Part shown: positions 1 through 64,000 of the stretch, one piece after another
Position numbering within the stretch: position 1 is the stretch's first letter
Layout: every line of letters starts with the position of its first letter
Source of the DNA: Pseudomonadota bacterium
GTDB lineage: Bacteria > Pseudomonadota > Gammaproteobacteria > Acidiferrobacterales > Acidiferrobacteraceae
Direction of reading: 5' to 3'
Length of the DNA: 64,000 nucleotides
NCBI GenBank assembly: GCA_021794595.1
Contig: JAJYQN010000097.1
Coordinates: forward strand, 1 to 64,000
Program-made: the position numbers and the translations under genes
The notes under the pieces: generated by a model
Told to the model about the DNA's origin: nothing
Database searches by the model: none
The model's input: the letters and a program-made list of their open reading frames with translations, nothing else

Positions 1-30
1 TAAGATGGTGTTCGGTTGGCATCGCGCCCC

Positions 31-63
31 CAAAATATAAAGCGCCCCGGTGGCAGGGCGCTT
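31..63 (-). terminator. Probable terminator downstream of the aminopeptidase gene
   Basis: On the minus strand an 8-bp stem, AAGCGCCC paired with GGGCGCTT (56-63 with 40-47), is followed by a T-rich run read through positions 41-31. It lies about 145 bases past the stop of the leftward aminopeptidase gene. The rest of 1-205 shows no gene. The only other thing seen there is the short string GCCCCCAAAAT occurring near 27 and again near 136. Confidence 0.5.
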
Positions 64-205
64 ATAAGAATAAGGATCGCGGCCGCCTGCGGCAGGGCGG
101 GCAGTCCGATCAAGCGGCGCATCTTACCCTGGCCGCCCCCCAAAATCTAGTGTCGGGGGCGATGCCTTGCCGCGGCCCGCTTGCTGGGTGTGGCCCGACT
201 CGTTC

Positions 206-1669
206 TCACCAGGTCCAGGCCGGGTCTAGGAGCAGGGCTAGGCTGAATCGGACTCCGAACCCGGTCGTGTCCGTCGGGATCGCGCCAAGCCCCCCTTTAT
301 GGCGGCCTGCAGACAGGTCCAGGTGGATCCAGGTCGGGTCATGCCGCAAGAAGCGCTTAAGGAACAGGGCCGCCAAAATGTGGTCGGCCTCTCCCTCCAG
401 CGTGCACTGCTTGGTGTCGGCGATATCGCTTTTCAGTTCGGTTGCGTAATCGTCCTCCAAGGGGAATGGCCAGACGCGTTCTCCGCTCTTTCGTCCGGCC
501 TCTATGAGCCGTTCGTGGAGCGCCGGTCGATTAGTGAATACCCCCGTCATGCGCGTACTCAAGGCGTATACGCAGGCCCCGGTCAAAGTTGCGTAATCAA
601 TGACCAGGCGGGGCTTGGCTTGGCAGGCCAGAGACAGCGTGTCGGCCAGGACCATGCGCCCTTCGGCATCGGTGTGGACAATTTCGATGGTTGTGCCGTT
701 GCTCGCGTGGACCACGTCGTTAGGGCGGTAACTGCGTGGCCCGATGGCGTTTTCCGCGATGGCGAGATAGCAATCCACGACAAACGGCACCTTCAGTTCG
801 GTCAACGCAAGCAGCGTGCCGAGGGCTACGGCACTGCCCTCCATGTCCTCGTGCATCCCAAACATGTGTCGCGCGGGCTTTATGTTGACGCCTCCGGTGT
901 CGAAGCAAACGCCCTTGCCTACGAGCGCCACCGGGGCCTTCGTGGCCTTCTTCGGGCTGTAACGCAAATGCGCGATGCCGCTCCCGACGGCCTCGGTTTG
1001 GGTAACGGCCAGGAACGCGCCGGCGCCCAGGGTCGCCAGGCGCTTTTCGTCGATAAACTGGAACCGCCAGCCCCATTGGGCGGCCAGTTTCTTGATGTGC
1101 TTCACATAGAGCCGCGGTGTGAGATAATTACCCGGCAATACCGATAGCGCTCGCGCAAGATGATTTCCGCGGGCGCCAGCGAGCAGTTCGGCGTGGTTCT
1201 TCTCGCCGCCATATACATCGATAGCGGTTAATGTTTCGATTCGGTCCTTTGCCTGGAAACGCGGCAGCGGCGCGCGTGCATAGACGCAGCTGACCAGGGC
1301 ATCGAGGGCCTGCCGTTGCGCATCGCCGGTAAGGCCGCCTACCAACAAGGCCGCTTTGCTGACGCCATCTTTAAACTGAGTCAATTTACGGCTCATTTCA
1401 AGCAGCGCAAATGGCGAGAGAGTGTCGTCGGCGAAGCCGACCGCAAGCGTAGTTCCGTCCTCGTCAGGGGCTTCTGTCGTGAAGGACGTACCGGCGCGCA
1501 CGGTCACGTTTTGCGCCTTCAGGCGTTTTGCGAGAAGGCCGCCAAACGGGGTTCTAGAGAGGCCGGAGAGGTCGCGGACTATGATGGCGATATGGCCGTA
1601 TTGGCTGGCCGCCTGTTTCGAGAACGGAGTTTTCAGGTAGCGCGTGCGAGGAGTACGAAATGTCATCAT
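206..1669 (-). CDS. Leucyl aminopeptidase family (M17) metallopeptidase
   Basis: Cytosolic two-metal aminopeptidase that removes N-terminal residues from peptides, used in protein turnover. The 487-residue protein has the M17 layout: a variable N-terminal half and a C-terminal catalytic half with the metal-binding stretch GKGVCFDTGG and the signature HTDAEGRMVLAD (the usual NTDAEGR with His for Asn). A longer reading frame runs up to 1756, but its first 29 residues do not look like the family. I prefer the ATG at 1669, directly followed by a second ATG. It is divergent from pdhA with about 130 bases between them. The assignment to M17 is firm; whether it is the PepA or a PepB-like subtype is not settled. 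Confidence 0.9.
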   Translation of the reverse strand: MMTFRTPRTRYLKTPFSKQAASQYGHIAIIVRDLSGLSRTPFGGLLAKRLKAQNVTVRAGTSFTTEAPDEDGTTLAVGFADDTLSPFALLEMSRKLTQFKDGVSKAALLVGGLTGDAQRQALDALVSCVYARAPLPRFQAKDRIETLTAIDVYGGEKNHAELLAGARGNHLARALSVLPGNYLTPRLYVKHIKKLAAQWGWRFQFIDEKRLATLGAGAFLAVTQTEAVGSGIAHLRYSPKKATKAPVALVGKGVCFDTGGVNIKPARHMFGMHEDMEGSAVALGTLLALTELKVPFVVDCYLAIAENAIGPRSYRPNDVVHASNGTTIEIVHTDAEGRMVLADTLSLACQAKPRLVIDYATLTGACVYALSTRMTGVFTNRPALHERLIEAGRKSGERVWPFPLEDDYATELKSDIADTKQCTLEGEADHILAALFLKRFLRHDPTWIHLDLSAGRHKGGLGAIPTDTTGFGVRFSLALLLDPAWTW

Positions 1670-1798
1670 GGCCTTTGCCTTGACCTCTACTCGTAAAAAC
1701 CTGATCATACCCCCGCGCTTGGGCCCGGCGCACGGGTCTTTGCACGCCTCGGGCACGCCTCGGGTTTAGACACTCAACTATTTTGGTCCAGGATTGAA

Positions 1799-2812
1799 AT
1801 GAAGGCTGACGATCAGAAGCGACTGTTACGCGAAATGATTTTTTACCGCCGATTCGAGGAGCGGTCCTTCGAGGCGTATATGGAGCGGAAGATCGGGGGC
1901 TTTCTCCATCTCTACTCTGGACAGGAGGCGGTCGCGACTGGGGTCTTGGAGAAGGCGCGCTGTGGTCACGACTACGTGATCACCGGATACCGTGACCATG
2001 TCCACGCCCTAAAGGCCGGGGCGCCCCCGCGCGAGGTCATGGCCGAGCTTTATGGGAAGGTCACCGGTTCGAGCCGCGGACGGGGCGGTTCTATGCATAT
2101 TTTCGATCCGTCGGTGAATTTCATGGGCGGCTACGCGCTTGTGGGTCAGCCGTTCCCGCTCGCCGCGGGCTTGGCCCTTGCCGCCAAGCACAAAGGCACG
2201 GACCAGATCGCGATCTGTTTTCTGGGTGATGGCGCAAATAATCAGGGAACGTTTCACGAGACGCTCAATATGGCCTCTTTGTGGAAGTTGCCCGTTCTTT
2301 TTGTGTGTGAGAATAATCTCTATGCTATCGGCACCCGGATCGACCGGTCTTCAGCGGTGATCGATCAGTACAAGCGCGTTGGGGCCTATAACATCCCGAG
2401 TAGCCAGCACGACGGTCAGGATATTGATGTGGTGATGGCCGCCGCGCGCACGGCGATCGATCACGTCCGAGGGGGCTCAGGCCCTTATTTCATCGAGTTT
2501 ATGACCTATCGCCAGCGCGGCCATTCGATGTCCGATTCCAACGCCTATCGTTCCAAAGAGGAAGAGCGGCAATGGGCTGAACGGGACCCGATAAAGATCT
2601 ATGGCGACCGCTTAAAGAAAGCCGGGATCCTGACCGACAAAGACATTGCCGATCTCGAGAAGTCGGTCCTTGATGAGATCGAAAACGAAGTGGTGCGTTT
2701 TGCCGAAGAGAGTCCGGAGCCGCGTGTGGAAGATTTGAACAAATATTGTTTGGACGACCAACCCAACCCGCAATGGATCGGACCGCTGGTCCAAGGTGAT
2801 CAGCATGGCTGA
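1799..2812 (+). CDS. pdhA: Pyruvate dehydrogenase E1 component, alpha subunit
   Basis: Thiamine-diphosphate-dependent decarboxylase subunit that, with E1 beta, decarboxylates pyruvate and reductively acetylates the E2 lipoyl arm. The 337-residue length fits the alpha2beta2 type E1. The ThDP/Mg motif begins GDGANNQG and ends in the following CENN. The HxxRxRG-like stretch YRQRGHSMSD near the C-terminus matches the alpha-subunit phosphorylation-loop region. First gene of pdhA-pdhB-E2/E3-argG; its stop overlaps the start of pdhB by 8 bases (ATGGCTGA), so the two subunits are likely translationally coupled. The substrate could in principle be another 2-oxoacid, but pyruvate is most likely from family similarity. 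Confidence 0.93.
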   Translation: MKADDQKRLLREMIFYRRFEERSFEAYMERKIGGFLHLYSGQEAVATGVLEKARCGHDYVITGYRDHVHALKAGAPPREVMAELYGKVTGSSRGRGGSMHIFDPSVNFMGGYALVGQPFPLAAGLALAAKHKGTDQIAICFLGDGANNQGTFHETLNMASLWKLPVLFVCENNLYAIGTRIDRSSAVIDQYKRVGAYNIPSSQHDGQDIDVVMAAARTAIDHVRGGSGPYFIEFMTYRQRGHSMSDSNAYRSKEEERQWAERDPIKIYGDRLKKAGILTDKDIADLEKSVLDEIENEVVRFAEESPEPRVEDLNKYCLDDQPNPQWIGPLVQGDQHG

Positions 2813-3785
2813 TATGGCATATTGGGAGGCGATACGGCGCGCGCATGATGAGGAATTGGCGCACGATCGCATGGTTATTGCGATGGGCGAAGACATCGGG
2901 GTGGCTGGCGGAACATATAAGGCGACTTCGGGCCTTTACCAAAAATATGGCGCGGAGCGCATCATCGACACGCCGATTTCCGAGAATTCCTACACCGGCA
3001 TAGGCATCGGGGCGTCGATGGCGGGCCTCCGACCCATTATCGAGATCATGTCGATCAATTTCGCCTTGCTGGCGCTGGATACATTGATCAATGCCGCCGC
3101 CAAGATTCGCTACATGTCGGGAGGCCGCGCCTCCTGTCCGATCGTGATGCGTACGCCCGGTGGAACAGCCCATCAGTTAGCAGCTCAGCATTCGGCGAGG
3201 CTTGCGCGCATGTTCATGAGTACCCCGGGACTTCGCGTCGTCACACCGCGCGGGCCTCTCGATGCCTATGGGATGCTGAAATCGGCGGTGCGGTGCAACG
3301 ACCCGGTTATCATCATCGAGCACGAGAGCATGTATAACATGCGCGGCGAAGTGCCGGATGAGGAGTCGTTTAGGCCCTTGGAGGGCGCGGAAATCGTGCG
3401 TGCCGGGACCGATGTGACCCTGATTGGCTACAATTATAGTGTCCATTTGTGTCTAGCCGCAGCCGATAAGCTCGCGTCCATGGGGCTGTCCGCCGAGGTC
3501 TTGGATCTCAGGGCCTTAAGGCCCATAGACCGCGATACCATACGCCGGTCTGTGGAAAAGACGCACAAGGTCGTCATTGCCGAGGAGGATGAGGCGGCGG
3601 TGGGCGTGGGGGCGGAAATCATATCAGTGATTATCGAAGAGTGTTTTTTTGCTCTCGATGCTCAGCCGGTGCGCGTACATGCGGCCGATGTCCCGGTCCC
3701 CTATAATCGTCTTCTCGAGAAGGCTGCTATTCCGAATGCTGATGATGTGCTGGCAGCGGCACTCAAGGTCCTGGGCCGCGTTTAG
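2805..3785 (+). CDS. pdhB: Pyruvate dehydrogenase E1 component, beta subunit
   Basis: Partner of pdhA in the E1 heterotetramer; it binds the ThDP pyrimidine side and docks E1 onto E2. The 326 residues show the beta-subunit pattern: an early GEDIG motif, the TPISE stretch, the RTPGG segment and a C-terminal transketolase-like domain ending with the VPVPYN motif. An ATG lies 9 bases upstream at 2796, but the ATG at 2805 has the better-placed AAGGTGAT ribosome-binding site and gives the N-terminus MADMAYWEAI typical of the family. 48 bases separate its stop from the fused E2-E3 gene, so all three enzyme components are likely made from one message. Confidence 0.93.
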   Translation: MADMAYWEAIRRAHDEELAHDRMVIAMGEDIGVAGGTYKATSGLYQKYGAERIIDTPISENSYTGIGIGASMAGLRPIIEIMSINFALLALDTLINAAAKIRYMSGGRASCPIVMRTPGGTAHQLAAQHSARLARMFMSTPGLRVVTPRGPLDAYGMLKSAVRCNDPVIIIEHESMYNMRGEVPDEESFRPLEGAEIVRAGTDVTLIGYNYSVHLCLAAADKLASMGLSAEVLDLRALRPIDRDTIRRSVEKTHKVVIAEEDEAAVGVGAEIISVIIEECFFALDAQPVRVHAADVPVPYNRLLEKAAIPNADDVLAAALKVLGRV

Positions 3786-3833
3786 CCGCTTGACCCGACC
3801 TCCACTTTAGCCAAATTTTAGGATCAGCCCATT

Positions 3834-6800
3834 ATGGCCGAACCGTTCCTCATCAAGATGCCGCAACTCTCAGATACGATGTCGGAGGGCACGCTCGTGT
3901 CGTGGGAAAAGGCGGTGGGTGACTTTATCGCCCGTGGCACGGTCGTGGCTACGGTCGAGACCGATAAGGCGATCATGGACGTCGAGGTGTTTCGGGAAGG
4001 GTACTTGTCGGGACCGCTCGCAGCGCTTGGGGTCGCGATCCCCGTCGGTGCTCCCATTGCGGTCTTGGTCGCCGACGCCAAGGCGGTGGCGACCGGTGAA
4101 CAGGCCCCGGCGGCAGCCGTGGTGGCCGAAGCGTCCCCAGACAGCGTTACTCCGGTGGGCCAGGCGATCAAGATGCCGCAACTCTCAGATACAATGTCGG
4201 AAGGCACGCTCGTGTCGTGGGAAAAGGCGGTGGGCGACTTTATCGCCCGTGGCACGGTCGTGGCTACGGTCGAGACCGATAAGGCGATCATGGACGTCGA
4301 GGTGTTTCGGGAAGGGTACTTGTCGGGCCCTCAGGCCGCCGTGGGACAAGTCGTTCCAGTCGGCGGACCCATCGCTTATCTGGTAGCCACGGCCCAGGAA
4401 GTGGCAGGTGGCGACATACCCAAGGCGCCAGCCGCTTTGGTCGCGAAACCAGTTCCGCCCACGAGCCCCGTGCCGTCCGGCAGCGCTCAACCCAAAACTC
4501 GGGCGCCGGCCATGCCTCACGGGGCCACACCGGCTCCGCGTCCCCAGAAGGTGGCCGCGACCCCTTACGCCCGGCAATTGGCCGGGGCCCATGGCATCGA
4601 CATCAATAGCCTATCGGGTACCGGGCCCAGCGGGCGGATTCTCGGCGCCGATGTCGTGGGCGCTGGCGGCGGCCCGCGCGTATCGGCTAAACGCGTCTTC
4701 CAGGTAGCTGGCTCCGGGCGTCCCATGGACAGCATGGAAAAGGCCGTGAGCCAGAATATGGAGTATTCGCTCTCCATGCCGCTTTTCCGGGTCACGATCC
4801 ATGTGCAGCCTGAGCGTCTGGCGGCCACCGCCAAGGAACGCAAGGTGTCTTTGACGGTATTGTTGGCGGCCGCGGCGGCCCGGGCAGTGGTGCGTCACCC
4901 GCGCGTGAACTCCGTCTACCAACATGAAGATCGCATCGTTGAGCGGACGCAAATCGACGTCGGTTTGGCGGTAGAGACCGAAGGCATGGGGCTTGTGGTC
5001 CCCGTGCTTCGCGATGTCCCGAACCGGAGCATCGAAGACCTCAATGCCCAATGGAAGGATTTGGTTGGCCGGGCGCGGTTGAAGCGCCTCAAGCCTGAGG
5101 AATACTCGAACCCGACCTTTACCATCTCCAATATGGGGATGCTGGGAGTGACTCAGTTCGACGCCATCCCGGTGCCCGGCACCTCGGCGATTTTTGCGAT
5201 TGCCAGTACTCAACCGCAGGGCATGCCGGTGACCGTGACGGCTGATCACCGTATCGTGAACGGGGCCGAGGCGGCTAAGTTCCTCAATACCTTTAAGGGT
5301 CTGGTCGAGGATCCGGCGTGGCTTTCCGGGAAGGCTTCGACAGTGAAGGCGGCGACGGTTTCAGCTACGCGGCCGAACGCCGCGCGGGCGAGCGAGTCGG
5401 CACCGGTCGATACCAGCCATTATGATTGTGATGTTCTCATTATCGGCGGCGGTCCGGGCGGTGAGGATTGTGCCCGGGAACTCGCGGATCACGGCAAACG
5501 CGTCATCATGGTGAACGATGCGCCGTTGCCGGGAGGCGAGTGCCTGTGGCGCGGATGTATTCCCTCCAAGGCCTGGCGGGCGGCGGCCGACCGCATGCGT
5601 GATCGCAGCCACGACAGCGGCTTGGGCGTATTGAACACTGCGGCCCCGACGCTCAACTGGGCGAAGCTCGACCGGATGCGTAAGCGTGTTCTCGAGACGC
5701 GCGGCGACATGGCGATGAAGACCGACAAGGGCGTTCGCATCGATGTCCGCCAAGGTTTTGGGTATTTTGATTCGGATCATAGCGCGATCGTGGTAAAGAG
5801 CGACGCGACCAATCTGTACGAGCGCCGAGCCGCGAAGGCCGGTGTTGCCGGAAAGCGCATCACCTTCGGGAGTGCTGTGATTGCGACCGGAGCCCCGCCC
5901 TTTGTCCCGCCCATAGCGGGTGCCGACGAAGAGGGCGTTCTCACCTCCGATACGGTGTGGAATTTGAAGGCCCCTCCCAAGCGCCTTGTGATTGTGGGCG
6001 CGGGCGCGATTGGTCTCGAGATGGCTCAGATCTTCGCGGATTTCGGGACCAAGGTCATAGTTCTCGAGGCGCGCGACCGGGTCTTGCCGGAGGTCGAAAA
6101 GGAGGTTGCGGCCCAGCTCGCGCTGCTATTGGCCGAAGAAAAGCGGCTCACCATAGTGACGTCGGCATCGGTACAGAAGATCGGCGGCGGCATAGGCGCG
6201 ATGTCGGTGAGCTATGTGGTCGACGGCGCCCAGCGCGTGGCCAAGACGGATTATGTCCTCATGGCGACCGGCAAGCGTCCGGTCACGGAGCCCCTGGCCT
6301 TGGCCCGGGCGGGCGTAAAGGTGGATCGCGGGGCGATTGTGGTCGACGCGCAGGGCCGTACCAGCGTACCGCACATCTTTGCGGTCGGCGATGTGGTTGG
6401 TGGCTATATGCTGGCGCACACCGCGGGCCATCAGGGGCGGGTAGCCGCCCAGACCATCCTTGGACATCAGGCGGCCTATGAGGAAGCCAAGGATTGCGGG
6501 GTGATCTTCACTCGCCCCCAGGCCGCATTTGTCGGTCTGACCGCCGATCAGGCGCGCGAGCGTGGTCTCGATCCGGCCGAGATCAAGGTACCATTCTCTA
6601 TAGACGCCAAAGCAATGATGACCGGCGAGACCGCTGGTTTCATCAAGATCGTGGCCGATAAGGTGACGCATCGGATCGTGGGCGTGCATTTTCTGGCCGA
6701 CCATGCCGATACCCTGATCGGGGCCGCCGTGCTCATGGTCAGTGCCGATCTGACGCTTGAACAGGTGGGCTCTGCCATTCACCCGCACCCGACGCAAACC

Positions 6801-6878
6801 GAGCTTTTCGGCGATTTGGCGCGACGGCTCTTGGCGCGCTTAAGGCGTACGGCCCGTACCCCAGTTCCAGGTGGTTAA
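3834..6878 (+). CDS. Fused dihydrolipoamide acetyltransferase (E2) and dihydrolipoamide dehydrogenase (E3)
   Basis: One 1014-residue chain holds two enzymes normally made separately. In order: lipoyl domain 1 (about 4-80, lipoyl-Lys45 in ETDKAIMDV), lipoyl domain 2 (about 112-186, Lys150), a Pro/Ala linker, a peripheral-subunit-binding domain (about 243-277), the acyltransferase domain (about 298-500), a short linker, then a complete FAD/NAD disulfide oxidoreductase (about 530-1005). E3 marks are the GGGPGG dinucleotide fold at 538, the redox pair Cys570/Cys575 in CLWRGC and the C-terminal HPHPTQTE base motif. The acyltransferase motif HxxxDG reads HRIVNG (His472, Asn476). A stray E3 gene is not needed nearby because E3 is built in. 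RBS for argG lies inside the end of this gene. Confidence 0.93.
3852..4012 (+). repeat. Lipoyl-domain coding repeat, copy 1
   Basis: This 161-base stretch encodes most of the first lipoyl domain. It recurs at 4167-4327, exactly 315 bases downstream, with only three single-base differences (all silent). DNA-level identity this high between domains of one gene indicates a recent tandem duplication or continuing gene conversion. Confidence 0.95.
4167..4327 (+). repeat. Lipoyl-domain coding repeat, copy 2
   Basis: Second copy of the 161-base lipoyl-domain repeat (see 3852-4012). The bases flanking both copies, including the interdomain linker, are not similar. The unit of homogenisation is therefore the lipoyl hairpin itself. 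Confidence 0.95.
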
Positions 6879-6882
6879 GTCT

Positions 6883-8103
6883 ATGGCGCATGTCAAAAAA
6901 GTTGTGTTGGCCTATTCCGGTGGCCTCGATACCTCGGTCATTTTGCAGTGGCTGATCGAGCAGTATGGCTGCGAGGTTGTGACCTTTACTGCCGATATCG
7001 GACAGGGTGAGGAGCTCGAGCCGGCCCGCGAGAAGGCGACCAAGGCCGGCGTCCGGGAGATCTTTATAGATGACCTCAAGGAAGAATTTGTTCGGGACTT
7101 TGTTTTTCCCATGTTCCGGGCCAACGCACTCTATGAGGGCGAATATCTGTTGGGCACGTCCATTGCGCGACCGCTGATTGCGAAGCGGCAGATCGAGATT
7201 GCCCAGATGACGGGCGCCGACGCGGTGGCCCACGGCGCGACCGGTAAGGGCAACGACCAAGTGCGTTTCGAGTTGGGTTATTACGCCCTCAATCCCGATA
7301 TCCATGTGATAGCACCCTGGCGCGAATGGGATCTGACGTCACGTGAGCGCTTACTCTCTTATGCCGAGAGCCATGGCATTTCGGTGGAACATAAGCGCAA
7401 GGGCGCCTCGCCCTACTCCATGGACGCCAATCTTTTGCACATCTCCTACGAGGGCGGTGTTCTGGAAGACCCCTGGCGGGAACCTGAGGCCACCATGTGG
7501 CGATGGACCCGCGCCCCCGAGGAGGCCCCGGATCAGCCCGAGTGGCTCGAGTTGACCTTTACCCGCGGGGATGTGACGGGAATCGACGGCACCCCGATGA
7601 CGCCGGCCCGCGTTCTCGCGAGACTGAACGAGGTCGGAGGACGGCACGGGATTGGCCGTTTGGACTTGGTTGAGAATCGCTATGTCGGGATCAAGTCCCG
7701 GGGTTGCTATGAAACCCCTGGGGGGACCATCTTATTGCGGGCCCACCGCGCCATGGAGTCGCTGACCTTGGACCGCGAGGTGGCGCACTTAAAAGATGAC
7801 CTCATGCCTCGTTACGCGGCCCTTATCTATAACGGCTATTGGTGGAGTCCGGAGCGCGAACTATTGCAGCAAGCTATTGATAGTTCACAGAAAACCGTCA
7901 ATGGCCGGGTGCGGGTCAAGCTCTTTAAGGGGCAGGTGACGGTGGTCGGCCGCGAGTCGCTGAGCGACTCGCTCTTTGATCCGGCCATCGCCACATTCGA
8001 GGATGACGGCGGGCGCTATAATCAGGCGGACGCGAGCGGTTTTATCCGGCTCACGGCCCTTCGGTTGCGGACCGCCGCTCGGCTGCAGAATCGGGATAAG
8101 TAG
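6883..8103 (+). CDS. argG: Argininosuccinate synthase
   Basis: Joins citrulline and aspartate with ATP to give argininosuccinate, the penultimate step of arginine synthesis. The 406-residue protein opens with the PP-loop YSGGLDTS and keeps [13 protein letters not shown], the citrulline/aspartate site region, as in the roughly 400-residue family. The frame is open from 6871, but the ATG at 6883 has an AGGTGG site 8 bases upstream and gives the typical [14 protein letters not shown] start. It begins 4 bases after the E2-E3 stop, so it is probably cotranscribed with the pyruvate dehydrogenase genes. A short GCCCTTTAGGGC palindrome follows its stop. Confidence 0.97.
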
Positions 8104-8170
8104 GCCCTTTAGGGCTCGACCGTCTGGCATAGACATTGCAGGTATTTCCCTCGACCAGGGGAGGACGAGG

Positions 8171-9964
8171 GTGGGAGCGGAAGCAGACAGCGGCACGCGA
8201 GTCAGTGCACAGGAAGCGTCCGAAGGGCGGTCCTTGTATCGAGCCCAGGTGCGCCTGCTTTACGAGAACCTGCGCCCCGGCCTCTTCGTCACGTGTTTGA
8301 ATGCCGCGATCCTGAGCGTGATCGAATGGAACGCGGTATCCCGGGCCCGGCTCTTAGTATGGCTTGGGTTCATGGCGCTCATGACCGCGGGGCGCTACTT
8401 TCTGACCGGCCGCTACCAAAAACAGGGCCCGGATGCGGATCCGATTCTCTGGGGCCGGTACTATGCGGCCGCCACCGCAACCGCGGGTTTTGGCTGGGGC
8501 ATGGCCGCGTTGCTGTTCTTCCCAGTCGCCCTGCTTCCCCAGATCTTCCTGTTTTTCATGCTGACAGTCATGACGACTGCGGCTGTGGTGACGTTTGCGA
8601 CGGTCTTTCGGATAGCGCTTTTATTTGTGATTCCAACGCTTGCGCCGCTCGCCGTGCGGCTTGCCCTTTTGGGGGGCAATGTCCATCACGCCATGGCAGT
8701 CGTGGCGGTCTTGTTTGTTGCTGTGATGTTACTCACCGCCAAACGCATGGAAAGGACGATTGCCGCCTCCCTCAGTCTCCGCTTCGAGAACCAGGATCTT
8801 ATTAGCCGCCTAGAGGAGGAGAAGGCGGCCATCCATCGGCTGAACGGCGATTTGACGCGCGAGGTCGCCGCGCGTACCTGTATGACCGAGGACCTGAAGG
8901 AACGCGAAGGCTATTTGCGCGCGGTACTGGAGAATGTCGAGGAGGGTATCGTCACCATCGATCAGCAGGGCGCCCTTTTTTCCTTGAATCGCGAGGCGCT
9001 CCGGATCTTTGGTTATCGTGAGGAAGAACTGCTCGGGCATCACTTCTCTTGTCTTGTGCCGTTAGCGGAGCGCGCCGAGTACTCGCGGTTTCTTGAAGGG
9101 CAGGTGGAGCGCCCCGGGAGCCGTATGAGCGGCTTAGGGCTGCAGGTCAATGGTTTACGCGCCGATGGGACAGTTTTCCCCATGGAGTTGGGCTTAAGTG
9201 CCATGACTGTAGGCCGGGAGCGCCGTTTCATTGCCATTACCCGCGATATCAGCGCGCGCAAACGAACCGAGCGGCTAAAGAGCGATTTGATCGCGACCTT
9301 GAGTCACGAGTTGAGGACGCCGCTGACCTCGGCGCTCGGCTCTCTTGGCCTGCTGGCCGAGGCGGTGGGACCGAAGCTGAGCGGCGAAAACGAGCGGCTT
9401 TTGGCCATTGCCCGCAGCAACCTTGACCGCTTGGTACGGTCGGTCAACGAAGTTCTCGACGTTGACCATCGGCAATTGATAGACGTCAAGTTCGCCCCGC
9501 GCCCGGTTTCGCTGACTGAGCTTCTGCGGGACGCGGTTGCGGCCGATGCCGATTATGCTCATGGCCGCCATGTGCGCCTAGCCTTTGATCCCTACTCCCC
9601 GCCGGTTTTCGTGAACGGCGACAAGTCCTTGCTGTTGCGCGCTTTAAGTCATGTCGTCACAAACGCAATCCACCTCTCGCCGCCCCACAGTACCGTCGAG
9701 CTGTCGGTCGTAAACGAGGGAGGGCAGGGCGTCGTTTCGATTCGCGATTGTGGGACCGCGGTCCCCATTGAGGCGCGCCCCTGCCTTTTTGATGCCTCGG
9801 CCAACCTCTCGTCTTTCGGGATCGTGGCGCCGCGCGGGCTCTGCACGGCGCGCATCATTATCGAAAAGCACGGAGGGTCGGTAGGCTACGAGCCGCGGGA
9901 AGCGGGCGGGTCCCACTTCTTTTTTCGCCTACCCCTGTTTGCTAAAGCCGCAGGGTCAATTTAA
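8171..9964 (+). CDS. Membrane-anchored PAS-domain sensor histidine kinase with a divergent ATP-binding domain
   Basis: About 597 residues from a GTG start preceded by a strong AGGGGAGGA site; the frame extends further upstream inside argG but without support. Around five or six hydrophobic segments fill the first 200 residues, then a short coiled coil, a PAS domain with a following ISARKRTE-type PAC end, a HisKA domain (SHELRTPLTS, the phosphorylated His) and a HATPase domain. The N box (TNAIHLSP) is present, but the G1 box reads DCGTAVP rather than DxGxG and the G2 box keeps only APRGLCTAR. ATP binding may be weak or altered. No response regulator is adjacent, so the signal and target are unknown. 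Its 3' end overlaps the convergent GNAT gene by 23 bases. Confidence 0.85.
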   Translation: MGAEADSGTRVSAQEASEGRSLYRAQVRLLYENLRPGLFVTCLNAAILSVIEWNAVSRARLLVWLGFMALMTAGRYFLTGRYQKQGPDADPILWGRYYAAATATAGFGWGMAALLFFPVALLPQIFLFFMLTVMTTAAVVTFATVFRIALLFVIPTLAPLAVRLALLGGNVHHAMAVVAVLFVAVMLLTAKRMERTIAASLSLRFENQDLISRLEEEKAAIHRLNGDLTREVAARTCMTEDLKEREGYLRAVLENVEEGIVTIDQQGALFSLNREALRIFGYREEELLGHHFSCLVPLAERAEYSRFLEGQVERPGSRMSGLGLQVNGLRADGTVFPMELGLSAMTVGRERRFIAITRDISARKRTERLKSDLIATLSHELRTPLTSALGSLGLLAEAVGPKLSGENERLLAIARSNLDRLVRSVNEVLDVDHRQLIDVKFAPRPVSLTELLRDAVAADADYAHGRHVRLAFDPYSPPVFVNGDKSLLLRALSHVVTNAIHLSPPHSTVELSVVNEGGQGVVSIRDCGTAVPIEARPCLFDASANLSSFGIVAPRGLCTARIIIEKHGGSVGYEPREAGGSHFFFRLPLFAKAAGSI

Positions 9965-10382
9965 GGCCGGTTTGTCCGAGGCCGTAGTAGTGGGGCAACT
10001 CAGGTCCCTCCTCAAAACCGAGGGCCGCGTAGAGGCGACGAGCACCCAGATTATCGATCTTGACCTCGGCTCGGCAAACGTCGACTCCTTGCTCCCGCAA
10101 CCAGGCGAACGCAGCCTCGAGGAGGCGGCGCGCGATCCCGCGTTGGCGAAACTGGGGGTCTACGGACAAGGAGTACAGGCGTCCCCAACGACTGCGGCCG
10201 TTGCTCGCCAGCAACAGGCAAGCGGCGCCCTCGAAATTTCCTTCGACAAGCCAAGTGGCGTGGGGGCTCGTCAGGAGATAGCGCAGTTGGCGGCGGTTAA
10301 AGAGTCCGTCGTCGCGGCCAAAGCAGCGGATCTCAAGGGCCATAAGGCCCTCGAGATCCGCGAGGCCTGCGTGCCTTAGCAC
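9942..10382 (-). CDS. GNAT family N-acetyltransferase
   Basis: A 146-residue single-domain acetyltransferase of the RimI type. The acetyl-CoA pyrophosphate loop is seen as QFRQRGIARRLL, preceded by LYSLSVDP and followed by the NxxARRLYxxLGFE end motif. It starts with GTG inside the last codons of the DUF2156 gene (GTGCTAA overlap), so it is translationally coupled to that gene. The substrate is not evident: ribosomal protein, small amine and peptide are all possible. The pairing with a DUF2156 protein, itself of GNAT-like fold, suggests both act on a common target. Confidence 0.85.
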   Translation of the reverse strand: MLRHAGLADLEGLMALEIRCFGRDDGLFNRRQLRYLLTSPHATWLVEGNFEGAACLLLASNGRSRWGRLYSLSVDPQFRQRGIARRLLEAAFAWLREQGVDVCRAEVKIDNLGARRLYAALGFEEGPELPHYYGLGQTGLKLTLRL

Positions 10383-11464
10383 GCCTCGGTGGGGACGCGG
10401 CGGTGTAGGATGATCTTTTCCCCGAACATCGCCGGACGGTAGCTCATTTTCACCCGCCTCAGGTTTTCGAACCCCAGGTCGTCACCGACATTGATGTAAG
10501 TCGATTGGGAAAAGACCTTGGTGAATTCCCGAAATAAGTACTGAGCGGCCCCCTGGATATGGAAGTTGGTCTTCTCGATTAGGACGTTGGCTACATCGGG
10601 CGTCAATCGTTCCCCGAACGTGAACCCCTCCAAAACCCCATCGATAAAAAGGCTAAGTCCTTCGAGGCCCAGTTCTTCGTACAGGGCGATGGTGCGATTA
10701 ATGGCCTTGCGTTCAAGCTCCAGGTTGTACAGGAAGTCCTCTAGCGACCCTTCGGGTAAGGCCCGGATGCGGTTCTCCGTCCAGGTGTTGACGAGGCTAC
10801 GTGCCGCTTCGTGATGGTCGCGCGAGAACGGGACCAATTGATGGTTCGGATAGGCGCGCCGGAACTGGTTGATCTCGTTCCTTTTGGTCTTGAAGGCATT
10901 ACCGCGCAGTTCGATGAGGTCCGACGTGCGATAGATGTAGTCGGGGTTTGTGACCTCGACATGCCACGGCTCGCCATTGATCAATGGCGTTACCCCGTCC
11001 GTGTCCTTATCCAGGATTTGAAGGAAGTCCTTGTACACGAAGTCCAGACGGGCCTGATAGGGCGATGGGTTGTACTGATCCATGATGCGGATACAGATTT
11101 TTAGGGCCCGCTTCTGACGATGGGCCTCTCCGAGCGGAGGCAATAGCATTGTGAGTCCGTTGCCGGACAGACCGAAAAGACAAAAACATCCCTCGATGAT
11201 CTGGTAAAAGCCGCTCGCTTGATACAGCCATATGACGTTGTTCGCAAAGCTGTAGTCCGAGAGTGCGACGCCCAGACGGGCCACGGCATCGTCAAAGTAG
11301 GGCTTGGCGCTCTTGTCGAACGGGAACAGGCGGTATTTCCCGGAAACGAGGTAGCGAGCCTGCGGTTCGAGTCGACGAGCGGTGTCTAGACCGACGGGCT
11401 GCGGGTTGGCGCCGGCCGGGGTCAAGAAGTGCGCATCCATTACGGCATTTACGGCATTTAGCAT
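10376..11464 (-). CDS. DUF2156 (phosphatidylglycerol lysyltransferase C-terminal-like) protein
   Basis: A 362-residue soluble protein matching the aminoacyl-PG-synthase-like domain without the membrane part: seen are YDLY-like strands, the KRNEINQFRR helix, the long acyltransferase core and the C-terminal MSYRPAMFG segment. Known members with a membrane domain transfer lysine or alanine from tRNA to phosphatidylglycerol; stand-alone members are uncharacterised. The start ATG overlaps the final codons of a 29-codon ORF (ATGCTAA), and its own end overlaps the GNAT start in the same way. The three therefore form a tightly coupled unit. Function is unassigned. Confidence 0.75.
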   Translation of the reverse strand: MLNAVNAVMDAHFLTPAGANPQPVGLDTARRLEPQARYLVSGKYRLFPFDKSAKPYFDDAVARLGVALSDYSFANNVIWLYQASGFYQIIEGCFCLFGLSGNGLTMLLPPLGEAHRQKRALKICIRIMDQYNPSPYQARLDFVYKDFLQILDKDTDGVTPLINGEPWHVEVTNPDYIYRTSDLIELRGNAFKTKRNEINQFRRAYPNHQLVPFSRDHHEAARSLVNTWTENRIRALPEGSLEDFLYNLELERKAINRTIALYEELGLEGLSLFIDGVLEGFTFGERLTPDVANVLIEKTNFHIQGAAQYLFREFTKVFSQSTYINVGDDLGFENLRRVKMSYRPAMFGEKIILHRRVPTEAC

Positions 11465-11547
11465 GCTTCCCCCCTCGTCTTGCGCAGGCGCGGGGGGAAG
11501 CTCCGTTCGGGAGGCTCGTTATCGGTCTTTTCGATGTCAAGGGTCAT
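11458..11547 (-). CDS. Small ORF (29 residues) translationally coupled to the DUF2156 gene
   Basis: Starts at an ATG with a TGGAG site 9 bases upstream and ends GEAC-stop, where ATGCTAA starts the DUF2156 gene. The peptide is charged and proline-rich (NEPPERSFPPRLRKTRGEAC at its end), with no signal peptide or membrane segment. The junction between DUF2156 and GNAT has the same geometry: the upstream protein also ends EAC and the downstream start lies in TGCTAA. It may be a leader peptide that sets translation of the unit, or a peptide substrate for the two transferases. Neither is shown. Confidence 0.45.
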   Translation of the reverse strand: MTLDIEKTDNEPPERSFPPRLRKTRGEAC

Positions 11548-11593
11548 AATGCGTTTCTCCAGTTAAGGCTGTAACGAGGATTGCGTCGCCCAT

Positions 11594-11614
11594 AAAAAAA
11601 GGGGCCAAAGCCCC
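11594..11614 (-). terminator. Rho-independent terminator for the nth-FIST-DUF1841 transcript
   Basis: On the minus strand, GGGGC-TTTG-GCCCC is followed directly by seven T residues. It lies 150 bases beyond the DUF1841 stop and 47 bases before the start of the 29-residue ORF, separating the two leftward units. Because it sits so close to the next start it could also act as an attenuator. Nothing else convincing was found in 11615-11766. Confidence 0.8.
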
Positions 11615-11766
11615 GTATCCATGTCACGGAATTATGCACCTTAGTGCGGTTAATACAGGAGGGTCTCTGGTCTCTTGTCATGATGCCCTTATGTACTCCC
11701 CAGGAGGCCAGATTGCAAGGGGGCGGGCATGGGCGTGACCATCGGCTCATGACGAGTGGTTCGCCC

Positions 11767-12177
11767 TTAAGGCAGTTCGCGCAAGCAGGCGATATAAGAG
11801 GCCTCGTCGGGCATCCGTCCTTGCTCTTGCGCCCCGCGCAGGGTTTCTTCCAGACACTCCATCATCAAGTGCCGGGCGTGGTGAGGGTCCTTTACCCGTT
11901 CTTGGAGGCGTCGCCACTGCTCGGCGATGCCGGGGGGGCGGTCGGTCGAAATTTGCTCGGCCAAGGCGATGTGTAAGCCGAGGTGGAGAAAAGGGTTTGC
12001 CATCGGGTCGGAACCCCCCACGGAGGGCTCCTCGGCGAACAGGGCGTGGTATTCGGGGTGGGCGAGCAAGGCTTCTACGATCACGGCCTCTACGCCCGCT
12101 AGGGGTTTTTGGTCTTGGAAGTGTTGCCAGGCCGTGTAGAAGACCTGACGCATAGCGGCCCGATCGTTCGACCACAT
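11767..12177 (-). CDS. DUF1841 family protein
   Basis: A 136-residue soluble protein recognised as DUF1841 by its N-terminal NDRAAMRQVFYTAW pattern, a central NPFLHLGLHIALAEQ segment and a C-terminal helix with RHLMMECLEETLRGAQ. The family is widespread in beta- and gammaproteobacteria and has no assigned function. Its ATG overlaps the FIST-protein stop by one base (TGATG), so the two are translationally coupled. Confidence 0.8.
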   Translation of the reverse strand: MWSNDRAAMRQVFYTAWQHFQDQKPLAGVEAVIVEALLAHPEYHALFAEEPSVGGSDPMANPFLHLGLHIALAEQISTDRPPGIAEQWRRLQERVKDPHHARHLMMECLEETLRGAQEQGRMPDEASYIACLRELP

Positions 12178-13286
12178 CAGCCAGGCTTCTCTTGCGAGTC
12201 ACGGAATAGGCCGAGGACCGCCGAGTACTGATAGAGGTGGTTGGCGTCGTCGAGAGAACCGATCTCGCCGTTCCCGTAGATGCCAATGATCGGAAGGCCG
12301 GGGAACTGATGCTTCAAGAGATCCAGATCGCGGTCGGTGTCGCCATAGAAGTGGGGTCCCCGGCCTATACACGGGAAGAGGAGACCAAAGTGCGGCGCGC
12401 CTTTGAGTTCGTGTGCGGCGCGTTCTATGGTGGCGCGCGTGTCGCGCTCGGCGGCCAGGGTGTCGCGCATGGCCCAGAACAGCCGTTCTCCCCGCGTCAG
12501 GCGTTGGGCGAATGTGATCGATTGCTCGCTCAGATTGGCGGCCACGATATGGTTCAGGCGGTAGCGCCCCTCCTTGATGGCGGTCGTAGGATCGCCGAAG
12601 GTGACGCCGCCCATGATGAGGTGCAAGGGGATGTGCTCCATTTCCCGGACCCCGATGGGCAGCGACTGGACCAAGACGTTGAGGGCCGGGTAGTGGCCGA
12701 GCTTTAGCACGTCGTAGTCATGCACCTCGGCCACCTCGATAGGGCTTGTGAGGGCCCGTACCCCCTGCGAGGCCTTGAGGCTTGCGCGGACCCCGCGTAG
12801 GGTCACCTCGACGTAGCCTTGCTCCCGGACTTGGCCGCCTGACCAAACGCGGAACGGTCCTCTTCCCAGCATGTCGCCGGCGATTGCCCCAATGCGCCGG
12901 TAGCTGGCATCGAGCCAGTCAGCCGCCAAGTCGTTCGGGGCCGCAAGGCTTAATACCGCGTCTTCGTCGTTCTTTTCCACCCGATCCAGAAAGACCCTCC
13001 CCCCAAGGACCATGGCCGCGGCGGCCGGTGCGTCCAATATCCATTCTTCGTCGGTCAAAAGGCCGGCAGCGGTACAGCCCACGATCTGGGTGCACCCGGC
13101 GGCGCGCGCGGCCGCCCGCAGAGCCGGCTGCGGATCGGCGGCGAAGTGGTGGGTCAAAAACAGAATAACGGAACGCGCGTGACTTAGTCGCGCCCGTTCA
13201 AGCGCTTTGCGTACGGCGGTTGCCGCGAGCTCTGGTTGAGCGCGTGGCCCGCGGCCGAGACCGGTGGCGACTCGGATGCTGTCCAT
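12177..13286 (-). CDS. FIST-domain sensory protein
   Basis: A 369-residue protein with FIST_N followed by FIST_C. The FIST_N cue is a strand-rich region with ILFLTHHFA and the QIVGCTAAGLLTDEEW motif; FIST_C carries the PRPFxVPL-like LHLIMGGVTFGDP and the terminal GIYGNGEIGSL loop. FIST proteins are proposed to bind small ligands, perhaps amino acids, and to feed signalling; no enzyme activity is known. Its ATG lies 103 bases inside the end of nth. The ATG at 13286 is kept because the FIST_N domain begins within the first residues and it is preceded by AGTAGGTCC. Confidence 0.85.
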   Translation of the reverse strand: MDSIRVATGLGRGPRAQPELAATAVRKALERARLSHARSVILFLTHHFAADPQPALRAAARAAGCTQIVGCTAAGLLTDEEWILDAPAAAAMVLGGRVFLDRVEKNDEDAVLSLAAPNDLAADWLDASYRRIGAIAGDMLGRGPFRVWSGGQVREQGYVEVTLRGVRASLKASQGVRALTSPIEVAEVHDYDVLKLGHYPALNVLVQSLPIGVREMEHIPLHLIMGGVTFGDPTTAIKEGRYRLNHIVAANLSEQSITFAQRLTRGERLFWAMRDTLAAERDTRATIERAAHELKGAPHFGLLFPCIGRGPHFYGDTDRDLDLLKHQFPGLPIIGIYGNGEIGSLDDANHLYQYSAVLGLFRDSQEKPG

Positions 13287-13945
13287 GGACCTACTTTATC
13301 CCTATGTGCACATAAATCAAAGAGTACGCACCGAGCACAGTCCGGCGCCCGCGCCTTGCAGACATAGCGGCCGTGGAGAATAAGCCAGTGGTGGGCGTCG
13401 CGCCGGAAGTGGGGCGGCACAAGCCGTGCCAAGCGATCTTCGACCTCCCGGACCGTGCGCCCCGGCGCGAGCCCGAGTCGGTTGGCCACCCGAAAGATAT
13501 GGGTATCGACCGCGATGGTCGGTTCGCCAAAGGCGGTGTTGAGGATGACATTGGCGGTTTTGCGTCCTACCCCGGGCAGCGCCTCGAGACTCGCCCTGTC
13601 CCTCGGCACCTCTCCGCCGTGGTCACGCACCAGTTGCTCGCAGGTCTTTATGATGTGGCGGGCCTTTGTGCGGTAGAGCCCGATGGTGCTGATATAGGTC
13701 TTGAGTCGATCTTCCCCCAAGGCCAGAAGGCTAGGGGCATCGGGGGCCGCCGCGAACAGGGCCTTGCTTGCCTTATTGACCCCCCGGTCCGTGGCCTGGG
13801 CCGAGAGGATCACCGCGATCAGCAGCTGGAAGACCGAGCCGTAGTGAAGCTCTGTCGTGGGGCTCGGGTTGTGTGCCTGAAGCCGCGCAAAAAGGGCTTC
13901 TCGTTGCGCGGGCCCCAGGCGGATCTTGGGCTTTTTAGACGTGAC
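13184..13945 (-). CDS. nth: Endonuclease III (DNA glycosylase/AP lyase)
   Basis: Removes oxidised pyrimidines and cleaves the abasic site in base-excision repair. The helix-hairpin-helix LPGVGRKTANVI, the catalytic Lys within it, the Asp in VDTHIFRVANRL and the iron-sulfur motif C-X6-C-X2-C-X5-C are all present. Conserved N-terminal sequence (NPSPTTELHY, then LLIAVILSAQATD) is encoded upstream of the first standard start, the GTG at 13813. In this frame I find no ATG, GTG or TTG between 13813 and the upstream gene body. The 5' end given is therefore approximate: translation probably starts at a non-standard codon near 13942-13963, overlapping the preceding gene. The C-terminus has an extra tail of about 35 residues overlapping the FIST gene. 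Confidence 0.85.
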   Translation of the reverse strand, partial: VTSKKPKIRLGPAQREALFARLQAHNPSPTTELHYGSVFQLLIAVILSAQATDRGVNKASKALFAAAPDAPSLLALGEDRLKTYISTIGLYRTKARHIIKTCEQLVRDHGGEVPRDRASLEALPGVGRKTANVILNTAFGEPTIAVDTHIFRVANRLGLAPGRTVREVEDRLARLVPPHFRRDAHHWLILHGRYVCKARAPDCARCVLFDLCAHRDKVGPWTASESPPVSAAGHALNQSSRQPPYAKRLNGRD

Positions 13946-14351
13946 GATAACGTCCGACGTCAGGCGGCGCGGCGCGTGGCGCCTTTTCCCGGTCGCCCTC
14001 GAGGGTCTTGATCCAGGCCTCGTGATCGTGCGCGACCTTATGCAAGGCGTCTTCGGACAGCTTCGGGAAGATCACGTTGGCGATAAAGGCGCCGAGGTCC
14101 GCGAGGGCCGTTGCCCATTTATAGTCGTGAAGATGGAAGTTCGACTCCGCATGTTGGCCGAAAGGGTAGTGCTTGAAGTCGACCGCACGCGTGACTTTGA
14201 GATCGGGGTCCCGCTCCACAAAGCTTTTCGCGAACTCATACCACCATTTGTAGTAGCGCTCTTGGAGGTCCAGGCTAAATTGATGTTTTTCAAAGAAGGC
14301 AAACGCACTGATTCGATCGGCCTTGCCCCCAAAAGGGTAATGTCCTGACAT
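13935..14351 (-). CDS. Conserved-looking hypothetical protein
   Basis: A 138-residue soluble protein rich in aromatic and His residues (two HYPFG motifs, YYKWWYEFAK, FHLHDYKWATAL). There is no signal peptide or membrane helix. I do not recognise the family. It lies between rnfB and nth in the same direction; its end overlaps the beginning of nth, and the coupling may matter for nth, which lacks a normal start. The repeated HYPFG could bind a metal, but that is a guess. Confidence 0.6.
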   Translation of the reverse strand: MSGHYPFGGKADRISAFAFFEKHQFSLDLQERYYKWWYEFAKSFVERDPDLKVTRAVDFKHYPFGQHAESNFHLHDYKWATALADLGAFIANVIFPKLSEDALHKVAHDHEAWIKTLEGDREKAPRAAPPDVGRYRHV

Positions 14352-14377
14352 GGAAGCTCCTTACAAAACGGTTGGCG

Positions 14378-15022
14378 CTATTCGCTGGGCGCTATTCTAC
14401 GGTTTCCGACACCCGCTTGCCAACCGCGTTCTCGCCGAACCCGCGCCAAGGCCTCCTTGATTTCTTGGCGCTTGCGGGCCGCGCTGGCCCGTGCCGACTC
14501 GGGGCGCGTGAGCCCCTTTAAGCGGCGGCGCTTCCGGTGGAACCGCAGGCGCGCCCGGCGGGCCTCGTCTTGCGACCGGTCGGGCCAGGGACCCTGCGGG
14601 GAGTTTGGTTCGGTTTCAATGACGAAACAGTCGGCGGGGCAGGGGGCAAGACACAGCTGGCAGCCAGTGCATTCCGCTTTCAGAACAACGTGCGCATAGC
14701 CTACGGCCCCCGCGATGGCATCGACTGGGCAGGCCGGCAGGCAGCGTCCGCAGCCGATACAGGCGCCCTGGTCGATGGCGACGCGCAGGCGCAGCTCGGG
14801 ACTCAGCGGCGGCTCCCATGGCCGCGGCTCGCGCCCGAGAAGCGTCGCCAGCGCAAGCCGGGTCGTATCCCCGCCGGGAGGGCAGCGGTTCAGCTCCGTG
14901 TGCCCGCGTAACAGCGCTTGCGCATAGGGTCTACACCCGTCGAAGCCGCAGCGGCCGCACTGGGTTTGGGGTAGGAGCGCCATGATGTCGTGCACGGACG
15001 CCCGCGAATGTGTGGGGGTCAT
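14378..15022 (-). CDS. rnfB: RnfB-like ferredoxin (electron transport complex subunit B family), solo
   Basis: A 214-residue iron-sulfur protein with a four-Fe Fes domain (QTQCGRCGFDGCRPYA plus a later Cys in NRCPPGG) and two ferredoxin-type 4Fe-4S motifs (CIGCGRCLPACP and CTGCQLCLAPCP), then a basic helical tail. The N-terminal membrane anchor of full RnfB is missing from this start, and no rnfA, C, D, G or E lies nearby. Placement between metG and nth matches the rnf location in Pseudomonas-like genomes. An upstream open frame to 15214 overlaps the QueC-like gene, so the ATG at 15022 is preferred. Electron partner unknown. Confidence 0.82.
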   Translation of the reverse strand: MTPTHSRASVHDIMALLPQTQCGRCGFDGCRPYAQALLRGHTELNRCPPGGDTTRLALATLLGREPRPWEPPLSPELRLRVAIDQGACIGCGRCLPACPVDAIAGAVGYAHVVLKAECTGCQLCLAPCPADCFVIETEPNSPQGPWPDRSQDEARRARLRFHRKRRRLKGLTRPESARASAARKRQEIKEALARVRRERGWQAGVGNRRIAPSE

Positions 15023-15083
15023 GGCGCGAGTCTGGCGCGTGAGCGGGCGGGATGCAAGCGCCCCTGACCGTGGTGGTGCGGGG

Positions 15084-15680
15084 TTATTTTGGGGGGCCGG
15101 ACGGGGATTCAAGGCCGCGGAGCGCCGAGTCGCGAGCCTGGCACTGGGGGCACTGACCGCAGTGTGCCCGATGTCCGAGAAGGCAGCTGTAGGTGAGTGT
15201 GTAGTCGACCCCAAGGGCTAGCCCACGGGCTATGACATCGGCTTTACTCAGCTCGCGGTAGGGGATCTCGAGGACGACCTTTAAAGACGCCAAGCATTCG
15301 CTGAGCGGCCGTGTAAAGTCGGGCCGGCCTTCCGGGTGTTTCTGGTCCTCTCGCTGCAGTCCGAGGAGGACTCGCCGCGCCTGTGTCTGGAGGGCCCAGT
15401 TGGCCGCGAGGCTTACCGCCAAGAGGTTGCGCGCACGCAGCGGGACGTGAGGTCGTATGGCAGTTGGCCCGCGAAGATCGATCGCGAGGCGTTTGAGATT
15501 GATGACGGTAAAGGGCGTATCGGTGCGGACACACGCGGCGGCTGCGGCGCGCCGCTCTTGTAAGGCAGCACTTTGTCCGTAGTCGATGAAGAGCGCCCGC
15601 AACTCGCCCTGCGTGCGCGCTTCATAGAGTAGCGTGGTGCTTTCGATGCCACCACTCAGAAGTACGATGTCCGTCGGCAT
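15084..15680 (-). CDS. QueC-like 7-cyano-7-deazaguanine synthase family protein
   Basis: A 198-residue PP-loop ATPase-type protein. The nucleotide loop is LLSGGIESTTLLY, and the C-terminal zinc site is seen as SCLLGHRAHCGQCPQCQAR, as in QueC, which turns 7-carboxy-7-deazaguanine and ammonia into preQ0 for queuosine. It is slightly shorter than typical QueC (about 220) and the sequence is divergent. No queD, queE or queF lies nearby, so a related ATP-pyrophosphatase role is possible. It is in line with rnfB downstream and about 150 bases downstream of metG. Confidence 0.7.
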   Translation of the reverse strand: MPTDIVLLSGGIESTTLLYEARTQGELRALFIDYGQSAALQERRAAAAACVRTDTPFTVINLKRLAIDLRGPTAIRPHVPLRARNLLAVSLAANWALQTQARRVLLGLQREDQKHPEGRPDFTRPLSECLASLKVVLEIPYRELSKADVIARGLALGVDYTLTYSCLLGHRAHCGQCPQCQARDSALRGLESPSGPPK

Positions 15681-15827
15681 GACCTGCGGGGCGAGTGGGG
15701 GAACTTATTTTAAGATCCCTCGGTCGCGACTTCAAATCCCTCTCGGGGTCGGTTGGGCCTTTCTGGAGCGAGGGCGCGCTTCAGGTAGACCCAGACAAGA
15801 CGCGTTTGCGCAGCGGATCCCCTGGCG

Positions 15828-17891
15828 TTAACGAATCTTCATGCCAGGTTGTGCCCCGGTGTCCATATTGACGAGAAAAAGGCCCGTACCGTCACTTGCC
15901 GCCAACACCATGCCTTCGGAGACGCCAAAACGCATCTTGCGGGGTTTCAGGTTGGCGACGCAGACCACAAGGCGGCCCACCAAGGACTCGGGTGGGTAGG
16001 CGTGACGAATGCCCGCGAATACCGTGCGTATCCGGCCTTCGCCGAGATCCAGGGACAGTTTGAGGAGTTTGTCGGCCCCTTCGAGATATTCGGCATTGAC
16101 GACCCGGGCGACACGCAGATCCACGCGCCCAAAGTCCTCGGCCGTGATGAGGCCCGGGTCTTCTCCCGGGCTTTGGGTTTGACTCGCCATCGAGGCCTTC
16201 GCGGGGCCGGCCTTCGGGGTGGCCGACTCGGTTTTGGTCGGCGTCTCGGGGTCCGGCATAAGCGGCCTTATGTCGCTTGCCTCAATGCGGCGCATAAGGT
16301 GGGTGTAGGGTTGGATGGTGTGCCCAAGCCAGGGGGTCTTGACGCTCTCGAAGGTGAGCTCCGGCCCACCGAGCAGAGTCTCGACCGAGGCTGCTGTCTG
16401 GGGAAGAACCGGTTTTAAGTAGGCGACCAGGACCCGGAACAGGTTGAGCGCTTGGGTGCAGACCTTCTGGAGTTCGGCGCGGCGCGGCAGCGCGCGCGCC
16501 ATCTCCCAAGGTCGGGTTTCATCGACGTAACGGTTGGCCCGATCGGCGAGGTCCATAATCGCTTTAATAGCCCGGCTGTATTCGCGCGTTTCGTAATGAC
16601 CGGCTATGGCCTCCCCCGCCAGCAGGAACTCTTGGTAAAGCGTAGCATCAGGCAAGGTGTCGCTTAGGGCGTTGTCGAGATATTTCGCCAGAAGTTGACT
16701 CGTGCGACTCGCGATGTTGACGAGTTTGCCGACGAGGTCGGAATTGATGCGGGCTCGAAAGTCGTCGAGATTCAAATCCAGGTCTTCGATGCCGGCGTTG
16801 AGCTTGGCCGCGAAATAATAGCGCAGGTATTCCGGGGGCAAGCAATCGAGGTAGGCGCGCGCGGTGATGAACGTGCCCCGCGACTTCGACATCTTTTTCC
16901 CGTTCACGGTCAAAAAGCCGTGGGCGTTTATGGATTTTGGTCGGGTCAATTGGGCGGCCTGGAGCATGGCCGGCCAAAACAGCGCATGGAAGTAGAGAAT
17001 ATCTTTGCCGATAAAGTGGTGAACCTCGTACTGCGACCACTGATCGCAGATCTCAGACAAGCTTAACTGACGTCCTTCCAACTCATTGCGCAGTTGCCAA
17101 AAGGTCGCGATGTAACCGACCGGGGCATCGAGCCAGACATAGAAGTATTTGTCTTCGGTGCCGGGTATCCGGAAACCAAAATAGGGGGCGTCGCGACTGA
17201 TGTCCCAATCGGTGAGGCCGGCCGTCAGCCACTCGTCTAGCTTATGGCAGGCCTCGGGCTGAAGCGCGCCTTCGCGAGTGAAGGCCTTCAGGTCGGCGGC
17301 AAAGTCATTCAGCTTGAAAAAATAGTGTTCGGAGCTTTTGGTGATCGGTGTCGCTCCGCTCAAGGCCGAGACCGGATTGATGAGGTCATGGGGTGTATAG
17401 GTGGCACCGCAGGCCTCACACGAGTCGCCGTACTGGTCGGCGGCGTGGCAGCGTGGGCATTCCCCCTTTATGAACCGGTCGGGAAGGAAAAGCTGTTTGA
17501 CCGGATCGAAGGCCTGTTCGATGGTCCGGACCGCGATATGCCCGGCGCCCCGGAGTTTGTGGTAGAAGTCCTCTGCGAGTTGGCGGTTCTCGTCGCTATG
17601 GGTGGAGCCGAAGCGATCGAATCGAATGCCAAAGTCGCTAAAGTCGCGGATGTGTTCGGCCGCAACCTTGGCAATCAATTGTTCGGGCGAGACGCCGTCT
17701 GCCTCCGCCTTAAGCATAATAGGGGTCCCGTGGGTGTCGTCTGCGCAGACGTAATAGCAGACGCGGCCCCGAAGCCTTTGGTAGCGAACGAAGATGTCGG
17801 TCTGGATATACTCGACTAAGTGGCCCAGATGGATGGCGCCGTTGGCGTAAGGCAAGGCGCTCGTTACCAGCATTTTACGGTCGTTAGACAT
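15828..17891 (-). CDS. metG: Methionyl-tRNA synthetase
   Basis: Charges tRNA-Met in the cytosol. The 687-residue protein has the class I HIGH motif as HLGH ([12 protein letters not shown]), the KMSKS loop as KKMSKSRG, a zinc knuckle with two CxxC pairs ([17 protein letters not shown]) and the C-terminal tRNA-binding domain ([12 protein letters not shown]) that dimerises long MetRS. It is divergent from mrp across about 250 bases, as in Pseudomonas. Confidence 0.98.
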
Positions 17892-18141
17892 GTGCGTTCC
17901 CCTTGGAAGCCGGCAAGGTAACAGTTTGAGACCGACCGGCCAAGGCCGGCGCCAGCCGGGTGGGCCGCAGGTCGCGACCAGTGTGCGGCTCCGGACCGCC
18001 GAAGCGAGATCGGACTGTGGCTCGTTCTGACGAGCCCGGCCCTAAGCGATGCCGACTGACCGGTTTAGATTTTGCGCAACAAGGTGTAGCATGCCGCCCC
18101 TAAACCCGGTGTTTTAGTAGGATTTCTGAGGAGAGCTTAGC

Positions 18142-19233
18142 ATGGCGGACGTCTCGCAACTTCAGGTCGAAACGGCCCTAAAGGAGATTATTGATCCCTA
18201 TTTGGAGCAAGACCTCGTTAGCGCGAAGGCCATCAAGACCATTAAGATTGATGGCCCCCGGGTCAGTATTGATGTCATGCTCGGTTATGCGGCTAAGGGT
18301 GTCAAGGACGCTTTGGCCACGAGATTGCGCGACAAGGTCATGAGCATCTCTGGGGTGCAGGACGCGACCGTGACCGTTGGATTTAAAATTGTGACGCACG
18401 GCGTCCAAAAGGGCGTGAAGCCGATCCCGGGCGTCAAGAACATTATCGCCGTGGCCTCAGGCAAGGGCGGTGTGGGGAAATCAACGACCGCTGTCAATCT
18501 GGCGCTCGCGCTGTCGGCCGATGGCGCCCAAGTCGGGATTTTGGATGCCGATATCTACGGTCCGAGCCAACCACGGATGCTGGGGGCGCACGCGAAACCC
18601 GAATCCAAGGACGGGCGGACCATGGAGCCGGTGATGAGCTATCAGCTGCAGTCGATGTCGATCGGCTACCTGATCGACGAAGAGACCCCCATGATTTGGC
18701 GCGGACCCATGGTGACGCAGGCCCTCGAACAGCTGTTGCGCGACACGAGCTGGAAGGACCTGGATTACCTGATCGTCGATCTGCCGCCCGGCACCGGCGA
18801 CATTCAGCTTACGCTCGCGCAAAAGGTCCCGGTAACCGGGGCGGTCATTGTCACTACACCTCAGGATATCGCCTTGCTCGATGCCCGTAAGGGCTTGAAG
18901 ATGTTCGAGAAGGTCGAGATCCCGGTGATCGGCATCATCGAGAACATGAGCACCCATATCTGTAGCCAGTGTGGGCATGAGGAGCATATCTTTGGGGCGG
19001 GCGGCGGCCTCAGGATGGCCGAGCAGTATGACGTGGATTTCCTGGGAGCCTTACCTCTCGATTTGCGTATTCGCGAGGACGCCGACGGCGGCAGACCGAC
19101 CGTGGTCGCCGATCCAGACGGTCGCGTGGCCCAGATTTATCGGGAAATTGGCCGTAGGGTGGGTGCACGGCTATCCTTGATGAAGAAGGATTTCACGGGG
19201 AGCTTCCCGAACATCGTCATTCAGAATACCTGA
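18142..19233 (+). CDS. mrp: Mrp/ApbC-type iron-sulfur cluster carrier ATPase
   Basis: P-loop ATPase that carries and transfers 4Fe-4S clusters to apoproteins. The 363 residues comprise an N-terminal DUF59/MIP18-like domain (about 1-90) and the ParA/MinD-like domain with the deviant Walker A SGKGGVGKSTTAVNLA, Walker B in LIVDLPPGTGD and the cluster-binding CSQC near residue 275. A GAGGAGA ribosome-binding site precedes the ATG. It is 37 bases upstream of dcd and probably cotranscribed. Confidence 0.95.
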   Translation: MADVSQLQVETALKEIIDPYLEQDLVSAKAIKTIKIDGPRVSIDVMLGYAAKGVKDALATRLRDKVMSISGVQDATVTVGFKIVTHGVQKGVKPIPGVKNIIAVASGKGGVGKSTTAVNLALALSADGAQVGILDADIYGPSQPRMLGAHAKPESKDGRTMEPVMSYQLQSMSIGYLIDEETPMIWRGPMVTQALEQLLRDTSWKDLDYLIVDLPPGTGDIQLTLAQKVPVTGAVIVTTPQDIALLDARKGLKMFEKVEIPVIGIIENMSTHICSQCGHEEHIFGAGGGLRMAEQYDVDFLGALPLDLRIREDADGGRPTVVADPDGRVAQIYREIGRRVGARLSLMKKDFTGSFPNIVIQNT

Positions 19234-19270
19234 TCGGGGCCTCTGGAGGAGACCGGCTACTGCGGCCTAT

Positions 19271-20584
19271 ATGAGCATAAAATCGGATAAATGGATCCGG
19301 CGCATGGCGCAGGATCACGGCATGATCGCGCCCTTTGAGCCGGGGCAAGTCAAGATGCGTGGAGATCAGCGCCTCGTCTCCTATGGGACGTCGAGCTACG
19401 GCTACGATATCCGTTGTTCTAACGAGTTTAAGATCTTTACCAATATCAATTCGGCGATTGTCGACCCGAAGAATTTCGATGCGAACAGCTTCGTCGATTT
19501 CCGCGGGGACGTGTGTATTATCCCCCCCAATTCGTTCGCCCTCGCCCGTACCGTCGAGTATTTCCGTATACCACGCAATGTTCTGACTATCTGTCTCGGA
19601 AAGTGCGTGACCGGCGACACCAAGGTCATGGACGCCGAGACCGGCGACTATCTTCCGATCGCCGAATGGACCACGGCGCGGCGGACCGCGGCTCTCGGTC
19701 CGGGGGGTTGGCAAAAGGCAGGTGTGGCGGCCCGCGCGAGCCACGGCATGAAGCCGGTTTGGCGCCTCGAAACCGAAAGTGGGCTGCGTCTCAGTGCCAC
19801 CGCTCAGCATCCTTTATTGACCCCGCAGGGGTGGCGGCCTCTTAAGGATTTAGCGGTTGGCGACACCTTGGCGTCGGCTTCGTACGTTGGATTCTTTGGG
19901 GCGGCCCCGCTTTTGGCCCCGGAACGGCTGGGTCGGTGGTTTAGGGAGCAAGTGGTGGCAGGGGAGGCGGTGAGTGTTCCTGGAGATGTCTTCCGCGCGC
20001 GCCGGACCGACCTTGGGCGCTTTATCCGATCCGTTTTCGGCGAGCATCCGGGCGAAGGGTTTCGGGGGCCGCGCCAGGTGATGGAGGATCTCCATCACCT
20101 GGCGAGCCGCCTGGGTATCGAGTGCGTGTTGCGTTCTGAGGTCGGGGCCTGTCGCTTGGTCGTGCGGGAAGCTGCCGCGCGGGTAGCCCTTGGGGCGCAG
20201 GCCAACGGGACAGATGCGACAGTTTCGGGGCGCGCGGCCTACGTATGGGATCCGATCAGGGTCATCAAGGCGCTTCCCGAGGCGCCCGTTTACGATCTTG
20301 AGGTGCCAGGCCTGCACAACTTTCTTGCCAATGGGCTCATTATCCATAACTCGACCTATGCCCGGTGCGGCATTATCGTGAACGTGACGCCCTTCGAGCC
20401 GGAATGGGAGGGTCATGTTACCTTGGAGTTCTCGAACACCTCGCCACTGCCCGCCAAGATCTATGCGAACGAGGGGGTAGCGCAGGTGATTTTCTTTGAG
20501 GCCGACGAACCCTGCGAGACCTCCTATAAGGATCGGGGCGGAAAATATCAGGGCCAACAAGGGGTGACCCTACCTAAGACCTAG
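19271..20584 (+). CDS. dcd: dCTP deaminase precursor containing an in-frame intein
   Basis: The exteins (111 residues before, 77 after the insert) join to a 188-residue dCTP deaminase, the usual size. The enzyme deaminates dCTP to dUTP for thymidylate synthesis. The N-extein carries the SYGTSSYGYDIRC motif and runs to VLTICLGK. The C-extein resumes STYARCG and includes the catalytic Glu in GHVTLEFSN and the tail GGKYQGQQGVTLP. The 249-residue insert splits GK/STYARCG immediately before the serine equivalent to E. coli Ser111, so the precursor should be inactive until spliced. It follows mrp by 37 bases. dut, which uses the dUTP product, lies about 4 kb downstream in another operon. Confidence 0.96.
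   Translation: MSIKSDKWIRRMAQDHGMIAPFEPGQVKMRGDQRLVSYGTSSYGYDIRCSNEFKIFTNINSAIVDPKNFDANSFVDFRGDVCIIPPNSFALARTVEYFRIPRNVLTICLGKCVTGDTKVMDAETGDYLPIAEWTTARRTAALGPGGWQKAGVAARASHGMKPVWRLETESGLRLSATAQHPLLTPQGWRPLKDLAVGDTLASASYVGFFGAAPLLAPERLGRWFREQVVAGEAVSVPGDVFRARRTDLGRFIRSVFGEHPGEGFRGPRQVMEDLHHLASRLGIECVLRSEVGACRLVVREAAARVALGAQANGTDATVSGRAAYVWDPIRVIKALPEAPVYDLEVPGLHNFLANGLIIHNSTYARCGIIVNVTPFEPEWEGHVTLEFSNTSPLPAKIYANEGVAQVIFFEADEPCETSYKDRGGKYQGQQGVTLPKT
19604..20350 (+). other. Intein within dCTP deaminase (Dcd)
   Basis: Protein-splicing element of 249 residues. Block A is CVTGDTKVM with the nucleophilic Cys1. Block B is SATAQHPLLT (Thr66 and His69), followed by GWRPLKDLAVGDTL. Block F/G is VYDLEVPGLHNFLANG leading to IIHN, with the penultimate His248 and terminal Asn249. 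The +1 extein residue is Ser. All residues for class 1 splicing are present, so it should be active. Residues about 121-195 resemble the end of a LAGLIDADG homing endonuclease domain, but the acidic catalytic motifs are gone. Base composition matches the host gene, arguing against very recent arrival. Confidence 0.95.
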
Positions 20585-20917
20585 GGGACCTTGCGCGAGA
20601 GCTAGCGGCCTCGCGCGGCGTGAAGAGAGCAAAGCCCCTAACACGTCTTTGGGAAACGCGGCTCTAAAGTCTCCTGGCCGTTCCGGGCTTTCCTGTCCAC
20701 GGCTCTTGCCGGTCGTCTCCTGCGGCGCGGAAGGGTCCGTGCTAATCCCCATTCTTACCCTGTGCAAGCGCCCCTCGGACGAGGGCAGAAGGCCCGAGCC
20801 GCGTGAACTCCCGATGTCTCCACCGGTCATTAGAGGTTCATTGGAGGAATGGGGCCCAGTATAGGCCGCCTTTTCCGATTCCCCGATGCCGTTCCCTCAT
20901 TCACGGAGGCTCCGACT
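20585..20917. other. Intergenic region dcd to formaldehyde dehydrogenase-like gene
   Basis: About 330 bases without a supportable gene. Open frames exist here but have no family features and no good ribosome-binding site. The last 15 bases hold the GGAGG site for the next gene. I see no clear promoter or terminator hairpin. Confidence 0.5.
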
Positions 20918-22123
20918 ATGAAAGCTGTTGTATTCGAAGGCCAAAATCAAATGCGTGTATCGGAACAGAAACGACCCTCCGTAGCGGGGCCGCAAGACGC
21001 CTTATTGCGCGTGACGACCTCGGCTATATGCGGCAGCGACCTTCATATGTATGAGGGCCGTACGGCCTTAGCGCCCGGACAGATGGTCGGCCACGAAATC
21101 ATGGGCGTCATTGAAGAGGTAGGGGAGGCGGTCACGAGTATTCGTCCCGGCGATCGAGTCGTTTTGCCGTTTAATATCGCCTGCGGCTACTGCTACAACT
21201 GTCACCGCGGATTCACCAATATGTGCCTTACCATGAATGAACAAAAGCCGCACGCGGCCTATGGCTATGCCGGCATGGGGCCCTACAAGGGCGGGCAGGC
21301 GGAGTATGTATTGGTCCCAAACGCCGATTTCAATGCCCTGAAACTTCCCGGAACCCCGTTCGATCAGTGGGAAGACGACTTCATTTTGTTGGCGGACGTA
21401 TTTCCGACCGGTTTTTATGGCACCGAACTCGCCCAGGTGAGTGCTGGCAAGAGCGTAGCGATCTTCGGTGCCGGCCCGGTGGGTCTGATGGCGGCCTTAA
21501 GTTCAACCATTCGCGGGGCGGCGGAGATCTATGTGGTGGATTTCGTTCCTGAGCGCCTGGCTAAGGTGAAAGAGCTGGGGGCGACCCCAATCAATGCCCG
21601 CGACGGGGACCCCGTCGAGCAGATATTTGCCTTACGCGCCCAAACGCCCGGTCTTAGCGGACGCCTGCGGCCCGGCGAAGACAAGTTGAGGGGCGTCGAA
21701 TGCGTGATCGATGCAGTCGGCTACCAGGCCCGGGACGACAAAAATTACACGCGCGAGAAACCGACCCAAGTGCTGGATAACATGGTCCGACTGGTCAATC
21801 CGGCCGGACATATCGGGATCGTAGGGGTGTATATAGCGCCGGACCCGGGTGGCAAGACCGATCTGGCCAAGCAGGGCGTATTCGCGCTGCCCATGGCCGA
21901 ACTCTTCGACAAGGCCGTGACGGTCGGGATGGGTCAGTGCCCCGTGAAACTCTACAACGAATACCTGCGGGATCTTATTATCACCGGACGCGCAAAGCCG
22001 AGCAAAATCGTGAGCCACCGCATTCGCATCGACCAGGCACCCGAGGCCTACAAGAAGTTTGATGAACGGATCGAAGGATATACGAAGGTGCTTATTCAGT
22101 TCGAGGAGGCACGCGCTGCTTAA
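20918..22123 (+). CDS. Zinc-dependent dehydrogenase of the glutathione-independent formaldehyde dehydrogenase family
   Basis: A 401-residue medium-chain dehydrogenase. It has the catalytic zinc ligand region ICGSDLHMY, GHEIMGVIEEVG, a structural zinc loop CGYCYNCHRGFTNMC, the insert with AAYGYAGMGPYKGGQAEYV that marks the dismutating formaldehyde dehydrogenase branch, and the NAD fold GAGPVGL. Members of this branch oxidise or dismutate formaldehyde and other aldehydes with tightly bound NAD. The ATG at 20918 with GGAGG upstream is chosen over an upstream in-frame ATG at 20849. Role here is inferred as aldehyde detoxification; it may pair functionally with the formate dehydrogenase at 27565. 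Confidence 0.85.
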   Translation: MKAVVFEGQNQMRVSEQKRPSVAGPQDALLRVTTSAICGSDLHMYEGRTALAPGQMVGHEIMGVIEEVGEAVTSIRPGDRVVLPFNIACGYCYNCHRGFTNMCLTMNEQKPHAAYGYAGMGPYKGGQAEYVLVPNADFNALKLPGTPFDQWEDDFILLADVFPTGFYGTELAQVSAGKSVAIFGAGPVGLMAALSSTIRGAAEIYVVDFVPERLAKVKELGATPINARDGDPVEQIFALRAQTPGLSGRLRPGEDKLRGVECVIDAVGYQARDDKNYTREKPTQVLDNMVRLVNPAGHIGIVGVYIAPDPGGKTDLAKQGVFALPMAELFDKAVTVGMGQCPVKLYNEYLRDLIITGRAKPSKIVSHRIRIDQAPEAYKKFDERIEGYTKVLIQFEEARAA

Positions 22124-22144
22124 GGTCGGGTGTGGCGCTGATTC

Positions 22145-22558
22145 TTAAGGACGGACGTAGGCCCAGCCCTCACGTTCGCGGCGCACGACCTCAGCGATAC
22201 CCGAGGGAATGTAATGAACGATGGGAGACATGTCGGCCAGCGTGAGTCCTTCCCTAAGGACGCTTCTTTTGCAGGCGTCGATCGTGACGCCGGATTGGTG
22301 CAGGACCAGGAGGGTGTGAGCGACGGGCGATGTCTTCAAAAGCATCCGGAGCCCCGGCCCGAAGGCGATAAACTCGATGCGCGCCCGATGCGGGAGAAGC
22401 GCCTGCTGGAGATTGTGGGCATTGTGCACGGCGACCTTCCAGGTTTGCACGGAGCTGGTGCTGATCTGAAAGACCACCCCGGTCTTACGCCCGTGCGCGC
22501 CCAGCGAAAGGCATGCGAGGACGATAAGTGCCCCGGTTTGAGCACCTATCCTCCTCAT
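22145..22558 (-). CDS. Periplasmic DsrE-like protein
   Basis: A 137-residue protein with an N-terminal signal-type hydrophobic stretch (ALIVLACLSLGAHG) followed by a DsrE/DsrF-like alpha/beta domain: VVFQIS first strand, IEFIAFGPGLRML, then the Cys in GVTIDACKRS and the ending AEVVRREREGWAYVRP. Secreted DsrE-like proteins of this type often sit beside DUF302 proteins in sulfur oxidisers. The conserved Cys is where cytoplasmic DsrE proteins carry sulfane sulfur, so a thiol or persulfide role is plausible but unproven. It starts 7 bases after the DUF302 stop, so the two form an operon. Confidence 0.75.
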   Translation of the reverse strand: MRRIGAQTGALIVLACLSLGAHGRKTGVVFQISTSSVQTWKVAVHNAHNLQQALLPHRARIEFIAFGPGLRMLLKTSPVAHTLLVLHQSGVTIDACKRSVLREGLTLADMSPIVHYIPSGIAEVVRREREGWAYVRP

Positions 22559-22564
22559 GGTCTT

Positions 22565-23071
22565 CTACCAGTTGCCCTTCGCCCCGGCCCACAAGATCGA
22601 GTCGAGGTCGTCGCGTACCCGTAGGGCCTTGGTACGGAGCGCGCCTTTAAGGTGGGCGCCCTTAATAATCATATTCAGGTTCAGCATCTCGAGCCATACG
22701 CGCCCATGCGCCTGGACCATGGTTATCCGGCAAGGCAGGTAGGCGGCAAACGCCGGGTTGGCGTCGACCATGATGTGGGCTATGGGCGGACTACAGAATT
22801 CGTAGACGGTCAGGATTCCCGACTTGATGCCCATATTCTTCAGCTGTTTCGAGAGCGGCAAGTCGCCCACATATTTCATGTTGACGTTGTCGGCCTCGAT
22901 TTTCATGGCCTGCACGGCGCTCTTTGGCGACACCCCTTTTGCGAGCGGCACCTTGATGACCGTTTTATTGATATCGAGGCGTGGACCCTGGATCGCGTTT
23001 AAGGGGTTGTGTGCGTAGCACGCCCCTATCGTCCCGAGTGTCAGTACGGCCCCCATAAGAAGTCGGCGCAT
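22565..23071 (-). CDS. DUF302 family periplasmic protein
   Basis: A 168-residue protein with a signal peptide (MRRLLMGAVLTLGTIGACYA) and the DUF302 core, including YVGDLPLSKQL, the SGILTVYEFCSPP strand and the PCRITMVQAHGRVWLEMLN segment. The family is of unknown function, structurally a ferredoxin-like homodimer, and is common in sulfur and metal oxidisers. First gene of a two-gene unit with the DsrE-like protein. About 135 bases upstream separate it from algC, transcribed in the same direction. Confidence 0.85.
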   Translation of the reverse strand: MRRLLMGAVLTLGTIGACYAHNPLNAIQGPRLDINKTVIKVPLAKGVSPKSAVQAMKIEADNVNMKYVGDLPLSKQLKNMGIKSGILTVYEFCSPPIAHIMVDANPAFAAYLPCRITMVQAHGRVWLEMLNLNMIIKGAHLKGALRTKALRVRDDLDSILWAGAKGNW

Positions 23072-23206
23072 GGTTGTATCGCTCCTTTAAAGTGAAATCG
23101 GTGTTCCTCAAAGGCGTTAGGATGACGCTGTTTTAGTCAGTTGACAACCCGAAACGGCCATGACGCCGCATAAATGTTCCGGGAATAAACGCAGCCCTTC
23201 GTGCGT

Positions 23207-24613
23207 CTACCAGGCCGCGAGTTCGGGGCGTATCCGCGCCACGAGGGCGCGAAATTCCCCTTGGATCCGATCAAGCGCGGCCTTGTCGTTACCCTCGAAC
23301 CGTAGCACAAGGATAGGGGTTGTGTTGGAGGCCCGGATCAAACCAAAGCCGTCGGCGAAGTCAGCCCTGAGGCCATCGATCGTCGTCACGGTGGCGCCCG
23401 TAAAATGGGCTGCGGCCACCAGGAGTTCAACCAGGGCGTGCGGGCTCTCGGTCACCGGAATTTGAATCTCAGGGGTGTTCACCGTGTTGGGAAGGGCGGC
23501 AAAGATGGCGCCTGGAGATTCTGCGCTTTTGGCGAGAAGTTCAAGGAGCCGGGCGCCGGCGTAGAGCCCATCGTCGAAGCCGTACCACCGTTCCTTGAAA
23601 AATATGTGGCCGCTCATTTCTCCAGCCAGTAGAACGTCACCCTGTTGGATGCGGGCCTTGATGAAGGAATGTCCGGTCTTCCACATGAGAGGTCGTCCAC
23701 CCGCTTCTCGGATGGCGACATCGAGCGCCCGCGAGCATTTGACGTCATAGAGGATTTGACCGTTCGGATGGCGCTCAAGGACGTCGCGGGCAAACAAAAT
23801 CAGTTGGCGGTCCGGCCAAATTATGGTTCCATCGGGCGCCACGACCGCCACCCGGTCGCCATCGCCGTCGAACGCGAGCCCAACGTCGGCTCGGTCGGAT
23901 TTGACGCGCCTTTGTAATTCGCGAAGGTTCTCGGGTTGGCTCGGATCCGGATGGTGGTTCGGGAAGTGTCCATCGATCTCGCCGAATAGTGTCGTCACTT
24001 GGCAGCCAAGCGCGGTAAACAGTGTCGGTGCTATCTCCCCTGTCGCGCCGTTGCCGCAATCGATGATGATCTTAAGGGGGCGCGCGAGGCTCACATCTCC
24101 CTTTACCCGTTCTAGGTAGCGGCCGCGAATATCGTCGGCGCGAACGGTCCCGTTCCCGGTACGCAGCCGCTTATCGACGAGCCGCTGGTACAAGGCCGTG
24201 ATCTGCGGGCCGGACAGGGTTTCACCATCCAGAAGGATTTTGAGGCCGTTGTACTGCGGCGGGTTATGACTTCCCGTGAGCATGACGCCCGATCCGGTCT
24301 CGAAAGCGACCGCCGCAAAGTAAAGGAGCGGTGTCGGAACGAGGCCGATGTTGATGACGCTGCAGCCGCTGGCCGTAAGGCCGGCGCTCAAGGCCTCGAG
24401 TAGGTGAGGTCCAGACAGGCGACCATCGCGCGCGACGACTATGGTTGAGCGACCCCGATCTTGGGCCTCGCTGCCTATCGCTTGCCCGATAGCGCGTACG
24501 TACGCATCTGTCAATTCTCGGTCCACGATTCCGCGGATATCGTAGGATTTAAATATTCCGCGGGGCGGGAGGTCAGTGCCTTCCGCCGATGTTGGGGATT
24601 CTATGGGGACCAT
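23207..24613 (-). CDS. algC: Phosphomannomutase/phosphoglucomutase
   Basis: Interconverts hexose 1- and 6-phosphates to supply sugar nucleotides for LPS and exopolysaccharide. The 468 residues show the four-domain alpha-D-phosphohexomutase layout: the phosphoserine loop MLTGSHNPPQYNG, the metal loop DGDGDRVA, the sugar loop GEMSGH and a C-terminal phosphate-binding domain with RASNTTPILVLRFEG. In Pseudomonas, algC follows dut and coaBC in the same order, supporting the name. It lies about 50 bases downstream of dut. Confidence 0.93.
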   Translation of the reverse strand: MVPIESPTSAEGTDLPPRGIFKSYDIRGIVDRELTDAYVRAIGQAIGSEAQDRGRSTIVVARDGRLSGPHLLEALSAGLTASGCSVINIGLVPTPLLYFAAVAFETGSGVMLTGSHNPPQYNGLKILLDGETLSGPQITALYQRLVDKRLRTGNGTVRADDIRGRYLERVKGDVSLARPLKIIIDCGNGATGEIAPTLFTALGCQVTTLFGEIDGHFPNHHPDPSQPENLRELQRRVKSDRADVGLAFDGDGDRVAVVAPDGTIIWPDRQLILFARDVLERHPNGQILYDVKCSRALDVAIREAGGRPLMWKTGHSFIKARIQQGDVLLAGEMSGHIFFKERWYGFDDGLYAGARLLELLAKSAESPGAIFAALPNTVNTPEIQIPVTESPHALVELLVAAAHFTGATVTTIDGLRADFADGFGLIRASNTTPILVLRFEGNDKAALDRIQGEFRALVARIRPELAAW

Positions 24614-24660
24614 GTCTTCCTATTCTCCCTTAATGTCGTTTGGCGCGATGAGGAGCGTAA

Positions 24661-25122
24661 TTAACGAACACCGGAATGGCCGAAGCCGGATTCGCCGCGG
24701 ACAGTAGTGTCTGTGAAATGTTCGACGATACGAAAGGCCGCGGCGACGATGGGAATCACGACGAGCTGCGCCACTCGGTCACCGGGCGTTATGGTGATAG
24801 GGCGGGGGCTTCGATTCCAGCATGAAAGGCTGATCTCGCCTTGATAATCGGAGTCGATGAGCCCCACGCTATTCCCAAGAACGAGACCTTTGTGGCCGAG
24901 TCCGGAGCGCGGCAAGATGAGCGCCGCAAGCGAGCGATCCCGTAGGTGTAGGGCTAAGCCGCTTGGGATCATGACGCAGGCATCGGGGTCGAGAACCGTG
25001 ATCTCCTTCAGGCAGGCCCTCAAGTCTATGGCGGCCGACCCGTCGGTCGCGTAAGTTGGCAAGGGAAAGTCCTGCCCAAACCGCGGATCCAGAAGTTTCA
25101 GTTCAACGACAGCTTGTGTCAT
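24661..25122 (-). CDS. dut: dUTP diphosphatase
   Basis: Hydrolyses dUTP to dUMP and pyrophosphate, preventing uracil incorporation and feeding thymidylate synthesis. The 153-residue trimeric dUTPase shows the five motifs, including [38 protein letters not shown], and the C-terminal GESGFGHSG arm. The ATG at 25122 overlaps the coaBC stop (ATGA), so the longer upstream frame to 25203 is not used. The substrate dUTP would come from the intein-bearing dCTP deaminase encoded at 19271. Confidence 0.97.
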
Positions 25123-26321
25123 TCCGGACGGCTCCTCTTCATGCGTTCTGTGATTTCGCCTACGAGTTGGTGCGCGATCTCGATTTTCGGGGCCGTGGCC
25201 CAAACCAGTGTGCGGTCTTTATCGATCAGTGTCACGCGGTTATTGTCGGCGCCAAAGCCAACGTCTGGCTCGCCAATGAGGTTGGCGACGATCAGGTCAA
25301 GGCCCTTTTTCGTGAGTTTCTCCCGTGCGTGGCTCTCGAGGTCTTCGCTCTCCGCAGCGAAACCGACGGTAAATGGGGCCGGATCCCATCCGGCTACTTC
25401 GGCCAGAATGTCCGGGTTGCGGACCATGGTCACTTGGATTGTATCCGCAGTCTTCTTCAGTTTCTGCGCTGAGACCGTTTCAGGCCGGTAGTCGGCAACC
25501 GCGGCCGTGGCCACGAACAATTGCATGTGGGGCTGTTGGGCGACCACGGCGTCACGCATCTCGCGCGCCGTGGTGACCGCGATTTTGTGGACGTGTGCGG
25601 GAGTCGGCAGCGCAGTGGGTCCGCTGACCAAGGTGACCGAAGCGCCGCTCAGCGCCAAGGCCTCGGCCAAGGCATAGCCCATTTTTCCGGAGCTCCGATT
25701 AGTAAAGCCGCGCACCGGGTCAAGGGGTTCGTAAGTGGGGCCGGCGGTGACCACGGCGGTGACGCCGGCCAGCGCCCCCTGGCGGTCCCAGATGTGTTCA
25801 ATAAAGCTCACGATCTTGGGTGTCTCGCTCATCCGTCCCGGTCCGGTCTCGCCGCAGGCTTGGTTGCCTTCATCCGGACCGATCAGGACGACCCCGTGCT
25901 CCCGTAGCCGGAGCACGTTCGCTTGGGTCGCCGCCTTTTCCCACATAACGCGATTCATGGCGGGTGCGATCGCGATGGGGGCCTCGCTGGCAAGACATGT
26001 GGTGGTCAGAAGATCATCGGCGGCACCGGCCGCAAGCCGCGCCAAGAGGTGGGCGGTGGCGGGGGCGATCAGGATAATCTCGGCCCAGCGTCCCAAGTCG
26101 ATATGGGTCATGGCTGCACTGTCCTCACGGACGATGTCAGCGCCCACGGCGGTGAGGGAGGAATCGGTTACGAATCGTTCGGCGCTGTGAGACAAGATGA
26201 CCCGAACCTCGGCGCCGCGTTCGCGTAGCCGACGCACCAGCTCGGGGGTTTTATAGGCGGCGATTCCCCCGGTGATCCCGAGAACCACCCGGCGTCCTTG
26301 AAGTGACGGTGCTTTCCTCAT
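25119..26321 (-). CDS. coaBC: Bifunctional phosphopantothenoylcysteine decarboxylase/phosphopantothenate-cysteine ligase
   Basis: Two consecutive steps of coenzyme A synthesis in one 400-residue cytosolic protein. The N-terminal CoaC flavoprotein half has [10 protein letters not shown], the catalytic-His region and the APAMNRVMW motif. The C-terminal CoaB half begins near residue 190 and has [25 protein letters not shown] and the lysine-rich loop near AQKLKK. It is divergent from radC across about 80 bases and overlaps dut by 4 bases. Confidence 0.97.
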
Positions 26322-26402
26322 GATGTTCCTTCCTAAGTGCCCGGTGTTTTTCCGGAAAGCGCCTAGAACCCCAGACTGCTATGTTAGTCGTAAGGAGCCC
26401 CT

Positions 26403-27077
26403 ATGACCATTTCTGCTTGGCCGCATGATGAACGCCCGCGCGAGCGCCTGCTCCGGCACGGCCCGGAGGTCCTATCGGATGCCGAGCTGCTGGCTATTGT
26501 CCTAAGAACCGGAGTAAGCGGCAAGACCGCAGTGGACCTCGGCCGCGAACTCTTGGAGCGTTTTGGCGGCTTGCGCGGGCTCTTAACGGTGGAGCAAGCC
26601 GCATTTTGCGAGGCGCAGGGCCTGGGCCCCGCCAAGTATGCCCTCGTGCGCGCGGTATTAGAGATGGGTCGCCGCCACTTAGGCGAGGATCTGCGCCGCG
26701 ATACGGTCTTGTCTTCGGCCCTTGTGACCCGACGCTTCCTGCTCGCCTCGTTTCGCGATCGCCCCCGCGAGGCCTTTGCCTGCCTGTTTCTGGACATCCG
26801 TCATCGGCTGTTGACCCAGGAGGTCCTTTTTGAGGGGACTTTGGACGGGGCTGCCGTCTACCCCCGCGAGGTGGTAAAGCGGGCCTTGATCCACAACGCC
26901 GCGGCCGCTATCTTCGTCCACAATCATCCTTCCGGCGACCCGGAACCGAGTATCGCCGACCGCGAACTTACGGTCCGCCTAGCCGAGGCCCTGGCCCTGA
27001 TCGGGGTGCGGGTTCTTGATCACCTCGTGGTCGGGGACGGTGACGTCGTCTCTTTTAAAGAGCGCGGCTGGCTATAA
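26403..27077 (+). CDS. radC: RadC family (JAB domain) protein
   Basis: A 224-residue protein with an N-terminal helix-hairpin-helix region (about 1-100) and the MPN/JAB metallopeptidase-like domain with the metal motif [11 protein letters not shown]. Despite the name, a role in DNA repair is not established; the JAB fold suggests a metal-dependent hydrolase. An extended minus-10 (TGCTATGTT near 26379-26387) and an AAGGAG site precede the ATG. It is divergent from coaBC, as in Pseudomonas. Confidence 0.93.
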
Positions 27078-27099
27078 CCGCTTCTCTAGAGGAGCGGTT
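27076..27099. terminator. Palindromic hairpin between convergent radC and the DUF1641 gene
   Basis: A 24-base near-perfect palindrome (AACCGCT arms around CTCTAGAG) lies exactly between the convergent stops at 27077 and 27086. It would form a 12-bp stem in either direction, but lacks a T run. It may be a bidirectional terminator or transcript-end stabiliser. Confidence 0.45.
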
Positions 27100-27568
27100 C
27101 CTGCGGTGGGTCTGAGGCGGGCGGGGGACCGCTGGCGCGCAGGTTTATCGCGAACGCTTTCAGTCCCCAGAGGATGGGGCCCAAGGCCGCCCACAGGGCA
27201 TCGTCCTGGAGCAGATGATAGGCACCGGTAATGCCAGGGGGGCCGCCGTTTAGGGTATCCGGGTCTTCAGTCTCGCGTTCAATACTCTGGGCGGCCGCTG
27301 ACACCGCACCGAGAAGACGCGCAAAATCGTCCGGGGGCACGCGTCCCAGGGCTTGCCATAATGTCACAAGATTGCGGGTCGCGTGCACCGAGGACTCCGA
27401 GTTGAGGCCGCGGGCGGCGATCAGTCCGACCTCGGGGAGGGCGGCGGCCATATCGGTCAAAAAGCGCAGGATGCCGTGCTCGGAGAGCGCCTTGATAAGA
27501 GTCGCCCACTCGTCTTCCGGGCGCGCGTCCGGAGGTCTTTTAGGGTGATAAGGCAAAAGAGCGCTCAT
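27086..27568 (-). CDS. DUF1641 family protein linked to formate dehydrogenase
   Basis: A 160-residue protein with the DUF1641 pattern of small helices (ALSEHGILRFLTDMAAALPEV) and a Gly-rich stretch (NGGPPGITGAYHLLQD). The family is repeatedly found next to formate dehydrogenase catalytic genes and is thought to be an accessory or subunit, but its function is unknown. Its ATG overlaps the formate dehydrogenase stop by 4 bases, so the two are coupled. Confidence 0.8.
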   Translation of the reverse strand: MSALLPYHPKRPPDARPEDEWATLIKALSEHGILRFLTDMAAALPEVGLIAARGLNSESSVHATRNLVTLWQALGRVPPDDFARLLGAVSAAAQSIERETEDPDTLNGGPPGITGAYHLLQDDALWAALGPILWGLKAFAINLRASGPPPASDPPQEPLL

Positions 27569-30540
27569 AGCAGGTCTCCTTTGGTGCGGGCAACGAGCTT
27601 AGGTATCGGAACGTATTCCGGCCGCCGCCATTTTCGTTCGACCTCGACACCGGCTTGCGGCGTGCGGCGCCCAAAGCGAGGATTCGAGCGCGGAATAGGC
27701 GAGTCGCCGCTGGTCGTCAACACAGTCAGTTTCACCGCCAATTCCTTAAACGCTGGTGTCGATACCGCCTCGTCCGCATGGTTTCCGGTGAGGCGGTTTA
27801 TGGGTTCCGTCAGCGAAAACTCCACGGTATAAAGCTCGCGCCCGTTTACCCGCGGGCTCACCCAGACCTTTCCTTCGATGCTTCCTCGACGCGAGGTAAG
27901 GCGTACGCGGCCGCCGGTCGCGATCCCGATCTCGTCGGCCAAGGTCTGGGAGATCTCGACGTAAAACTCCGGGACCTTGGAGACAAGGCCGGGGACGCGC
28001 GCGGTCAGATTTCCTTCTTGGAAGTGCTCCAGGACCCGGCCGTTATTCAATATCAAATCAAACTCCTGATCCCTTTGTTCAACGGGGGGATGCCAATGCA
28101 CGGGATGGAGCATGGCCTTACCGTCCTCGGTGTGGAAACGTTTTGTGTAAAGCAGGGTCTCTGATTGGCCCTCGGCGTTGACCGGCCAGCACACCGAGCG
28201 GTAGCCCTGCAAGCGATCGTAGTGCGCCCCGGCAAAGAGCGGGGCCACCCCTATCGCTTCGGTCATGATCTCCTGGGGCCCGGCATAGTGCCATTTGTGT
28301 CCGAAACGGCGCGCGAGCTCGCATAGGATGAGCCAGTCGGGCTTAGCCTCCCCAAGCGGCTCTAGGACCTGCTCGAAGCGTTGGATGCGTCGCTCGGTGT
28401 TGACGAATGTCCCCTCCTTTTCGAGGCTCGGACACGCCGGAAGTATCACGTCCGCGAACTGTGCGGTCGTGGTCATAAAGATGTCCTGGACCACCAAAAA
28501 GTCGAGTCGCTCAAGGGCTCCTTGAGTATGTTGCGTGTCGGCGTCCACGACTGCTGTGTCCTCGCCTACGATGTACATGGCCTTTAGATCGCCTGCGTAT
28601 ATCGCTTCCATCATGGTGTGATTGTTAAGTCCGGGCTTTTCCGGGAGCTCGACGCCCCAGGCCGCCCCGACTCGGGCCCGCGCTTCGGTGTCGGCGACCT
28701 TTTGGTAGCCTGGCAATTGTTCGCTGAGGGCGCCGAAATCCCCGGCCCCTTGGACATTATTGTGGCCGCGTAGCGGATAGGCCCCCGAACCCTTTTTCCC
28801 ATAGTTGCCGGTAACGAGGAGGAGGTTTGAGATGGCCGTGCTCGTGTCCGTGCCGGTCGTGCGCTGGGTGACCCCCATAGCCCAGAGGGCGCAGACCCCC
28901 GAGGCGTTACAAATCATCTCCGCTAGCGACACGAGATCGGCCTTAGGCAAGCCGGTCTCGGTTTCCGCGTAATCCAAGGTAAACGGGGCTAAGGACTCGC
29001 GAAATGCACTAAGATTGTTGACCCGTTGCGCGAGGAATGGCCGGTCTTCCAGCCCCTGATCCAGGATGTAGCGGCTGAGCGCCGACAACCAGATAAGGTC
29101 GGTCCCGGGTTGTGGGCGCAAGAAAAGGTCGGCCCGTTCGGCCATCTCATGGCGGATCAGGTCGACTACGACTATTTTGAGCTGTCCGGCTTTGTGGCGT
29201 CTTTTTAGCCGGCTTGCGAGTACCGGATGGCTGTCGGTGGTGTTGGTGCCAATGAGAAGAACGAGTTCCGCATCGTCGATGTCGTCCATGGTGCCCGAAT
29301 CCCCGGCATAGCCGACGGTTCGGGTGAGACCCATGGTGGCCGGGCTCTGGCAGTAGCGGGACGTGCAGTCGATGTTATTGGTACCGATGACGGCGCGCGC
29401 GAATTTTTGGGTGAGGTAGGCCTCCTCGTTCGAGCCTTTACTGGTGGCGATGAATCCCAGGGCGTCGGGTCCGTGGGTCTTTACGATGGCGCTGAAGCGA
29501 TCATGGATTATCGTCAGGGCCTCATCCCATTCCGTCTCGCGAAAGCGTCCGCCGTCCCGGACGAGGGGCTTTACGAGACGGTCCTTACTGTTGACGAAGT
29601 CCCATCCGAACTTACCCTTCACGCAGGTCGATATGCCATTGGCGGGTCCCTGCTCCGGCTGGATTTTGAGGATCTGGCGGCCTCGGGTCCAGACATCGAA
29701 GGAGCAACCAACACCACAGAATGTGCATACGGTCTTGGTCACCTTCTGCTCTTCTTGGCGGAGGTGCTGGTCGATTTTTGAGACCGCGGTAATTGGAATG
29801 AAGCTGGTGGTAGGTTCGATGCGTTTGACGAAATCGATCATCTCGCGCTTTAAGGGGCTCGGCCAGCTAGTAAAAGGGCCGGCCCGACCGAGGAGAGTAT
29901 TTTCCATGAGGGCGTTACAGGGGCAGACTGTGACGCAGTGGCCGCAAGAGACGCAGCTCGAGTCATTGATCGCGCTGCCTCCGTCCCAGAGTACGCGGGG
30001 TTGTTCGTCTTCCCAGCGTATCGTCAGGGTCTCGTTAACCTGGATGTTCTGGCAGGCCTCGACGCAGCGGCCGCATAGGATGCACTGGCGCGGGTCGTAG
30101 CTATAAAACGGGTTTGACTGGTCGGGAGGGTATGGCTTGGCCCTAAAAGGGTAGCGTTGATGCCGTAGTTGTAGCCGGTCGACCGCATCGTGGATTTCGC
30201 AGTCACCGTTATTGTTGTCGCAGAGTGTGCAGTAGAGCTCATGCTTTTGGAGGATGCGATCCAGCCCTTCGCTGCGCGCCTCCCCGGCTGAGCGGTCCAC
30301 GGTACTGATCTCGAGCCCCCTGCGCACCGTGACGGTGCAGGCGCGCGTTAGGGCCCCGTTCACCGCCACAAAGCAGGTGTCGCAGGTTGTGAGGGGCCCG
30401 AGGGCCGGGTTATAGCAGAGGTGGGGGACGTAGATGTCGGCGCGATTGAGCGCATCTAAGAGATTTTCGCCGACAGACGCTGCTACATCGCGGCAGTCGA
30501 CGGAGATAACGCAGGGCTGAAGTTGGGGATCCGCGGACAC
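27565..30540 (-). CDS. Formate dehydrogenase, catalytic (molybdenum) subunit, cysteine type
   Basis: About 991 residues from a GTG preceded by AGGAGG. Domains in order: a 2Fe-2S ferredoxin fold (Cys in LCYNPALGPLTTCDTC and a later RAC), a His-Cys cluster motif HELYCTLCDNNNGDC, two 4Fe-4S motifs (CILCGRCVEAC, CVSCGHCVTVC), a further CTFCGVGC cluster, then the Mo-bis-MGD domains. The Mo ligand lies in TSRYCQSPA and is TGC (Cys), not selenocysteine. This domain order is that of cytoplasmic formate dehydrogenases that pass electrons to NAD or ferredoxin. No NADH-binding subunits are adjacent, so the acceptor is open. It sits between radC and rpmB, where Pseudomonas-like genomes have no such gene. 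Confidence 0.88.
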   Translation of the reverse strand: MSADPQLQPCVISVDCRDVAASVGENLLDALNRADIYVPHLCYNPALGPLTTCDTCFVAVNGALTRACTVTVRRGLEISTVDRSAGEARSEGLDRILQKHELYCTLCDNNNGDCEIHDAVDRLQLRHQRYPFRAKPYPPDQSNPFYSYDPRQCILCGRCVEACQNIQVNETLTIRWEDEQPRVLWDGGSAINDSSCVSCGHCVTVCPCNALMENTLLGRAGPFTSWPSPLKREMIDFVKRIEPTTSFIPITAVSKIDQHLRQEEQKVTKTVCTFCGVGCSFDVWTRGRQILKIQPEQGPANGISTCVKGKFGWDFVNSKDRLVKPLVRDGGRFRETEWDEALTIIHDRFSAIVKTHGPDALGFIATSKGSNEEAYLTQKFARAVIGTNNIDCTSRYCQSPATMGLTRTVGYAGDSGTMDDIDDAELVLLIGTNTTDSHPVLASRLKRRHKAGQLKIVVVDLIRHEMAERADLFLRPQPGTDLIWLSALSRYILDQGLEDRPFLAQRVNNLSAFRESLAPFTLDYAETETGLPKADLVSLAEMICNASGVCALWAMGVTQRTTGTDTSTAISNLLLVTGNYGKKGSGAYPLRGHNNVQGAGDFGALSEQLPGYQKVADTEARARVGAAWGVELPEKPGLNNHTMMEAIYAGDLKAMYIVGEDTAVVDADTQHTQGALERLDFLVVQDIFMTTTAQFADVILPACPSLEKEGTFVNTERRIQRFEQVLEPLGEAKPDWLILCELARRFGHKWHYAGPQEIMTEAIGVAPLFAGAHYDRLQGYRSVCWPVNAEGQSETLLYTKRFHTEDGKAMLHPVHWHPPVEQRDQEFDLILNNGRVLEHFQEGNLTARVPGLVSKVPEFYVEISQTLADEIGIATGGRVRLTSRRGSIEGKVWVSPRVNGRELYTVEFSLTEPINRLTGNHADEAVSTPAFKELAVKLTVLTTSGDSPIPRSNPRFGRRTPQAGVEVERKWRRPEYVPIPKLVARTKGDLL

Positions 30541-30753
30541 GAAGGCCTCCTTAGGGGAGCGAAGGTGACCGGTGCGGGAGCCGCCGGCCAATGAGTTCCT
30601 CACTGTATAAGGATACGAGTCCGGCGGTTATCGGCTCAAAGTGCGATTCCGAGGCTTGGGGGCCGAGTCGTACCGATAGGGTGGCATGGCTTGCCATCGG
30701 ATCACAGCCCCGTCGGCCGGGCGCCGGGGGCCTGGATCGGGAGGAGGGAGGGA

Positions 30754-30782
30754 TTGGCACCAGCCCAGGTTTGTGGCAGAAT
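30754..30782 (+). promoter_or_regulatory. Predicted promoter for rpmB-rpmG
   Basis: TTGGCA (30754-30759) and CAGAAT (30777-30782) are separated by exactly 17 bases, a good sigma-70 spacing. Transcription would start near 30789, giving a short leader before the rpmB ATG at 30806. The formate dehydrogenase gene starts in the opposite direction at 30540. Confidence 0.6.
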
Positions 30783-30805
30783 CGCGCGATTCATGCGGGG
30801 GTTTT

Positions 30806-31042
30806 ATGTCTAAAGTATGCCAGGTCAGCGGCAAGCGGCCTATAAGTGGTAATAACGTATCGCACGCGAACAACAAGACGCGGCGACGGTTTTTGCCAAA
30901 TTTGCACTACCGGCGCCTCTGGGTTGAAAGCGAGAAGCGGTGGGTGCGTCTGCGTTTGTCGCATCACGGCTTACGGACGATCGACAAGAAGGGTATCGAC
31001 GTTGTGCTCGCGGAAATGCGGGCGCGCGGCGAGGCGGTTTAG
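30806..31042 (+). CDS. rpmB: 50S ribosomal protein L28
   Basis: A 78-residue basic ribosomal protein with the family opening [12 protein letters not shown], the central [16 protein letters not shown] and the end [16 protein letters not shown]. It is in an operon with rpmG, 9 bases downstream. An open frame upstream to 30686 is ignored because L28 starts at this ATG. No zinc-binding CxxC pairs are seen; the single Cys near the N-terminus is not a zinc site by itself. Confidence 0.97.
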
Positions 31043-31051
31043 GAGAGCGCT

Positions 31052-31207
31052 ATGCGTGACAAGATAAAGCTGGTATCGAGCGCCGACACGGGTCATTTTT
31101 ACACGACCACGAAGAATAAGCGCACGATGACCGAGAAGTTCGAGATCAAGAAGTTCGATCCGATTGCGCGTAAGCACGTGGCTTATCGCGAGGCAAAGAT
31201 TAAATAG
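31052..31207 (+). CDS. rpmG: 50S ribosomal protein L33
   Basis: A 51-residue ribosomal protein with the pattern [10 protein letters not shown]-like start (here [20 protein letters not shown]), [17 protein letters not shown] and [11 protein letters not shown] end. An AGGAG site overlaps the rpmB stop region. The CxxC zinc pairs of some L33 forms are absent, so this is the zinc-free type. It is followed by a hairpin terminator. Confidence 0.97.
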
Positions 31208-31213
31208 TCAAAC

Positions 31214-31245
31214 CCATGGGGCGCGTCTGAACCCCATGGATGTTT
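31214..31245 (+). terminator. Terminator hairpin after rpmG
   Basis: A perfect 8-bp stem (CCATGGGG with CCCCATGG, loop of 10) begins 7 bases past the rpmG stop and is followed by ATGTTT. The T run is weak but the position fits an operon end. Confidence 0.6.
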
Positions 31246-31312
31246 CCCCCGTCCCCTCAAGGTTTCTTTCTCGGCGGCGCTGCGCGTTCGTGAGCCCAGG
31301 CGACCTGTGGTC

Positions 31313-31341
31313 TTGTCGCTGCGCCTGTCGCTCGGTATATT
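31313..31341 (+). promoter_or_regulatory. Predicted sigma-70 promoter for the HNH gene
   Basis: TTGTCG (31313-31318) and TATATT (31336-31341) lie 17 bases apart, giving a start near 31348 and a leader of about 55 bases before the ATG at 31403. Confidence 0.6.
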
Positions 31342-31402
31342 AGTCGCAATCCTCGGTTGAGGCCTATCGCTGTCGATGGCAGGCCATCCTGCCAGGATTG
31401 CT

Positions 31403-32029
31403 ATGTACCCTCTTAGTCAACAAGTTTTACGTACGGACGTTGCCGGTATGCCGCTTGAGTGGATCGATTTCCGCGAAGCGGTCCGTATTTGTCATTTAGG
31501 CCAGGTCGCTTATACCTGTGGCGTTCTTCTGTACCGAATCCATGGCGGTTATAACGCCGTCACGGGGCGGCGCAGCGTCATTGACGTGAACTCCATCCTG
31601 GCGACCTACGGGGAGAACGGACAGTTGTTGCGGCAACGTGATGAATACGTGCCGCCGCTCAGTAACCCTGCCTTGTTTGCGCGCGATGCTCGGCTATGCC
31701 TTTACTGTGGCGAGCGATTTTCAGTGCGTGACTTGTCTCGCGACCATGTGACCCCCCTTAGCCGCGGCGGCGGGGATGTGTGGCGCAATGTCGTGACCGC
31801 CTGTAAGCGCTGCAACAACCACAAGGCGGGCCGCACGCCAGAAGAGGCCGGGATGGCGCTCTTGGCCGTACCCTTCGTGCCCACCCATGCCGAATACGTC
31901 TTTTTGCAGGGACGTCGGGTTCTTGCCGACCAAATGGCGTTTCTGCGCGCCCACTTCCCGCGTACCAGCCCGCTTCACGAGCGCCTGGATCGCGTGATCC
32001 ATGTCTCGTCCCAGGATTGGGCGGGCTAG
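31403..32029 (+). CDS. HNH endonuclease family protein
   Basis: A 208-residue protein with an N-terminal domain of unknown role (VLRTDVAGMPLEWIDFREAVRI) and an HNH nuclease motif: CLYCG, then DHVTPLSRGGGDVWRNVVTAC and CNNHK. Such stand-alone HNH proteins are common in proteobacteria near housekeeping genes and usually have no known partner. The ATG at 31403 has AGGA at good spacing; an in-frame ATG at 31376 lacks one. It stands alone between a promoter and a strong terminator, which argues for an independent housekeeping function rather than a mobile element. Confidence 0.85.
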   Translation: MYPLSQQVLRTDVAGMPLEWIDFREAVRICHLGQVAYTCGVLLYRIHGGYNAVTGRRSVIDVNSILATYGENGQLLRQRDEYVPPLSNPALFARDARLCLYCGERFSVRDLSRDHVTPLSRGGGDVWRNVVTACKRCNNHKAGRTPEEAGMALLAVPFVPTHAEYVFLQGRRVLADQMAFLRAHFPRTSPLHERLDRVIHVSSQDWAG

Positions 32030-32063
32030 AGAGCTCAGGCTCGGCGCAAGGAACCAGCCAAAG

Positions 32064-32101
32064 AAAAGCCCAGGGGCCGAAAAGGACCCCTGGGCTTTTT
32101 T
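32064..32101. terminator. Strong bidirectional terminator
   Basis: A 13-bp perfect stem (AAAAGCCCAGGGG with CCCCTGGGCTTTT, loop of 10) with T runs on both strands. It ends the rightward HNH gene and the leftward desaturase gene. Confidence 0.92.
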
Positions 32102-32125
32102 ACTGAAGGGCAGCTACAACTGAGA

Positions 32126-33316
32126 TCAGATCTTCACCGAGTTGGCCGTATAGGTGCGGATATTGGCCGAGAACTCCCGGAGGGCTTGAATCCCGGTGGC
32201 TTCCGCCTGATGGCACCACTCCTGGAGGGCCACGAGCAGCTGCTCGTGGGTCACGGCCGACCGCCGCCAGACGTCCTGGAGACGCTCTTTCATCAGATAG
32301 ACCGTATGCAGGGTCGTGTTATTGGCGAGGATTTCTTGGAGGTGCTGGTGATCAGCCTCTCCGATGAGCGTCTTTTCCCGCACCATGAGTCGCTTCGCCC
32401 GCTTCAAGAGCAGCGCGGCCTGACTGTCGGCCACCGCGACCTTGCGTACCTCTTCGGCATGGACGCGATGCAAGACCTCACGCGCAAACCGGGCCATGAT
32501 CTGAAAGCGATGGTGTACCACGGCTTTGACCGTCTCGAGATCGCAGGCGTCCTTGGCGGCGGTGTAGGCCGGGATCGGGGCCACCTTTTTGACGGTCGCA
32601 AGACCAAAGAGCTCGAGCGTCCGGATGTAGGCCCAACCGATGTCTAGCTCCCATGGCTTGCAGGAGAATTTGGCCGAGCTGGCATAGGTGTGGTGGTTGT
32701 TATGCAGCTCTTCGCCGCCGATCAGTATCCCGATGGGGAGGATGTTCGTGGCGGCGTCCGGGCATTCGAAGTTGCGGTAGCCGAAGTAATGGCCCACTCC
32801 GTTGATGATCCCCGCCGCGAAAAATGGGATCCAGATCATCTGGATCGCCCATATGGTCAGACCCAGCGCCCCAAAGCACAGGAGGTCGATCACCAACATG
32901 ACCCCGACCCCGGTCGCGCTATAGCGCGTATAGAGGTGACGCTCGATCCAGTCGTCCGGGGTGCTATGCCCGAATTTAGAAAGCGTCTCGGCGTTTTTGC
33001 TTTCCTTGCGATAGAGCTCGGCCCCTTCCCATAAGACCTTCTTCAGGCCCAGCACTTGCGGGCTATGGGGGTCTTCTTCGGTCTCGCAGCGCGCATGGTG
33101 CTTGCGGTGGATGGCGACCCATTCCTTCGTCACCATGCCCGTGGTAAGCCAGAGCCAGAAACGAAAAAAGTGCGCGACCACCGGATGCAGGTCTAGGCCC
33201 CTGTGGGTCTGGTGGCGATGCAGATATATGGTCACCGAGACAATGGTGATGTGGGTGAAGGCGAGCGCTACCAGAACATAGCCCCACCAAGGCATAACAA
33301 CGAGACCTTGCAACAT
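32126..33316 (-). CDS. Acyl-CoA/acyl-lipid delta-9 type fatty acid desaturase
   Basis: A 396-residue integral-membrane diiron enzyme that introduces a double bond into saturated acyl chains. The three histidine boxes are HRHQTHR, HRKHH and HNNHH, with hydrophobic pairs between. The ATG at 33316 with GAGGG upstream puts the first membrane helix at the N-terminus; a longer frame to 33364 adds a non-family extension. The extra C-terminal region of about 120 residues is helical and charged, longer than in minimal desaturases. Likely role: membrane fluidity control. Confidence 0.9.
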   Translation of the reverse strand: MLQGLVVMPWWGYVLVALAFTHITIVSVTIYLHRHQTHRGLDLHPVVAHFFRFWLWLTTGMVTKEWVAIHRKHHARCETEEDPHSPQVLGLKKVLWEGAELYRKESKNAETLSKFGHSTPDDWIERHLYTRYSATGVGVMLVIDLLCFGALGLTIWAIQMIWIPFFAAGIINGVGHYFGYRNFECPDAATNILPIGILIGGEELHNNHHTYASSAKFSCKPWELDIGWAYIRTLELFGLATVKKVAPIPAYTAAKDACDLETVKAVVHHRFQIMARFAREVLHRVHAEEVRKVAVADSQAALLLKRAKRLMVREKTLIGEADHQHLQEILANNTTLHTVYLMKERLQDVWRRSAVTHEQLLVALQEWCHQAEATGIQALREFSANIRTYTANSVKI

Positions 33317-33392
33317 GATCTTTCCCTCTACTGAAAACACGCCCATTGTAGGATAACGTAACACCCGAATGAAGCTCCGCAGAGGTCTTTGC

Positions 33393-33596
33393 TCATTTAT
33401 CGCCCAGACCCTTTGGGTAGTCTCGTGCCCACTCCACCATCTGTTTGCCCCAGGTATGGGCTGATGCGGGATCGAGTTCGAGAGTAAAGTACTTCACACC
33501 GTCACGGATAATAACGCGTAACAGACGAACGCCGCTATCGTGAAATATCTGCCGAAGCTCTATCACCTGGCCAAACGGGGCGGTAATCTGTTCCAT
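33393..33596 (-). CDS. Small conserved-looking hypothetical protein
   Basis: A 67-residue soluble protein (core VIELRQIFHDSGVRLLRVIIRDG, then FTLELDP). The size and the start directly opposite the NUDIX gene suggest a real gene. It may belong to a small uncharacterised family seen in acidophilic proteobacteria, but I cannot name it with certainty. It is about 77 bases upstream of the desaturase in the same direction. Confidence 0.6.
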   Translation of the reverse strand: MEQITAPFGQVIELRQIFHDSGVRLLRVIIRDGVKYFTLELDPASAHTWGKQMVEWARDYPKGLGDK

Positions 33597-33629
33597 GTCT
33601 TCCTATTATAGCACGACATGAGGAATACT

Positions 33630-34088
33630 ATGGTGGCCCCGCAGACACCCCGTGTTACCGTCGATATCGTGATCCGCCTGAAAGATGAGCCCGAGGGCCT
33701 CGTTCTTGTCGAGCGTCGCCATCCCCCTCACGGCCTTGCCTTGCCGGGCGGATTTGTGGATGTCGGTGAGTGGGTAGAGGACGCGGCGCGTCGCGAGGCC
33801 TATGAGGAGACCGGCCTTCACGTTACCTTGGAGACCCTTCTGGGCTGTTATTCCGACCCGCAAAGAGATGCGCGCGGTCACACGGTTTCGCTCGTCTATG
33901 TGGGTATGGCCGAGGGCCACCCGCGGGCCGGGAGCGATGCCGCCGCGTGCCAAGTGGTGTCGGCGCTTGCGGTCGATCTGCCCTTGGTCTTTGACCACGC
34001 CCGTATCCTAGAGGATTACCGGGCCTTCTTGCGGACCGGCGCCTTGCCCCGGCCGCGACCAGGGAAGGTCACGGCCGCGATCCCGTAG
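33630..34088 (+). CDS. NUDIX hydrolase
   Basis: A 152-residue NUDIX protein with the box GFVDVGEWVEDAARREAYEETGL (G-x5-E-x7-REV-type pattern) that binds Mg and cleaves nucleoside diphosphate derivatives. The likely substrate is ADP-ribose or an oxidised nucleotide, not decided by the sequence. The ATG at 33630 has TGAGGA upstream and is preferred to the ATG at 33618. Its last 73 bases overlap the end of the convergent beta-propeller gene. Confidence 0.88.
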   Translation: MVAPQTPRVTVDIVIRLKDEPEGLVLVERRHPPHGLALPGGFVDVGEWVEDAARREAYEETGLHVTLETLLGCYSDPQRDARGHTVSLVYVGMAEGHPRAGSDAAACQVVSALAVDLPLVFDHARILEDYRAFLRTGALPRPRPGKVTAAIP

Positions 34089-35134
34089 GGGTCTGCATAG
34101 GAGACCTCTTTTGTGGTCCCGATTGTGACCAAGCGGCCGGTATCGCGGTTCAAGCGATAGCGGCTGATCGTGCTATTACCGAAGTTTACGGCGTAGACGA
34201 AGCGGGCGGCGGCATCGAGCGTCAGCGAAAAAGGATAGCCCCCGGTGGCTACGCGGCCGACGTGAGCGAGCCCTCCGGTTGTCTGATTGATGTGAAATAT
34301 CGAGATGTCGTTGGCGCTGGTATTGGCCACGAAGAGGTAGCGGCCGCTGGGATCGATCACCAGCGAGTCGGGGTGGTGATCAAAGGGCTCCGCCACCCGG
34401 TCGCGAACGCTCAGCTGACCCTGCGGCCCGATCGCGAGCACCAGGAGGACGTTGGCGCGGAAGTCGGCCACATACAGAAATCGCCCGCTCGGCCCGACAG
34501 ACATGCCATAGGGCCCGTCCCCGAGCGGCTCGTGGAAGACCCCCAGCCGGCGGACGTGTCCGTGGCCTGCGATACGCTCGTACATGCCGATCGTGTCATT
34601 GCCGAAATTCGCAACATAGACGTGCCGGCCGTGCGGCGTCAGCGCCACGGCATAAGGGCTGGCGCCGTGGGCTTCGCGGATCTGTCCATCCTTGGTCACG
34701 GCCCCGGTGTGGGCATGGAGCCGGTAGATGGCCACCGTGCTGTCGCCGCTATTGGCAACGTAGAGGAAGTGGCCCAGGGGGCTGGTCGTAAGGCTGAACG
34801 GATTAGCGGTCGGCCTCTCGACCTGCACCGCGGTACGTACTAGCCGCCCGCTCGCTTTCTTGATGCGGTAGACGCTGATGGCGTGAGCGAGGCTATCTGC
34901 GGTGACGACAAAGCCCTCTTTGTCGATCGCGATGGACTCGGGGCCGGTCGGGGTGGCGCTCGAGCCGTTCGGAATCAAAAGACCGTCATGGCGCTCAATG
35001 AAGGCCGCGATCGTACTGTTGTTGTAGTTTGCGACATATACGAAGGTCTTTGCCGAGATGGCCCCGCATGCCCAGATCAGGCTCGCGGCCAGCAGCCGTT
35101 GCCCTAGCCTTGGCGTAGCGAACGCCTTAGACAC
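34016..35134 (-). CDS. Secreted seven-bladed beta-propeller (YVTN/lactonase-like) protein
   Basis: A 372-residue protein with a signal peptide (about 1-28) and seven repeats of the pattern FVYVANYNNSTI / FLYVANSGDSTVA / HVYVANFGNDTI. These are WD40-like YVTN blades of the 6-phosphogluconolactonase-like family. A lactonase reaction is possible, but secreted members are often binding proteins. Third gene of the sigma/anti-sigma operon: its start overlaps the anti-sigma stop by 8 bases, so it is probably part of the same envelope response. Confidence 0.85.
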   Translation of the reverse strand: MSKAFATPRLGQRLLAASLIWACGAISAKTFVYVANYNNSTIAAFIERHDGLLIPNGSSATPTGPESIAIDKEGFVVTADSLAHAISVYRIKKASGRLVRTAVQVERPTANPFSLTTSPLGHFLYVANSGDSTVAIYRLHAHTGAVTKDGQIREAHGASPYAVALTPHGRHVYVANFGNDTIGMYERIAGHGHVRRLGVFHEPLGDGPYGMSVGPSGRFLYVADFRANVLLVLAIGPQGQLSVRDRVAEPFDHHPDSLVIDPSGRYLFVANTSANDISIFHINQTTGGLAHVGRVATGGYPFSLTLDAAARFVYAVNFGNSTISRYRLNRDTGRLVTIGTTKEVSYADPYGIAAVTFPGRGRGKAPVRKKAR

Positions 35135-35858
35135 GAATGTAGGTCCACCCGCGGTGTTGCAGGCGCACGATCTCGGCGATTGCCGATGGCACGATGACCG
35201 CCTGGGGCAGGAGGTGCGGGTCGATACCCTTGCGCCGCTCGAGCCGATTGATGGTGTCTTGGCAGGCGGCGAAGATCAAGTTCGGGTAACGCCTCTGAAG
35301 TGTTGCGATTTGCATGGCGAACGGGGTCATGTGTTCGCGGAGCAAGGCAAGTCCGGGGCCGTCCGCCAAAATCTCGACCTTGGCGGCCTTGTGGTCCGCT
35401 CGGTAGCGGGCAAGCAGGTGACGGGCCTCTTCCAGGACCTGGTGCATATGGGCGCGGTCACCGTTGTCCAGGTGGAAAAGGACCTTGGTCATCAGGGGCT
35501 GGGCAGCGGCGGCCACGGTCGTGTGTGCCGGCTTCGGTATCCCCAAAGGCCCCGATAGCGCTCGCAACGACCACCCCAGCGTCAGCCCGAGGGCGAGCAA
35601 GGCGGGGGCCACGAGCGGCCCTAGGTAGCGGCGCAGGCCCTCATAGCGGGGACGGCGTCGGCGGGGGGGAGGGGGTGGTGTATTGTAGGCCATGCGCACG
35701 AGGTCTGAGACCTTGCGCAACTCGCAGACTTGGCGATTGAGTTCGCTGTCGGCGTTGATGAGCGGATAGGCGCGACCCTTCTCGTCGGCATCGATTTGAT
35801 TGTCGACGAAGGCGTTCAGGAACTCGTCAGAGAACCGCGGGTCGCCCTGTTCGTTCAT
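35127..35858 (-). CDS. Transmembrane anti-sigma factor with a periplasmic DsrE-like domain
   Basis: A 243-residue protein. Residues 1-75 resemble the cytoplasmic part of anti-sigma factors (FLNAFVDNQIDADEKGR) but lack the HxxxCxxC zinc motif. A run PPPPPRRRRPR precedes one membrane helix (about 82-105). After it, about 115 residues form a DsrE-like alpha/beta domain with VLFHLDNGDRAHMHQVLEEA, a Cys in NLIFAACQDT and the end AEIVRLQHRGWTYIRV, very like the end of the secreted protein at 22145. Its ATG overlaps the sigma stop (ATGA). The arrangement suggests an external thiol or sulfur cue controlling the sigma factor; this is inference. Confidence 0.75.
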   Translation of the reverse strand: MNEQGDPRFSDEFLNAFVDNQIDADEKGRAYPLINADSELNRQVCELRKVSDLVRMAYNTPPPPPRRRRPRYEGLRRYLGPLVAPALLALGLTLGWSLRALSGPLGIPKPAHTTVAAAAQPLMTKVLFHLDNGDRAHMHQVLEEARHLLARYRADHKAAKVEILADGPGLALLREHMTPFAMQIATLQRRYPNLIFAACQDTINRLERRKGIDPHLLPQAVIVPSAIAEIVRLQHRGWTYIRV

Positions 35859-36403
35859 TTAACCCTCCGTATTTTGGGGCCTTGTTGCGCGGCTATAAGT
35901 TCCGGTAACAGTAGGGTCTTTAGGGCCGCGCGTGCCCGGCACAAGCGGCTCATCACGGTGCCGCTTGGTATTCCGAGTATAGATGATACCTCAATATAAG
36001 AGAATCCTTCTAAATCAACAAGGGTCACGACCTGTCGTTGCCCCTCGGGCAGCCTCTCGATCGCCTTGCGTACCCGGCCCACGAGCTCGGAGCGGTGCTG
36101 TTCGGTCTCAAGGCACTGGTCGCCGGCGATATCCATCTCGTCGATGTCGTCGGTCTCCCGGTGGCGCCGGTAATGGTCGCGAAAGCAGTTGGTGAGGATG
36201 CTGAAAAGCCAGGCCTCTTGCGCCTTGGGGTTGCGCAATTGATCGTATTTTTGCCACGCCTTGGTCAGTGTTTCTTGGACCAAGTCGTCGGCCAAGGCGG
36301 CGTCATGAGTCCAGGAATAGGCGATCCGGTAGAGTCGCGGCCGACTGGTCTCTAACACCTGCTTGAATTCTCGTGACCGGCAGAAAATATCGCTTATACG
36401 CAT
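35855..36403 (-). CDS. ECF-type RNA polymerase sigma factor
   Basis: A 182-residue sigma factor with region 2 (IAYSWTHDAALADDLVQET, AWLFSILTN) and region 4 (LPEGQRQVVTLVDLEGFSYIEVSSILGIPSGTVMSRL). There is no region 1.1 or 3, as in ECF factors. An AGGAG site lies 7 bases before the ATG. It heads the operon sigma, anti-sigma/DsrE, beta-propeller. A candidate ECF promoter upstream (36426-36451) suggests that it activates its own transcription. Confidence 0.92.
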   Translation of the reverse strand: MRISDIFCRSREFKQVLETSRPRLYRIAYSWTHDAALADDLVQETLTKAWQKYDQLRNPKAQEAWLFSILTNCFRDHYRRHRETDDIDEMDIAGDQCLETEQHRSELVGRVRKAIERLPEGQRQVVTLVDLEGFSYIEVSSILGIPSGTVMSRLCRARAALKTLLLPELIAAQQGPKIRRVK

Positions 36404-36425
36404 CGCATAATCTCCTGACGGGAGG

Positions 36426-36451
36426 GACGCCGTCCGGTTGGCGTTTATTCC
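36426..36451 (-). promoter_or_regulatory. Candidate ECF-type (autoregulatory) promoter of the sigma operon
   Basis: On the minus strand GGAAT (36447-36451) and CGTC (36426-36429) are separated by 17 bases, close to the usual ECF form GGAAC with CGTC. It lies 23 bases before the sigma ATG and points toward it. Confidence 0.5.
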
Positions 36452-36463
36452 AACATAAACGCC
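36440..36463. repeat. Perfect 9-bp inverted repeat upstream of the sigma operon
   Basis: GGCGTTTAT and ATAAACGCC are separated by 6 bases and overlap the minus-35 element of the candidate ECF promoter. It could be an operator. It could also mark the end of the upstream DUF3108 transcript, but there is no T run. Confidence 0.6.
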
Positions 36464-36497
36464 CAGTCTATATCGGAGGACAAGGAAGGGGAAGGTG

Positions 36498-37268
36498 TCA
36501 GGGCTGGCCGATCATGCGCGTAAGCGTGATGGTGAGGGTGCGGTCGCCGCTTGTTTTGCGGAGCCTGACCGCGAGATCGTGGAGACGCGGGGCTACCCAG
36601 ATCGTGAACCGCGTTACATGGCGTAAGCAGCGGGACAGCTGCGGGCTAGGACGCGCAAGGCAGGCGTCGCGGGCCCTGAGTTCGGCCGGGTTTAAACGCA
36701 GAATCTTGATCGTGCCGAAGACCCCCGCGGGGGTGCGAATACGCTCGTGCCCGCGGTAGACAAAGCGATAGGTGGTGAGTGTGGCGCCATTGGTGACAGC
36801 GACGTCACGCGTGCCCTTCGCGAGGGGATGGAGCATAAAGGCATAGAACACGCTCTCTTCATCTTGCGCGCCCGCTGGGAGGGGAACTTGTTGCCCCCCG
36901 CCGAATATCAGGTGTTGCCCGCGCCACGAGAAAACGGCATGCCGGCGGTAGGCCCTTGAGTCGCCGCGCCGCGTCGCGACATAGGAAAGCGGCTGCACGG
37001 CCCCCGAAGTGATGCGGAATGTCCCTTTGTCGGCCAGAACGACATGGGTCAAGAGGCGCGCGAGACCGACGGCATGTGCCACCATCGTCTCCCGGTACAG
37101 GCCGTGGGGCCCACGCGTCAGGGTTTTTGTGACCCGGCCTATGGTCCAGCCATCGAAGGCGAAGGCGTAACGCAGGGTCAGGTGCGCAGGCAAGGGCCGA
37201 GTCGCAGCAGCGTGCCCCGAAAGCGGGGTCATGATGAGTACCCAGAGCAAGATCGAGAGGTGTTTCAC
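36498..37268 (-). CDS. DUF3108 family periplasmic protein
   Basis: A 256-residue protein with a signal peptide (LLWVLIMTPLSGHAAA) and the DUF3108 beta-rich domain (LRYAFAFDGWTIGRV, VPLPAGAQDEESVFYAFML, FVYRGHERIRTPAG). It stands just downstream of purN as in Pseudomonas, where the arrangement is purM-purN-DUF3108. The function is unknown; the fold may resemble lipoprotein carriers. Confidence 0.85.
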   Translation of the reverse strand: MKHLSILLWVLIMTPLSGHAAATRPLPAHLTLRYAFAFDGWTIGRVTKTLTRGPHGLYRETMVAHAVGLARLLTHVVLADKGTFRITSGAVQPLSYVATRRGDSRAYRRHAVFSWRGQHLIFGGGQQVPLPAGAQDEESVFYAFMLHPLAKGTRDVAVTNGATLTTYRFVYRGHERIRTPAGVFGTIKILRLNPAELRARDACLARPSPQLSRCLRHVTRFTIWVAPRLHDLAVRLRKTSGDRTLTITLTRMIGQP

Positions 37269-37277
37269 GTCGCGACC

Positions 37278-37871
37278 TTAAAGGGGGATGGCAATCTGTC
37301 CGCGGGCCAAGCGCCCAAGAACCTGTGGGTAGAGGGCATGTTCTAGGACCAGGACGCGCGCGGCAAGCTGTTCCGGGGTCTCGTTTGGGTAGACTCTTAA
37401 GCGCGCCTGCTCGATGATCGGTCCGCCGTCGAGGGCGTCGGTGACGAAATGCACGGTCGCTCCATGTTCGGTCGCCCCCGCTTGCAGGGCGCGGGCATGG
37501 GTATTGAGTCCGGGAAACGCTGGGAGCAGCGATGGGTGGATATTGATGAGGCGCCCGGCATAGCGATGGACAAAGGCGGTTCCAAGGACCCGGAGAAAGC
37601 CGGCGAGAGCGATGATGTCAGGTTCATAACGGTCGAGGGCTCTGGCAAGCGCCTCATCAAAAAGCGTGCGCGTGGCGTAGCTTTGGTGATCGACGACCGT
37701 CTGCGGGAGCGCCTGGGAGCGGGCATAGAGCAGTCCCGCGGCGTGGGCTTGGTTGCTGACGACACCGACGATCTCGTACCCCTGGGCATCGGCTGCGGTA
37801 TGAAGCGCTGTGAGATTGCTGCCTCGGCCGGAAATGACCACCGCGACCCGAAGTCGCTGGCTTAAGCCCAC
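37278..37871 (-). CDS. purN: Phosphoribosylglycinamide formyltransferase
   Basis: Third step of purine synthesis: transfers formyl from 10-formyl-THF to GAR. The 197-residue protein has the GRGSNLTAL phosphate loop, the catalytic Asn-His-Asp set in [22 protein letters not shown] (with His) and a following Asp in TDALDGGPI. It overlaps the purM end by 10 bases, so the pair is coupled. Confidence 0.96.
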
Positions 37872-38899
37872 ACAAACTCACCTGGTCCGGTCTCTATAAA
37901 GCCCAGTGCGACCGGATCCTCGCCTTGCGCGCGCAAGGCCTCCACTGTGCGCGTTGCTTGGTCCGGTGCCACGATCACGACCATACCTATGCCACAGTTG
38001 AAGGTCCGGTACATTTCCTCTTCCGGGATGGCCCCCCCTTCTTGAAGCCACCTAAAGATCGGCGGCCATTCCCACGCCGACTTTTCGACGACCGCGCGTA
38101 GCGAGGAGGGAATGACACGTGGGACATTGCCTGGTAGCCCGCCGCCAGTGATATGGGCCATGGCGTGAACATCGACCATCGTCTGCAGGGCGAGTAGGCT
38201 TTTCACGTAGATGCGCGTCGGAGTCAAAAGGATATCGGCGAGGGTTCGCGATCCGAATGCCTGACCAAGGTCGGCCTTTTGGCGCTTTAGGACGCTGCGG
38301 ATGAGCGAGTAGCCGTTCGAGTGGGGGCCGGACGAACGCAGTCCAATGATATGGTCCCCGGCGGCCACGCGGGTGCCGTCAATGAGCTTTTCGCGTTCGA
38401 CGACGCCCACGCAAAAACCGGCGAGATCGTAGTCCTGGTCCTGGTACATGCCGGGCATTTCCGCCGTTTCGCCGCCCACGAGCGCGGCACCCGCCAACTC
38501 GCACCCGCGGCCGATGCCTGCGATAATGCGCTCGGCCTTTCGGGTATCAAGCCGTCCCGAGGCGAAGTAATCGAGGAAAAATAAAGGCTCGGCGCCTTGC
38601 ACGACGATATCGTTGGCGCACATGGCCACGAGATCGATGCCGATATCGTCATGGCGGTCTAGGGCGATGGCCAGCAAAAGCTTGGTCCCGACACCGTCGG
38701 TGCCCGAAACCAGGACCGGGTCGCGGTACTTTCCCGACAGCGCAAAGAGCGCGCCAAAGCCCCCGAGTCCGGCCATGACGCCGGGGCGCATGGTCTTTGC
38801 AGCTATCGGTTTAAGGGCCTCGACTAGGGCGTCACCGGCATCGATATCGACGCCGGCATCGCGGTAAGTCAGGGGTGCGGGGGGTTTGTGTGCAGTCAC
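37862..38899 (-). CDS. purM: Phosphoribosylformylglycinamidine cyclo-ligase
   Basis: Fifth step of purine synthesis: closes FGAM to AIR with ATP. The 345-residue protein keeps the [12 protein letters not shown] opening, the ATP loop [33 protein letters not shown] and [14 protein letters not shown]. It starts with GTG preceded by GGGAG at 7 bases. It leads the purM-purN-DUF3108 set. Confidence 0.97.
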
Positions 38900-38953
38900 G
38901 GCTAGGCTCCCAGGATCGCGCTATGGTAGGACTGCGCGTCTCTTAAGTAAATC

Positions 38954-38983
38954 TTGACTTCTGTTCGGAAGAGACGGTAAACG
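38954..38983 (+). promoter_or_regulatory. Candidate promoter for the CDP-alcohol transferase operon
   Basis: TTGACT (38954-38959) and TAAACG (38978-38983), 18 bases apart, lie in the purM-to-39125 divergent region. Transcription would start near 38990, leaving a leader of about 135 bases containing the inverted repeat at 39064-39092. Confidence 0.4.
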
Positions 38984-39063
38984 GACAGAGCCGGGCGATC
39001 GTGCCGCTTGCGGGCCGACGTTTTGCGGTAGAGGGGCGACTGCTGCGCGCGTGATTCCCTTGG

Positions 39064-39092
39064 CCCAAGTCCTCTGCCCAGCAGGACTTGGG
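39064..39092. repeat. Perfect 10-bp inverted repeat in the leader of the 39125 operon
   Basis: CCCAAGTCCT and AGGACTTGGG with a 9-base loop, ending 33 bases before the GTG start. It could be an operator or an RNA hairpin (attenuator); only two T residues follow. Confidence 0.6.
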
Positions 39093-39124
39093 TTCCCGAA
39101 TTGGCATGACAGTGAGGACTGGTC

Positions 39125-39691
39125 GTGAAGAAATGGCACCATCTCCCGAACGTGATCACGATGGCACGCATGGCCTGCGTGCCGCTTTTGATTTTGGTAC
39201 TGAGGAATGATCGCTATCTCGATGCCTTATGGGTCTTTCTCCTGGCCGGGCTGTCCGACGGGCTCGACGGCTATATCGCTAAGCGCTTTCATTTCGTAAG
39301 CCCTCTCGGCGCCATTCTGGACCCCACGGCCGACAAGATTCTGTTGGTGAGCGCCTATGTCATGTTAGCGTTAGAAAACCTCGTGCCTTTCTGGTTGGTT
39401 CTTGTGGTGACGTTTCGCGACCTGCTCATTGTCGGCGGCTATTTGGTCTACACGTCCTTGTACGGCCCGGTGCAGATGCGTCCGAGCGTCGTCAGTAAAG
39501 TGAACACCTTCATGCAGATTCTGCTGGTAGTGTTTCTGCTTGGCGAACGCGCCTTTCAGTTCCATGTGGCGCATGTGCAAATCGTATTGATATTCGGGGT
39601 GTTGGCCACGACTGTGGCCAGCGGCGGCCACTACGTTTGGACGTGGGGCATAGTCAAAGACAGCGAGGCCTCGCGTGCTAGACGGGGGTGA
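39125..39691 (+). CDS. CDP-alcohol phosphatidyltransferase (PgsA-like)
   Basis: A 188-residue membrane enzyme that swaps CMP for an alcohol on CDP-diacylglycerol. The catalytic motif D-x2-DG-x2-A-(K)-x8-G-x3-D-x3-D is complete in SDGLDGYIAKR and the following GAILDPTADK, with Lys in place of the usual Arg. Five or six hydrophobic segments follow. Phosphatidylglycerophosphate synthase is the closest expected role, but cardiolipin synthase-type activity cannot be excluded. Starts at GTG after AGTGAGGA. The next gene begins inside its last 17 bases. Confidence 0.85.
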   Translation: MKKWHHLPNVITMARMACVPLLILVLRNDRYLDALWVFLLAGLSDGLDGYIAKRFHFVSPLGAILDPTADKILLVSAYVMLALENLVPFWLVLVVTFRDLLIVGGYLVYTSLYGPVQMRPSVVSKVNTFMQILLVVFLLGERAFQFHVAHVQIVLIFGVLATTVASGGHYVWTWGIVKDSEASRARRG

Positions 39692-40718
39692 GCGCCGGCT
39701 GCTTTATATCGCGACGGCGGTGTTGTTCACAGCCGGCATGATCCACCTTTTGGCGCCCGTCCTTACCGTGTTTTTGCTGGCGGCGTTGTTGGCGTATATT
39801 GTGAACCCGCTGGTCGGACGGCTTGAGGCCTTGCACGTTCCGCGCACTGTCACGATCCTCTTTTTGCTGCTCGTCGCGATGCTCTTTGTGACGGCGCTGC
39901 TCGTGACGCTTGTGCCGATGGCCAAAAACGAGGTGCTGACCTTCAGTGCCCATGCCCCGCATTATATGAATTGGCTCCAAGATCAGATCCAACAGGCCAC
40001 GCATGGCCGCTATACCCTGGATCTCCCGGTACTGAAACGCCGCATTCTTCATCAGTGGCAGGGCGTGGGCGCGGGACTTGGCAAGTTGCTGTCGGTCGCG
40101 ACTTATTCCGGGCTGCATGTCTTGGGATGGCTTGCGCGGCTCATGCTGGTTCTCGTCATTGCGTTCTATTTGTTGCGCGATTGGGATCGGATGTTGGCGA
40201 CGATCGGGGAGCTTATTCCCAGGCGCCATAGCGAGCGCGTGACGGGCTTGGCGCGCGAGGCCGATGTGGCGCTTGGCCGGCTTTTGCGCGGCCAGCTGTC
40301 GGTCATGTTGTCCATGGCCTTTATTTATTCCCTGGGGCTTAGCCTTGTGGGCCTCGACCTTGCGCTGCCGATCGGTGTGATGACCGGCTTTATCAGCTTC
40401 ATCCCGTATCTCGGATTTTTTACTGGCCTGCTCGCCGCAAGCCTCGCCGTTCTCCTCCAATACCACGATCTGGCGCACCTCCTTTTAGTGTTCGCAGTGT
40501 TCGCGGTGTCGGAGATGATGGAGAGCATGGTGCTGGGCCCACGGCTTGTCGGGCGTTCGCTCGGATTACACCCGGTAATCGTGATTTTCGCGGTCTTGAC
40601 CGGCGGGCGTCTATTTGGTTTTGCCGGGATATTGTTGGCATTGCCGGTTTCGGCGGTGACTATGGTTTGGATCCGGCACGTCCATGAGCGCTACCAAGAT
40701 AGCGCATGGTCAGAGTGA
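39675..40718 (+). CDS. AI-2E transporter family (PerM-like) membrane protein
   Basis: A 347-residue integral-membrane protein with two N-terminal helices, a soluble segment (about 60-140) and five or six helices with the family signature GFISFIPYLGFFTG and the later GPRLVGRSLGLHPVIVIFAVLTGGRLFG. Proposed roles for the family include permease and autoinducer export; here none is decided. It overlaps the preceding gene by 17 bases and the next (hda) by one (TGATG). The same order perM-hda is conserved in gammaproteobacteria. Confidence 0.88.
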   Translation: MLDGGERRLLYIATAVLFTAGMIHLLAPVLTVFLLAALLAYIVNPLVGRLEALHVPRTVTILFLLLVAMLFVTALLVTLVPMAKNEVLTFSAHAPHYMNWLQDQIQQATHGRYTLDLPVLKRRILHQWQGVGAGLGKLLSVATYSGLHVLGWLARLMLVLVIAFYLLRDWDRMLATIGELIPRRHSERVTGLAREADVALGRLLRGQLSVMLSMAFIYSLGLSLVGLDLALPIGVMTGFISFIPYLGFFTGLLAASLAVLLQYHDLAHLLLVFAVFAVSEMMESMVLGPRLVGRSLGLHPVIVIFAVLTGGRLFGFAGILLALPVSAVTMVWIRHVHERYQDSAWSE

Positions 40719-41398
40719 TGCGTCAGTTGCCGCTCGATTTGCGTATTCAGGACAAGCCGTCATTCGCCAACTTCTGGCCGGGGGAAAACGATATCGTGCT
40801 GAGCGCCGCCGAGGCCTTGGCGGTTGGGGGACGCGGACCGCTCTATGTGTTCGGGCCGAGTGGCTGCGGCAAGACCCATCTGCTGGCGGCTGCGGTGCGC
40901 GCGGCTGCGGATCGCGGTCCGTGCGCCTATCTATCGATCACCCACGCCTCGGATGTGCAATGGGAGGGGCTCGAAGATCTCCCCTCGACCGCGCTTTTGT
41001 GCGTCGATGATCTCGACGCGCTGGCCGGGCGGCCCGAGTGGGAGCGTAGGCTTTTCGTCCTCCTTGAGGATCTGGCTCCCGACCGAAGGGCGATTTTGGC
41101 GGGCCGCAGCAACCCCGCGGGCTTGGCGATAAGTCGCTCGGATCTGCGCACGCGATTGGCGAGTGGACCGGTACTGGCCATGTCCGCGCTGTCCGATGAG
41201 GCAAAGGCCGAGGCCTTGCGCTATCGCGCCGCTCTTCGGGGGCTGTCCCTCAATGCCGCCACCGCGGCCTATTTGCTGGCCCACGGCCCCCGTGATTTAC
41301 GGGCCCTATTCGTTTTGCTGGAACAATTGGATCAGTCCACTCTAGCCGACGGCCGTCGGCTCACGATTCCGTATTTGAAGACGATTCTGCGCGGCTGA
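40718..41398 (+). CDS. hda: DnaA regulatory inactivator Hda
   Basis: A 226-residue AAA+ protein related to DnaA. The N-terminal RQLPLDL is the expected sliding-clamp-binding motif, followed by FANFWPGEND, the Walker A GPSGCGKTH, Walker B LLCVDDLDAL and sensor regions (GRSNPAGL). It promotes ATP hydrolysis by DnaA after initiation. The ATG at 40718, overlapping the PerM-like stop, is preferred over an ATG 12 bases upstream. Confidence 0.92.
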   Translation: MRQLPLDLRIQDKPSFANFWPGENDIVLSAAEALAVGGRGPLYVFGPSGCGKTHLLAAAVRAAADRGPCAYLSITHASDVQWEGLEDLPSTALLCVDDLDALAGRPEWERRLFVLLEDLAPDRRAILAGRSNPAGLAISRSDLRTRLASGPVLAMSALSDEAKAEALRYRAALRGLSLNAATAAYLLAHGPRDLRALFVLLEQLDQSTLADGRRLTIPYLKTILRG

Positions 41399-41422
41399 CC
41401 GCGGGCCTATGACCGGGCGGGA

Positions 41423-42031
41423 CTAGGCGGGACCGGAGGTGTGCGCGAGTCGAACAGCGAGGCGCGCTACGCGCTCGCCGGCTCCTATACACAATATCCT
41501 TTCTTCAGGGCTTATGGCGCGGTCGTCCTCCGGACCTGCGACATGGCTCGCTCCGTAGGGGGTCCCCCCGGACTGGGTCGTGGACAGTTCCGAGTGGGTG
41601 TACGGAAGTCCGACAAGCAGCATCCCGTGGTGCCATAGTGGCAGGGCCATGGACAGAAGGGTCGCCTCCTGGCCGCCGTGTAGGGACCCGGTCGAGGTAA
41701 ATACCGCCGCGGGCTTTCCTGAAAGCGCGCCCGTTAGCCAAAGGGGAGTGGTCGTTTCCAGAAAATATTTCAGTGGTGCTGCCATATGGCCAAAGCGCGT
41801 AGGACTGCCCACGATAAGGCCGGCGCATGTGCGCAGGTCGTCTAGGCTGACATAAGGGGGGCCCGAGTCGGGTATGGTCGGGGCGACGGCCGCGTTTACG
41901 GGGGAGACCTCGGGCACCGTGCGCAACACGCACACGCAGCCGGGTACGCTTTCCACGCCCCGGGCGACAAGTTCCGCCATACGCCGGACGCTTCCATGGC
42001 GGCTGTAATAAATAACCAGAATTTGCGTCAT
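41423..42031 (-). CDS. WrbA-like NAD(P)H:quinone oxidoreductase (flavodoxin fold)
   Basis: A 202-residue FMN protein with the flavodoxin phosphate loop YYSRHGSVRRMA, the loop GSPTRFGHMAAPLKYFLE and the WrbA-type FTSTGSLHGGQEATLLSM region. It reduces quinones by two electrons, avoiding semiquinone radicals. Its ATG overlaps the fumC stop by one base. Length and motifs fit WrbA; other Type IV flavoproteins are less likely. Confidence 0.88.
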   Translation of the reverse strand: MTQILVIYYSRHGSVRRMAELVARGVESVPGCVCVLRTVPEVSPVNAAVAPTIPDSGPPYVSLDDLRTCAGLIVGSPTRFGHMAAPLKYFLETTTPLWLTGALSGKPAAVFTSTGSLHGGQEATLLSMALPLWHHGMLLVGLPYTHSELSTTQSGGTPYGASHVAGPEDDRAISPEERILCIGAGERVARLAVRLAHTSGPA

Positions 42032-43416
42032 TAAGGCTCCACACCCCGGGCGGCCTTGGCCACAAGCTCGGCGAAGGCCGCCTCGTCCATCAAGCCCTGT
42101 TCGCGCACGAGCGCGCTGATCGGTCGGCCGCTGCTTTCCGACTCTTGGGCGAGGCGGGCGGCGGCGCTATAGCCGATGGCGCGATTTAAGAGTGTTGCAA
42201 GCCCCACGCTGTCGTGGGCGTACGCCTGACATCGCGCCCGGTTGCAGGTGATGCCCGCGATGCACTTATGGGTCACGGCGATGACGGCCTGGGTGAGCCA
42301 GTCGAACATATCGAAAAGCGCCGACCCGAGCGCCGGCATCATGACGTTTAGCTCGAGCTGGCCGGCTTGCACCATGGCCGCAATCGCGGCGTCCTGGCCG
42401 AGAACCTGGTAGCACACCTGGTTTAGCATCTCGAGCATGACCGGATTGATCTTGCCCGGCATGATGCTCGATCCGGGTTGAACTGGGGGAAGTGTGATCT
42501 CCGCAAATCCGGTTCGTGGCCCCGATGCCAAAAGCCGCAGATCGTTCGCGATCCGGGTGAGTTCCAGGGCGAGTCCACGCACGCTGGCCGAGACCTGGCC
42601 CAAATCGGCCATCGACTGCATTTGCGCGGCCAGGTCCGCAGCCGGCCTTAGGCGTTCCCCAGTGAGTCTCTCAAGTTCGGTACAAACCTGTTTGGCGTAG
42701 TGCGGGGCGGTGTTAAGGCCGGTGCCCACGGCGCTACCGCCAAGGCCTATGTCGCCGAGATCGGTCGCCGTATCCTGAATGCGGCGCGCACACCGGGCAA
42801 GCGTCCAGGCATAGGCCGAGAATTCGCGGCCCAGGGTGGTCGGAACCGCGTCCTGGAGGTGCGTGCGCCCACTCTTTACGGTGTTGATCTCTCTTTGCCC
42901 GAGCTGTGTAAAGGCGCGGGCCATGTCGTGTACGGCCGCGACCAGCCGCGACAGCTTGGCAAGGGTTGCTAGGCGGATCGCGGTCGGGATGGTGTCGTTC
43001 GTGCTTTGCCCCATGTTCACATGGTCGTTTGGGTGGATCGGGGTGTAGCGCCCGCGTACGCCTCCCAACTCGACATTGGCGAGGTTGGCTATCACCTCGT
43101 TGGTATTCATGTTGTGGCTCGTTCCGGCCCCGGCCTGAAACCGATCGACCACAAATTGCTCGTGGTGCTGTCCGTCGGCGATGGCGGAGGCGGCACGTAC
43201 GATCGTTGCGGCGAGGTCTTGCGCAAGCCAGCCGGCGCGCGCGTTGACAAGCGCGGCCGCGACTTTGATGCGGGCGTGGGCGATAATAAAATCGCGGTCC
43301 GGTCCGCGACCGGAAATCGGGAAGTTGTCCCGGGCCCGGGCCGTTTGGATACCAAACCAAGCGGTTTCGGGAACGGCATATTCTCCCAGGCTGTCGTTCT
43401 CGATACGTGTTTTCAT
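42031..43416 (-). CDS. fumC: Class II fumarate hydratase
   Basis: Iron-free tetrameric fumarase that hydrates fumarate to malate in the TCA cycle. The 461-residue protein has the three family signatures: TNEVIAN region GTSHNMNTNEVIA, HPNDHVNMGQSTNDTIPTA, and the active-site loop GSSIMPGKINPV with the catalytic Ser. It lies upstream of the WrbA-like gene in a two-gene unit. Confidence 0.97.
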   Translation of the reverse strand: MKTRIENDSLGEYAVPETAWFGIQTARARDNFPISGRGPDRDFIIAHARIKVAAALVNARAGWLAQDLAATIVRAASAIADGQHHEQFVVDRFQAGAGTSHNMNTNEVIANLANVELGGVRGRYTPIHPNDHVNMGQSTNDTIPTAIRLATLAKLSRLVAAVHDMARAFTQLGQREINTVKSGRTHLQDAVPTTLGREFSAYAWTLARCARRIQDTATDLGDIGLGGSAVGTGLNTAPHYAKQVCTELERLTGERLRPAADLAAQMQSMADLGQVSASVRGLALELTRIANDLRLLASGPRTGFAEITLPPVQPGSSIMPGKINPVMLEMLNQVCYQVLGQDAAIAAMVQAGQLELNVMMPALGSALFDMFDWLTQAVIAVTHKCIAGITCNRARCQAYAHDSVGLATLLNRAIGYSAAARLAQESESSGRPISALVREQGLMDEAAFAELVAKAARGVEP

Positions 43417-43435
43417 GGAGGCCCTCTTTTGGGCG

Positions 43436-43441
43436 ATTATA
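43436..43441 (-). promoter_or_regulatory. Consensus minus-10 element of fumC
   Basis: TATAAT on the minus strand, 20 bases before the fumC ATG; transcription would start near 43429. The minus-35 is not recognisable at 17 or 18 bases, so activation by another factor is possible. Confidence 0.5.
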
Positions 43442-43519
43442 ACCGAGACTCCGTTCGCGGCTAGCCTTGTTCGGAATTCGGCGAGTGGGTATCGTGCCGC
43501 TTAAAGGGAGGGGAGTGGG

Positions 43520-44299
43520 ATGACGCTTTCGAACCGAGATAGGGCGCGGTTTTTGCACTTTGCCACGACGCTTTCGGATCGGGCCCGGCGGATTTTGCGG
43601 GACAGACCCCGGGGCGAGATCGAGGTCTCCCTCAAGGCCGATGGTTCTTATGTGACCGCCGCCGATCGCGACATCGAGGCGGCGTGGCGCGAGGCCATTC
43701 ATAACGAGTTTCCGGACCATGGCCTGATCGGGGAGGAGTATCCGGCCGAGGGCGGCGGGAGCCCTTGGCAGTGGGTCCTTGATCCCATCGATGGCACCGA
43801 CAATTTCGTCCACGGCATTACGACCTTCGGTACGCTCGTGTCCTTGCGGCATGAGGGACAGGCGGTCGTGGGCGTGGTCGACCATCCCGCGCTCGACGTT
43901 CGATTTCACGCCGCCCAAGGGGCTGGGGCGTGGCGTAACGGGGAGGCGGTTCGGATTATCGATAGCCCGGAGGCCGCGTCCCCCATTATCGCGGCCACCG
44001 CCCCCGAGAATTTTGCCAAAGCCGGGAACGCGGAGATCTTTACACGGCTCTGCGCCGAGTTTCCTAATGTGCGGATTTATCGCGATTGTTTTGCCCATGG
44101 CTGCGTTTTTCAAGGCAGTGCCGCGGCCATGGTCGATTGGCACGCGAGGCTTTGGGACATATCGGCGGCTGAGGTGATGACTCGCGAGGCGGGTGGCATC
44201 ACCGTGCGTTTGGATGGCCCCCCCGACCGCTATCAGGTGGTGTTCGGTCGGCCGGGCATAGTGTCTCGGATCGTGGTGGCCGTGACCGCTCGTAGGTGA
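43520..44299 (+). CDS. Inositol monophosphatase family protein (HisN/SuhB-like)
   Basis: A 259-residue Mg-dependent phosphatase with IMPase motifs: VTAADRDIE, GEEYP, DPIDGTDNFVHG and WDISAAEVMTREAGG. Family members hydrolyse inositol monophosphate, histidinol phosphate or fructose bisphosphate-like esters. The sequence alone does not decide; histidinol-phosphatase (HisN) is a fair guess. It is 25 bases upstream of the thiopurine methyltransferase gene. Confidence 0.85.
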   Translation: MTLSNRDRARFLHFATTLSDRARRILRDRPRGEIEVSLKADGSYVTAADRDIEAAWREAIHNEFPDHGLIGEEYPAEGGGSPWQWVLDPIDGTDNFVHGITTFGTLVSLRHEGQAVVGVVDHPALDVRFHAAQGAGAWRNGEAVRIIDSPEAASPIIAATAPENFAKAGNAEIFTRLCAEFPNVRIYRDCFAHGCVFQGSAAAMVDWHARLWDISAAEVMTREAGGITVRLDGPPDRYQVVFGRPGIVSRIVVAVTARR

Positions 44300-44324
44300 A
44301 CCGCACACAAAGAGGAGATTACGT

Positions 44325-44984
44325 ATGGAACCCGAGTTCTGGCATGAACGATGGCACGAGAACCGCATCGGTTTTCATCAAAGCGAAGTCAATCGGTTTC
44401 TGCTCCGCCATTTTGCGCGCCTTGTGTCGGCCGCAAGCGGGCCAGTCTTCGTGCCGCTCTGCGGAAAGAGCCGCGATATGGCGTGGTTGCGCGAGCAAGG
44501 CCACGAGGTCTTGGGGGTCGAGTTGAGTCCGCTCGCTATAGAGGCGTTTTACAAGGAGGCGGGGTGGGTCCCCACCCGTCAGGGCCGCGAGGAGTTTCTC
44601 GAGTATCAGGGGGGCGGGGTAACGATCCTCTTGGGGAACTATTTTCAGCTGACACCGGCTCTCGTTGGTCCCATTTCCGCGGTTTACGATCGGGCGGCGC
44701 TCATCGCCTTGCCTCCTGATACCCGCAAGGCCTATGCCGCGCATATGGCGGAGATCACGCCCGCCGGCACCCCGATGCTGCTCATTGCCCCCTTTTCCTT
44801 GAAGGATCCCCAGAGCGGTCCGCCTTTTGCGGTGTCGGGTGACGAGGTGCAGGGGCTTTTTTCGCGCCACTTCACAGTGGAGGTCCTGGAGTGCGACCGT
44901 GAGACCGCGGCCCATAACCCGAGCCTCGCGGAGCAAGGTCTTAAGTGGCGTGAGGAGACTGTTTATCTGCTGACGCGGCGCTAA
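44325..44984 (+). CDS. tpm: Thiopurine S-methyltransferase
   Basis: A 219-residue SAM-dependent methyltransferase of the bacterial TPMT type: starts FWHERWHENRIGFHQ, glycine-rich PLCGKSRDMAWL, GVELSPLAIEAFY and YDRAALIALPP. Bacterial TPMTs methylate thiopurines and can methylate selenium or tellurium compounds. AGGAG precedes the ATG. It is downstream of the inositol phosphatase gene. Confidence 0.9.
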   Translation: MEPEFWHERWHENRIGFHQSEVNRFLLRHFARLVSAASGPVFVPLCGKSRDMAWLREQGHEVLGVELSPLAIEAFYKEAGWVPTRQGREEFLEYQGGGVTILLGNYFQLTPALVGPISAVYDRAALIALPPDTRKAYAAHMAEITPAGTPMLLIAPFSLKDPQSGPPFAVSGDEVQGLFSRHFTVEVLECDRETAAHNPSLAEQGLKWREETVYLLTRR

Positions 44985-45100
44985 GGGTTTCGTGTGTCAC
45001 TAAGGCGCGATCGGACGGGGCCGGCCGGTACCGAGCAGCAGCTAAGCGGACTAGTGGGCACGCGGAGGCTGTGCCAAGATAGGCGCAGGAGGAGCTGTCC

Positions 45101-45982
45101 ATGAGTCCGCTTGAGAATATCGCTGGGGGTAGTTGGCACGGGCCGTTTTCTGACGCCGTTGCAAAGCGCGCCGTGGCCGCTCTTGAAGGCGGTCGCCTGC
45201 TCTTTTTCCCGGAGCTTGCCTTCGCTCTGCAAGCCGACGAGATGGTGTTTCTTGATCCCGCCTGCTCGGATGGACGGGCGAAGAACCTGAGCTACGATTC
45301 CCGCAGCGGCGAGTTGAAGGGTACGGCCCTGGCTCTGCCTGAACGGGAACGATTGAAGGCCATGGTGGCGCGTTTTGCACAGCATGCCCAGGCGCTCGTT
45401 GCCGGTCTGTTACCAGGCTATGTCCCGCATTTGCGTCTCGGGCGCACGAGCTACCGTCCCATCGAGGTTAAGGAGCGCCCCTCCTCGTACCGCAAAGATG
45501 ACAGCCGGCTGCATGTCGATGCCTTCCCATCGCGACCAAATGGCGGCGAGCGCATCTTGCGCGTGTTTAGTAATGTGAATCCCAACGGCCAGGCCCGGAT
45601 GTGGCGTGTCGGCGAGCCCTTCGATGCCTGTGCCGAGCGATTTTTGCCGCGGCTCTCCCCGCCGTTTCCCGGCAAAGGCAGGGTCCTTCAGGCCCTAAGA
45701 CTGACGCGTGGCTACCGTTCGTTATACGACCACTACATGTTGTCTTTACACGACAGCATGAAGGCCGATGAGACCTACCAGCGGCAGTGTCCGCAGTACG
45801 AGGTACCGTTTCCGTCGGCCACGAGCTGGATGGTTTTTACCGACCAAGTCTCGCACGCGGCGATGGCCGGTCAGTATGTCTTCGAGCAGACCTTCCATCT
45901 CCCGGTGCAGGGCCTACATGACCCGAGTACGGCCCCGTTAAAGGTACTGGAGCGTCTCCTGGCACGCGAACTCGTGGCCTAA
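45101..45982 (+). CDS. kdoO: Kdo hydroxylase family protein (Fe(II)/2-oxoglutarate oxygenase)
   Basis: A 293-residue cytosolic oxygenase that hydroxylates Kdo at C3 in LPS to 3-deoxy-D-glycero-talo-octulosonic acid derivatives. The iron ligands are His and Asp in RLHVDAFPSRP and a distal His in QVSHAAMAGQYVFEQTF. Strong GGAGGAGC site before the ATG. Such a modification stabilises the acid-labile Kdo linkage, which would suit an acidophile; that link is inference. It stands alone. Confidence 0.85.
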   Translation: MSPLENIAGGSWHGPFSDAVAKRAVAALEGGRLLFFPELAFALQADEMVFLDPACSDGRAKNLSYDSRSGELKGTALALPERERLKAMVARFAQHAQALVAGLLPGYVPHLRLGRTSYRPIEVKERPSSYRKDDSRLHVDAFPSRPNGGERILRVFSNVNPNGQARMWRVGEPFDACAERFLPRLSPPFPGKGRVLQALRLTRGYRSLYDHYMLSLHDSMKADETYQRQCPQYEVPFPSATSWMVFTDQVSHAAMAGQYVFEQTFHLPVQGLHDPSTAPLKVLERLLARELVA

Positions 45983-46011
45983 GCGGTGGGCGAGAAGGAT
46001 CCGGCCCGCGC

Positions 46012-46329
46012 CTAGAATCGCTCGATTCGCGCTTCGTACGGAAACAAGAGCAGTCGATAGAGTGCGTCCCCAAACTGGATGTGGGTAGCGCTCGGCCGTC
46101 CGATGGCGAGCGCGTTGCCACCGTGGGGGGACAGGGCGGCGATGCCGAAGCGGCGTTCGGTAATGAGACCGTTTAGGACCTCGATCAGCTCCTCTTTGGG
46201 GACCGAGCAGGTGTTGTCCACGATCCGACAGGCGCGGCCGGTATGGGTGCGGCTCTCGATAATGACGGCGTCGGGGCGTATCGACTCGGGCCCGGGGCAG
46301 GGGAGGTTGGGGTCAATATAGGTCTCCAT
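46012..46329 (-). CDS. Hypothetical protein
   Basis: A 105-residue soluble protein with two Cys near the N-terminus (NLPCPGP, TGRACRIVDNTC) and a charged C-terminal half (LYRLLLFPYEARIERF). I do not recognise the family. AGGGG precedes the ATG. It lies 45 bases beyond the NifU-domain gene in the same direction, so it may be its operon partner. Confidence 0.5.
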   Translation of the reverse strand: METYIDPNLPCPGPESIRPDAVIIESRTHTGRACRIVDNTCSVPKEELIEVLNGLITERRFGIAALSPHGGNALAIGRPSATHIQFGDALYRLLLFPYEARIERF

Positions 46330-46374
46330 GGCCCCTATTCTAGCGCGCCGCCATAGCGCTTGTCAGGCATTGCC

Positions 46375-46755
46375 TCAGAAGGTGTTGACCACGGCGCTCA
46401 CCCCGGGGACTCCGCGCACCACCTTTTCTACTACGTTGCGCAGGTCAATCACCGAATTGGGACAACCGGCGCAGGCCCCTTTCATGCGGACGCGCACCAC
46501 CGAGCCTTGGATGTCGACCAGTTCGATATCGCCTCCGTCGCGCTGCAGGATGCGACGCACATCTTCGACCGCGTCTTGGACGGCGCGGGCGTCGGGAGGC
46601 TCGTGGCTCACGATCGGTTGAGCGGCTTCGGCCCGTGTCGCCATGGCCTGGGCCCGAGCGATACGGTAGGCGCCATCCGGATCGTGGGTCTCGAGCGCGT
46701 CAAGCTCCTCTTCCGTATAAAAGCGGATCGCTTGGGTGTGTCCTGTCTCGCTCAT
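46375..46755 (-). CDS. NifU C-terminal domain (Nfu-like) iron-sulfur protein
   Basis: A 126-residue protein whose C-terminal half is the NifU/Nfu domain: LQRDGGDIELVDIQGSVVRV and GACAGCPNSVIDLRNVVEKVV, with the cluster-binding CxxC. Such proteins deliver 4Fe-4S clusters. The N-terminal 55 residues are acidic and lack a known domain. The ATG at 46755 (MSETGHTQAIRF) is preferred to an upstream in-frame start at 46791. Confidence 0.88.
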   Translation of the reverse strand: MSETGHTQAIRFYTEEELDALETHDPDGAYRIARAQAMATRAEAAQPIVSHEPPDARAVQDAVEDVRRILQRDGGDIELVDIQGSVVRVRMKGACAGCPNSVIDLRNVVEKVVRGVPGVSAVVNTF

Positions 46756-46826
46756 GGGTGATTCCTCGTAGACCGCGCTGACATCGCCCATTCTACCTCA
46801 TATCTTCCGCCTTTTTGGTCGACTGA

Positions 46827-46855
46827 TTGACGCGAGAGACGGGCTCCTCTAGGGT
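46827..46855 (+). promoter_or_regulatory. Promoter of the small membrane-protein gene (twin A)
   Basis: TTGACG (46827-46832) and TAGGGT (46850-46855), 17 bases apart. The full block GACTGATTGAC through GGGCTCCT is repeated at 47032-47067 upstream of the acyl carrier protein gene. Confidence 0.6.
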
Positions 46856-46884
46856 GAGAATCGCTCAATGCAGAGGGAACTGCT

Positions 46885-47031
46885 ATGTTATGGACGATCT
46901 TCGTTATCCTGCTTGTGTTGTGGATTATTGGTATCGTGAGCGCCCGTACATTAGGCGGCTTCATTCATATTTTGCTCGTCATAGCCTTGGTTCTGCTGGT
47001 CGTAAATTTGGTCCAGGGACATGCCCTCTGA
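46885..47031 (+). CDS. Small membrane protein (lmo0937-type, 48 residues)
   Basis: A 48-residue protein made almost entirely of two hydrophobic segments: WTIFVILLVLWIIGIVSA and FIHILLVIALVLLVVNLV, joined by RTLGG. This is the pattern of the lmo0937 family of small inner-membrane proteins of unknown function, often stress-induced. An AGAGGG site lies 8 bases upstream. Too short for most gene finders; promoter and RBS make it credible. Confidence 0.82.
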   Translation: MLWTIFVILLVLWIIGIVSARTLGGFIHILLVIALVLLVVNLVQGHAL

Positions 47032-47037
47032 GACTGA

Positions 47038-47067
47038 TTGACAGGGGAGGGAGGGGCTCCTTAGAGT
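47038..47067 (+). promoter_or_regulatory. Promoter of the acyl carrier protein gene (twin B)
   Basis: TTGACA (47038-47043) and TAGAGT (47062-47067), 18 bases apart. It closely resembles the twin at 46827-46855 over about 38 bases. Start near 47074. Confidence 0.6.
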
Positions 47068-47073
47068 GGCGGC

Positions 47074-47093
47074 CCAGGCCAAGGGAGGCCTGG
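47074..47093 (+). repeat. Leader hairpin of the acyl carrier protein mRNA
   Basis: CCAGGCC and GGCCTGG form a 7-bp stem with a 6-base loop, at or next to the predicted transcript start. It may stabilise the message. Confidence 0.5.
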
Positions 47094-47160
47094 AACGGGG
47101 CTCGGGGCGGCTTCTCCCAAGGAGGCGTTCTGACGGCAGGATATTGTAAGGAGCGGTGTT

Positions 47161-47424
47161 ATGACGGATGTTAGCGATGTGCGCAAGGATGTGTTGTCGA
47201 TAGTCCAGACCTACGGGAAGCTCAAGGGCCCGGTTGCGGCCGACCGAGACCTGTATTCGGAACTCGGGGTGGAATCCGTGAATGCCATAAGTATTCTTTT
47301 GGCCCTCGAGACCCGTTTTCATACCGCCATAGACGATGCCCGCTTCATAGAGGCCAGGACCTTAAATGGGCTTGTTGACCTTGTCACTGCGGAAGAGTCC
47401 CAGCAGGGCTCGCGCGTGGCCTGA
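47161..47424 (+). CDS. Orphan acyl carrier protein
   Basis: An 87-residue acidic helical protein of acyl/peptidyl carrier type with the phosphopantetheine Ser in ELGVESVNAI (in place of the usual DSL). It lies outside a fatty-acid cluster and has no ketosynthase or ligase nearby. It could serve specialised acyl or aminoacyl carriage. AAGGAG precedes the ATG. A GC hairpin (GGCCCC and GGGGCC, 47432-47460) followed by ATTTT lies after its stop and may terminate it. Confidence 0.85.
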   Translation: MTDVSDVRKDVLSIVQTYGKLKGPVAADRDLYSELGVESVNAISILLALETRFHTAIDDARFIEARTLNGLVDLVTAEESQQGSRVA

Positions 47425-47570
47425 GGGCGTGGCCCCTGGGTGTGCGGGACTGGGGCCATTTTCCCCCTTCTGAGTTGACTTTGGCGATTTTCCCTCTAAG
47501 GTCAAGGAAAGGCTTTTGGGAACAAGGCGTTGATTCCTGACCTTAATCTCCACCGATAGAAGGGGTGAGA

Positions 47571-48821
47571 GTGAGTGCGACTACCGCAGTAATGACGGCG
47601 CGCAGCGCTGGCCGAGTTCTTGTGGTCGATGATTCGGCTGTGATCCGTCAGGCAATCAGTAAGATGTTGAAGGTCGACTTCGACGTGGCGGTCGCGAACG
47701 ATGGTGAGGCCGGTTGGGAGGCGTTGGTCCAAGCCCCCGATATCGGGGTTTTGATTACCGACATTGAAATGCCCCGCCTGGACGGCTACGCCTTTATTTG
47801 TCGGGTGCGAGCCAGTGATGATCCGCGTATTCGTGATCTGCCCATTATTGTTATCACCGGGGCGGATGACGACGAGACCAAGACCCGGGCTTTTGCCTGC
47901 GGGGCTACCGATTTTATTACCAAACCGTTGAATTTGGGGCAGTTGCAGGCCTGTACGCAGGCCTATATGCGCTTTGAGCAACCGTTGTCGGAGAGCGAAA
48001 GCCACGAGGACGGTTTGCTGGGGCGGCGGGCCTTCTGTGAACAGGGCGAGACGCTCTGGCGCGGCGCCGGGGCGCAGGCGCCGCTTACGCTCTTGGCGCT
48101 GGCTATCGACAATGTCCGAGTCTTGTACCGCGAGTATGGCGATGAAAAGATGGAGGTGTTCGTAAAGCACACCATTGCCGTGATTCGGTCGGAGGTCCCG
48201 AACCCAGGCGCCTGTTTGGCGCGTCTGGGTGGCGCGGAGTTCGGGATATTGGTCACCGGCATGCGGAAGGCGCAAGGGTTGGCCCTAGGCCAGCATCTGG
48301 TCACGGCCTTGGCCGCCCGCCCGGTCCTCGGTGGGAAGGCCTTGACCTTAAGTATCGGGGTCGCGTCTTCGGAGGATGGGGTCGAGGATTTTACGGCGCT
48401 TCGGCAGATGGCCGAGGAGCGTTTGAAGCGGGCTGTGGCGATGGGCGGCAACCGGGCCAGCGCCTCGGCTCTCAGCGACACTTTGGGCGGCGCCGAGGAG
48501 TTGGTTTTGGATGGCGTTCCCACCGCTCTCGATCAGGACGGCGGGGGAGAGCCGCTGCTTGAGCCCGAATTCGTAGCCGAGTCCGCGCCGGCGCTTGATT
48601 TTCTGGCTGAGGATGTCCGCACTGCGGGGGAGCCGAGCCTTATCGGTTTGGACCGCGTGCTGTGGTCTTTGGATCGCGACCAAACCCGGGCGCTTATCCC
48701 CCACCTCGATCGCATCACGGCCGATGTCCTGGTCTTGCTTGAGTTCTTGGACCGTGAGCGAGAGTTGGGTCTTGGGAGCGCCATCGACACCTTGCGTCGT
48801 TCGCTACAGGGGCGTAGCTAG
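47571..48821 (+). CDS. Response regulator with a degenerate GGDEF domain
   Basis: About 416 residues from GTG (AAGGGG upstream; ATG at 47592 is an alternative). An N-terminal receiver domain (VLVVDDSAVIR, phosphorylatable Asp in LITDIEMPRLDG, Lys in ITKPLN), then a GGDEF-like domain whose signature is RLGGAEFGIL. The third position is Ala instead of Asp/Glu, so diguanylate cyclase activity is doubtful. The last 120 residues are helical with DRITADVLVLLEFLDRERE. No adjacent kinase. A TTGACT/TAAGGT pair 16 bases apart near 47474 may be its promoter. Confidence 0.85.
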   Translation: MSATTAVMTARSAGRVLVVDDSAVIRQAISKMLKVDFDVAVANDGEAGWEALVQAPDIGVLITDIEMPRLDGYAFICRVRASDDPRIRDLPIIVITGADDDETKTRAFACGATDFITKPLNLGQLQACTQAYMRFEQPLSESESHEDGLLGRRAFCEQGETLWRGAGAQAPLTLLALAIDNVRVLYREYGDEKMEVFVKHTIAVIRSEVPNPGACLARLGGAEFGILVTGMRKAQGLALGQHLVTALAARPVLGGKALTLSIGVASSEDGVEDFTALRQMAEERLKRAVAMGGNRASASALSDTLGGAEELVLDGVPTALDQDGGGEPLLEPEFVAESAPALDFLAEDVRTAGEPSLIGLDRVLWSLDRDQTRALIPHLDRITADVLVLLEFLDRERELGLGSAIDTLRRSLQGRS

Positions 48822-48848
48822 GGAATCCTTCGCCCTCCCGGGCCGGTC

Positions 48849-49913
48849 TTATATCCGCGCCCGATCATAGGGGAGTGGCCAATCCGCTTGGGCATGCAGG
48901 GCCTTGGCGGCGCGCTGCGGCCAATAGGGGTCGCGGAGCAGTTCACGCGCCAGAAACACGCAGTCGGCAAGCCCGGTCGCCACGATATGCTCGGCCTGCA
49001 TGGGGTCGGTAATGAGCCCAACGGCTCCGGTCGGGATATCGACCTCCTGGCGAATGCGGGTCGCAAAAGGTGTTTGAAAACCGGGGCCGGCAGGGATCTT
49101 GGCATCCGGTATCAGTCCGCCGCTCGAACAGTCTACGAGATCCACCCCCCGCTCTTTGAGGGCGCGCGCCAAGGTGACCGATTGCTCGATGTCCCATCCA
49201 CCCTCGGCCCAGTCGGTCGCCGATATTCGTACAAAGAGCGGGAAGGCCTCCGGCCAGACCTCGCGAACGGCCTCGGTGACGGCGAGCGGGAGCCGGACCC
49301 GGTTTGCATACGAGCCGCCATAGAGGTCGGTGCGCTGGTTACTCAAGGGCGACAAGAACTCGTGCAGCAGATAGCCATGGGCCATGTGGATCTCCAGTAC
49401 CTCGAATCCCGCCTCCAAGGCTCGCTGGGCGGCGTTGCGGAAGGTCGCGACCAGGTCTGGCAATTCTTCGGCGGCATAGGGTTTGGGGCGGGGTGATTTC
49501 GGACCGAACGGGAGCGCGCTCGGGCCCCGCACCTCCCAGCCGCCCTGGGAGGGCGATAATGGGTTCCCCCCAAGCCAAGGAGCCTCTAGCGAGGCCTTGC
49601 GGCCGGCATGGGCGATCTGGATGGCCGGGACCGCCCCCTGGGATTTGATAAATTGGGTGATGGGCATGAAGGCCGTCGCGTGGTCTTCATGCCAGAGGCC
49701 CATATCGCCCGGGCTTATACGGCCATCGGCCGTGACCGCGCTCGCCTCCACCATAACAAGCCCGGCCCCGCCTACGGCCCGACTCCCGAGGTGGACAAGG
49801 TGCCACGCGGTGGGAAAGCCGTCGACGCTCGAGTACTGGCACATCGGAGAGACGAAGACGCGATTGCGAAACGTTAGGGAACGTAAGGTCCAGGGTGAGA
49901 ATAATAGGCTCAC
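48849..49913 (-). CDS. NADH:flavin oxidoreductase (old yellow enzyme, YqjM/NamA-like)
   Basis: A 354-residue FMN enzyme that reduces activated C=C bonds with NAD(P)H. Motifs: NRVFVSPMCQYSS with the YqjM-type Cys, QIAHAGRKA, the active-site IHMAHGYLLHEFLSPLSNQR, and C-terminal FMN phosphate loop. Substrate unknown; likely detoxification. It follows epmA by 30 bases in the same direction. Confidence 0.93.
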   Translation of the reverse strand: MSLLFSPWTLRSLTFRNRVFVSPMCQYSSVDGFPTAWHLVHLGSRAVGGAGLVMVEASAVTADGRISPGDMGLWHEDHATAFMPITQFIKSQGAVPAIQIAHAGRKASLEAPWLGGNPLSPSQGGWEVRGPSALPFGPKSPRPKPYAAEELPDLVATFRNAAQRALEAGFEVLEIHMAHGYLLHEFLSPLSNQRTDLYGGSYANRVRLPLAVTEAVREVWPEAFPLFVRISATDWAEGGWDIEQSVTLARALKERGVDLVDCSSGGLIPDAKIPAGPGFQTPFATRIRQEVDIPTGAVGLITDPMQAEHIVATGLADCVFLARELLRDPYWPQRAAKALHAQADWPLPYDRARI

Positions 49914-49943
49914 AAGCAGTCCTCAAGAGTGGGCAATAAAGGG

Positions 49944-50909
49944 TCAGGCGCGATCGATGGCAAAGGCCAGGGTCTCTTTGATATGCGCAGCCCCGACCGC
50001 CAGCATAACAAGCCTGTCAAATCCGACCGCGACCCCGGCGCAATCTGGCAGGGGGCGCCAGCCGAGCGCTGCCAGCAGCCGCTCGTCCGCCGGGACTGCG
50101 CAGAGGCCCCGTTCGTGGCGCCTACGGGCCTCTTCTTCGAATCGATCCGCATATTGCCTAGGATTGGCCGCCTCATAGAACCCGTTGGCAAGTTCGAGGG
50201 CGCCGCAGTAGACTTCGAAGCGATCCGCGAGGCCGTCTGCGCGAACGCGGGCGAGCGCCGCTTGGCTCGCGGGATAATCGGTAACCACGGTCAAGTGATG
50301 ATCGGGAAACCGCGGCGCCACCGCTTGACTCATAAGCAGATCAAGTATGTCGTCGCGCGCGTCGAGGGTTAAGTGCTTGGCCGAAGGAACGAAAGTATAG
50401 GCGCTCTGGCGCAGTTCGTCGGTCCGATCTTTGAGCGGGTCGACCCCGATCGTATCCTTAAAGGCGGCGCTAAAGCTCAGGGTGCGTGGGGTGTTTTTAA
50501 GGTGCGGCAGGAGCTCGGCTATCAAGGCGCAGACCTCCTCGCGCAGGCGTTTATCATCGTATCCGAGCGCGTACCACTCGATGATCGTAAACTCCGGGTT
50601 GTGACGGGAGCCTGCCTCGCCTTGGCGAAAGGCCTTGGCGATTTGAAAGATCGAGCCGCTGCCGGCGATCAAGAGCCGCTTCATGGCGTACTCGGGAGAG
50701 GTTTGCAGGTACATTTGTCCGTGGATCGGATCCTCGATCATAAATTGCGCGAGCTGGGCGTCGGCGGCACCCGCGTGCGCCAGTATCGGCGTCTCGACTT
50801 CAAGAAAGTCGCGCTCAGCGAAAAATCCCCGCACCCGCGCAAGCAGTGCGGCTCGCAGACGTAGCGTGGCAAGCGGCGCGGTGGGCTGCCAATCGTTCTC
50901 GTGGCCCAA
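49944..50909 (-). CDS. epmA: Elongation factor P beta-lysine ligase EpmA
   Basis: Paralogue of the lysyl-tRNA synthetase catalytic core that attaches (R)-beta-lysine to EF-P Lys34. About 321 residues, class II motifs PEYAMKRLL, FQIAKAFRQGEAGSRHNPEFTIIEWY and the last motif GVAVGFDRLVML. The TTG at 50909 with AAGGCT upstream gives MGHENDWQPTAPL, matching the EpmA start; a longer frame to 51050 overlaps efp. It begins 13 bases after the efp stop. Confidence 0.93.
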   Translation of the reverse strand: MGHENDWQPTAPLATLRLRAALLARVRGFFAERDFLEVETPILAHAGAADAQLAQFMIEDPIHGQMYLQTSPEYAMKRLLIAGSGSIFQIAKAFRQGEAGSRHNPEFTIIEWYALGYDDKRLREEVCALIAELLPHLKNTPRTLSFSAAFKDTIGVDPLKDRTDELRQSAYTFVPSAKHLTLDARDDILDLLMSQAVAPRFPDHHLTVVTDYPASQAALARVRADGLADRFEVYCGALELANGFYEAANPRQYADRFEEEARRRHERGLCAVPADERLLAALGWRPLPDCAGVAVGFDRLVMLAVGAAHIKETLAFAIDRA

Positions 50910-50922
50910 GACTGAGCCTTTT

Positions 50923-51492
50923 TTATTCCTTGGCCCGGGCGATATATTCCCCGGTCTGAGTATTGACCTTGAGGCTATCGCCGATATTGATGAAGAGCGG
51001 TACGCGCACGACCGCGCCGGTCTCGAGGGTCGCGGGTTTTCCGCCACCACCGCTCGTGTCGCCGCGCACGCCGGGGTCGGTGTCGGTCACCTTCAGGATC
51101 ACATGGTTCGGCGGCTCGACGCTTAACGGCACTCCGTTCCAGAGCGTCACGAGGCAGATGGCCTGCTCCTTCATCCATTTCGCGGCATCGCCCACGGCGG
51201 TCTTGTCGGCTGCCAGTTGCTCAAAGGTCTCCGGCGACATGAAGTACCAGAACTCCCCATCGTTGTAGAGGTACTGCATCTCGGCGTCGACCACATCAGC
51301 GCCCGGGACGGTGTCGCCCGACTTGAAGGTCCGTTCTACCATCCGCCCGGTCTTCAAGTTGCGAATCTTGACGCGGTTGAAGGCCTGTCCCTTGCCTGGC
51401 TTTACGAACTCGTTTTCGATAATGGCGCAGGGGTCGGCGTCAAGCATGATCTTGAGGCCGTTCTTAAATTCATTCGTGCTGTAGGTCGTCAT
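50923..51492 (-). CDS. efp: Translation elongation factor P
   Basis: Relieves ribosome stalling at polyproline. 189 residues in three beta-barrel domains. The modified lysine lies in [14 protein letters not shown], the form used by the EpmA/EpmB beta-lysine pathway, both of whose genes flank it here. epmB is divergent 74 bases away. ATG at 51492. Confidence 0.98.
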
Positions 51493-51566
51493 GACGATCT
51501 CGTAGTGGATGTGGGCCGGTCTGTGTCTCTTGCCTTTTATCGGTCGAACACGGACAGTGCGCGTAT

Positions 51567-52601
51567 ATGATACCTGGAACTTCCGTTATACGTCAGGCGA
51601 CCTGGCGGGCCGAGCTCGCGGCCGCCATTAGTGCACCCGAGGAACTCCTCAAGGCTTTGGCCCTGCCCGCTGGCCTGCTGCCCGAGGCCAGAAGGGCCCA
51701 TGCGCTCTTTCCGGTGCGCGTGCCCTGGCCCTATCTCCAGCGTATGACCCCGGGCGACCCGTCCGATCCGCTGTTGCGTCAAGTCCTCCCGCTCGGTATC
51801 GAGGAGGCGATCGTGCCCGGGTTTGGGACCGATCCCGTGGGAGACTTGGCCGCCCATGTGGCTACGGGTGTCTTGCATAAATACGAGGGGCGGGTCCTGC
51901 TCACGGCCACCGGGGCGTGCGCGATTCATTGTCGCTACTGTTTCCGGCGCCATTTTCCCTATGCCGAGGCCAATGCCGCCCGGAATCATTGGCGCGCCGC
52001 CTTAGCTCACGTGGCTCAGGACCAGTCTTTAAGTGAGGTGATTCTAAGCGGCGGCGACCCGCTCACGCTCGGTGACGAGAAATTGGCGGAATTTGTCCAC
52101 GTGCTCAAGGACTTGCCGCACATCAAGCGGCTGCGTTTCCATACTCGGGTGCCGGTGGTGGTGCCGAGTCGCGTCACCCCGGAACTCCTGGCCTTGCTGC
52201 AATCGTCGCCGGTCCCGGTGGCCATGGTCTTGCACATCAATCACGCCCAGGAGATAGACGAAGCGGTGCAAGAGGCCTGCGCCCGGTTGGCGGCTGCGCG
52301 TGTCATCTTGTTAAATCAGGCCGTGCTGTTGGCCGGGGTGAACGATGACTCGGAGTCCTTGGTCACACTCAGTGAGCAGCTTTTTGCATCCGGCATCCTC
52401 CCCTACTATCTTCACATACTCGATCGTGTCCAAGGGGCCGCCCATTTCGCGGTCGACGAAGACCGAGCCGTGCGCCTAGTCGAGGTCTTGCGCGCGCGCC
52501 TCCCAGGCTACCTCGTACCGCGCTTGGTGCGCGAGGAGATCGCGGCACCGGCCAAGGTGCCGCTCGCTGTCAAGGTTGGCGGGATCGGGCGTTGCGGTTA
52601 A
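51567..52601 (+). CDS. epmB: EF-P beta-lysylation protein EpmB (lysine 2,3-aminomutase-like radical SAM)
   Basis: Converts (S)-alpha-lysine to (R)-beta-lysine for EF-P. The 344-residue protein has the radical SAM motif [24 protein letters not shown]-lysine region near the C-terminus, and the short form typical of EpmB rather than catabolic KamA. It is divergent from efp. Confidence 0.95.
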
Positions 52602-52627
52602 AGTAGTCGGTTCTTGGAGAGACGCGC

Positions 52628-53512
52628 GTGACGATCGGCGACATCAATTTGTGGAATCCCGGGCTTCTTGGCCTCAGCGTGGGTTTGGCGCTTGTGACCG
52701 CGTTCTTCCTTGGCATGGTGCATGGCATCACACCGGATGAGCATACCTGGCCTATCACCTTTAATTACGCCATCGGTTCCTATTCCATACGCGGGGGCCT
52801 CAAAGCCGGCCTTTTGTTTTCCTTGACCTTCACCTTACAGCGGGCGATCGCGAGCGAGTTGGCCTATTTCGCGATGGCGGAATTTTTGAAAGGAGTGGGC
52901 TGGAACTTCGCGGTCTATGTCGTGGTCGGTTCGGTCATGCTCGGTTCCGGCCTCTATATCTTGCGCCGTGGCCGCATCCCTCATCTCTTTCATAGCCACG
53001 CCGTGGACCATGAGGTCGCCCCCGCGGAGCCCGGCGCCTTGCCGACTTATATGCCGCTCGTCCATGGGTTTATTGCCGGTTGGGGGACCGGGGCCTTTGC
53101 GCTGATCGTGTACACCGTTTTGGCGCCGGCCATGCATAGCCCGTATCTCGCCTTTTTGCCGGGTTTGTTGTTCGGCTTTGGCACCATGATCATGCAAATG
53201 CTGCTCGGTTCTTTGTTCGGAGCCTGGATGGCGCGGCGCCGGCTCGACGACCGCGCCCGGATTTATGTGGCGCGCAAAATGGCGGGCCGGACCCTGACCG
53301 GGGGAGGGATCTCCTTTGTCGTGGCCGGCATTATCGGTTTTATCGACCCGAGTCTTGTGACCGGCTCGATACCCACGGACGTTCCTATTCATAACCTCGG
53401 CCATTTGGGCGTCGGTTTTTTCCTGGTCCTGATCCTTCTCGTCCCGATCGCCGGCTATTCCTTTTGGAAGTCCCTGCGCGAGGCGCGGGGACTCTTCCCG
53501 CTCGTTCCCTGA
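52628..53512 (+). CDS. Multi-pass membrane protein, possibly NicO/UreH-like metal transporter
   Basis: A 294-residue protein with about six or seven hydrophobic segments. The first has GMVHGITPDEHTWP, reminiscent of the HxxxxDH metal motif in nickel/cobalt permeases; a His-rich stretch FHSHAVDHE follows after the third segment. The motif is not identical, so transport of Ni or Co is only a suggestion. It starts at GTG 26 bases after epmB, likely cotranscribed. Confidence 0.6.
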   Translation: MTIGDINLWNPGLLGLSVGLALVTAFFLGMVHGITPDEHTWPITFNYAIGSYSIRGGLKAGLLFSLTFTLQRAIASELAYFAMAEFLKGVGWNFAVYVVVGSVMLGSGLYILRRGRIPHLFHSHAVDHEVAPAEPGALPTYMPLVHGFIAGWGTGAFALIVYTVLAPAMHSPYLAFLPGLLFGFGTMIMQMLLGSLFGAWMARRRLDDRARIYVARKMAGRTLTGGGISFVVAGIIGFIDPSLVTGSIPTDVPIHNLGHLGVGFFLVLILLVPIAGYSFWKSLREARGLFPLVP

Positions 53513-53530
53513 GCCGGATTGGCCCGAGTC

Positions 53531-54169
53531 TCAATGACTGGGCTGCGGGGTCATGCGCAGATAGGGCCTGATCTCGCGGTAGCCTTTAGGAAATTTGGCG
53601 GTCAGCGTGTCCTTGTCTTTTATGGAAGGCGAGATCACGACCTCGTCGCCGTTGTGCCAGTTGGCCGGGGTCGCAACGTTGTACTTGTCGGTTAATTGCA
53701 GCGAATCGATGACCCGAAAGATTTCGCCGAATTCCCGCCCGGTGCTGGCCGGATAGGTCAGAATCGTACGGATCGTCTTTTTGGGGTCGATCATAAAAAC
53801 CGAGCGCACGGTGAGCGTGTTGTTTTGTTTCGGATGTATCATGTCGTACAAGCCTGCCACCTTGCGGTCTTGATCCCCAAGGATCGGGAAATTGACGTGG
53901 GTTTTCTGCGTTTCATTGATATCCTCTATCCAGTCGGTATGGCTCGCCACCGGATCGACGCTGACTGCCAGGACCTTGACGTCGCGTCGGCGAAACTCCT
54001 CGGCCAGCTTGGCGGCGCTTCCGAGCTCGGTCGTGCAAACGGGGGTGTAATCGGCCGGGTGGGAGAAGAGTACGGCCCAATGGTCGCCAATCCATTTATG
54101 AAACTGAATGGGCCCTTCCGTGGAGTCCTGGGTAAAGTCGGGGGCGGTATCGCCAAGATGTAAGGTCAT
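53531..54169 (-). CDS. 1-Cys peroxiredoxin (Prx6 type)
   Basis: A 212-residue peroxidase with the peroxidatic Cys in HPADYTPVCTTELG, the Arg in GREFGEIFR and the long C-terminal Prx6 domain ending GYREIRPYLR. No resolving Cys is seen. Reduces H2O2 or organic peroxides. It stands alone, converging with the upstream membrane protein. Confidence 0.93.
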   Translation of the reverse strand: MTLHLGDTAPDFTQDSTEGPIQFHKWIGDHWAVLFSHPADYTPVCTTELGSAAKLAEEFRRRDVKVLAVSVDPVASHTDWIEDINETQKTHVNFPILGDQDRKVAGLYDMIHPKQNNTLTVRSVFMIDPKKTIRTILTYPASTGREFGEIFRVIDSLQLTDKYNVATPANWHNGDEVVISPSIKDKDTLTAKFPKGYREIRPYLRMTPQPSH

Positions 54170-54255
54170 GGAATAACTCTCCTATGCGAGGGGTATGAAC
54201 GGTCCGCAAGCTTAAGAAATGGCGAGGATTCGCTAAAGAGGCTAAGGGAGGAGTC

Positions 54256-54537
54256 GTGGCGTGTTTTCGGTATCTTGTGTCTGGAACGGTCCAGGGCGTG
54301 GGCTTCCGGGCTTATGTATGGAGAGAGGCGCAGGCATTGGGCCTTCGTGGCTTTGTTCGTAACCGTAGCGATGGAAAAGTAGAGGTTGAGGCCTGCGGCA
54401 CGGGCTCGCAACTACAGGGCCTGGCGACGGTTCTTGCGCGTGGCCCGCGCGAAGCGCGGGTTACGGGTGTGGAAAAATGTGATATCCCAGATCCTGGCGG
54501 GCCGGCGGTTTTTGCTATCCGGCGCGACGTTGATTAA
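54256..54537 (+). CDS. acyP: Acylphosphatase
   Basis: A 93-residue enzyme hydrolysing carboxyl-phosphate bonds. The phosphate loop is SGTVQGVGFRAYVW with catalytic Arg and, later, FVRNRSDGKVEVE with Asn. The start is GTG 6 bases after a GGAGG region. Confidence 0.93.
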   Translation: MACFRYLVSGTVQGVGFRAYVWREAQALGLRGFVRNRSDGKVEVEACGTGSQLQGLATVLARGPREARVTGVEKCDIPDPGGPAVFAIRRDVD

Positions 54538-54678
54538 ACTGAATATGATGGACGTCCCCTACATTGCAAGCACGGATTCGCTTTGGAATTAGGGTTGGAC
54601 TGCATAAATACCGCGTAAATATATCCGGCCTCTGATGTGTCCGTCGACACAAGCCCGCTCTAAACCGAGGAAGCCGAT

Positions 54679-55119
54679 ATGATCGAAAGAAGCGGAAATT
54701 GCCTTTGTGGTGCCGTGCGCTACCGTATTTCAGGCGAACCTGTGTTAACGCGTGTTTGCTGGTGCCGAGATTGTCAGTACCTGGCTGCCAACGGCACCGT
54801 CAATATTTTGGTACCGACGAACGCGCTGGAGATATCAGGTCAGCTCAGCACTTTCATGAGCACGGCAGACAGCGGGAATCAAATGAGCCGCCGATTCTGT
54901 CCACAATGTGGATCGCACCTTTTTTCAAATTCGCCAGCACGCCCGCAATTCACCGTGGTCCGCGTTGGCACCCTGAGCGACCCGTCATCTGTGCAGCCAG
55001 TGGCGAATATCTGGGCTAGCAGCGCGCCGAAGTGGGCGTGCCTTGATTCCACCTTGGAGCACATCGAGCGACAACCTCCGCCCCCGCCGAGCCCGGGATC
55101 CGCACAACCTGACCTATGA
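54679..55119 (+). CDS. GFA (glutathione-dependent formaldehyde-activating enzyme) family protein
   Basis: A 146-residue zinc protein of the GFA/CENP-V fold: CLCGAVRYRISGEP, RVCWCRDCQ and FCPQCGSHLFS hold the Cys ligands. Despite the family name, the substrate is generally unknown. The C-terminal PPPPPSPG tail is unusual. Flanking bases are more AT-rich than neighbours. The attC-like site downstream (55174-55226) and a GTTGGAC sequence upstream (54594-54600) suggest that it arrived as an integron cassette. Confidence 0.82.
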   Translation: MIERSGNCLCGAVRYRISGEPVLTRVCWCRDCQYLAANGTVNILVPTNALEISGQLSTFMSTADSGNQMSRRFCPQCGSHLFSNSPARPQFTVVRVGTLSDPSSVQPVANIWASSAPKWACLDSTLEHIERQPPPPPSPGSAQPDL

Positions 55120-55173
55120 GCATCGGGCTATGGTTCTCTGTTCATACATGTGGTGAGTGAAAGCGTGCTGCCC

Positions 55174-55226
55174 ACCTATCGTTCCCGCAGAGCGCCTTCG
55201 GCGACCTCTGAACTCAAACGTTATAT
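55174..55226 (+). mobile_element. Degenerate attC-like (59-base-element) site
   Basis: Downstream of the GFA gene and on the same strand. Outer boxes ACCTATC (55174-55180, near RYYYAAC) and GTTATAT (55220-55226, near GTTRRRY) each have one mismatch. The central hairpin CAGAGCGCC-TTC-GGCG(AC)CTCTG (55188-55210) has a two-base bulge. The right arm GAACTCAAACGTTATAT resembles the right arm of the aadA1 attC. No integrase gene is in the window. Confidence 0.5.
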
Positions 55227-55363
55227 TGCAGAACGGCGTTGACCACATCTCACGGTACTCACCGAGCGGCTCCGACTCACTATGCGCGGGTATTGTCACC
55301 GCGCGGAGTCTATCCGGGTGAAAGGAAAGCGTTGGATTTGAGCCCACAACGAAGACGTGGGAA

Positions 55364-55936
55364 TTACTGGTGGAACCAGCGGGCATGAAACACGGCGTAG
55401 ACCCGGTCCGGATAGTAAGGGAGGCCGTTACTGCCGTTGTAGGCCGCGAGCGCCGTAAATAGGTCTCCGCGGTGGCGGTTGAGATAGTGACGCAGTATGT
55501 AGCAACCGATGCGCAAATTGGTCCGCATCCGAAAGAGATTGGCCTTCGGTTCACCAAGACGCCTAGTCCAAAAGGGCATGACTTGCATAAGGCCAAGCGC
55601 CCCCATCGGTGACACCGCGTAAGGATCGAAGTCGCTCTCGACTTCGATCACCGCGAGGACGATCCGTGGGCGAAGTCCATCGCGAAGGGCCGCGTAGCGC
55701 ACGTCTTCGAGAAACTGTAGGCGGAAATGTCGCCCGGGGACCAAAGGCGCTAGGCGCTGCGACATATCGGCAAGCCATACCTCGGCGGCAAAGCGGCTCG
55801 TGAATCCGTCGCGATGCACGGGAATATGGCCCCAGGGCGACGCCTGCGCCTCGGCCCGGGTCGTTAAGAACGATAGGCCCAGTACGAGAAAGCTAGCGCC
55901 GCAAACGTTCCGTAAGCTCTGCCACCACCCGTTCAA
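55364..55936 (-). CDS. Lytic transglycosylase SLT-domain protein
   Basis: A 190-residue secreted murein hydrolase with a signal peptide (about 1-30) and a C-terminal SLT domain: catalytic Glu in [25 protein letters not shown] and AALAAYNGS. Its start overlaps the proS end by 44 bases, in the same direction. A different frame here (to 55596) is a shadow. Confidence 0.88.
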
Positions 55937-57593
55937 GGGGCCAGTCCTCCGATTGGGTTTCGCGGCGCGCCTTGTATTCGACGCCGCCGTTTTTTAAGCC
56001 TCGTTCGCCGACAACAAGACGGTGGGGGATGCCGATCAGGTCCATATCGCCGAACAGGACTCCCGGGCGTTCATCGCGGTTATCGAGGAGTACGTCGATA
56101 CCGGCGGCCCGCAAGTCGTCGTAGAGGCGTGCCGCGACCAAGGCCACCTGCGGTGATTTGTTCTGACCGATCGGGACGATTACTACCGTAAACGGGGCTA
56201 TGGCGGCAGGCCACAGGATGCCGCGCTCGTCGTGGTTTTGCTCGATGGCGGCCGCGACCACGCGGGATACGCCAATTCCATAGCATCCCATGACGAAAGG
56301 CCGGGTCTCACCGGCATCGTTTAGGAAGGTTGCGGCCATTTTGGCGCTGTACTTCGTGCCCAGCTGGAAGATGTGCCCGACCTCAATGCCCCGGCCGCGC
56401 TCCAGTGGCGTTTGGCATTCCGGGCAGGGATCGCCCGCCATGACCTCGCGGACCTCGATGGCCTCCGGTTCCGGAAAATCCCGTCCCCAGTTCGCGCCGG
56501 TCAGATGGGTGTCGGCCCGGTTGGCCCCGCACGCGAAATCGGAGAGGGCGAGGGCCTCGGGATCGGCGTAGGCGGTCATTGTGAGGCCGTGTGGCCCAAG
56601 AAATCCGGGTACGCCGCCCGCCTCTTGGATTTCGGTGGCCGTACACAGAGTCAGCGGGGCGAGCACATGGGGCGCCTTTTCGGCCTTGATCGGGTTTATG
56701 TCGTGATCGCCGCGCACAAAGAGCACGACGGGTCCCGCGTCTCCTCTTACGCATACCGCCTTCACGATTTGGTGTGGCAAAAGGCCGAGCGATTTAGCGA
56801 CCGCGTCGATGGTGCGGGCGTTCGGTGTGGCGACCGATTGCAGGGCGAGAAAAGGCTGTGCGCGGGACTTGGGCGGCGCGCTGCGCGCCAATTCGACGTT
56901 GGCCGCGTAGGCGCATGCGGGGCAGGTGATGATGGCGTCTTCGCCGGTGTCCGCAAGGACATGAAATTCGTGTGAGACCTCTCCGCCTATGCTGCCGGTG
57001 TCGGCGGAGACGGCACGAAAGCGCAGGCCTAAGCGCGTGAAGATCCGCTGATAGGCCTGGTACATCTCGCGATAGGTCTCTTCGAGAGAGGTCTTGTCGG
57101 CATGGAAGGAATAACCGTCTTTCATCAGGAATTCACGCGCCCGCATGACCCCGAAGCGTGGCCGGACCTCGTCGCGGAACTTGGTCTGTATCTGAAAGAA
57201 ATTCATTGGCAATTGGCGGTAACTCCGGATCTCGCGTCGGGCCAAGTCGGTGATTACCTCTTCGTGGGTGGGGCCGAAACAAAACCGTCGATCATGGCGG
57301 TCGGAAAGCCGCAAAAGCTCGGGGCCATAATGTTGCCAGCGTCCCGACTCCTCCCAGAGCTCGGCCGGTTGAACGGCGGGCATCAGGATCTCTTGCGCAC
57401 CCGCCTGTTGCATTTCCCAGCGCACGATCGCCTCGACTTTACGCAGTACGCGTAGCCCCAGGGGGAGCCACGTATAGAGGCCAGACGCGAGCTTTCGGAT
57501 CATGCCGGCGCGCAGCATCAGGCGATGGCTCACGATCTCGGCATCGGCCGGGTTTTCCTTGAGGGTGGCGAGCAGTAGGGCTTGGGTGCGCAT
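55893..57593 (-). CDS. proS: Prolyl-tRNA synthetase
   Basis: Charges tRNA-Pro. 566 residues from the ATG at 57593 ([20 protein letters not shown], the usual bacterial ProRS start); a longer frame to 57842 is not family-like. Class II motifs [21 protein letters not shown] and the GIGVSR motif are present, with the YbaK-like editing insertion domain at about 225-400. Confidence 0.97.
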
Positions 57594-57610
57594 GGCTATT
57601 GGTCGAGTCC

Positions 57611-58516
57611 TTAAAGGGGTGGTGTGGGCCACAAGTGCGCCGCGCCGCGGACGCCGGAGCTCGCGCCGTGGTGGGCCGGAACTATAGGGGTTATCAGTTC
57701 GTCTGTGAAGACGGCTCGGGCCAGGGCCTCGCGGCCGATGGTATAAAGGGCAGGGATAGCACTTAAGCCGCCGCCTATGACGATGATGTCGGGATCCACG
57801 ATATTGACGACCGTGGCAAGGGCCCGTCCCCAGAGCGCGCAATAGTCAGAAAGCGTAGCCGCCGCCACCGGATCGGTCCCGATGCGTGCAACAATATCGT
57901 GCGCGGCAAGCCCAGGCGGGCCTCCGCGGCGCACATAGTTGGCGACAAGTCCGGGCCCCGACAAGAGGGTCTCCACACAGCCGCGGCGCCCGCAGTAGCA
58001 GGGTGGTCCGTTTTCGACGAGTCCATTATGGCCCCATTCGCCGGCGATGTGCTGGCGCCCTGGCCACAGCGCGCCATCGAGCACCAGGCCACCGCCTACC
58101 CCGGTGCCGAGTATGACGGCAAAGACACAACGGTGCCCTTGACCTGCACCATCGCGGGCCTCGCTCAAGGCCAAACAGTTGGCGTCGTTTTCCAGTCGAA
58201 TCGGACGCTGTAGGCGCGCCGCGAGATCTTGGGAGAGCGGTTTCCCGTTCAAACAGGTGGTGTTTGAGTTCTTAATGGCCAAGGTGCGATGGGAAAGCGC
58301 CCCCGGGGCGCCCACGCCAACCGAGCACGCTGTGCCGGCGAATATCTCGAGCTCGGTGACGATCGCGACCACTGCCCCTAGGATGGCCTCATATCCGCCA
58401 GCGACCGGCGTCGCGACGCGTGTGCGTCTCTTCTCGGTGCCGGTGGCATCCAAGAGAATGCCCTCGATCTTGGTCCCGCCGAGATCGATCCCTATGCGCA
58501 CGCGGGCCCCAGCCAC
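57611..58516 (-). CDS. ROK family sugar kinase
   Basis: A 301-residue ROK kinase with [31 protein letters not shown] (catalytic Asp), the zinc site GEWGHNG ... [15 protein letters not shown] and GGGLSA. Likely phosphorylates a hexose (fructose/mannose or N-acetylglucosamine); which is not clear. Start: GTG 58516 or GTG 58501; the second gives the cleaner MRIGIDLGG start. Overlaps the amidotransferase end, so coupled. Confidence 0.87.
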
Positions 58517-59196
58517 TCCCCATAGAAGATGTCCGCCACCCGGTGCAAGGCCTCAAGGCGCTCGTGTAGGCGCTCATGGATGGTGGGGGTGGTCTGGATC
58601 GAGGGTGAGGCGACCAGCGCTTGGCCCTCGGGGCTACGGGTCCATTTGTCGATCATAGTCGAGGTCATCTCGATGTGGCACTGCAGGGCCAGGGTGCGAC
58701 CTATGGCAAACCCTTGATGTTGGCAGAAGGGGCCCGTGAGGAGGTGGGTGGCCCCCTTAGGGATGGTGAAGGTCTCGCCGTGCCAATGAAAGACCTCGAA
58801 GGCGGGCGGCAGTTGCCGTAGCCATCGCTGGCCGCTATCGCTAGCGATCCCATGCACCATGCCCCAGCCGATCTCCGGTACCGGGTTACGCATGACCTGG
58901 CCGCCCAAGGCCTTACTGATCAGTTGGCCGCCGAGGCAATGCCCCAAGATGGGTAATCCGGCGTCCTGGGCCTCCCGTATGAGGCGCAAGGCCTGCGGGA
59001 TCCAGGGGAGGTCGTCGTTGGCGCTCATAGGACCGCCCATAAAGACCAGGGCGCGGTAGGGCGCGGTCGAGGCCGGTAAGGATGCGCCCTGATCGATACA
59101 GACGGTGGTAAAGGGGACTCCGTGGCGACCGAGAAACTCGGCTAGATAGCCTGCGCCCTCGCCGGGCGCGTGGCGGAAGATTGCGATTGGTTTCAT
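58492..59196 (-). CDS. Type 1 glutamine amidotransferase (GuaA-like, stand-alone)
   Basis: A 234-residue class I amidotransferase domain with nucleophile GHCLGGQLIS (Cys) and QCHIEMT (His, Glu). It lacks a synthetase partner domain, so resembles stand-alone GMP-synthase-like amidotransferases of unknown substrate. Followed by the ROK kinase with overlap. Confidence 0.87.
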   Translation of the reverse strand: MKPIAIFRHAPGEGAGYLAEFLGRHGVPFTTVCIDQGASLPASTAPYRALVFMGGPMSANDDLPWIPQALRLIREAQDAGLPILGHCLGGQLISKALGGQVMRNPVPEIGWGMVHGIASDSGQRWLRQLPPAFEVFHWHGETFTIPKGATHLLTGPFCQHQGFAIGRTLALQCHIEMTSTMIDKWTRSPEGQALVASPSIQTTPTIHERLHERLEALHRVADIFYGEWLGPACA

Positions 59197-59340
59197 ACTC
59201 GTGTCCGTTAAATCCCACCTCAGGGCTAAGTGTGATGCCTGGTGCTAGTTTAGCCTGTTTTGTGTCAGCGAACAGCACGCTAGGCGCGGCGGGCCGGCTT
59301 CTTGTCGGCTTTCAGTATAGCGGGTCTTGGCGCGGGCCCG

Positions 59341-60858
59341 CTAATCGGCAGCGATCATAGGCTTGTTTTGGCCGCCTAAACGGCCGCCGCGTACAAACAA
59401 GGTGAGAGGGAGCATGACTACGAAGCTTGCGGTAATAAACACGAAGGCGGCGTCGAACGCGACCATTTGTGATTGCCGCGCAAGGGTCGCTGCGAGCACC
59501 GCCGAGCCGAGCGGGGACCGCGGGGTGAGATGGAGCGGGGCTAAGTAGGCACTGACCGAGGTGCCGAATTGCGTGATGTGTCCGCCTATGAGGTTCCACG
59601 CCATTTGTCCGTGACGGATAAACACGGTTGTGACCAGCGAGATCCCGATGGACGACCCTATGGTGCGCATGAGGCTAAAAAGTCCGGCGGCCTCGGCGGC
59701 CGCTTCTTGCGGAAGCGTGGCAAACGCCACCGTCGATAAAGGCACGTAAATCATGCCGAGCCCCGCGCCCTGAATGAGTACGGGCCAAATGATGTCCCAT
59801 TCGCTGATTGAGAGGTTGTAGCCGGTCATGGCCCAAGTGCCGAGACAACTTAAGATAATACCGATCGTAATCAAGATGCGCGGGCTTATGCGGGTAATCA
59901 GTTTGCCGACCACGATCATGCTGATGGCACTGATCACGCCCCGTGGGGCCATGGCAAGCCCGGTCGTGAGAGTCGGGTAATGCAGCAGATCCTCGAGGAG
60001 CAAGGGTTGCATCACCATGGACCCGTACATCCCGAGGCCAAAGACGGCCAGCAAAAGGCTCGCTATCGTGAAGTTGCGGTCCAGAAATATGCGCAGGTTA
60101 AAGAGCCGGGCCCCGGTGCGCCCAATACTATGGACGAGGAACGCCACAAGGCCGCCGATGGCGACGACACCCGCGAGCTGAATACGCGTCGAGCCGAGCC
60201 AACCGTATTCGTTGCCGCGGTCCAACAGAAACTGAGTGGCGGCAATGCTGAGAGACAGGTATAGCAAGCCCGCCCAGTCCATCTTGCGATCCCGGCGGTC
60301 GGTATCTGGGACGCTTGCAAGCGTCAGGACGTAAGACAAGATCCCCACCGGAAGATTGATGAAAAATGTCCAGCGCCAACTCAGGATTTCGGTGAGATAG
60401 CCGCCCAGGGTGGGGCCAAGAATGGGCCCTAGCATGACGCCTATCCCCCAAATGGCCATGGCCCGGCCACGTTCTTCCGGGGGATAAACCGCGACCATGA
60501 TGGCCTGCGATAAGGGGACGAGGGCTGCGCCAAAGACGCCCTGAAGCAGGCGAAAGAGCACGATCTGATCGAGCGAGGTAGAGAGGCCGCAGAGTCCTGA
60601 AAACAATACGAAGCCAAAGATGCTGATGAGCAGGTAACGCCGGCGTCCGAGGCGATCCGAGAAAAAGCCGGTGAGCGGCATGAAGATCGCCGAGGCGACA
60701 AGATAACTCGTCAGCACCCAGGTGATTTGATCGGGGGTGGCCTCGAGCTGCCCTTCCATGTGCGGCAGCGCCACATTGACGATGGTCGTGTCCAGCACCT
60801 GCATGATGGTGGTGGACATGACAGCTATGGTGATGAGGAGGCGCTGTCTTGGAGTCAC
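59341..60858 (-). CDS. DHA2-family drug efflux MFS transporter (EmrB-like)
   Basis: A 505-residue inner-membrane transporter with 14 hydrophobic segments. Signatures: LDTTIVNVALPHM, GFFSDRLGRRRYLL and GPILGPTLGGYL. It acts with an EmrA-type periplasmic adaptor (61323) to export hydrophobic compounds. Its ATG overlaps the universal stress gene stop (4 bases), so all four genes marR-emrA-usp-emrB form one leftward operon. Confidence 0.92.
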   Translation of the reverse strand: MTPRQRLLITIAVMSTTIMQVLDTTIVNVALPHMEGQLEATPDQITWVLTSYLVASAIFMPLTGFFSDRLGRRRYLLISIFGFVLFSGLCGLSTSLDQIVLFRLLQGVFGAALVPLSQAIMVAVYPPEERGRAMAIWGIGVMLGPILGPTLGGYLTEILSWRWTFFINLPVGILSYVLTLASVPDTDRRDRKMDWAGLLYLSLSIAATQFLLDRGNEYGWLGSTRIQLAGVVAIGGLVAFLVHSIGRTGARLFNLRIFLDRNFTIASLLLAVFGLGMYGSMVMQPLLLEDLLHYPTLTTGLAMAPRGVISAISMIVVGKLITRISPRILITIGIILSCLGTWAMTGYNLSISEWDIIWPVLIQGAGLGMIYVPLSTVAFATLPQEAAAEAAGLFSLMRTIGSSIGISLVTTVFIRHGQMAWNLIGGHITQFGTSVSAYLAPLHLTPRSPLGSAVLAATLARQSQMVAFDAAFVFITASFVVMLPLTLFVRGGRLGGQNKPMIAAD

Positions 60859-61307
60859 AGACTGTCTTGGTTCGGGTTTTCAATGGAGATAAGGATGCTG
60901 CATTCCGAGAGGTCGAGCAGCGTGACTCCGACCGACCCGTGCCACCATCTGGCAAAGGACGACCGGGTCTTATGGCCAAGGACGATCAAGTCGACATGTA
61001 GGTCGCGGGCGGCGCGCGCGATCTCGTCGGTCGGTTCGCCTACGGCGATGTGCCCTTCGGTCTTGACGCCGCGTTCGATGAGCCTCGTAACCCCCTCATG
61101 GAGGATATCTTCGACATGCCGTCTTTGCGCAAAGAATGGCGCCTCGGTCGACATCGATTCGCCGACCACCGAGGCCGCGCTGGTGCGGACGACAGCGAGG
61201 AGGTGTACGTAGGCGCCGCAAGCGGCTGCCAGTTCGGCTCCTTGGGCGAGGGCTGTGCGCCCCGCGCGGGTGCCGTCGTAGCATAAGAGCATAGTGCGAA
61301 ATACCAT
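60855..61307 (-). CDS. Universal stress protein (UspA family) inside the efflux operon
   Basis: A 150-residue Usp fold protein: MLLCYDGTRAGRTALAQG start and VLGHKTRSSFARWWHGSVG nucleotide loop (the first G of the usual G-2x-G is followed by Arg instead of Gly). It sits between emrA and emrB in a tight operon. It may link efflux to energy or stress status. Confidence 0.87.
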   Translation of the reverse strand: MVFRTMLLCYDGTRAGRTALAQGAELAAACGAYVHLLAVVRTSAASVVGESMSTEAPFFAQRRHVEDILHEGVTRLIERGVKTEGHIAVGEPTDEIARAARDLHVDLIVLGHKTRSSFARWWHGSVGVTLLDLSECSILISIENPNQDSL

Positions 61308-61322
61308 GGCGGCTCCTACGGT

Positions 61323-62204
61323 CTATTTCCCTTTTCGGAAGAAGACAGTGGCGCTAGCGCTTGTGCCGATACGGAGCGGCCAACGCTTGCTGGGGTTCAA
61401 GATTAGTATCCGCACTGGGACGCGTTGCGTCACTTTGACCCAGTTCCCCGTGGCGTTTTCAGGTGGGAGGAGGGAAAACGCCGTCCCGCTGCCCCCGCTT
61501 ATACCCACCACTTTACCCCGGAAAAGATGGCCCGGATACATGTCGACATGGACATGGGCGCGGTCGCCGATCTGGATAGGGGCGAGCGCGGTCTCCTTGA
61601 AGTTCGCGGTGACCCAGTAGGCCTTGCTGGCGATCAAGGCGAACACCGGGTTACCGGCCTCGACATAGGCTCCCGGCTGCAATTTCATGTTACTGAGGTA
61701 GCCCGCCGTGGGTGCGCGCACAAGGCAGTGCGCCAAGTTGAGTTTGGCCTGGGCGAGGGAAGCTTGGGCCGCCGCCAGCGCCGCAGCGTCCGCCCGGACC
61801 TGGGTGAGGCTGTTGTCGGAGGCCTGGGGAGACAAGAATTGATGAGCGGCCATGCGATGGGTGCGGCGGTTGATCATTTCGGCGTTGGTCAACACGGCCT
61901 GGCGTTGGGCGACTGTGGCCTGCGCCAAGCGGACCGCGATGTCGTAGGCGTGGTGGCCGATTTCAAAGAGCCGACTATGGGCGCGCACCGGCCTATTGTT
62001 ATGGACATACACACGAGCCACTCGCCCGGAAACGAGGGGGGTTATGGCGATGACGTGGGCCCCCACATAGGCATCATCCGTGCTCACATAGCGTTGCAGA
62101 TGACGCCAATAGACGTAGGCCCCATACAGGGCGAGGATGAGCAAGAACGCCAGCAGGGCGCGTTGTCGGAATAGGGTTTGTCCAAGACGGGAAAGTCGGG
62201 TCAT
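61323..62204 (-). CDS. EmrA-like membrane fusion (HlyD) protein
   Basis: A 293-residue periplasmic adaptor with one N-terminal membrane helix (LLAFLLILALYGAYVYW), the lipoyl-like half motif ITPLVSGRVARVYVHNN, a helical hairpin and the beta-barrel TANFKETALAPIQIGDRA. It would bridge the DHA2 transporter to an outer-membrane channel, which is not in the window. Start 33 bases after marR. Confidence 0.92.
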   Translation of the reverse strand: MTRLSRLGQTLFRQRALLAFLLILALYGAYVYWRHLQRYVSTDDAYVGAHVIAITPLVSGRVARVYVHNNRPVRAHSRLFEIGHHAYDIAVRLAQATVAQRQAVLTNAEMINRRTHRMAAHQFLSPQASDNSLTQVRADAAALAAAQASLAQAKLNLAHCLVRAPTAGYLSNMKLQPGAYVEAGNPVFALIASKAYWVTANFKETALAPIQIGDRAHVHVDMYPGHLFRGKVVGISGGSGTAFSLLPPENATGNWVKVTQRVPVRILILNPSKRWPLRIGTSASATVFFRKGK

Positions 62205-62237
62205 AACAGGCTCGCTCGTGGGGTTGGCGTGAGGTTC

Positions 62238-62666
62238 TTAGAGGGAAAGAAGCCGGTCCCGTACCCTTTTCAGGACGGTCGTGCTGCAGGCGATCTCCTC
62301 CGGCGTCAGGTCGCGCAAGAGATCCTGACTCAACTTCTCGGCCATCTCGGTAATGGGTTTCATGAGAGCCTCGCCATCTTTACATAGATGGACTGTCTTG
62401 CTGCGGCGGTCATGCACCGATTCGCGCCGTTCGACGAGATTGTCGGCGGCCAGGCGATCGAGGAGCCCTACCACGGTCGGCGCCTCCACGCCGAGCCGCG
62501 AGGCCAGCTCTGCCTGGGTGCAGTTGTCGTTGCAGGAAATGTGGACAAGCGCCCGCCACTTCGCCTGACTAAGACCCAAGGGCCGTAGACGGCGGTCGAG
62601 TTCAGTGCGCCATAGTCGGGCTGTTTCGTGTAAAACGCCGCCGAATGACTCCTGAGGAAGCCCCAT
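62238..62666 (-). CDS. MarR family transcriptional regulator
   Basis: A 142-residue winged-helix repressor: LSQAKWRALVHIS, CTQAELASRLGVEAPTVVGLLDRLAADNLVERRES wing. First gene of the marR-emrA-usp-emrB operon, so probably autorepresses it and responds to a lipophilic ligand. AAAGGAG site 7 bases before the ATG. An inverted-repeat operator lies just upstream. Confidence 0.9.
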   Translation of the reverse strand: MGLPQESFGGVLHETARLWRTELDRRLRPLGLSQAKWRALVHISCNDNCTQAELASRLGVEAPTVVGLLDRLAADNLVERRESVHDRRSKTVHLCKDGEALMKPITEMAEKLSQDLLRDLTPEEIACSTTVLKRVRDRLLSL

Positions 62667-62684
62667 AATTCGCTCCTTTCGAAC

Positions 62685-62703
62685 CTAACTATTAGCAGGC
62701 TAA
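62685..62703. promoter_or_regulatory. Probable MarR operator
   Basis: Two overlapping inverted repeats: CTAA-CTA-TTAG (62685-62695) and TTAGC-AG-GCTAA (62692-62703), 20-37 bases upstream of the marR ATG. The spacing fits a MarR-type dimer site covering the promoter. Confidence 0.55.
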
Positions 62704-62736
62704 CAGGTTGGGGCGACGGGGCGCAAGGATTCTGTT

Positions 62737-63552
62737 TTAGGAGGAGGTTTTGTCTTTGGTAATGAGGGCGTAGGCCGAGTGATTGTGGATCGATTCGAAG
62801 TTCTCGGACTCCACGGTGTAAGTGTCGATACGCGCGTCTTCGTTCAAGAGCCCCGCCACCTCGCGCACCATGTCTTCGACAAAGCGCGGGTTGTCGTAGG
62901 CCCGCTCAGTGACGTATTTTTCGTCCGGACGCTTCAAGAGCCCGTAAAGTTCACAACTTGCCTGTTTTTCGACCAGATCGATCAGGTCTTCAACCCACAC
63001 GAACTGGTTGGTTCGCACGCTCACCGTCACATGCGAGCGTTGGTTGTGTGCGCCCCGGTCGGAGATCTCCTTGGAGCAGGGGCATAGGCTCGTGACCGGG
63101 ACCACCACTCGGGTCGTGGTACGGCTTTCGCCATCGCGGATCTCGCCCAAAAAGCTCACCTGATAATCCATGAGGCTGCGCACGCCTGAGATCGGCGCGG
63201 TTTTCATGACAAAATACGGGAAGGACATGTCGATGTGCCCGACATCGGCCTCGAGGCGTTTCGCCATGCTGGCCAACATGTCTTGGAACGACTCGACCGA
63301 GATCTCGGTCTCGTATTGGTTCAGGATTTCGACGAACCGCGACATGTGGGTCCCCTTGAAGTTATGGGGTAGCTCTACGTACATATTGAAGAGAGCAACG
63401 GTGTGCTGTTCGCCTTGGCTGCGGTCTTTGACGCGCACTGGGTGGCGGATATCCTTGATTCCGACCTTGTCGATGGCGATACGACGCGAGTCCGGGCTGT
63501 TTTGCACATCAGCAATACAGTCGGTTCGTGCCCGAGTGGGGGTCCCGATCAT
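62737..63552 (-). CDS. folE2: GTP cyclohydrolase FolE2 (type IB)
   Basis: First step of folate synthesis. The 271-residue protein has the [13 protein letters not shown] start, the metal Cys in [20 protein letters not shown] and conserved [16 protein letters not shown]. Type IB enzymes can use Mn or Fe and replace zinc FolE when zinc is scarce. Between the marR operon and dxs, both leftward. Confidence 0.95.
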
Positions 63553-63586
63553 AGGTAAGCCTTAATCCTGAGCAATTTGGTCAATT

Positions 63587-64000
63587 TTAGGCGGATTCGG
63601 AGGCCCGGGCAAGTCCTGGCATGGCATCGATCACCTGACGCGCGATGCCAGCCGCGTCCAAGCCGCAGGCCGCGAGCATTTGCGCGGGCACGCCGTGCTC
63701 GATATACGTGTCGGGAAGGCCAAGGTTTAGTACCCGAACCGGGAGCTGGAGCTGTCCTACGAGTTCGCCGACCCCGCTCCCCGCGCCGCCCGCCACAGCA
63801 TTTTCCTCGACGGTTACGAACAGTTCATGAGAGCGGGCCAGTTTGACGAGAAGGGTCTCGTCCAAGGGCTTGACGAAGCGCATATTGACGACCGTCGCAT
63901 TGAGCGATTCGGCGGCTCCGAGTGCCGCGCCGAGCAGGGAGCCAAAGGCCAACAAGGCGACCCGTGCGCCCTGTCTGCGCACCTCGGCTTTGCCGATCGC
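63587..64000 (-). CDS. dxs: 1-deoxy-D-xylulose-5-phosphate synthase, C-terminal part (cut by window end)
   Basis: The frame runs off the window edge. The visible 137 residues match the DXS third domain: IGKAEVRRQG at the edge, then RVALLAFGSLL, NATVVNMRFVKPLDETLL, TVEENAVAGGAGSGV and LGLPDTYIEHG. It makes DXP for isoprenoids, thiamine and pyridoxal. The gene start lies beyond 64000. It ends 34 bases before the folE2 start. Confidence 0.95.
   Translation of the reverse strand, partial: AIGKAEVRRQGARVALLAFGSLLGAALGAAESLNATVVNMRFVKPLDETLLVKLARSHELFVTVEENAVAGGAGSGVGELVGQLQLPVRVLNLGLPDTYIEHGVPAQMLAACGLDAAGIARQVIDAMPGLARASESA

What the first reader, a model, noticed from the sequence alone, without database searches (positions are those of the whole stretch)
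54594..55226. Probable lone integron cassette carrying a GFA-family gene
An attC-like hairpin with aadA1-like right arm follows the GFA gene in the same direction; GTTGGAC (54594) matches GTTRRRY upstream. The stretch is more AT-rich than the flanks. Without an integrase gene this would be a CALIN-type remnant.
Basis: partly seen in the sequence, partly recalled or inferred. Interest (0 to 1): 0.5.

Follow-up and report, generated by a model that had tools for sequence, protein, structure and literature searches.

The report
Acquired GFA gene, eroded cassette suspected
A gene for a small zinc enzyme was picked up by this bacterium and sits between two old neighbours beside the scar of a jumping element; it may once have been an integron cassette, but only half of one cassette signal is left, so it is at best a relic.

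Summary
The GFA gene (54679-55119, PF04828) is real and was gained locally. It lies in the conserved convergent acyP/SLT interval only in this genome and one same-genus relative (G010); the other genus members examined have different DNA there.

The proposed lone cassette is not intact. Its supposed left edge, GTTGGAC (54594), lies inside a 119-bp remnant of an IS1111-type insertion sequence (54538-54656). No other aligned copy, nor G010, has GTT at that spot.

On the right, 55205-55226 is the best attC right-arm match on either strand of the 64-kb window. It scores like a typical real attC (15.2 against a median of 15.6 bits; at most 3 per million control positions reach this). But no left arm exceeds chance, the hairpin is no more stable than shuffles, and two covariance models make no call, though both have limited sensitivity.

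For a cassette origin: GFA is a common cassette gene; a 66% identical GFA sits in a true cassette array (L012); and this genome, with no integron integrase found, carries three complete lone attC sites elsewhere.

I judge an eroded single cassette about as likely as not. An intact one is very unlikely.

The parts
54256..54537 (+). acylphosphatase gene (acyP), conserved left neighbour of the variable interval
   Evidence: PF00708 81.7 bits; found next to the SLT gene in 11 of the 12 genus genomes searched and in 6 of 7 genomes of the order outside the family
54538..54656 (.). remnant of one end of an IS1111-type insertion sequence (right end and part of the non-coding region downstream of its transposase), cut short before the GFA gene
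   Evidence: 78-82% identical dispersed copies in G002, G008, G001, G004 plus partial copies; in G008 the copy lies 3' of a transposase with PF02371 and PF01548; matching subterminal inverted repeats ATGGACACCCCCTA / TAGGGGGTGTCCAT in the G008 copy
54594..54600 (+).
   Evidence: GTCGGAC in G010, L226 and L227, ATCGGAC in L228 and L229
54679..55119 (+). GFA-family gene, 146 aa, CxC...CxCxxC...CxxC cysteine pattern intact
   Evidence: PF04828 1.8e-32; 97% identical only in G010/L010; dN/dS 0.31 against G010 from only 4+4 changes
55102..55108 (+). GCACAAC, best-ranked candidate for the missing R'' box, overlapping the end of GFA; not better than chance
   Evidence: score 17.1, p 0.24; also the top candidate in G010 (ACACAAC)
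   Evidence: centroid structure; not more stable than shuffles (z +0.59); one pair broken in G010
55205..55226 (+). attC right-arm-like 22-mer (L' plus spacer plus R' = GTTATAT)
   Evidence: 15.2 bits, best in the window on both strands; 6 of 2,028,042 control positions reach 15.1; identical in G010
55364..55936 (-). SLT transglycosylase gene, conserved right neighbour
   Evidence: PF01464 73.7 bits

Best explanation
A GFA gene (a small zinc protein of the Gfa type) was acquired horizontally into the acyP/SLT interval, a spot that collects insertions in this genus. Shown: the interval varies in content between genus members, an IS1111-type element end is fused to the acyP stop codon on the left of GFA, and half of an attC-like site lies about 100 bp after GFA on the right. 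Inferred: GFA came in as a single integron cassette, inserted by an integrase that is not (or no longer) in the genome. An IS1111 insertion followed by deletion then removed the cassette's left edge, and the attC lost its left arm. The gene is kept as an ordinary chromosomal gene and can no longer be excised as a cassette. The cassette step is the uncertain one.
For: Site-specific gain: of 13 other genus genomes only G010 has a close GFA; the distant GFA hits (29-33% identity) lie elsewhere in their genomes. The interval contents differ: ATPase-like ORF, IS110-like transposase, unrelated ORFs, or nearly nothing. IS remnant. Right arm. GFA as a cassette gene: L012, 66% identical, sits in an array with repeated attC sites, preceded by the right arm TTAAGTCAAACGTTATC; GFA is listed among the most abundant cassette functions in PMC7370490 (passages). 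The same genome holds three complete lone attC sites elsewhere, E 8e-9, 7e-5 and 3e-4, after an Mrr-type nuclease, a small membrane ORF and a DUF4258 gene with a small partner ORF. No integron integrase over the cut-off in the genome or in its family (0 of 18 genomes). GFA and the IS end are both in G010, so the insertion need not be recent, which fits decay.
Against: No cassette left edge exists between the IS end (54656) and the start codon: there is no TT there at all. The left arm is at chance level, the covariance models are silent and the hairpin is not significant. The closest non-genus GFA, L011 at 68%, is not in an array, and only L012 of the 80 GFA loci lies in one by my scan. The right arm was noticed after the fact in a 64-kb window.
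Confidence: 0.48

Rival explanations
1. GFA was acquired by ordinary horizontal transfer or recombination (or with other mobile DNA) and never was an integron cassette; the right arm at 55205-55226 is a chance match.
For: No left edge, no left arm, no covariance call, hairpin not above shuffles. The closest homologue outside the genus, L011, is not in an array. An IS end abuts the gene.
Against: At 3 per million positions the expected number of such arms in the 244 nt after GFA on its strand is about 0.0007. The gene class and the distance to the stop codon fit a cassette. True lone attC sites exist in this genome.
Confidence: 0.43
2. An intact, potentially mobilisable lone cassette (SALIN) from 54594 to 55226, as first proposed.
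For: GTTGGAC and GTTATAT are at the stated places; attC-like right arm.
Against: GTTGGAC is IS1111-type sequence and no other aligned copy has GTT there. No left arm and no covariance call. The three real lone attC sites of the same genome score 34-53 bits with the same model.
Confidence: 0.03
3. GFA is cargo of a non-autonomous derivative of the IS1111-type element, with one IS end on each side.
For: One IS end directly 5' of GFA.
Against: The other IS end is not found after GFA: left-end sequence aligns to 54657-55366 only at shuffle level, and the terminal motif has no good match in 54657-55400.
Confidence: 0.06

Closest known systems
SALIN (single attC site lacking an integron integrase) / CALIN
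   Same: a single gene followed in the same direction by an attC-like signal in a genome without a detectable integron integrase; 115 such single orphan cassettes are reported scattered in Shewanella genomes (PMC9229058, passages)
   Different: here the attC is only half present and the left cassette edge is missing, so the site does not qualify as an attC
Cassette insertion at non-classical attG sites (Loot et al. 2024; not held; seen only as cited in PMC12901181, PMC12444791 and PMC11023631)
   Same: would explain single cassettes scattered over a chromosome
   Different: no junction could be resolved here
IS1111 family of insertion sequences
   Same: DEDD transposase, subterminal inverted repeats, long non-coding region downstream of the transposase gene (PMC11187229, passages)
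   Different: only about 119 bp of one end remain in the window; no transposase
GFA gene cassettes of environmental integrons (for example L012, JANYIO010000316.1)
   Same: 66% identical protein
   Different: L012 has cassette edges and attC sites on both sides of the gene

Membership tests
Integron gene cassette / SALIN | complete attC: paired R''/R' and L''/L' boxes | tested here: not met
   right arm present; left arm p 0.24; no covariance match
Integron gene cassette / SALIN | left edge G/TTRRRY just upstream of the gene, complementary to R'' | tested here: not met
   GTTGGAC is inside an IS1111-type end, and neither G010 nor any aligned copy has GTT there; none between 54657 and 54678
Integron gene cassette / SALIN | one gene oriented towards its attC, attC close behind the stop codon | tested here: inconclusive
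   orientation and spacing fit if the site is an attC; R'' candidate at chance level
Integron gene cassette / SALIN | presence/absence variation at the site between relatives | tested here: met
   close GFA in G000 and G010 only, of 14 genus genomes including the window's own
Integron gene cassette / SALIN | no integron integrase (for CALIN/SALIN) | tested here: met
   best match 78 bits against a cut-off of 265 in the own genome, 92% complete; 0 of 18 family genomes
Integron gene cassette / SALIN | recombination by IntI | not testable with these tools
   needs an assay
IS1111 family (for 54538-54656) | DEDD transposase in full copies | tested here: met
   L227 1795-2835 -: PF02371 72.6 bits, PF01548 45.6 bits
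IS1111 family (for 54538-54656) | subterminal inverted repeats | tested here: met
   ATGGACACCCCCTA / TAGGGGGTGTCCAT in L232
IS1111 family (for 54538-54656) | long non-coding region downstream of the transposase gene | tested here: met
   about 290 bp between the outer end and the transposase stop in L227/L232
GFA (PF04828) | family profile above the gathering score | tested here: met
   112.2 bits against 24.3

The most novel reading that the evidence does not exclude
The genus has no detectable integron integrase, yet its chromosomes carry several independent complete lone cassettes at unrelated loci (at least three in the window's genome, others in G008, G011 and G013). These would be delivered by visiting integrases through attG-type insertion, and the GFA locus would be an older such insertion caught while being erased by IS1111 activity and drift. 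If so, the genus is a natural record of off-target cassette insertion and of cassette decay.
Probability: 0.3. Interest if true: 0.45.

Novelty: new member of a known kind. Interest (0 to 1): 0.22.

Why it matters
It shows that a plausible cassette call can rest on a repeat-derived GTTRRRY plus half an attC, and that comparing flanks across a genus exposes this. It also points to a better object nearby: complete lone attC sites in a genus where no integron integrase was found, which would help to test how single cassettes spread and are fixed outside integrons.

Tried and rejected
Rfam in the neighbourhood and in IS and attC loci: nothing relevant. GFA relatives in viral contigs: none. Plasmids: 602 records with GFA, all under 60% identity, not informative. 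Empty-site reconstruction of the GFA insertion: not possible, because the only close relative (G010) has the same insert and the other genus members are too diverged. Empty site for the C142 cassette in eight genus genomes: no usable flank match. Promoter and terminator scan: one weak promoter-like site on the - strand, none in front of GFA, no terminator. The genus was not identified: a paper search with one guessed genus name gave nothing useful.

Limits: attC training sites were picked by eye after a pattern scan; the covariance models are self-made and not IntegronFinder's; model R1 was built on 24+24-base arms. In the GFA tree 8 of 81 candidate rows were left out because the read frame held a stop, and 1 of 4 genus rows likewise. 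Left out of the null: L012, the integrase loci L174-L204, L010 and the other copies of the GFA locus itself.

Full report
1. What is there. The window is contig C44 of a 2.92-Mb, 153-contig genome, 92% complete. Between the convergent genes acyP (54256-54537 +) and SLT (55364-55936 -) lies a GFA gene, 54679-55119 + (PF04828, 1.8e-32). It is the only GFA match in the genome.

2. The gene is a local gain. Among 60 genomes (the own one included) a close GFA (97% identity) exists besides the window's own only in G010. Seven other genus members have distant GFA matches (29-33% identity) at other places. The acyP/SLT pair is conserved: adjacent in 11 of 12 genus genomes searched (G006 has them on two contigs) and in 6 of 7 genomes of the order outside the family. 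Distances between match ends are 11 to 144 bp in the order, but 46 to 5853 bp in the genus, with unrelated contents: an ATPase-like ORF, an HTH/ATPase-like ORF, an IS110-like transposase, degenerate sequence (names of these ORFs are by eye). I call it an insertion-prone interval. In G012 and G013 the SLT gene was located but the interval was not read. G010 and the window are more alike at 53.5-55.5 kb (96-97%) than around (90-95%), so local recombination between the two lineages is possible.

3. The left side is an insertion-sequence scar. A DNA search of 54538-55363 against the 18 genomes of the family returned, besides the locus itself and G010, only matches to the first 119 bases: G002, G008, G001 and G004 at 78-82% over the whole 119, and shorter pieces in these and in G007 and G003. 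Aligned, these copies begin at a common terminus (ACTGAATATATGGAC in most) and extend beyond the point where the window departs from them. In G008 the copy lies 3' of a gene with the IS110-type domains PF02371 and PF01548, with about 290 bp of non-coding sequence between, and the far end carries the matching subterminal inverted repeat TAGGGGGTGTCCAT. By the criteria in PMC11187229 (passages: subterminal inverted repeats and non-coding region downstream of tnp) this is an IS1111-type element. At the proposed cassette edge GTTGGAC (54594) the other copies read GTCGGAC (L226, L227, and G010), ATCGGAC (L228, L229) or ATCGGTT (the diverged L230); none has GTT. It is element sequence with a point change. 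The other element end is not found between GFA and SLT.

4. The right side carries half an attC. I collected attC sites from integrons of relatives that have an integron integrase: 57 sites chosen by eye from 129 pattern hits. A position-weight model of both arms gives the 22-mer 55205-55226 a right-arm score of 15.2 bits, the highest on both strands of the 64 kb (next 13.3); the leave-one-out median of the true sites is 15.6. In 2,028,042 control positions from other loci, 6 reach 15.1, and two of the loci concerned (L016, L022) hold attC by the second covariance model. The whole-site score is 20.2, below the 5% quantile of true sites (29.0), though the lowest true site has 16.7. With the right arm fixed, the best left arm upstream scores no better than random stretches of the window (p 0.24 of 300). 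Covariance model R1 (arms only, 55 sites) and R2 (whole sites, 55 sites) find nothing in the interval up to E 10; over the whole window R2 gives five matches up to E 10, the best E 0.34, none here. R2 is not very sensitive to the long attC sites of L012: of about seven that I read by eye, two pass E 0.01. So the negative is suggestive, not final. The hairpin is not more stable than shuffles, and one of its pairs is broken in G010.

5. Context that keeps the cassette idea alive. L012 (JANYIO010000316.1, a gammaproteobacterial MAG contig of 4762 bp) is a cassette array that holds a GFA 66% identical to this one. In a tree of 76 rows the window, L010, L011 and L012 fall together (90/98, not a fully supported set); L011 is not in an array. 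The three distant same-genus rows kept in that tree (GENUS_L097, GENUS_L103, GENUS_L104) sit on very long branches, probably misread frames, and are ignored. PMC7370490 (passages) lists GFA among the most abundant cassette functions in metagenomes. R2 finds three complete lone attC sites elsewhere in this same genome: C142:2570-2650 + (E 8.2e-9), C12:14069-14131 - (7.0e-5) and C7:2830-2899 - (2.9e-4). There are also sites in G008 (three at E up to 1, plus one more next to the first), G011, G013, and a weak one in G012; no match in the other 13 of the 18 family genomes. Only 150 of 1666-4787 candidates per genome were scored, so these counts are lower bounds. They follow an Mrr-type nuclease gene, a small membrane ORF, a DUF4258 gene with a small partner ORF, a 241-aa ORF followed by an HNH gene (two attC in a row) and a methyltransferase gene. 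The G008 C2 cassette has an exactly complementary left edge, GTTGGAT, 749 bp upstream; for the other sites no clear exact edge was found. No integron integrase passes the curated cut-off in any of the 18 family genomes, while 12 of the 60 relatives have one.

6. Weighing. The intact-cassette reading fails on both of its edges. A chance right arm at just this place has an expectation near 0.0007, but the site was noticed after the fact, and decay that spares one arm completely while leaving no trace of the other is not the most natural outcome. I put an eroded cassette at 0.48 and a non-cassette acquisition at 0.43, with 0.06 for IS cargo and 0.03 for an intact cassette. What GFA does for the cell was not tested; the cysteine pattern is intact and dN/dS against G010 is 0.31, from only 8 changes.

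Noticed in passing
G000:C142:2570-2650 + (L215 2570-2650), G000:C12:14069-14131 - (L216), G000:C7:2830-2899 - (L217): Three complete lone attC sites in the window's own genome, after an Mrr-type nuclease gene, a small membrane ORF and a DUF4258 gene with a small partner, although no integron integrase passes the cut-off.
   Followed up: partly
G008:C2:163470-163983 - (L209, L218); G008:C1:1329872-1329959 and 1332667-1332757 -: A two-attC array (241-aa ORF, then an HNH gene) with an exact GTTGGAT left edge, and two further attC sites, one directly after a methyltransferase gene that looks like ArsM (that name by eye).
   Followed up: partly
L217 2830-3396 and L212 from 554 on: What looks like the same DUF4258 cassette appears in G000 and G011 with different sequence to the right of the attC, which suggests movement or later rearrangement.
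   Followed up: no
acyP/SLT interval: window 54538-55363; L157-L165: The interval between these convergent genes varies from 46 to 5853 bp with unrelated contents in the genus, but is 11-144 bp in the rest of the order.
   Followed up: partly
window 53500-55500: Identity to G010 rises to 96-97% here against 90-95% around, and dS is 0.04-0.06 in Prx, acyP and GFA against 0.17-0.25 in SLT and the 294-aa ORF: possible local recombination between the two lineages.
   Followed up: partly
G008:C2:42953-44375 (L232 about 954-2376): Full-length IS1111-type element of about 1.4 kb with an approximately 290-bp non-coding region downstream of the transposase, a likely seekRNA source; no Rfam family matches.
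   Followed up: partly
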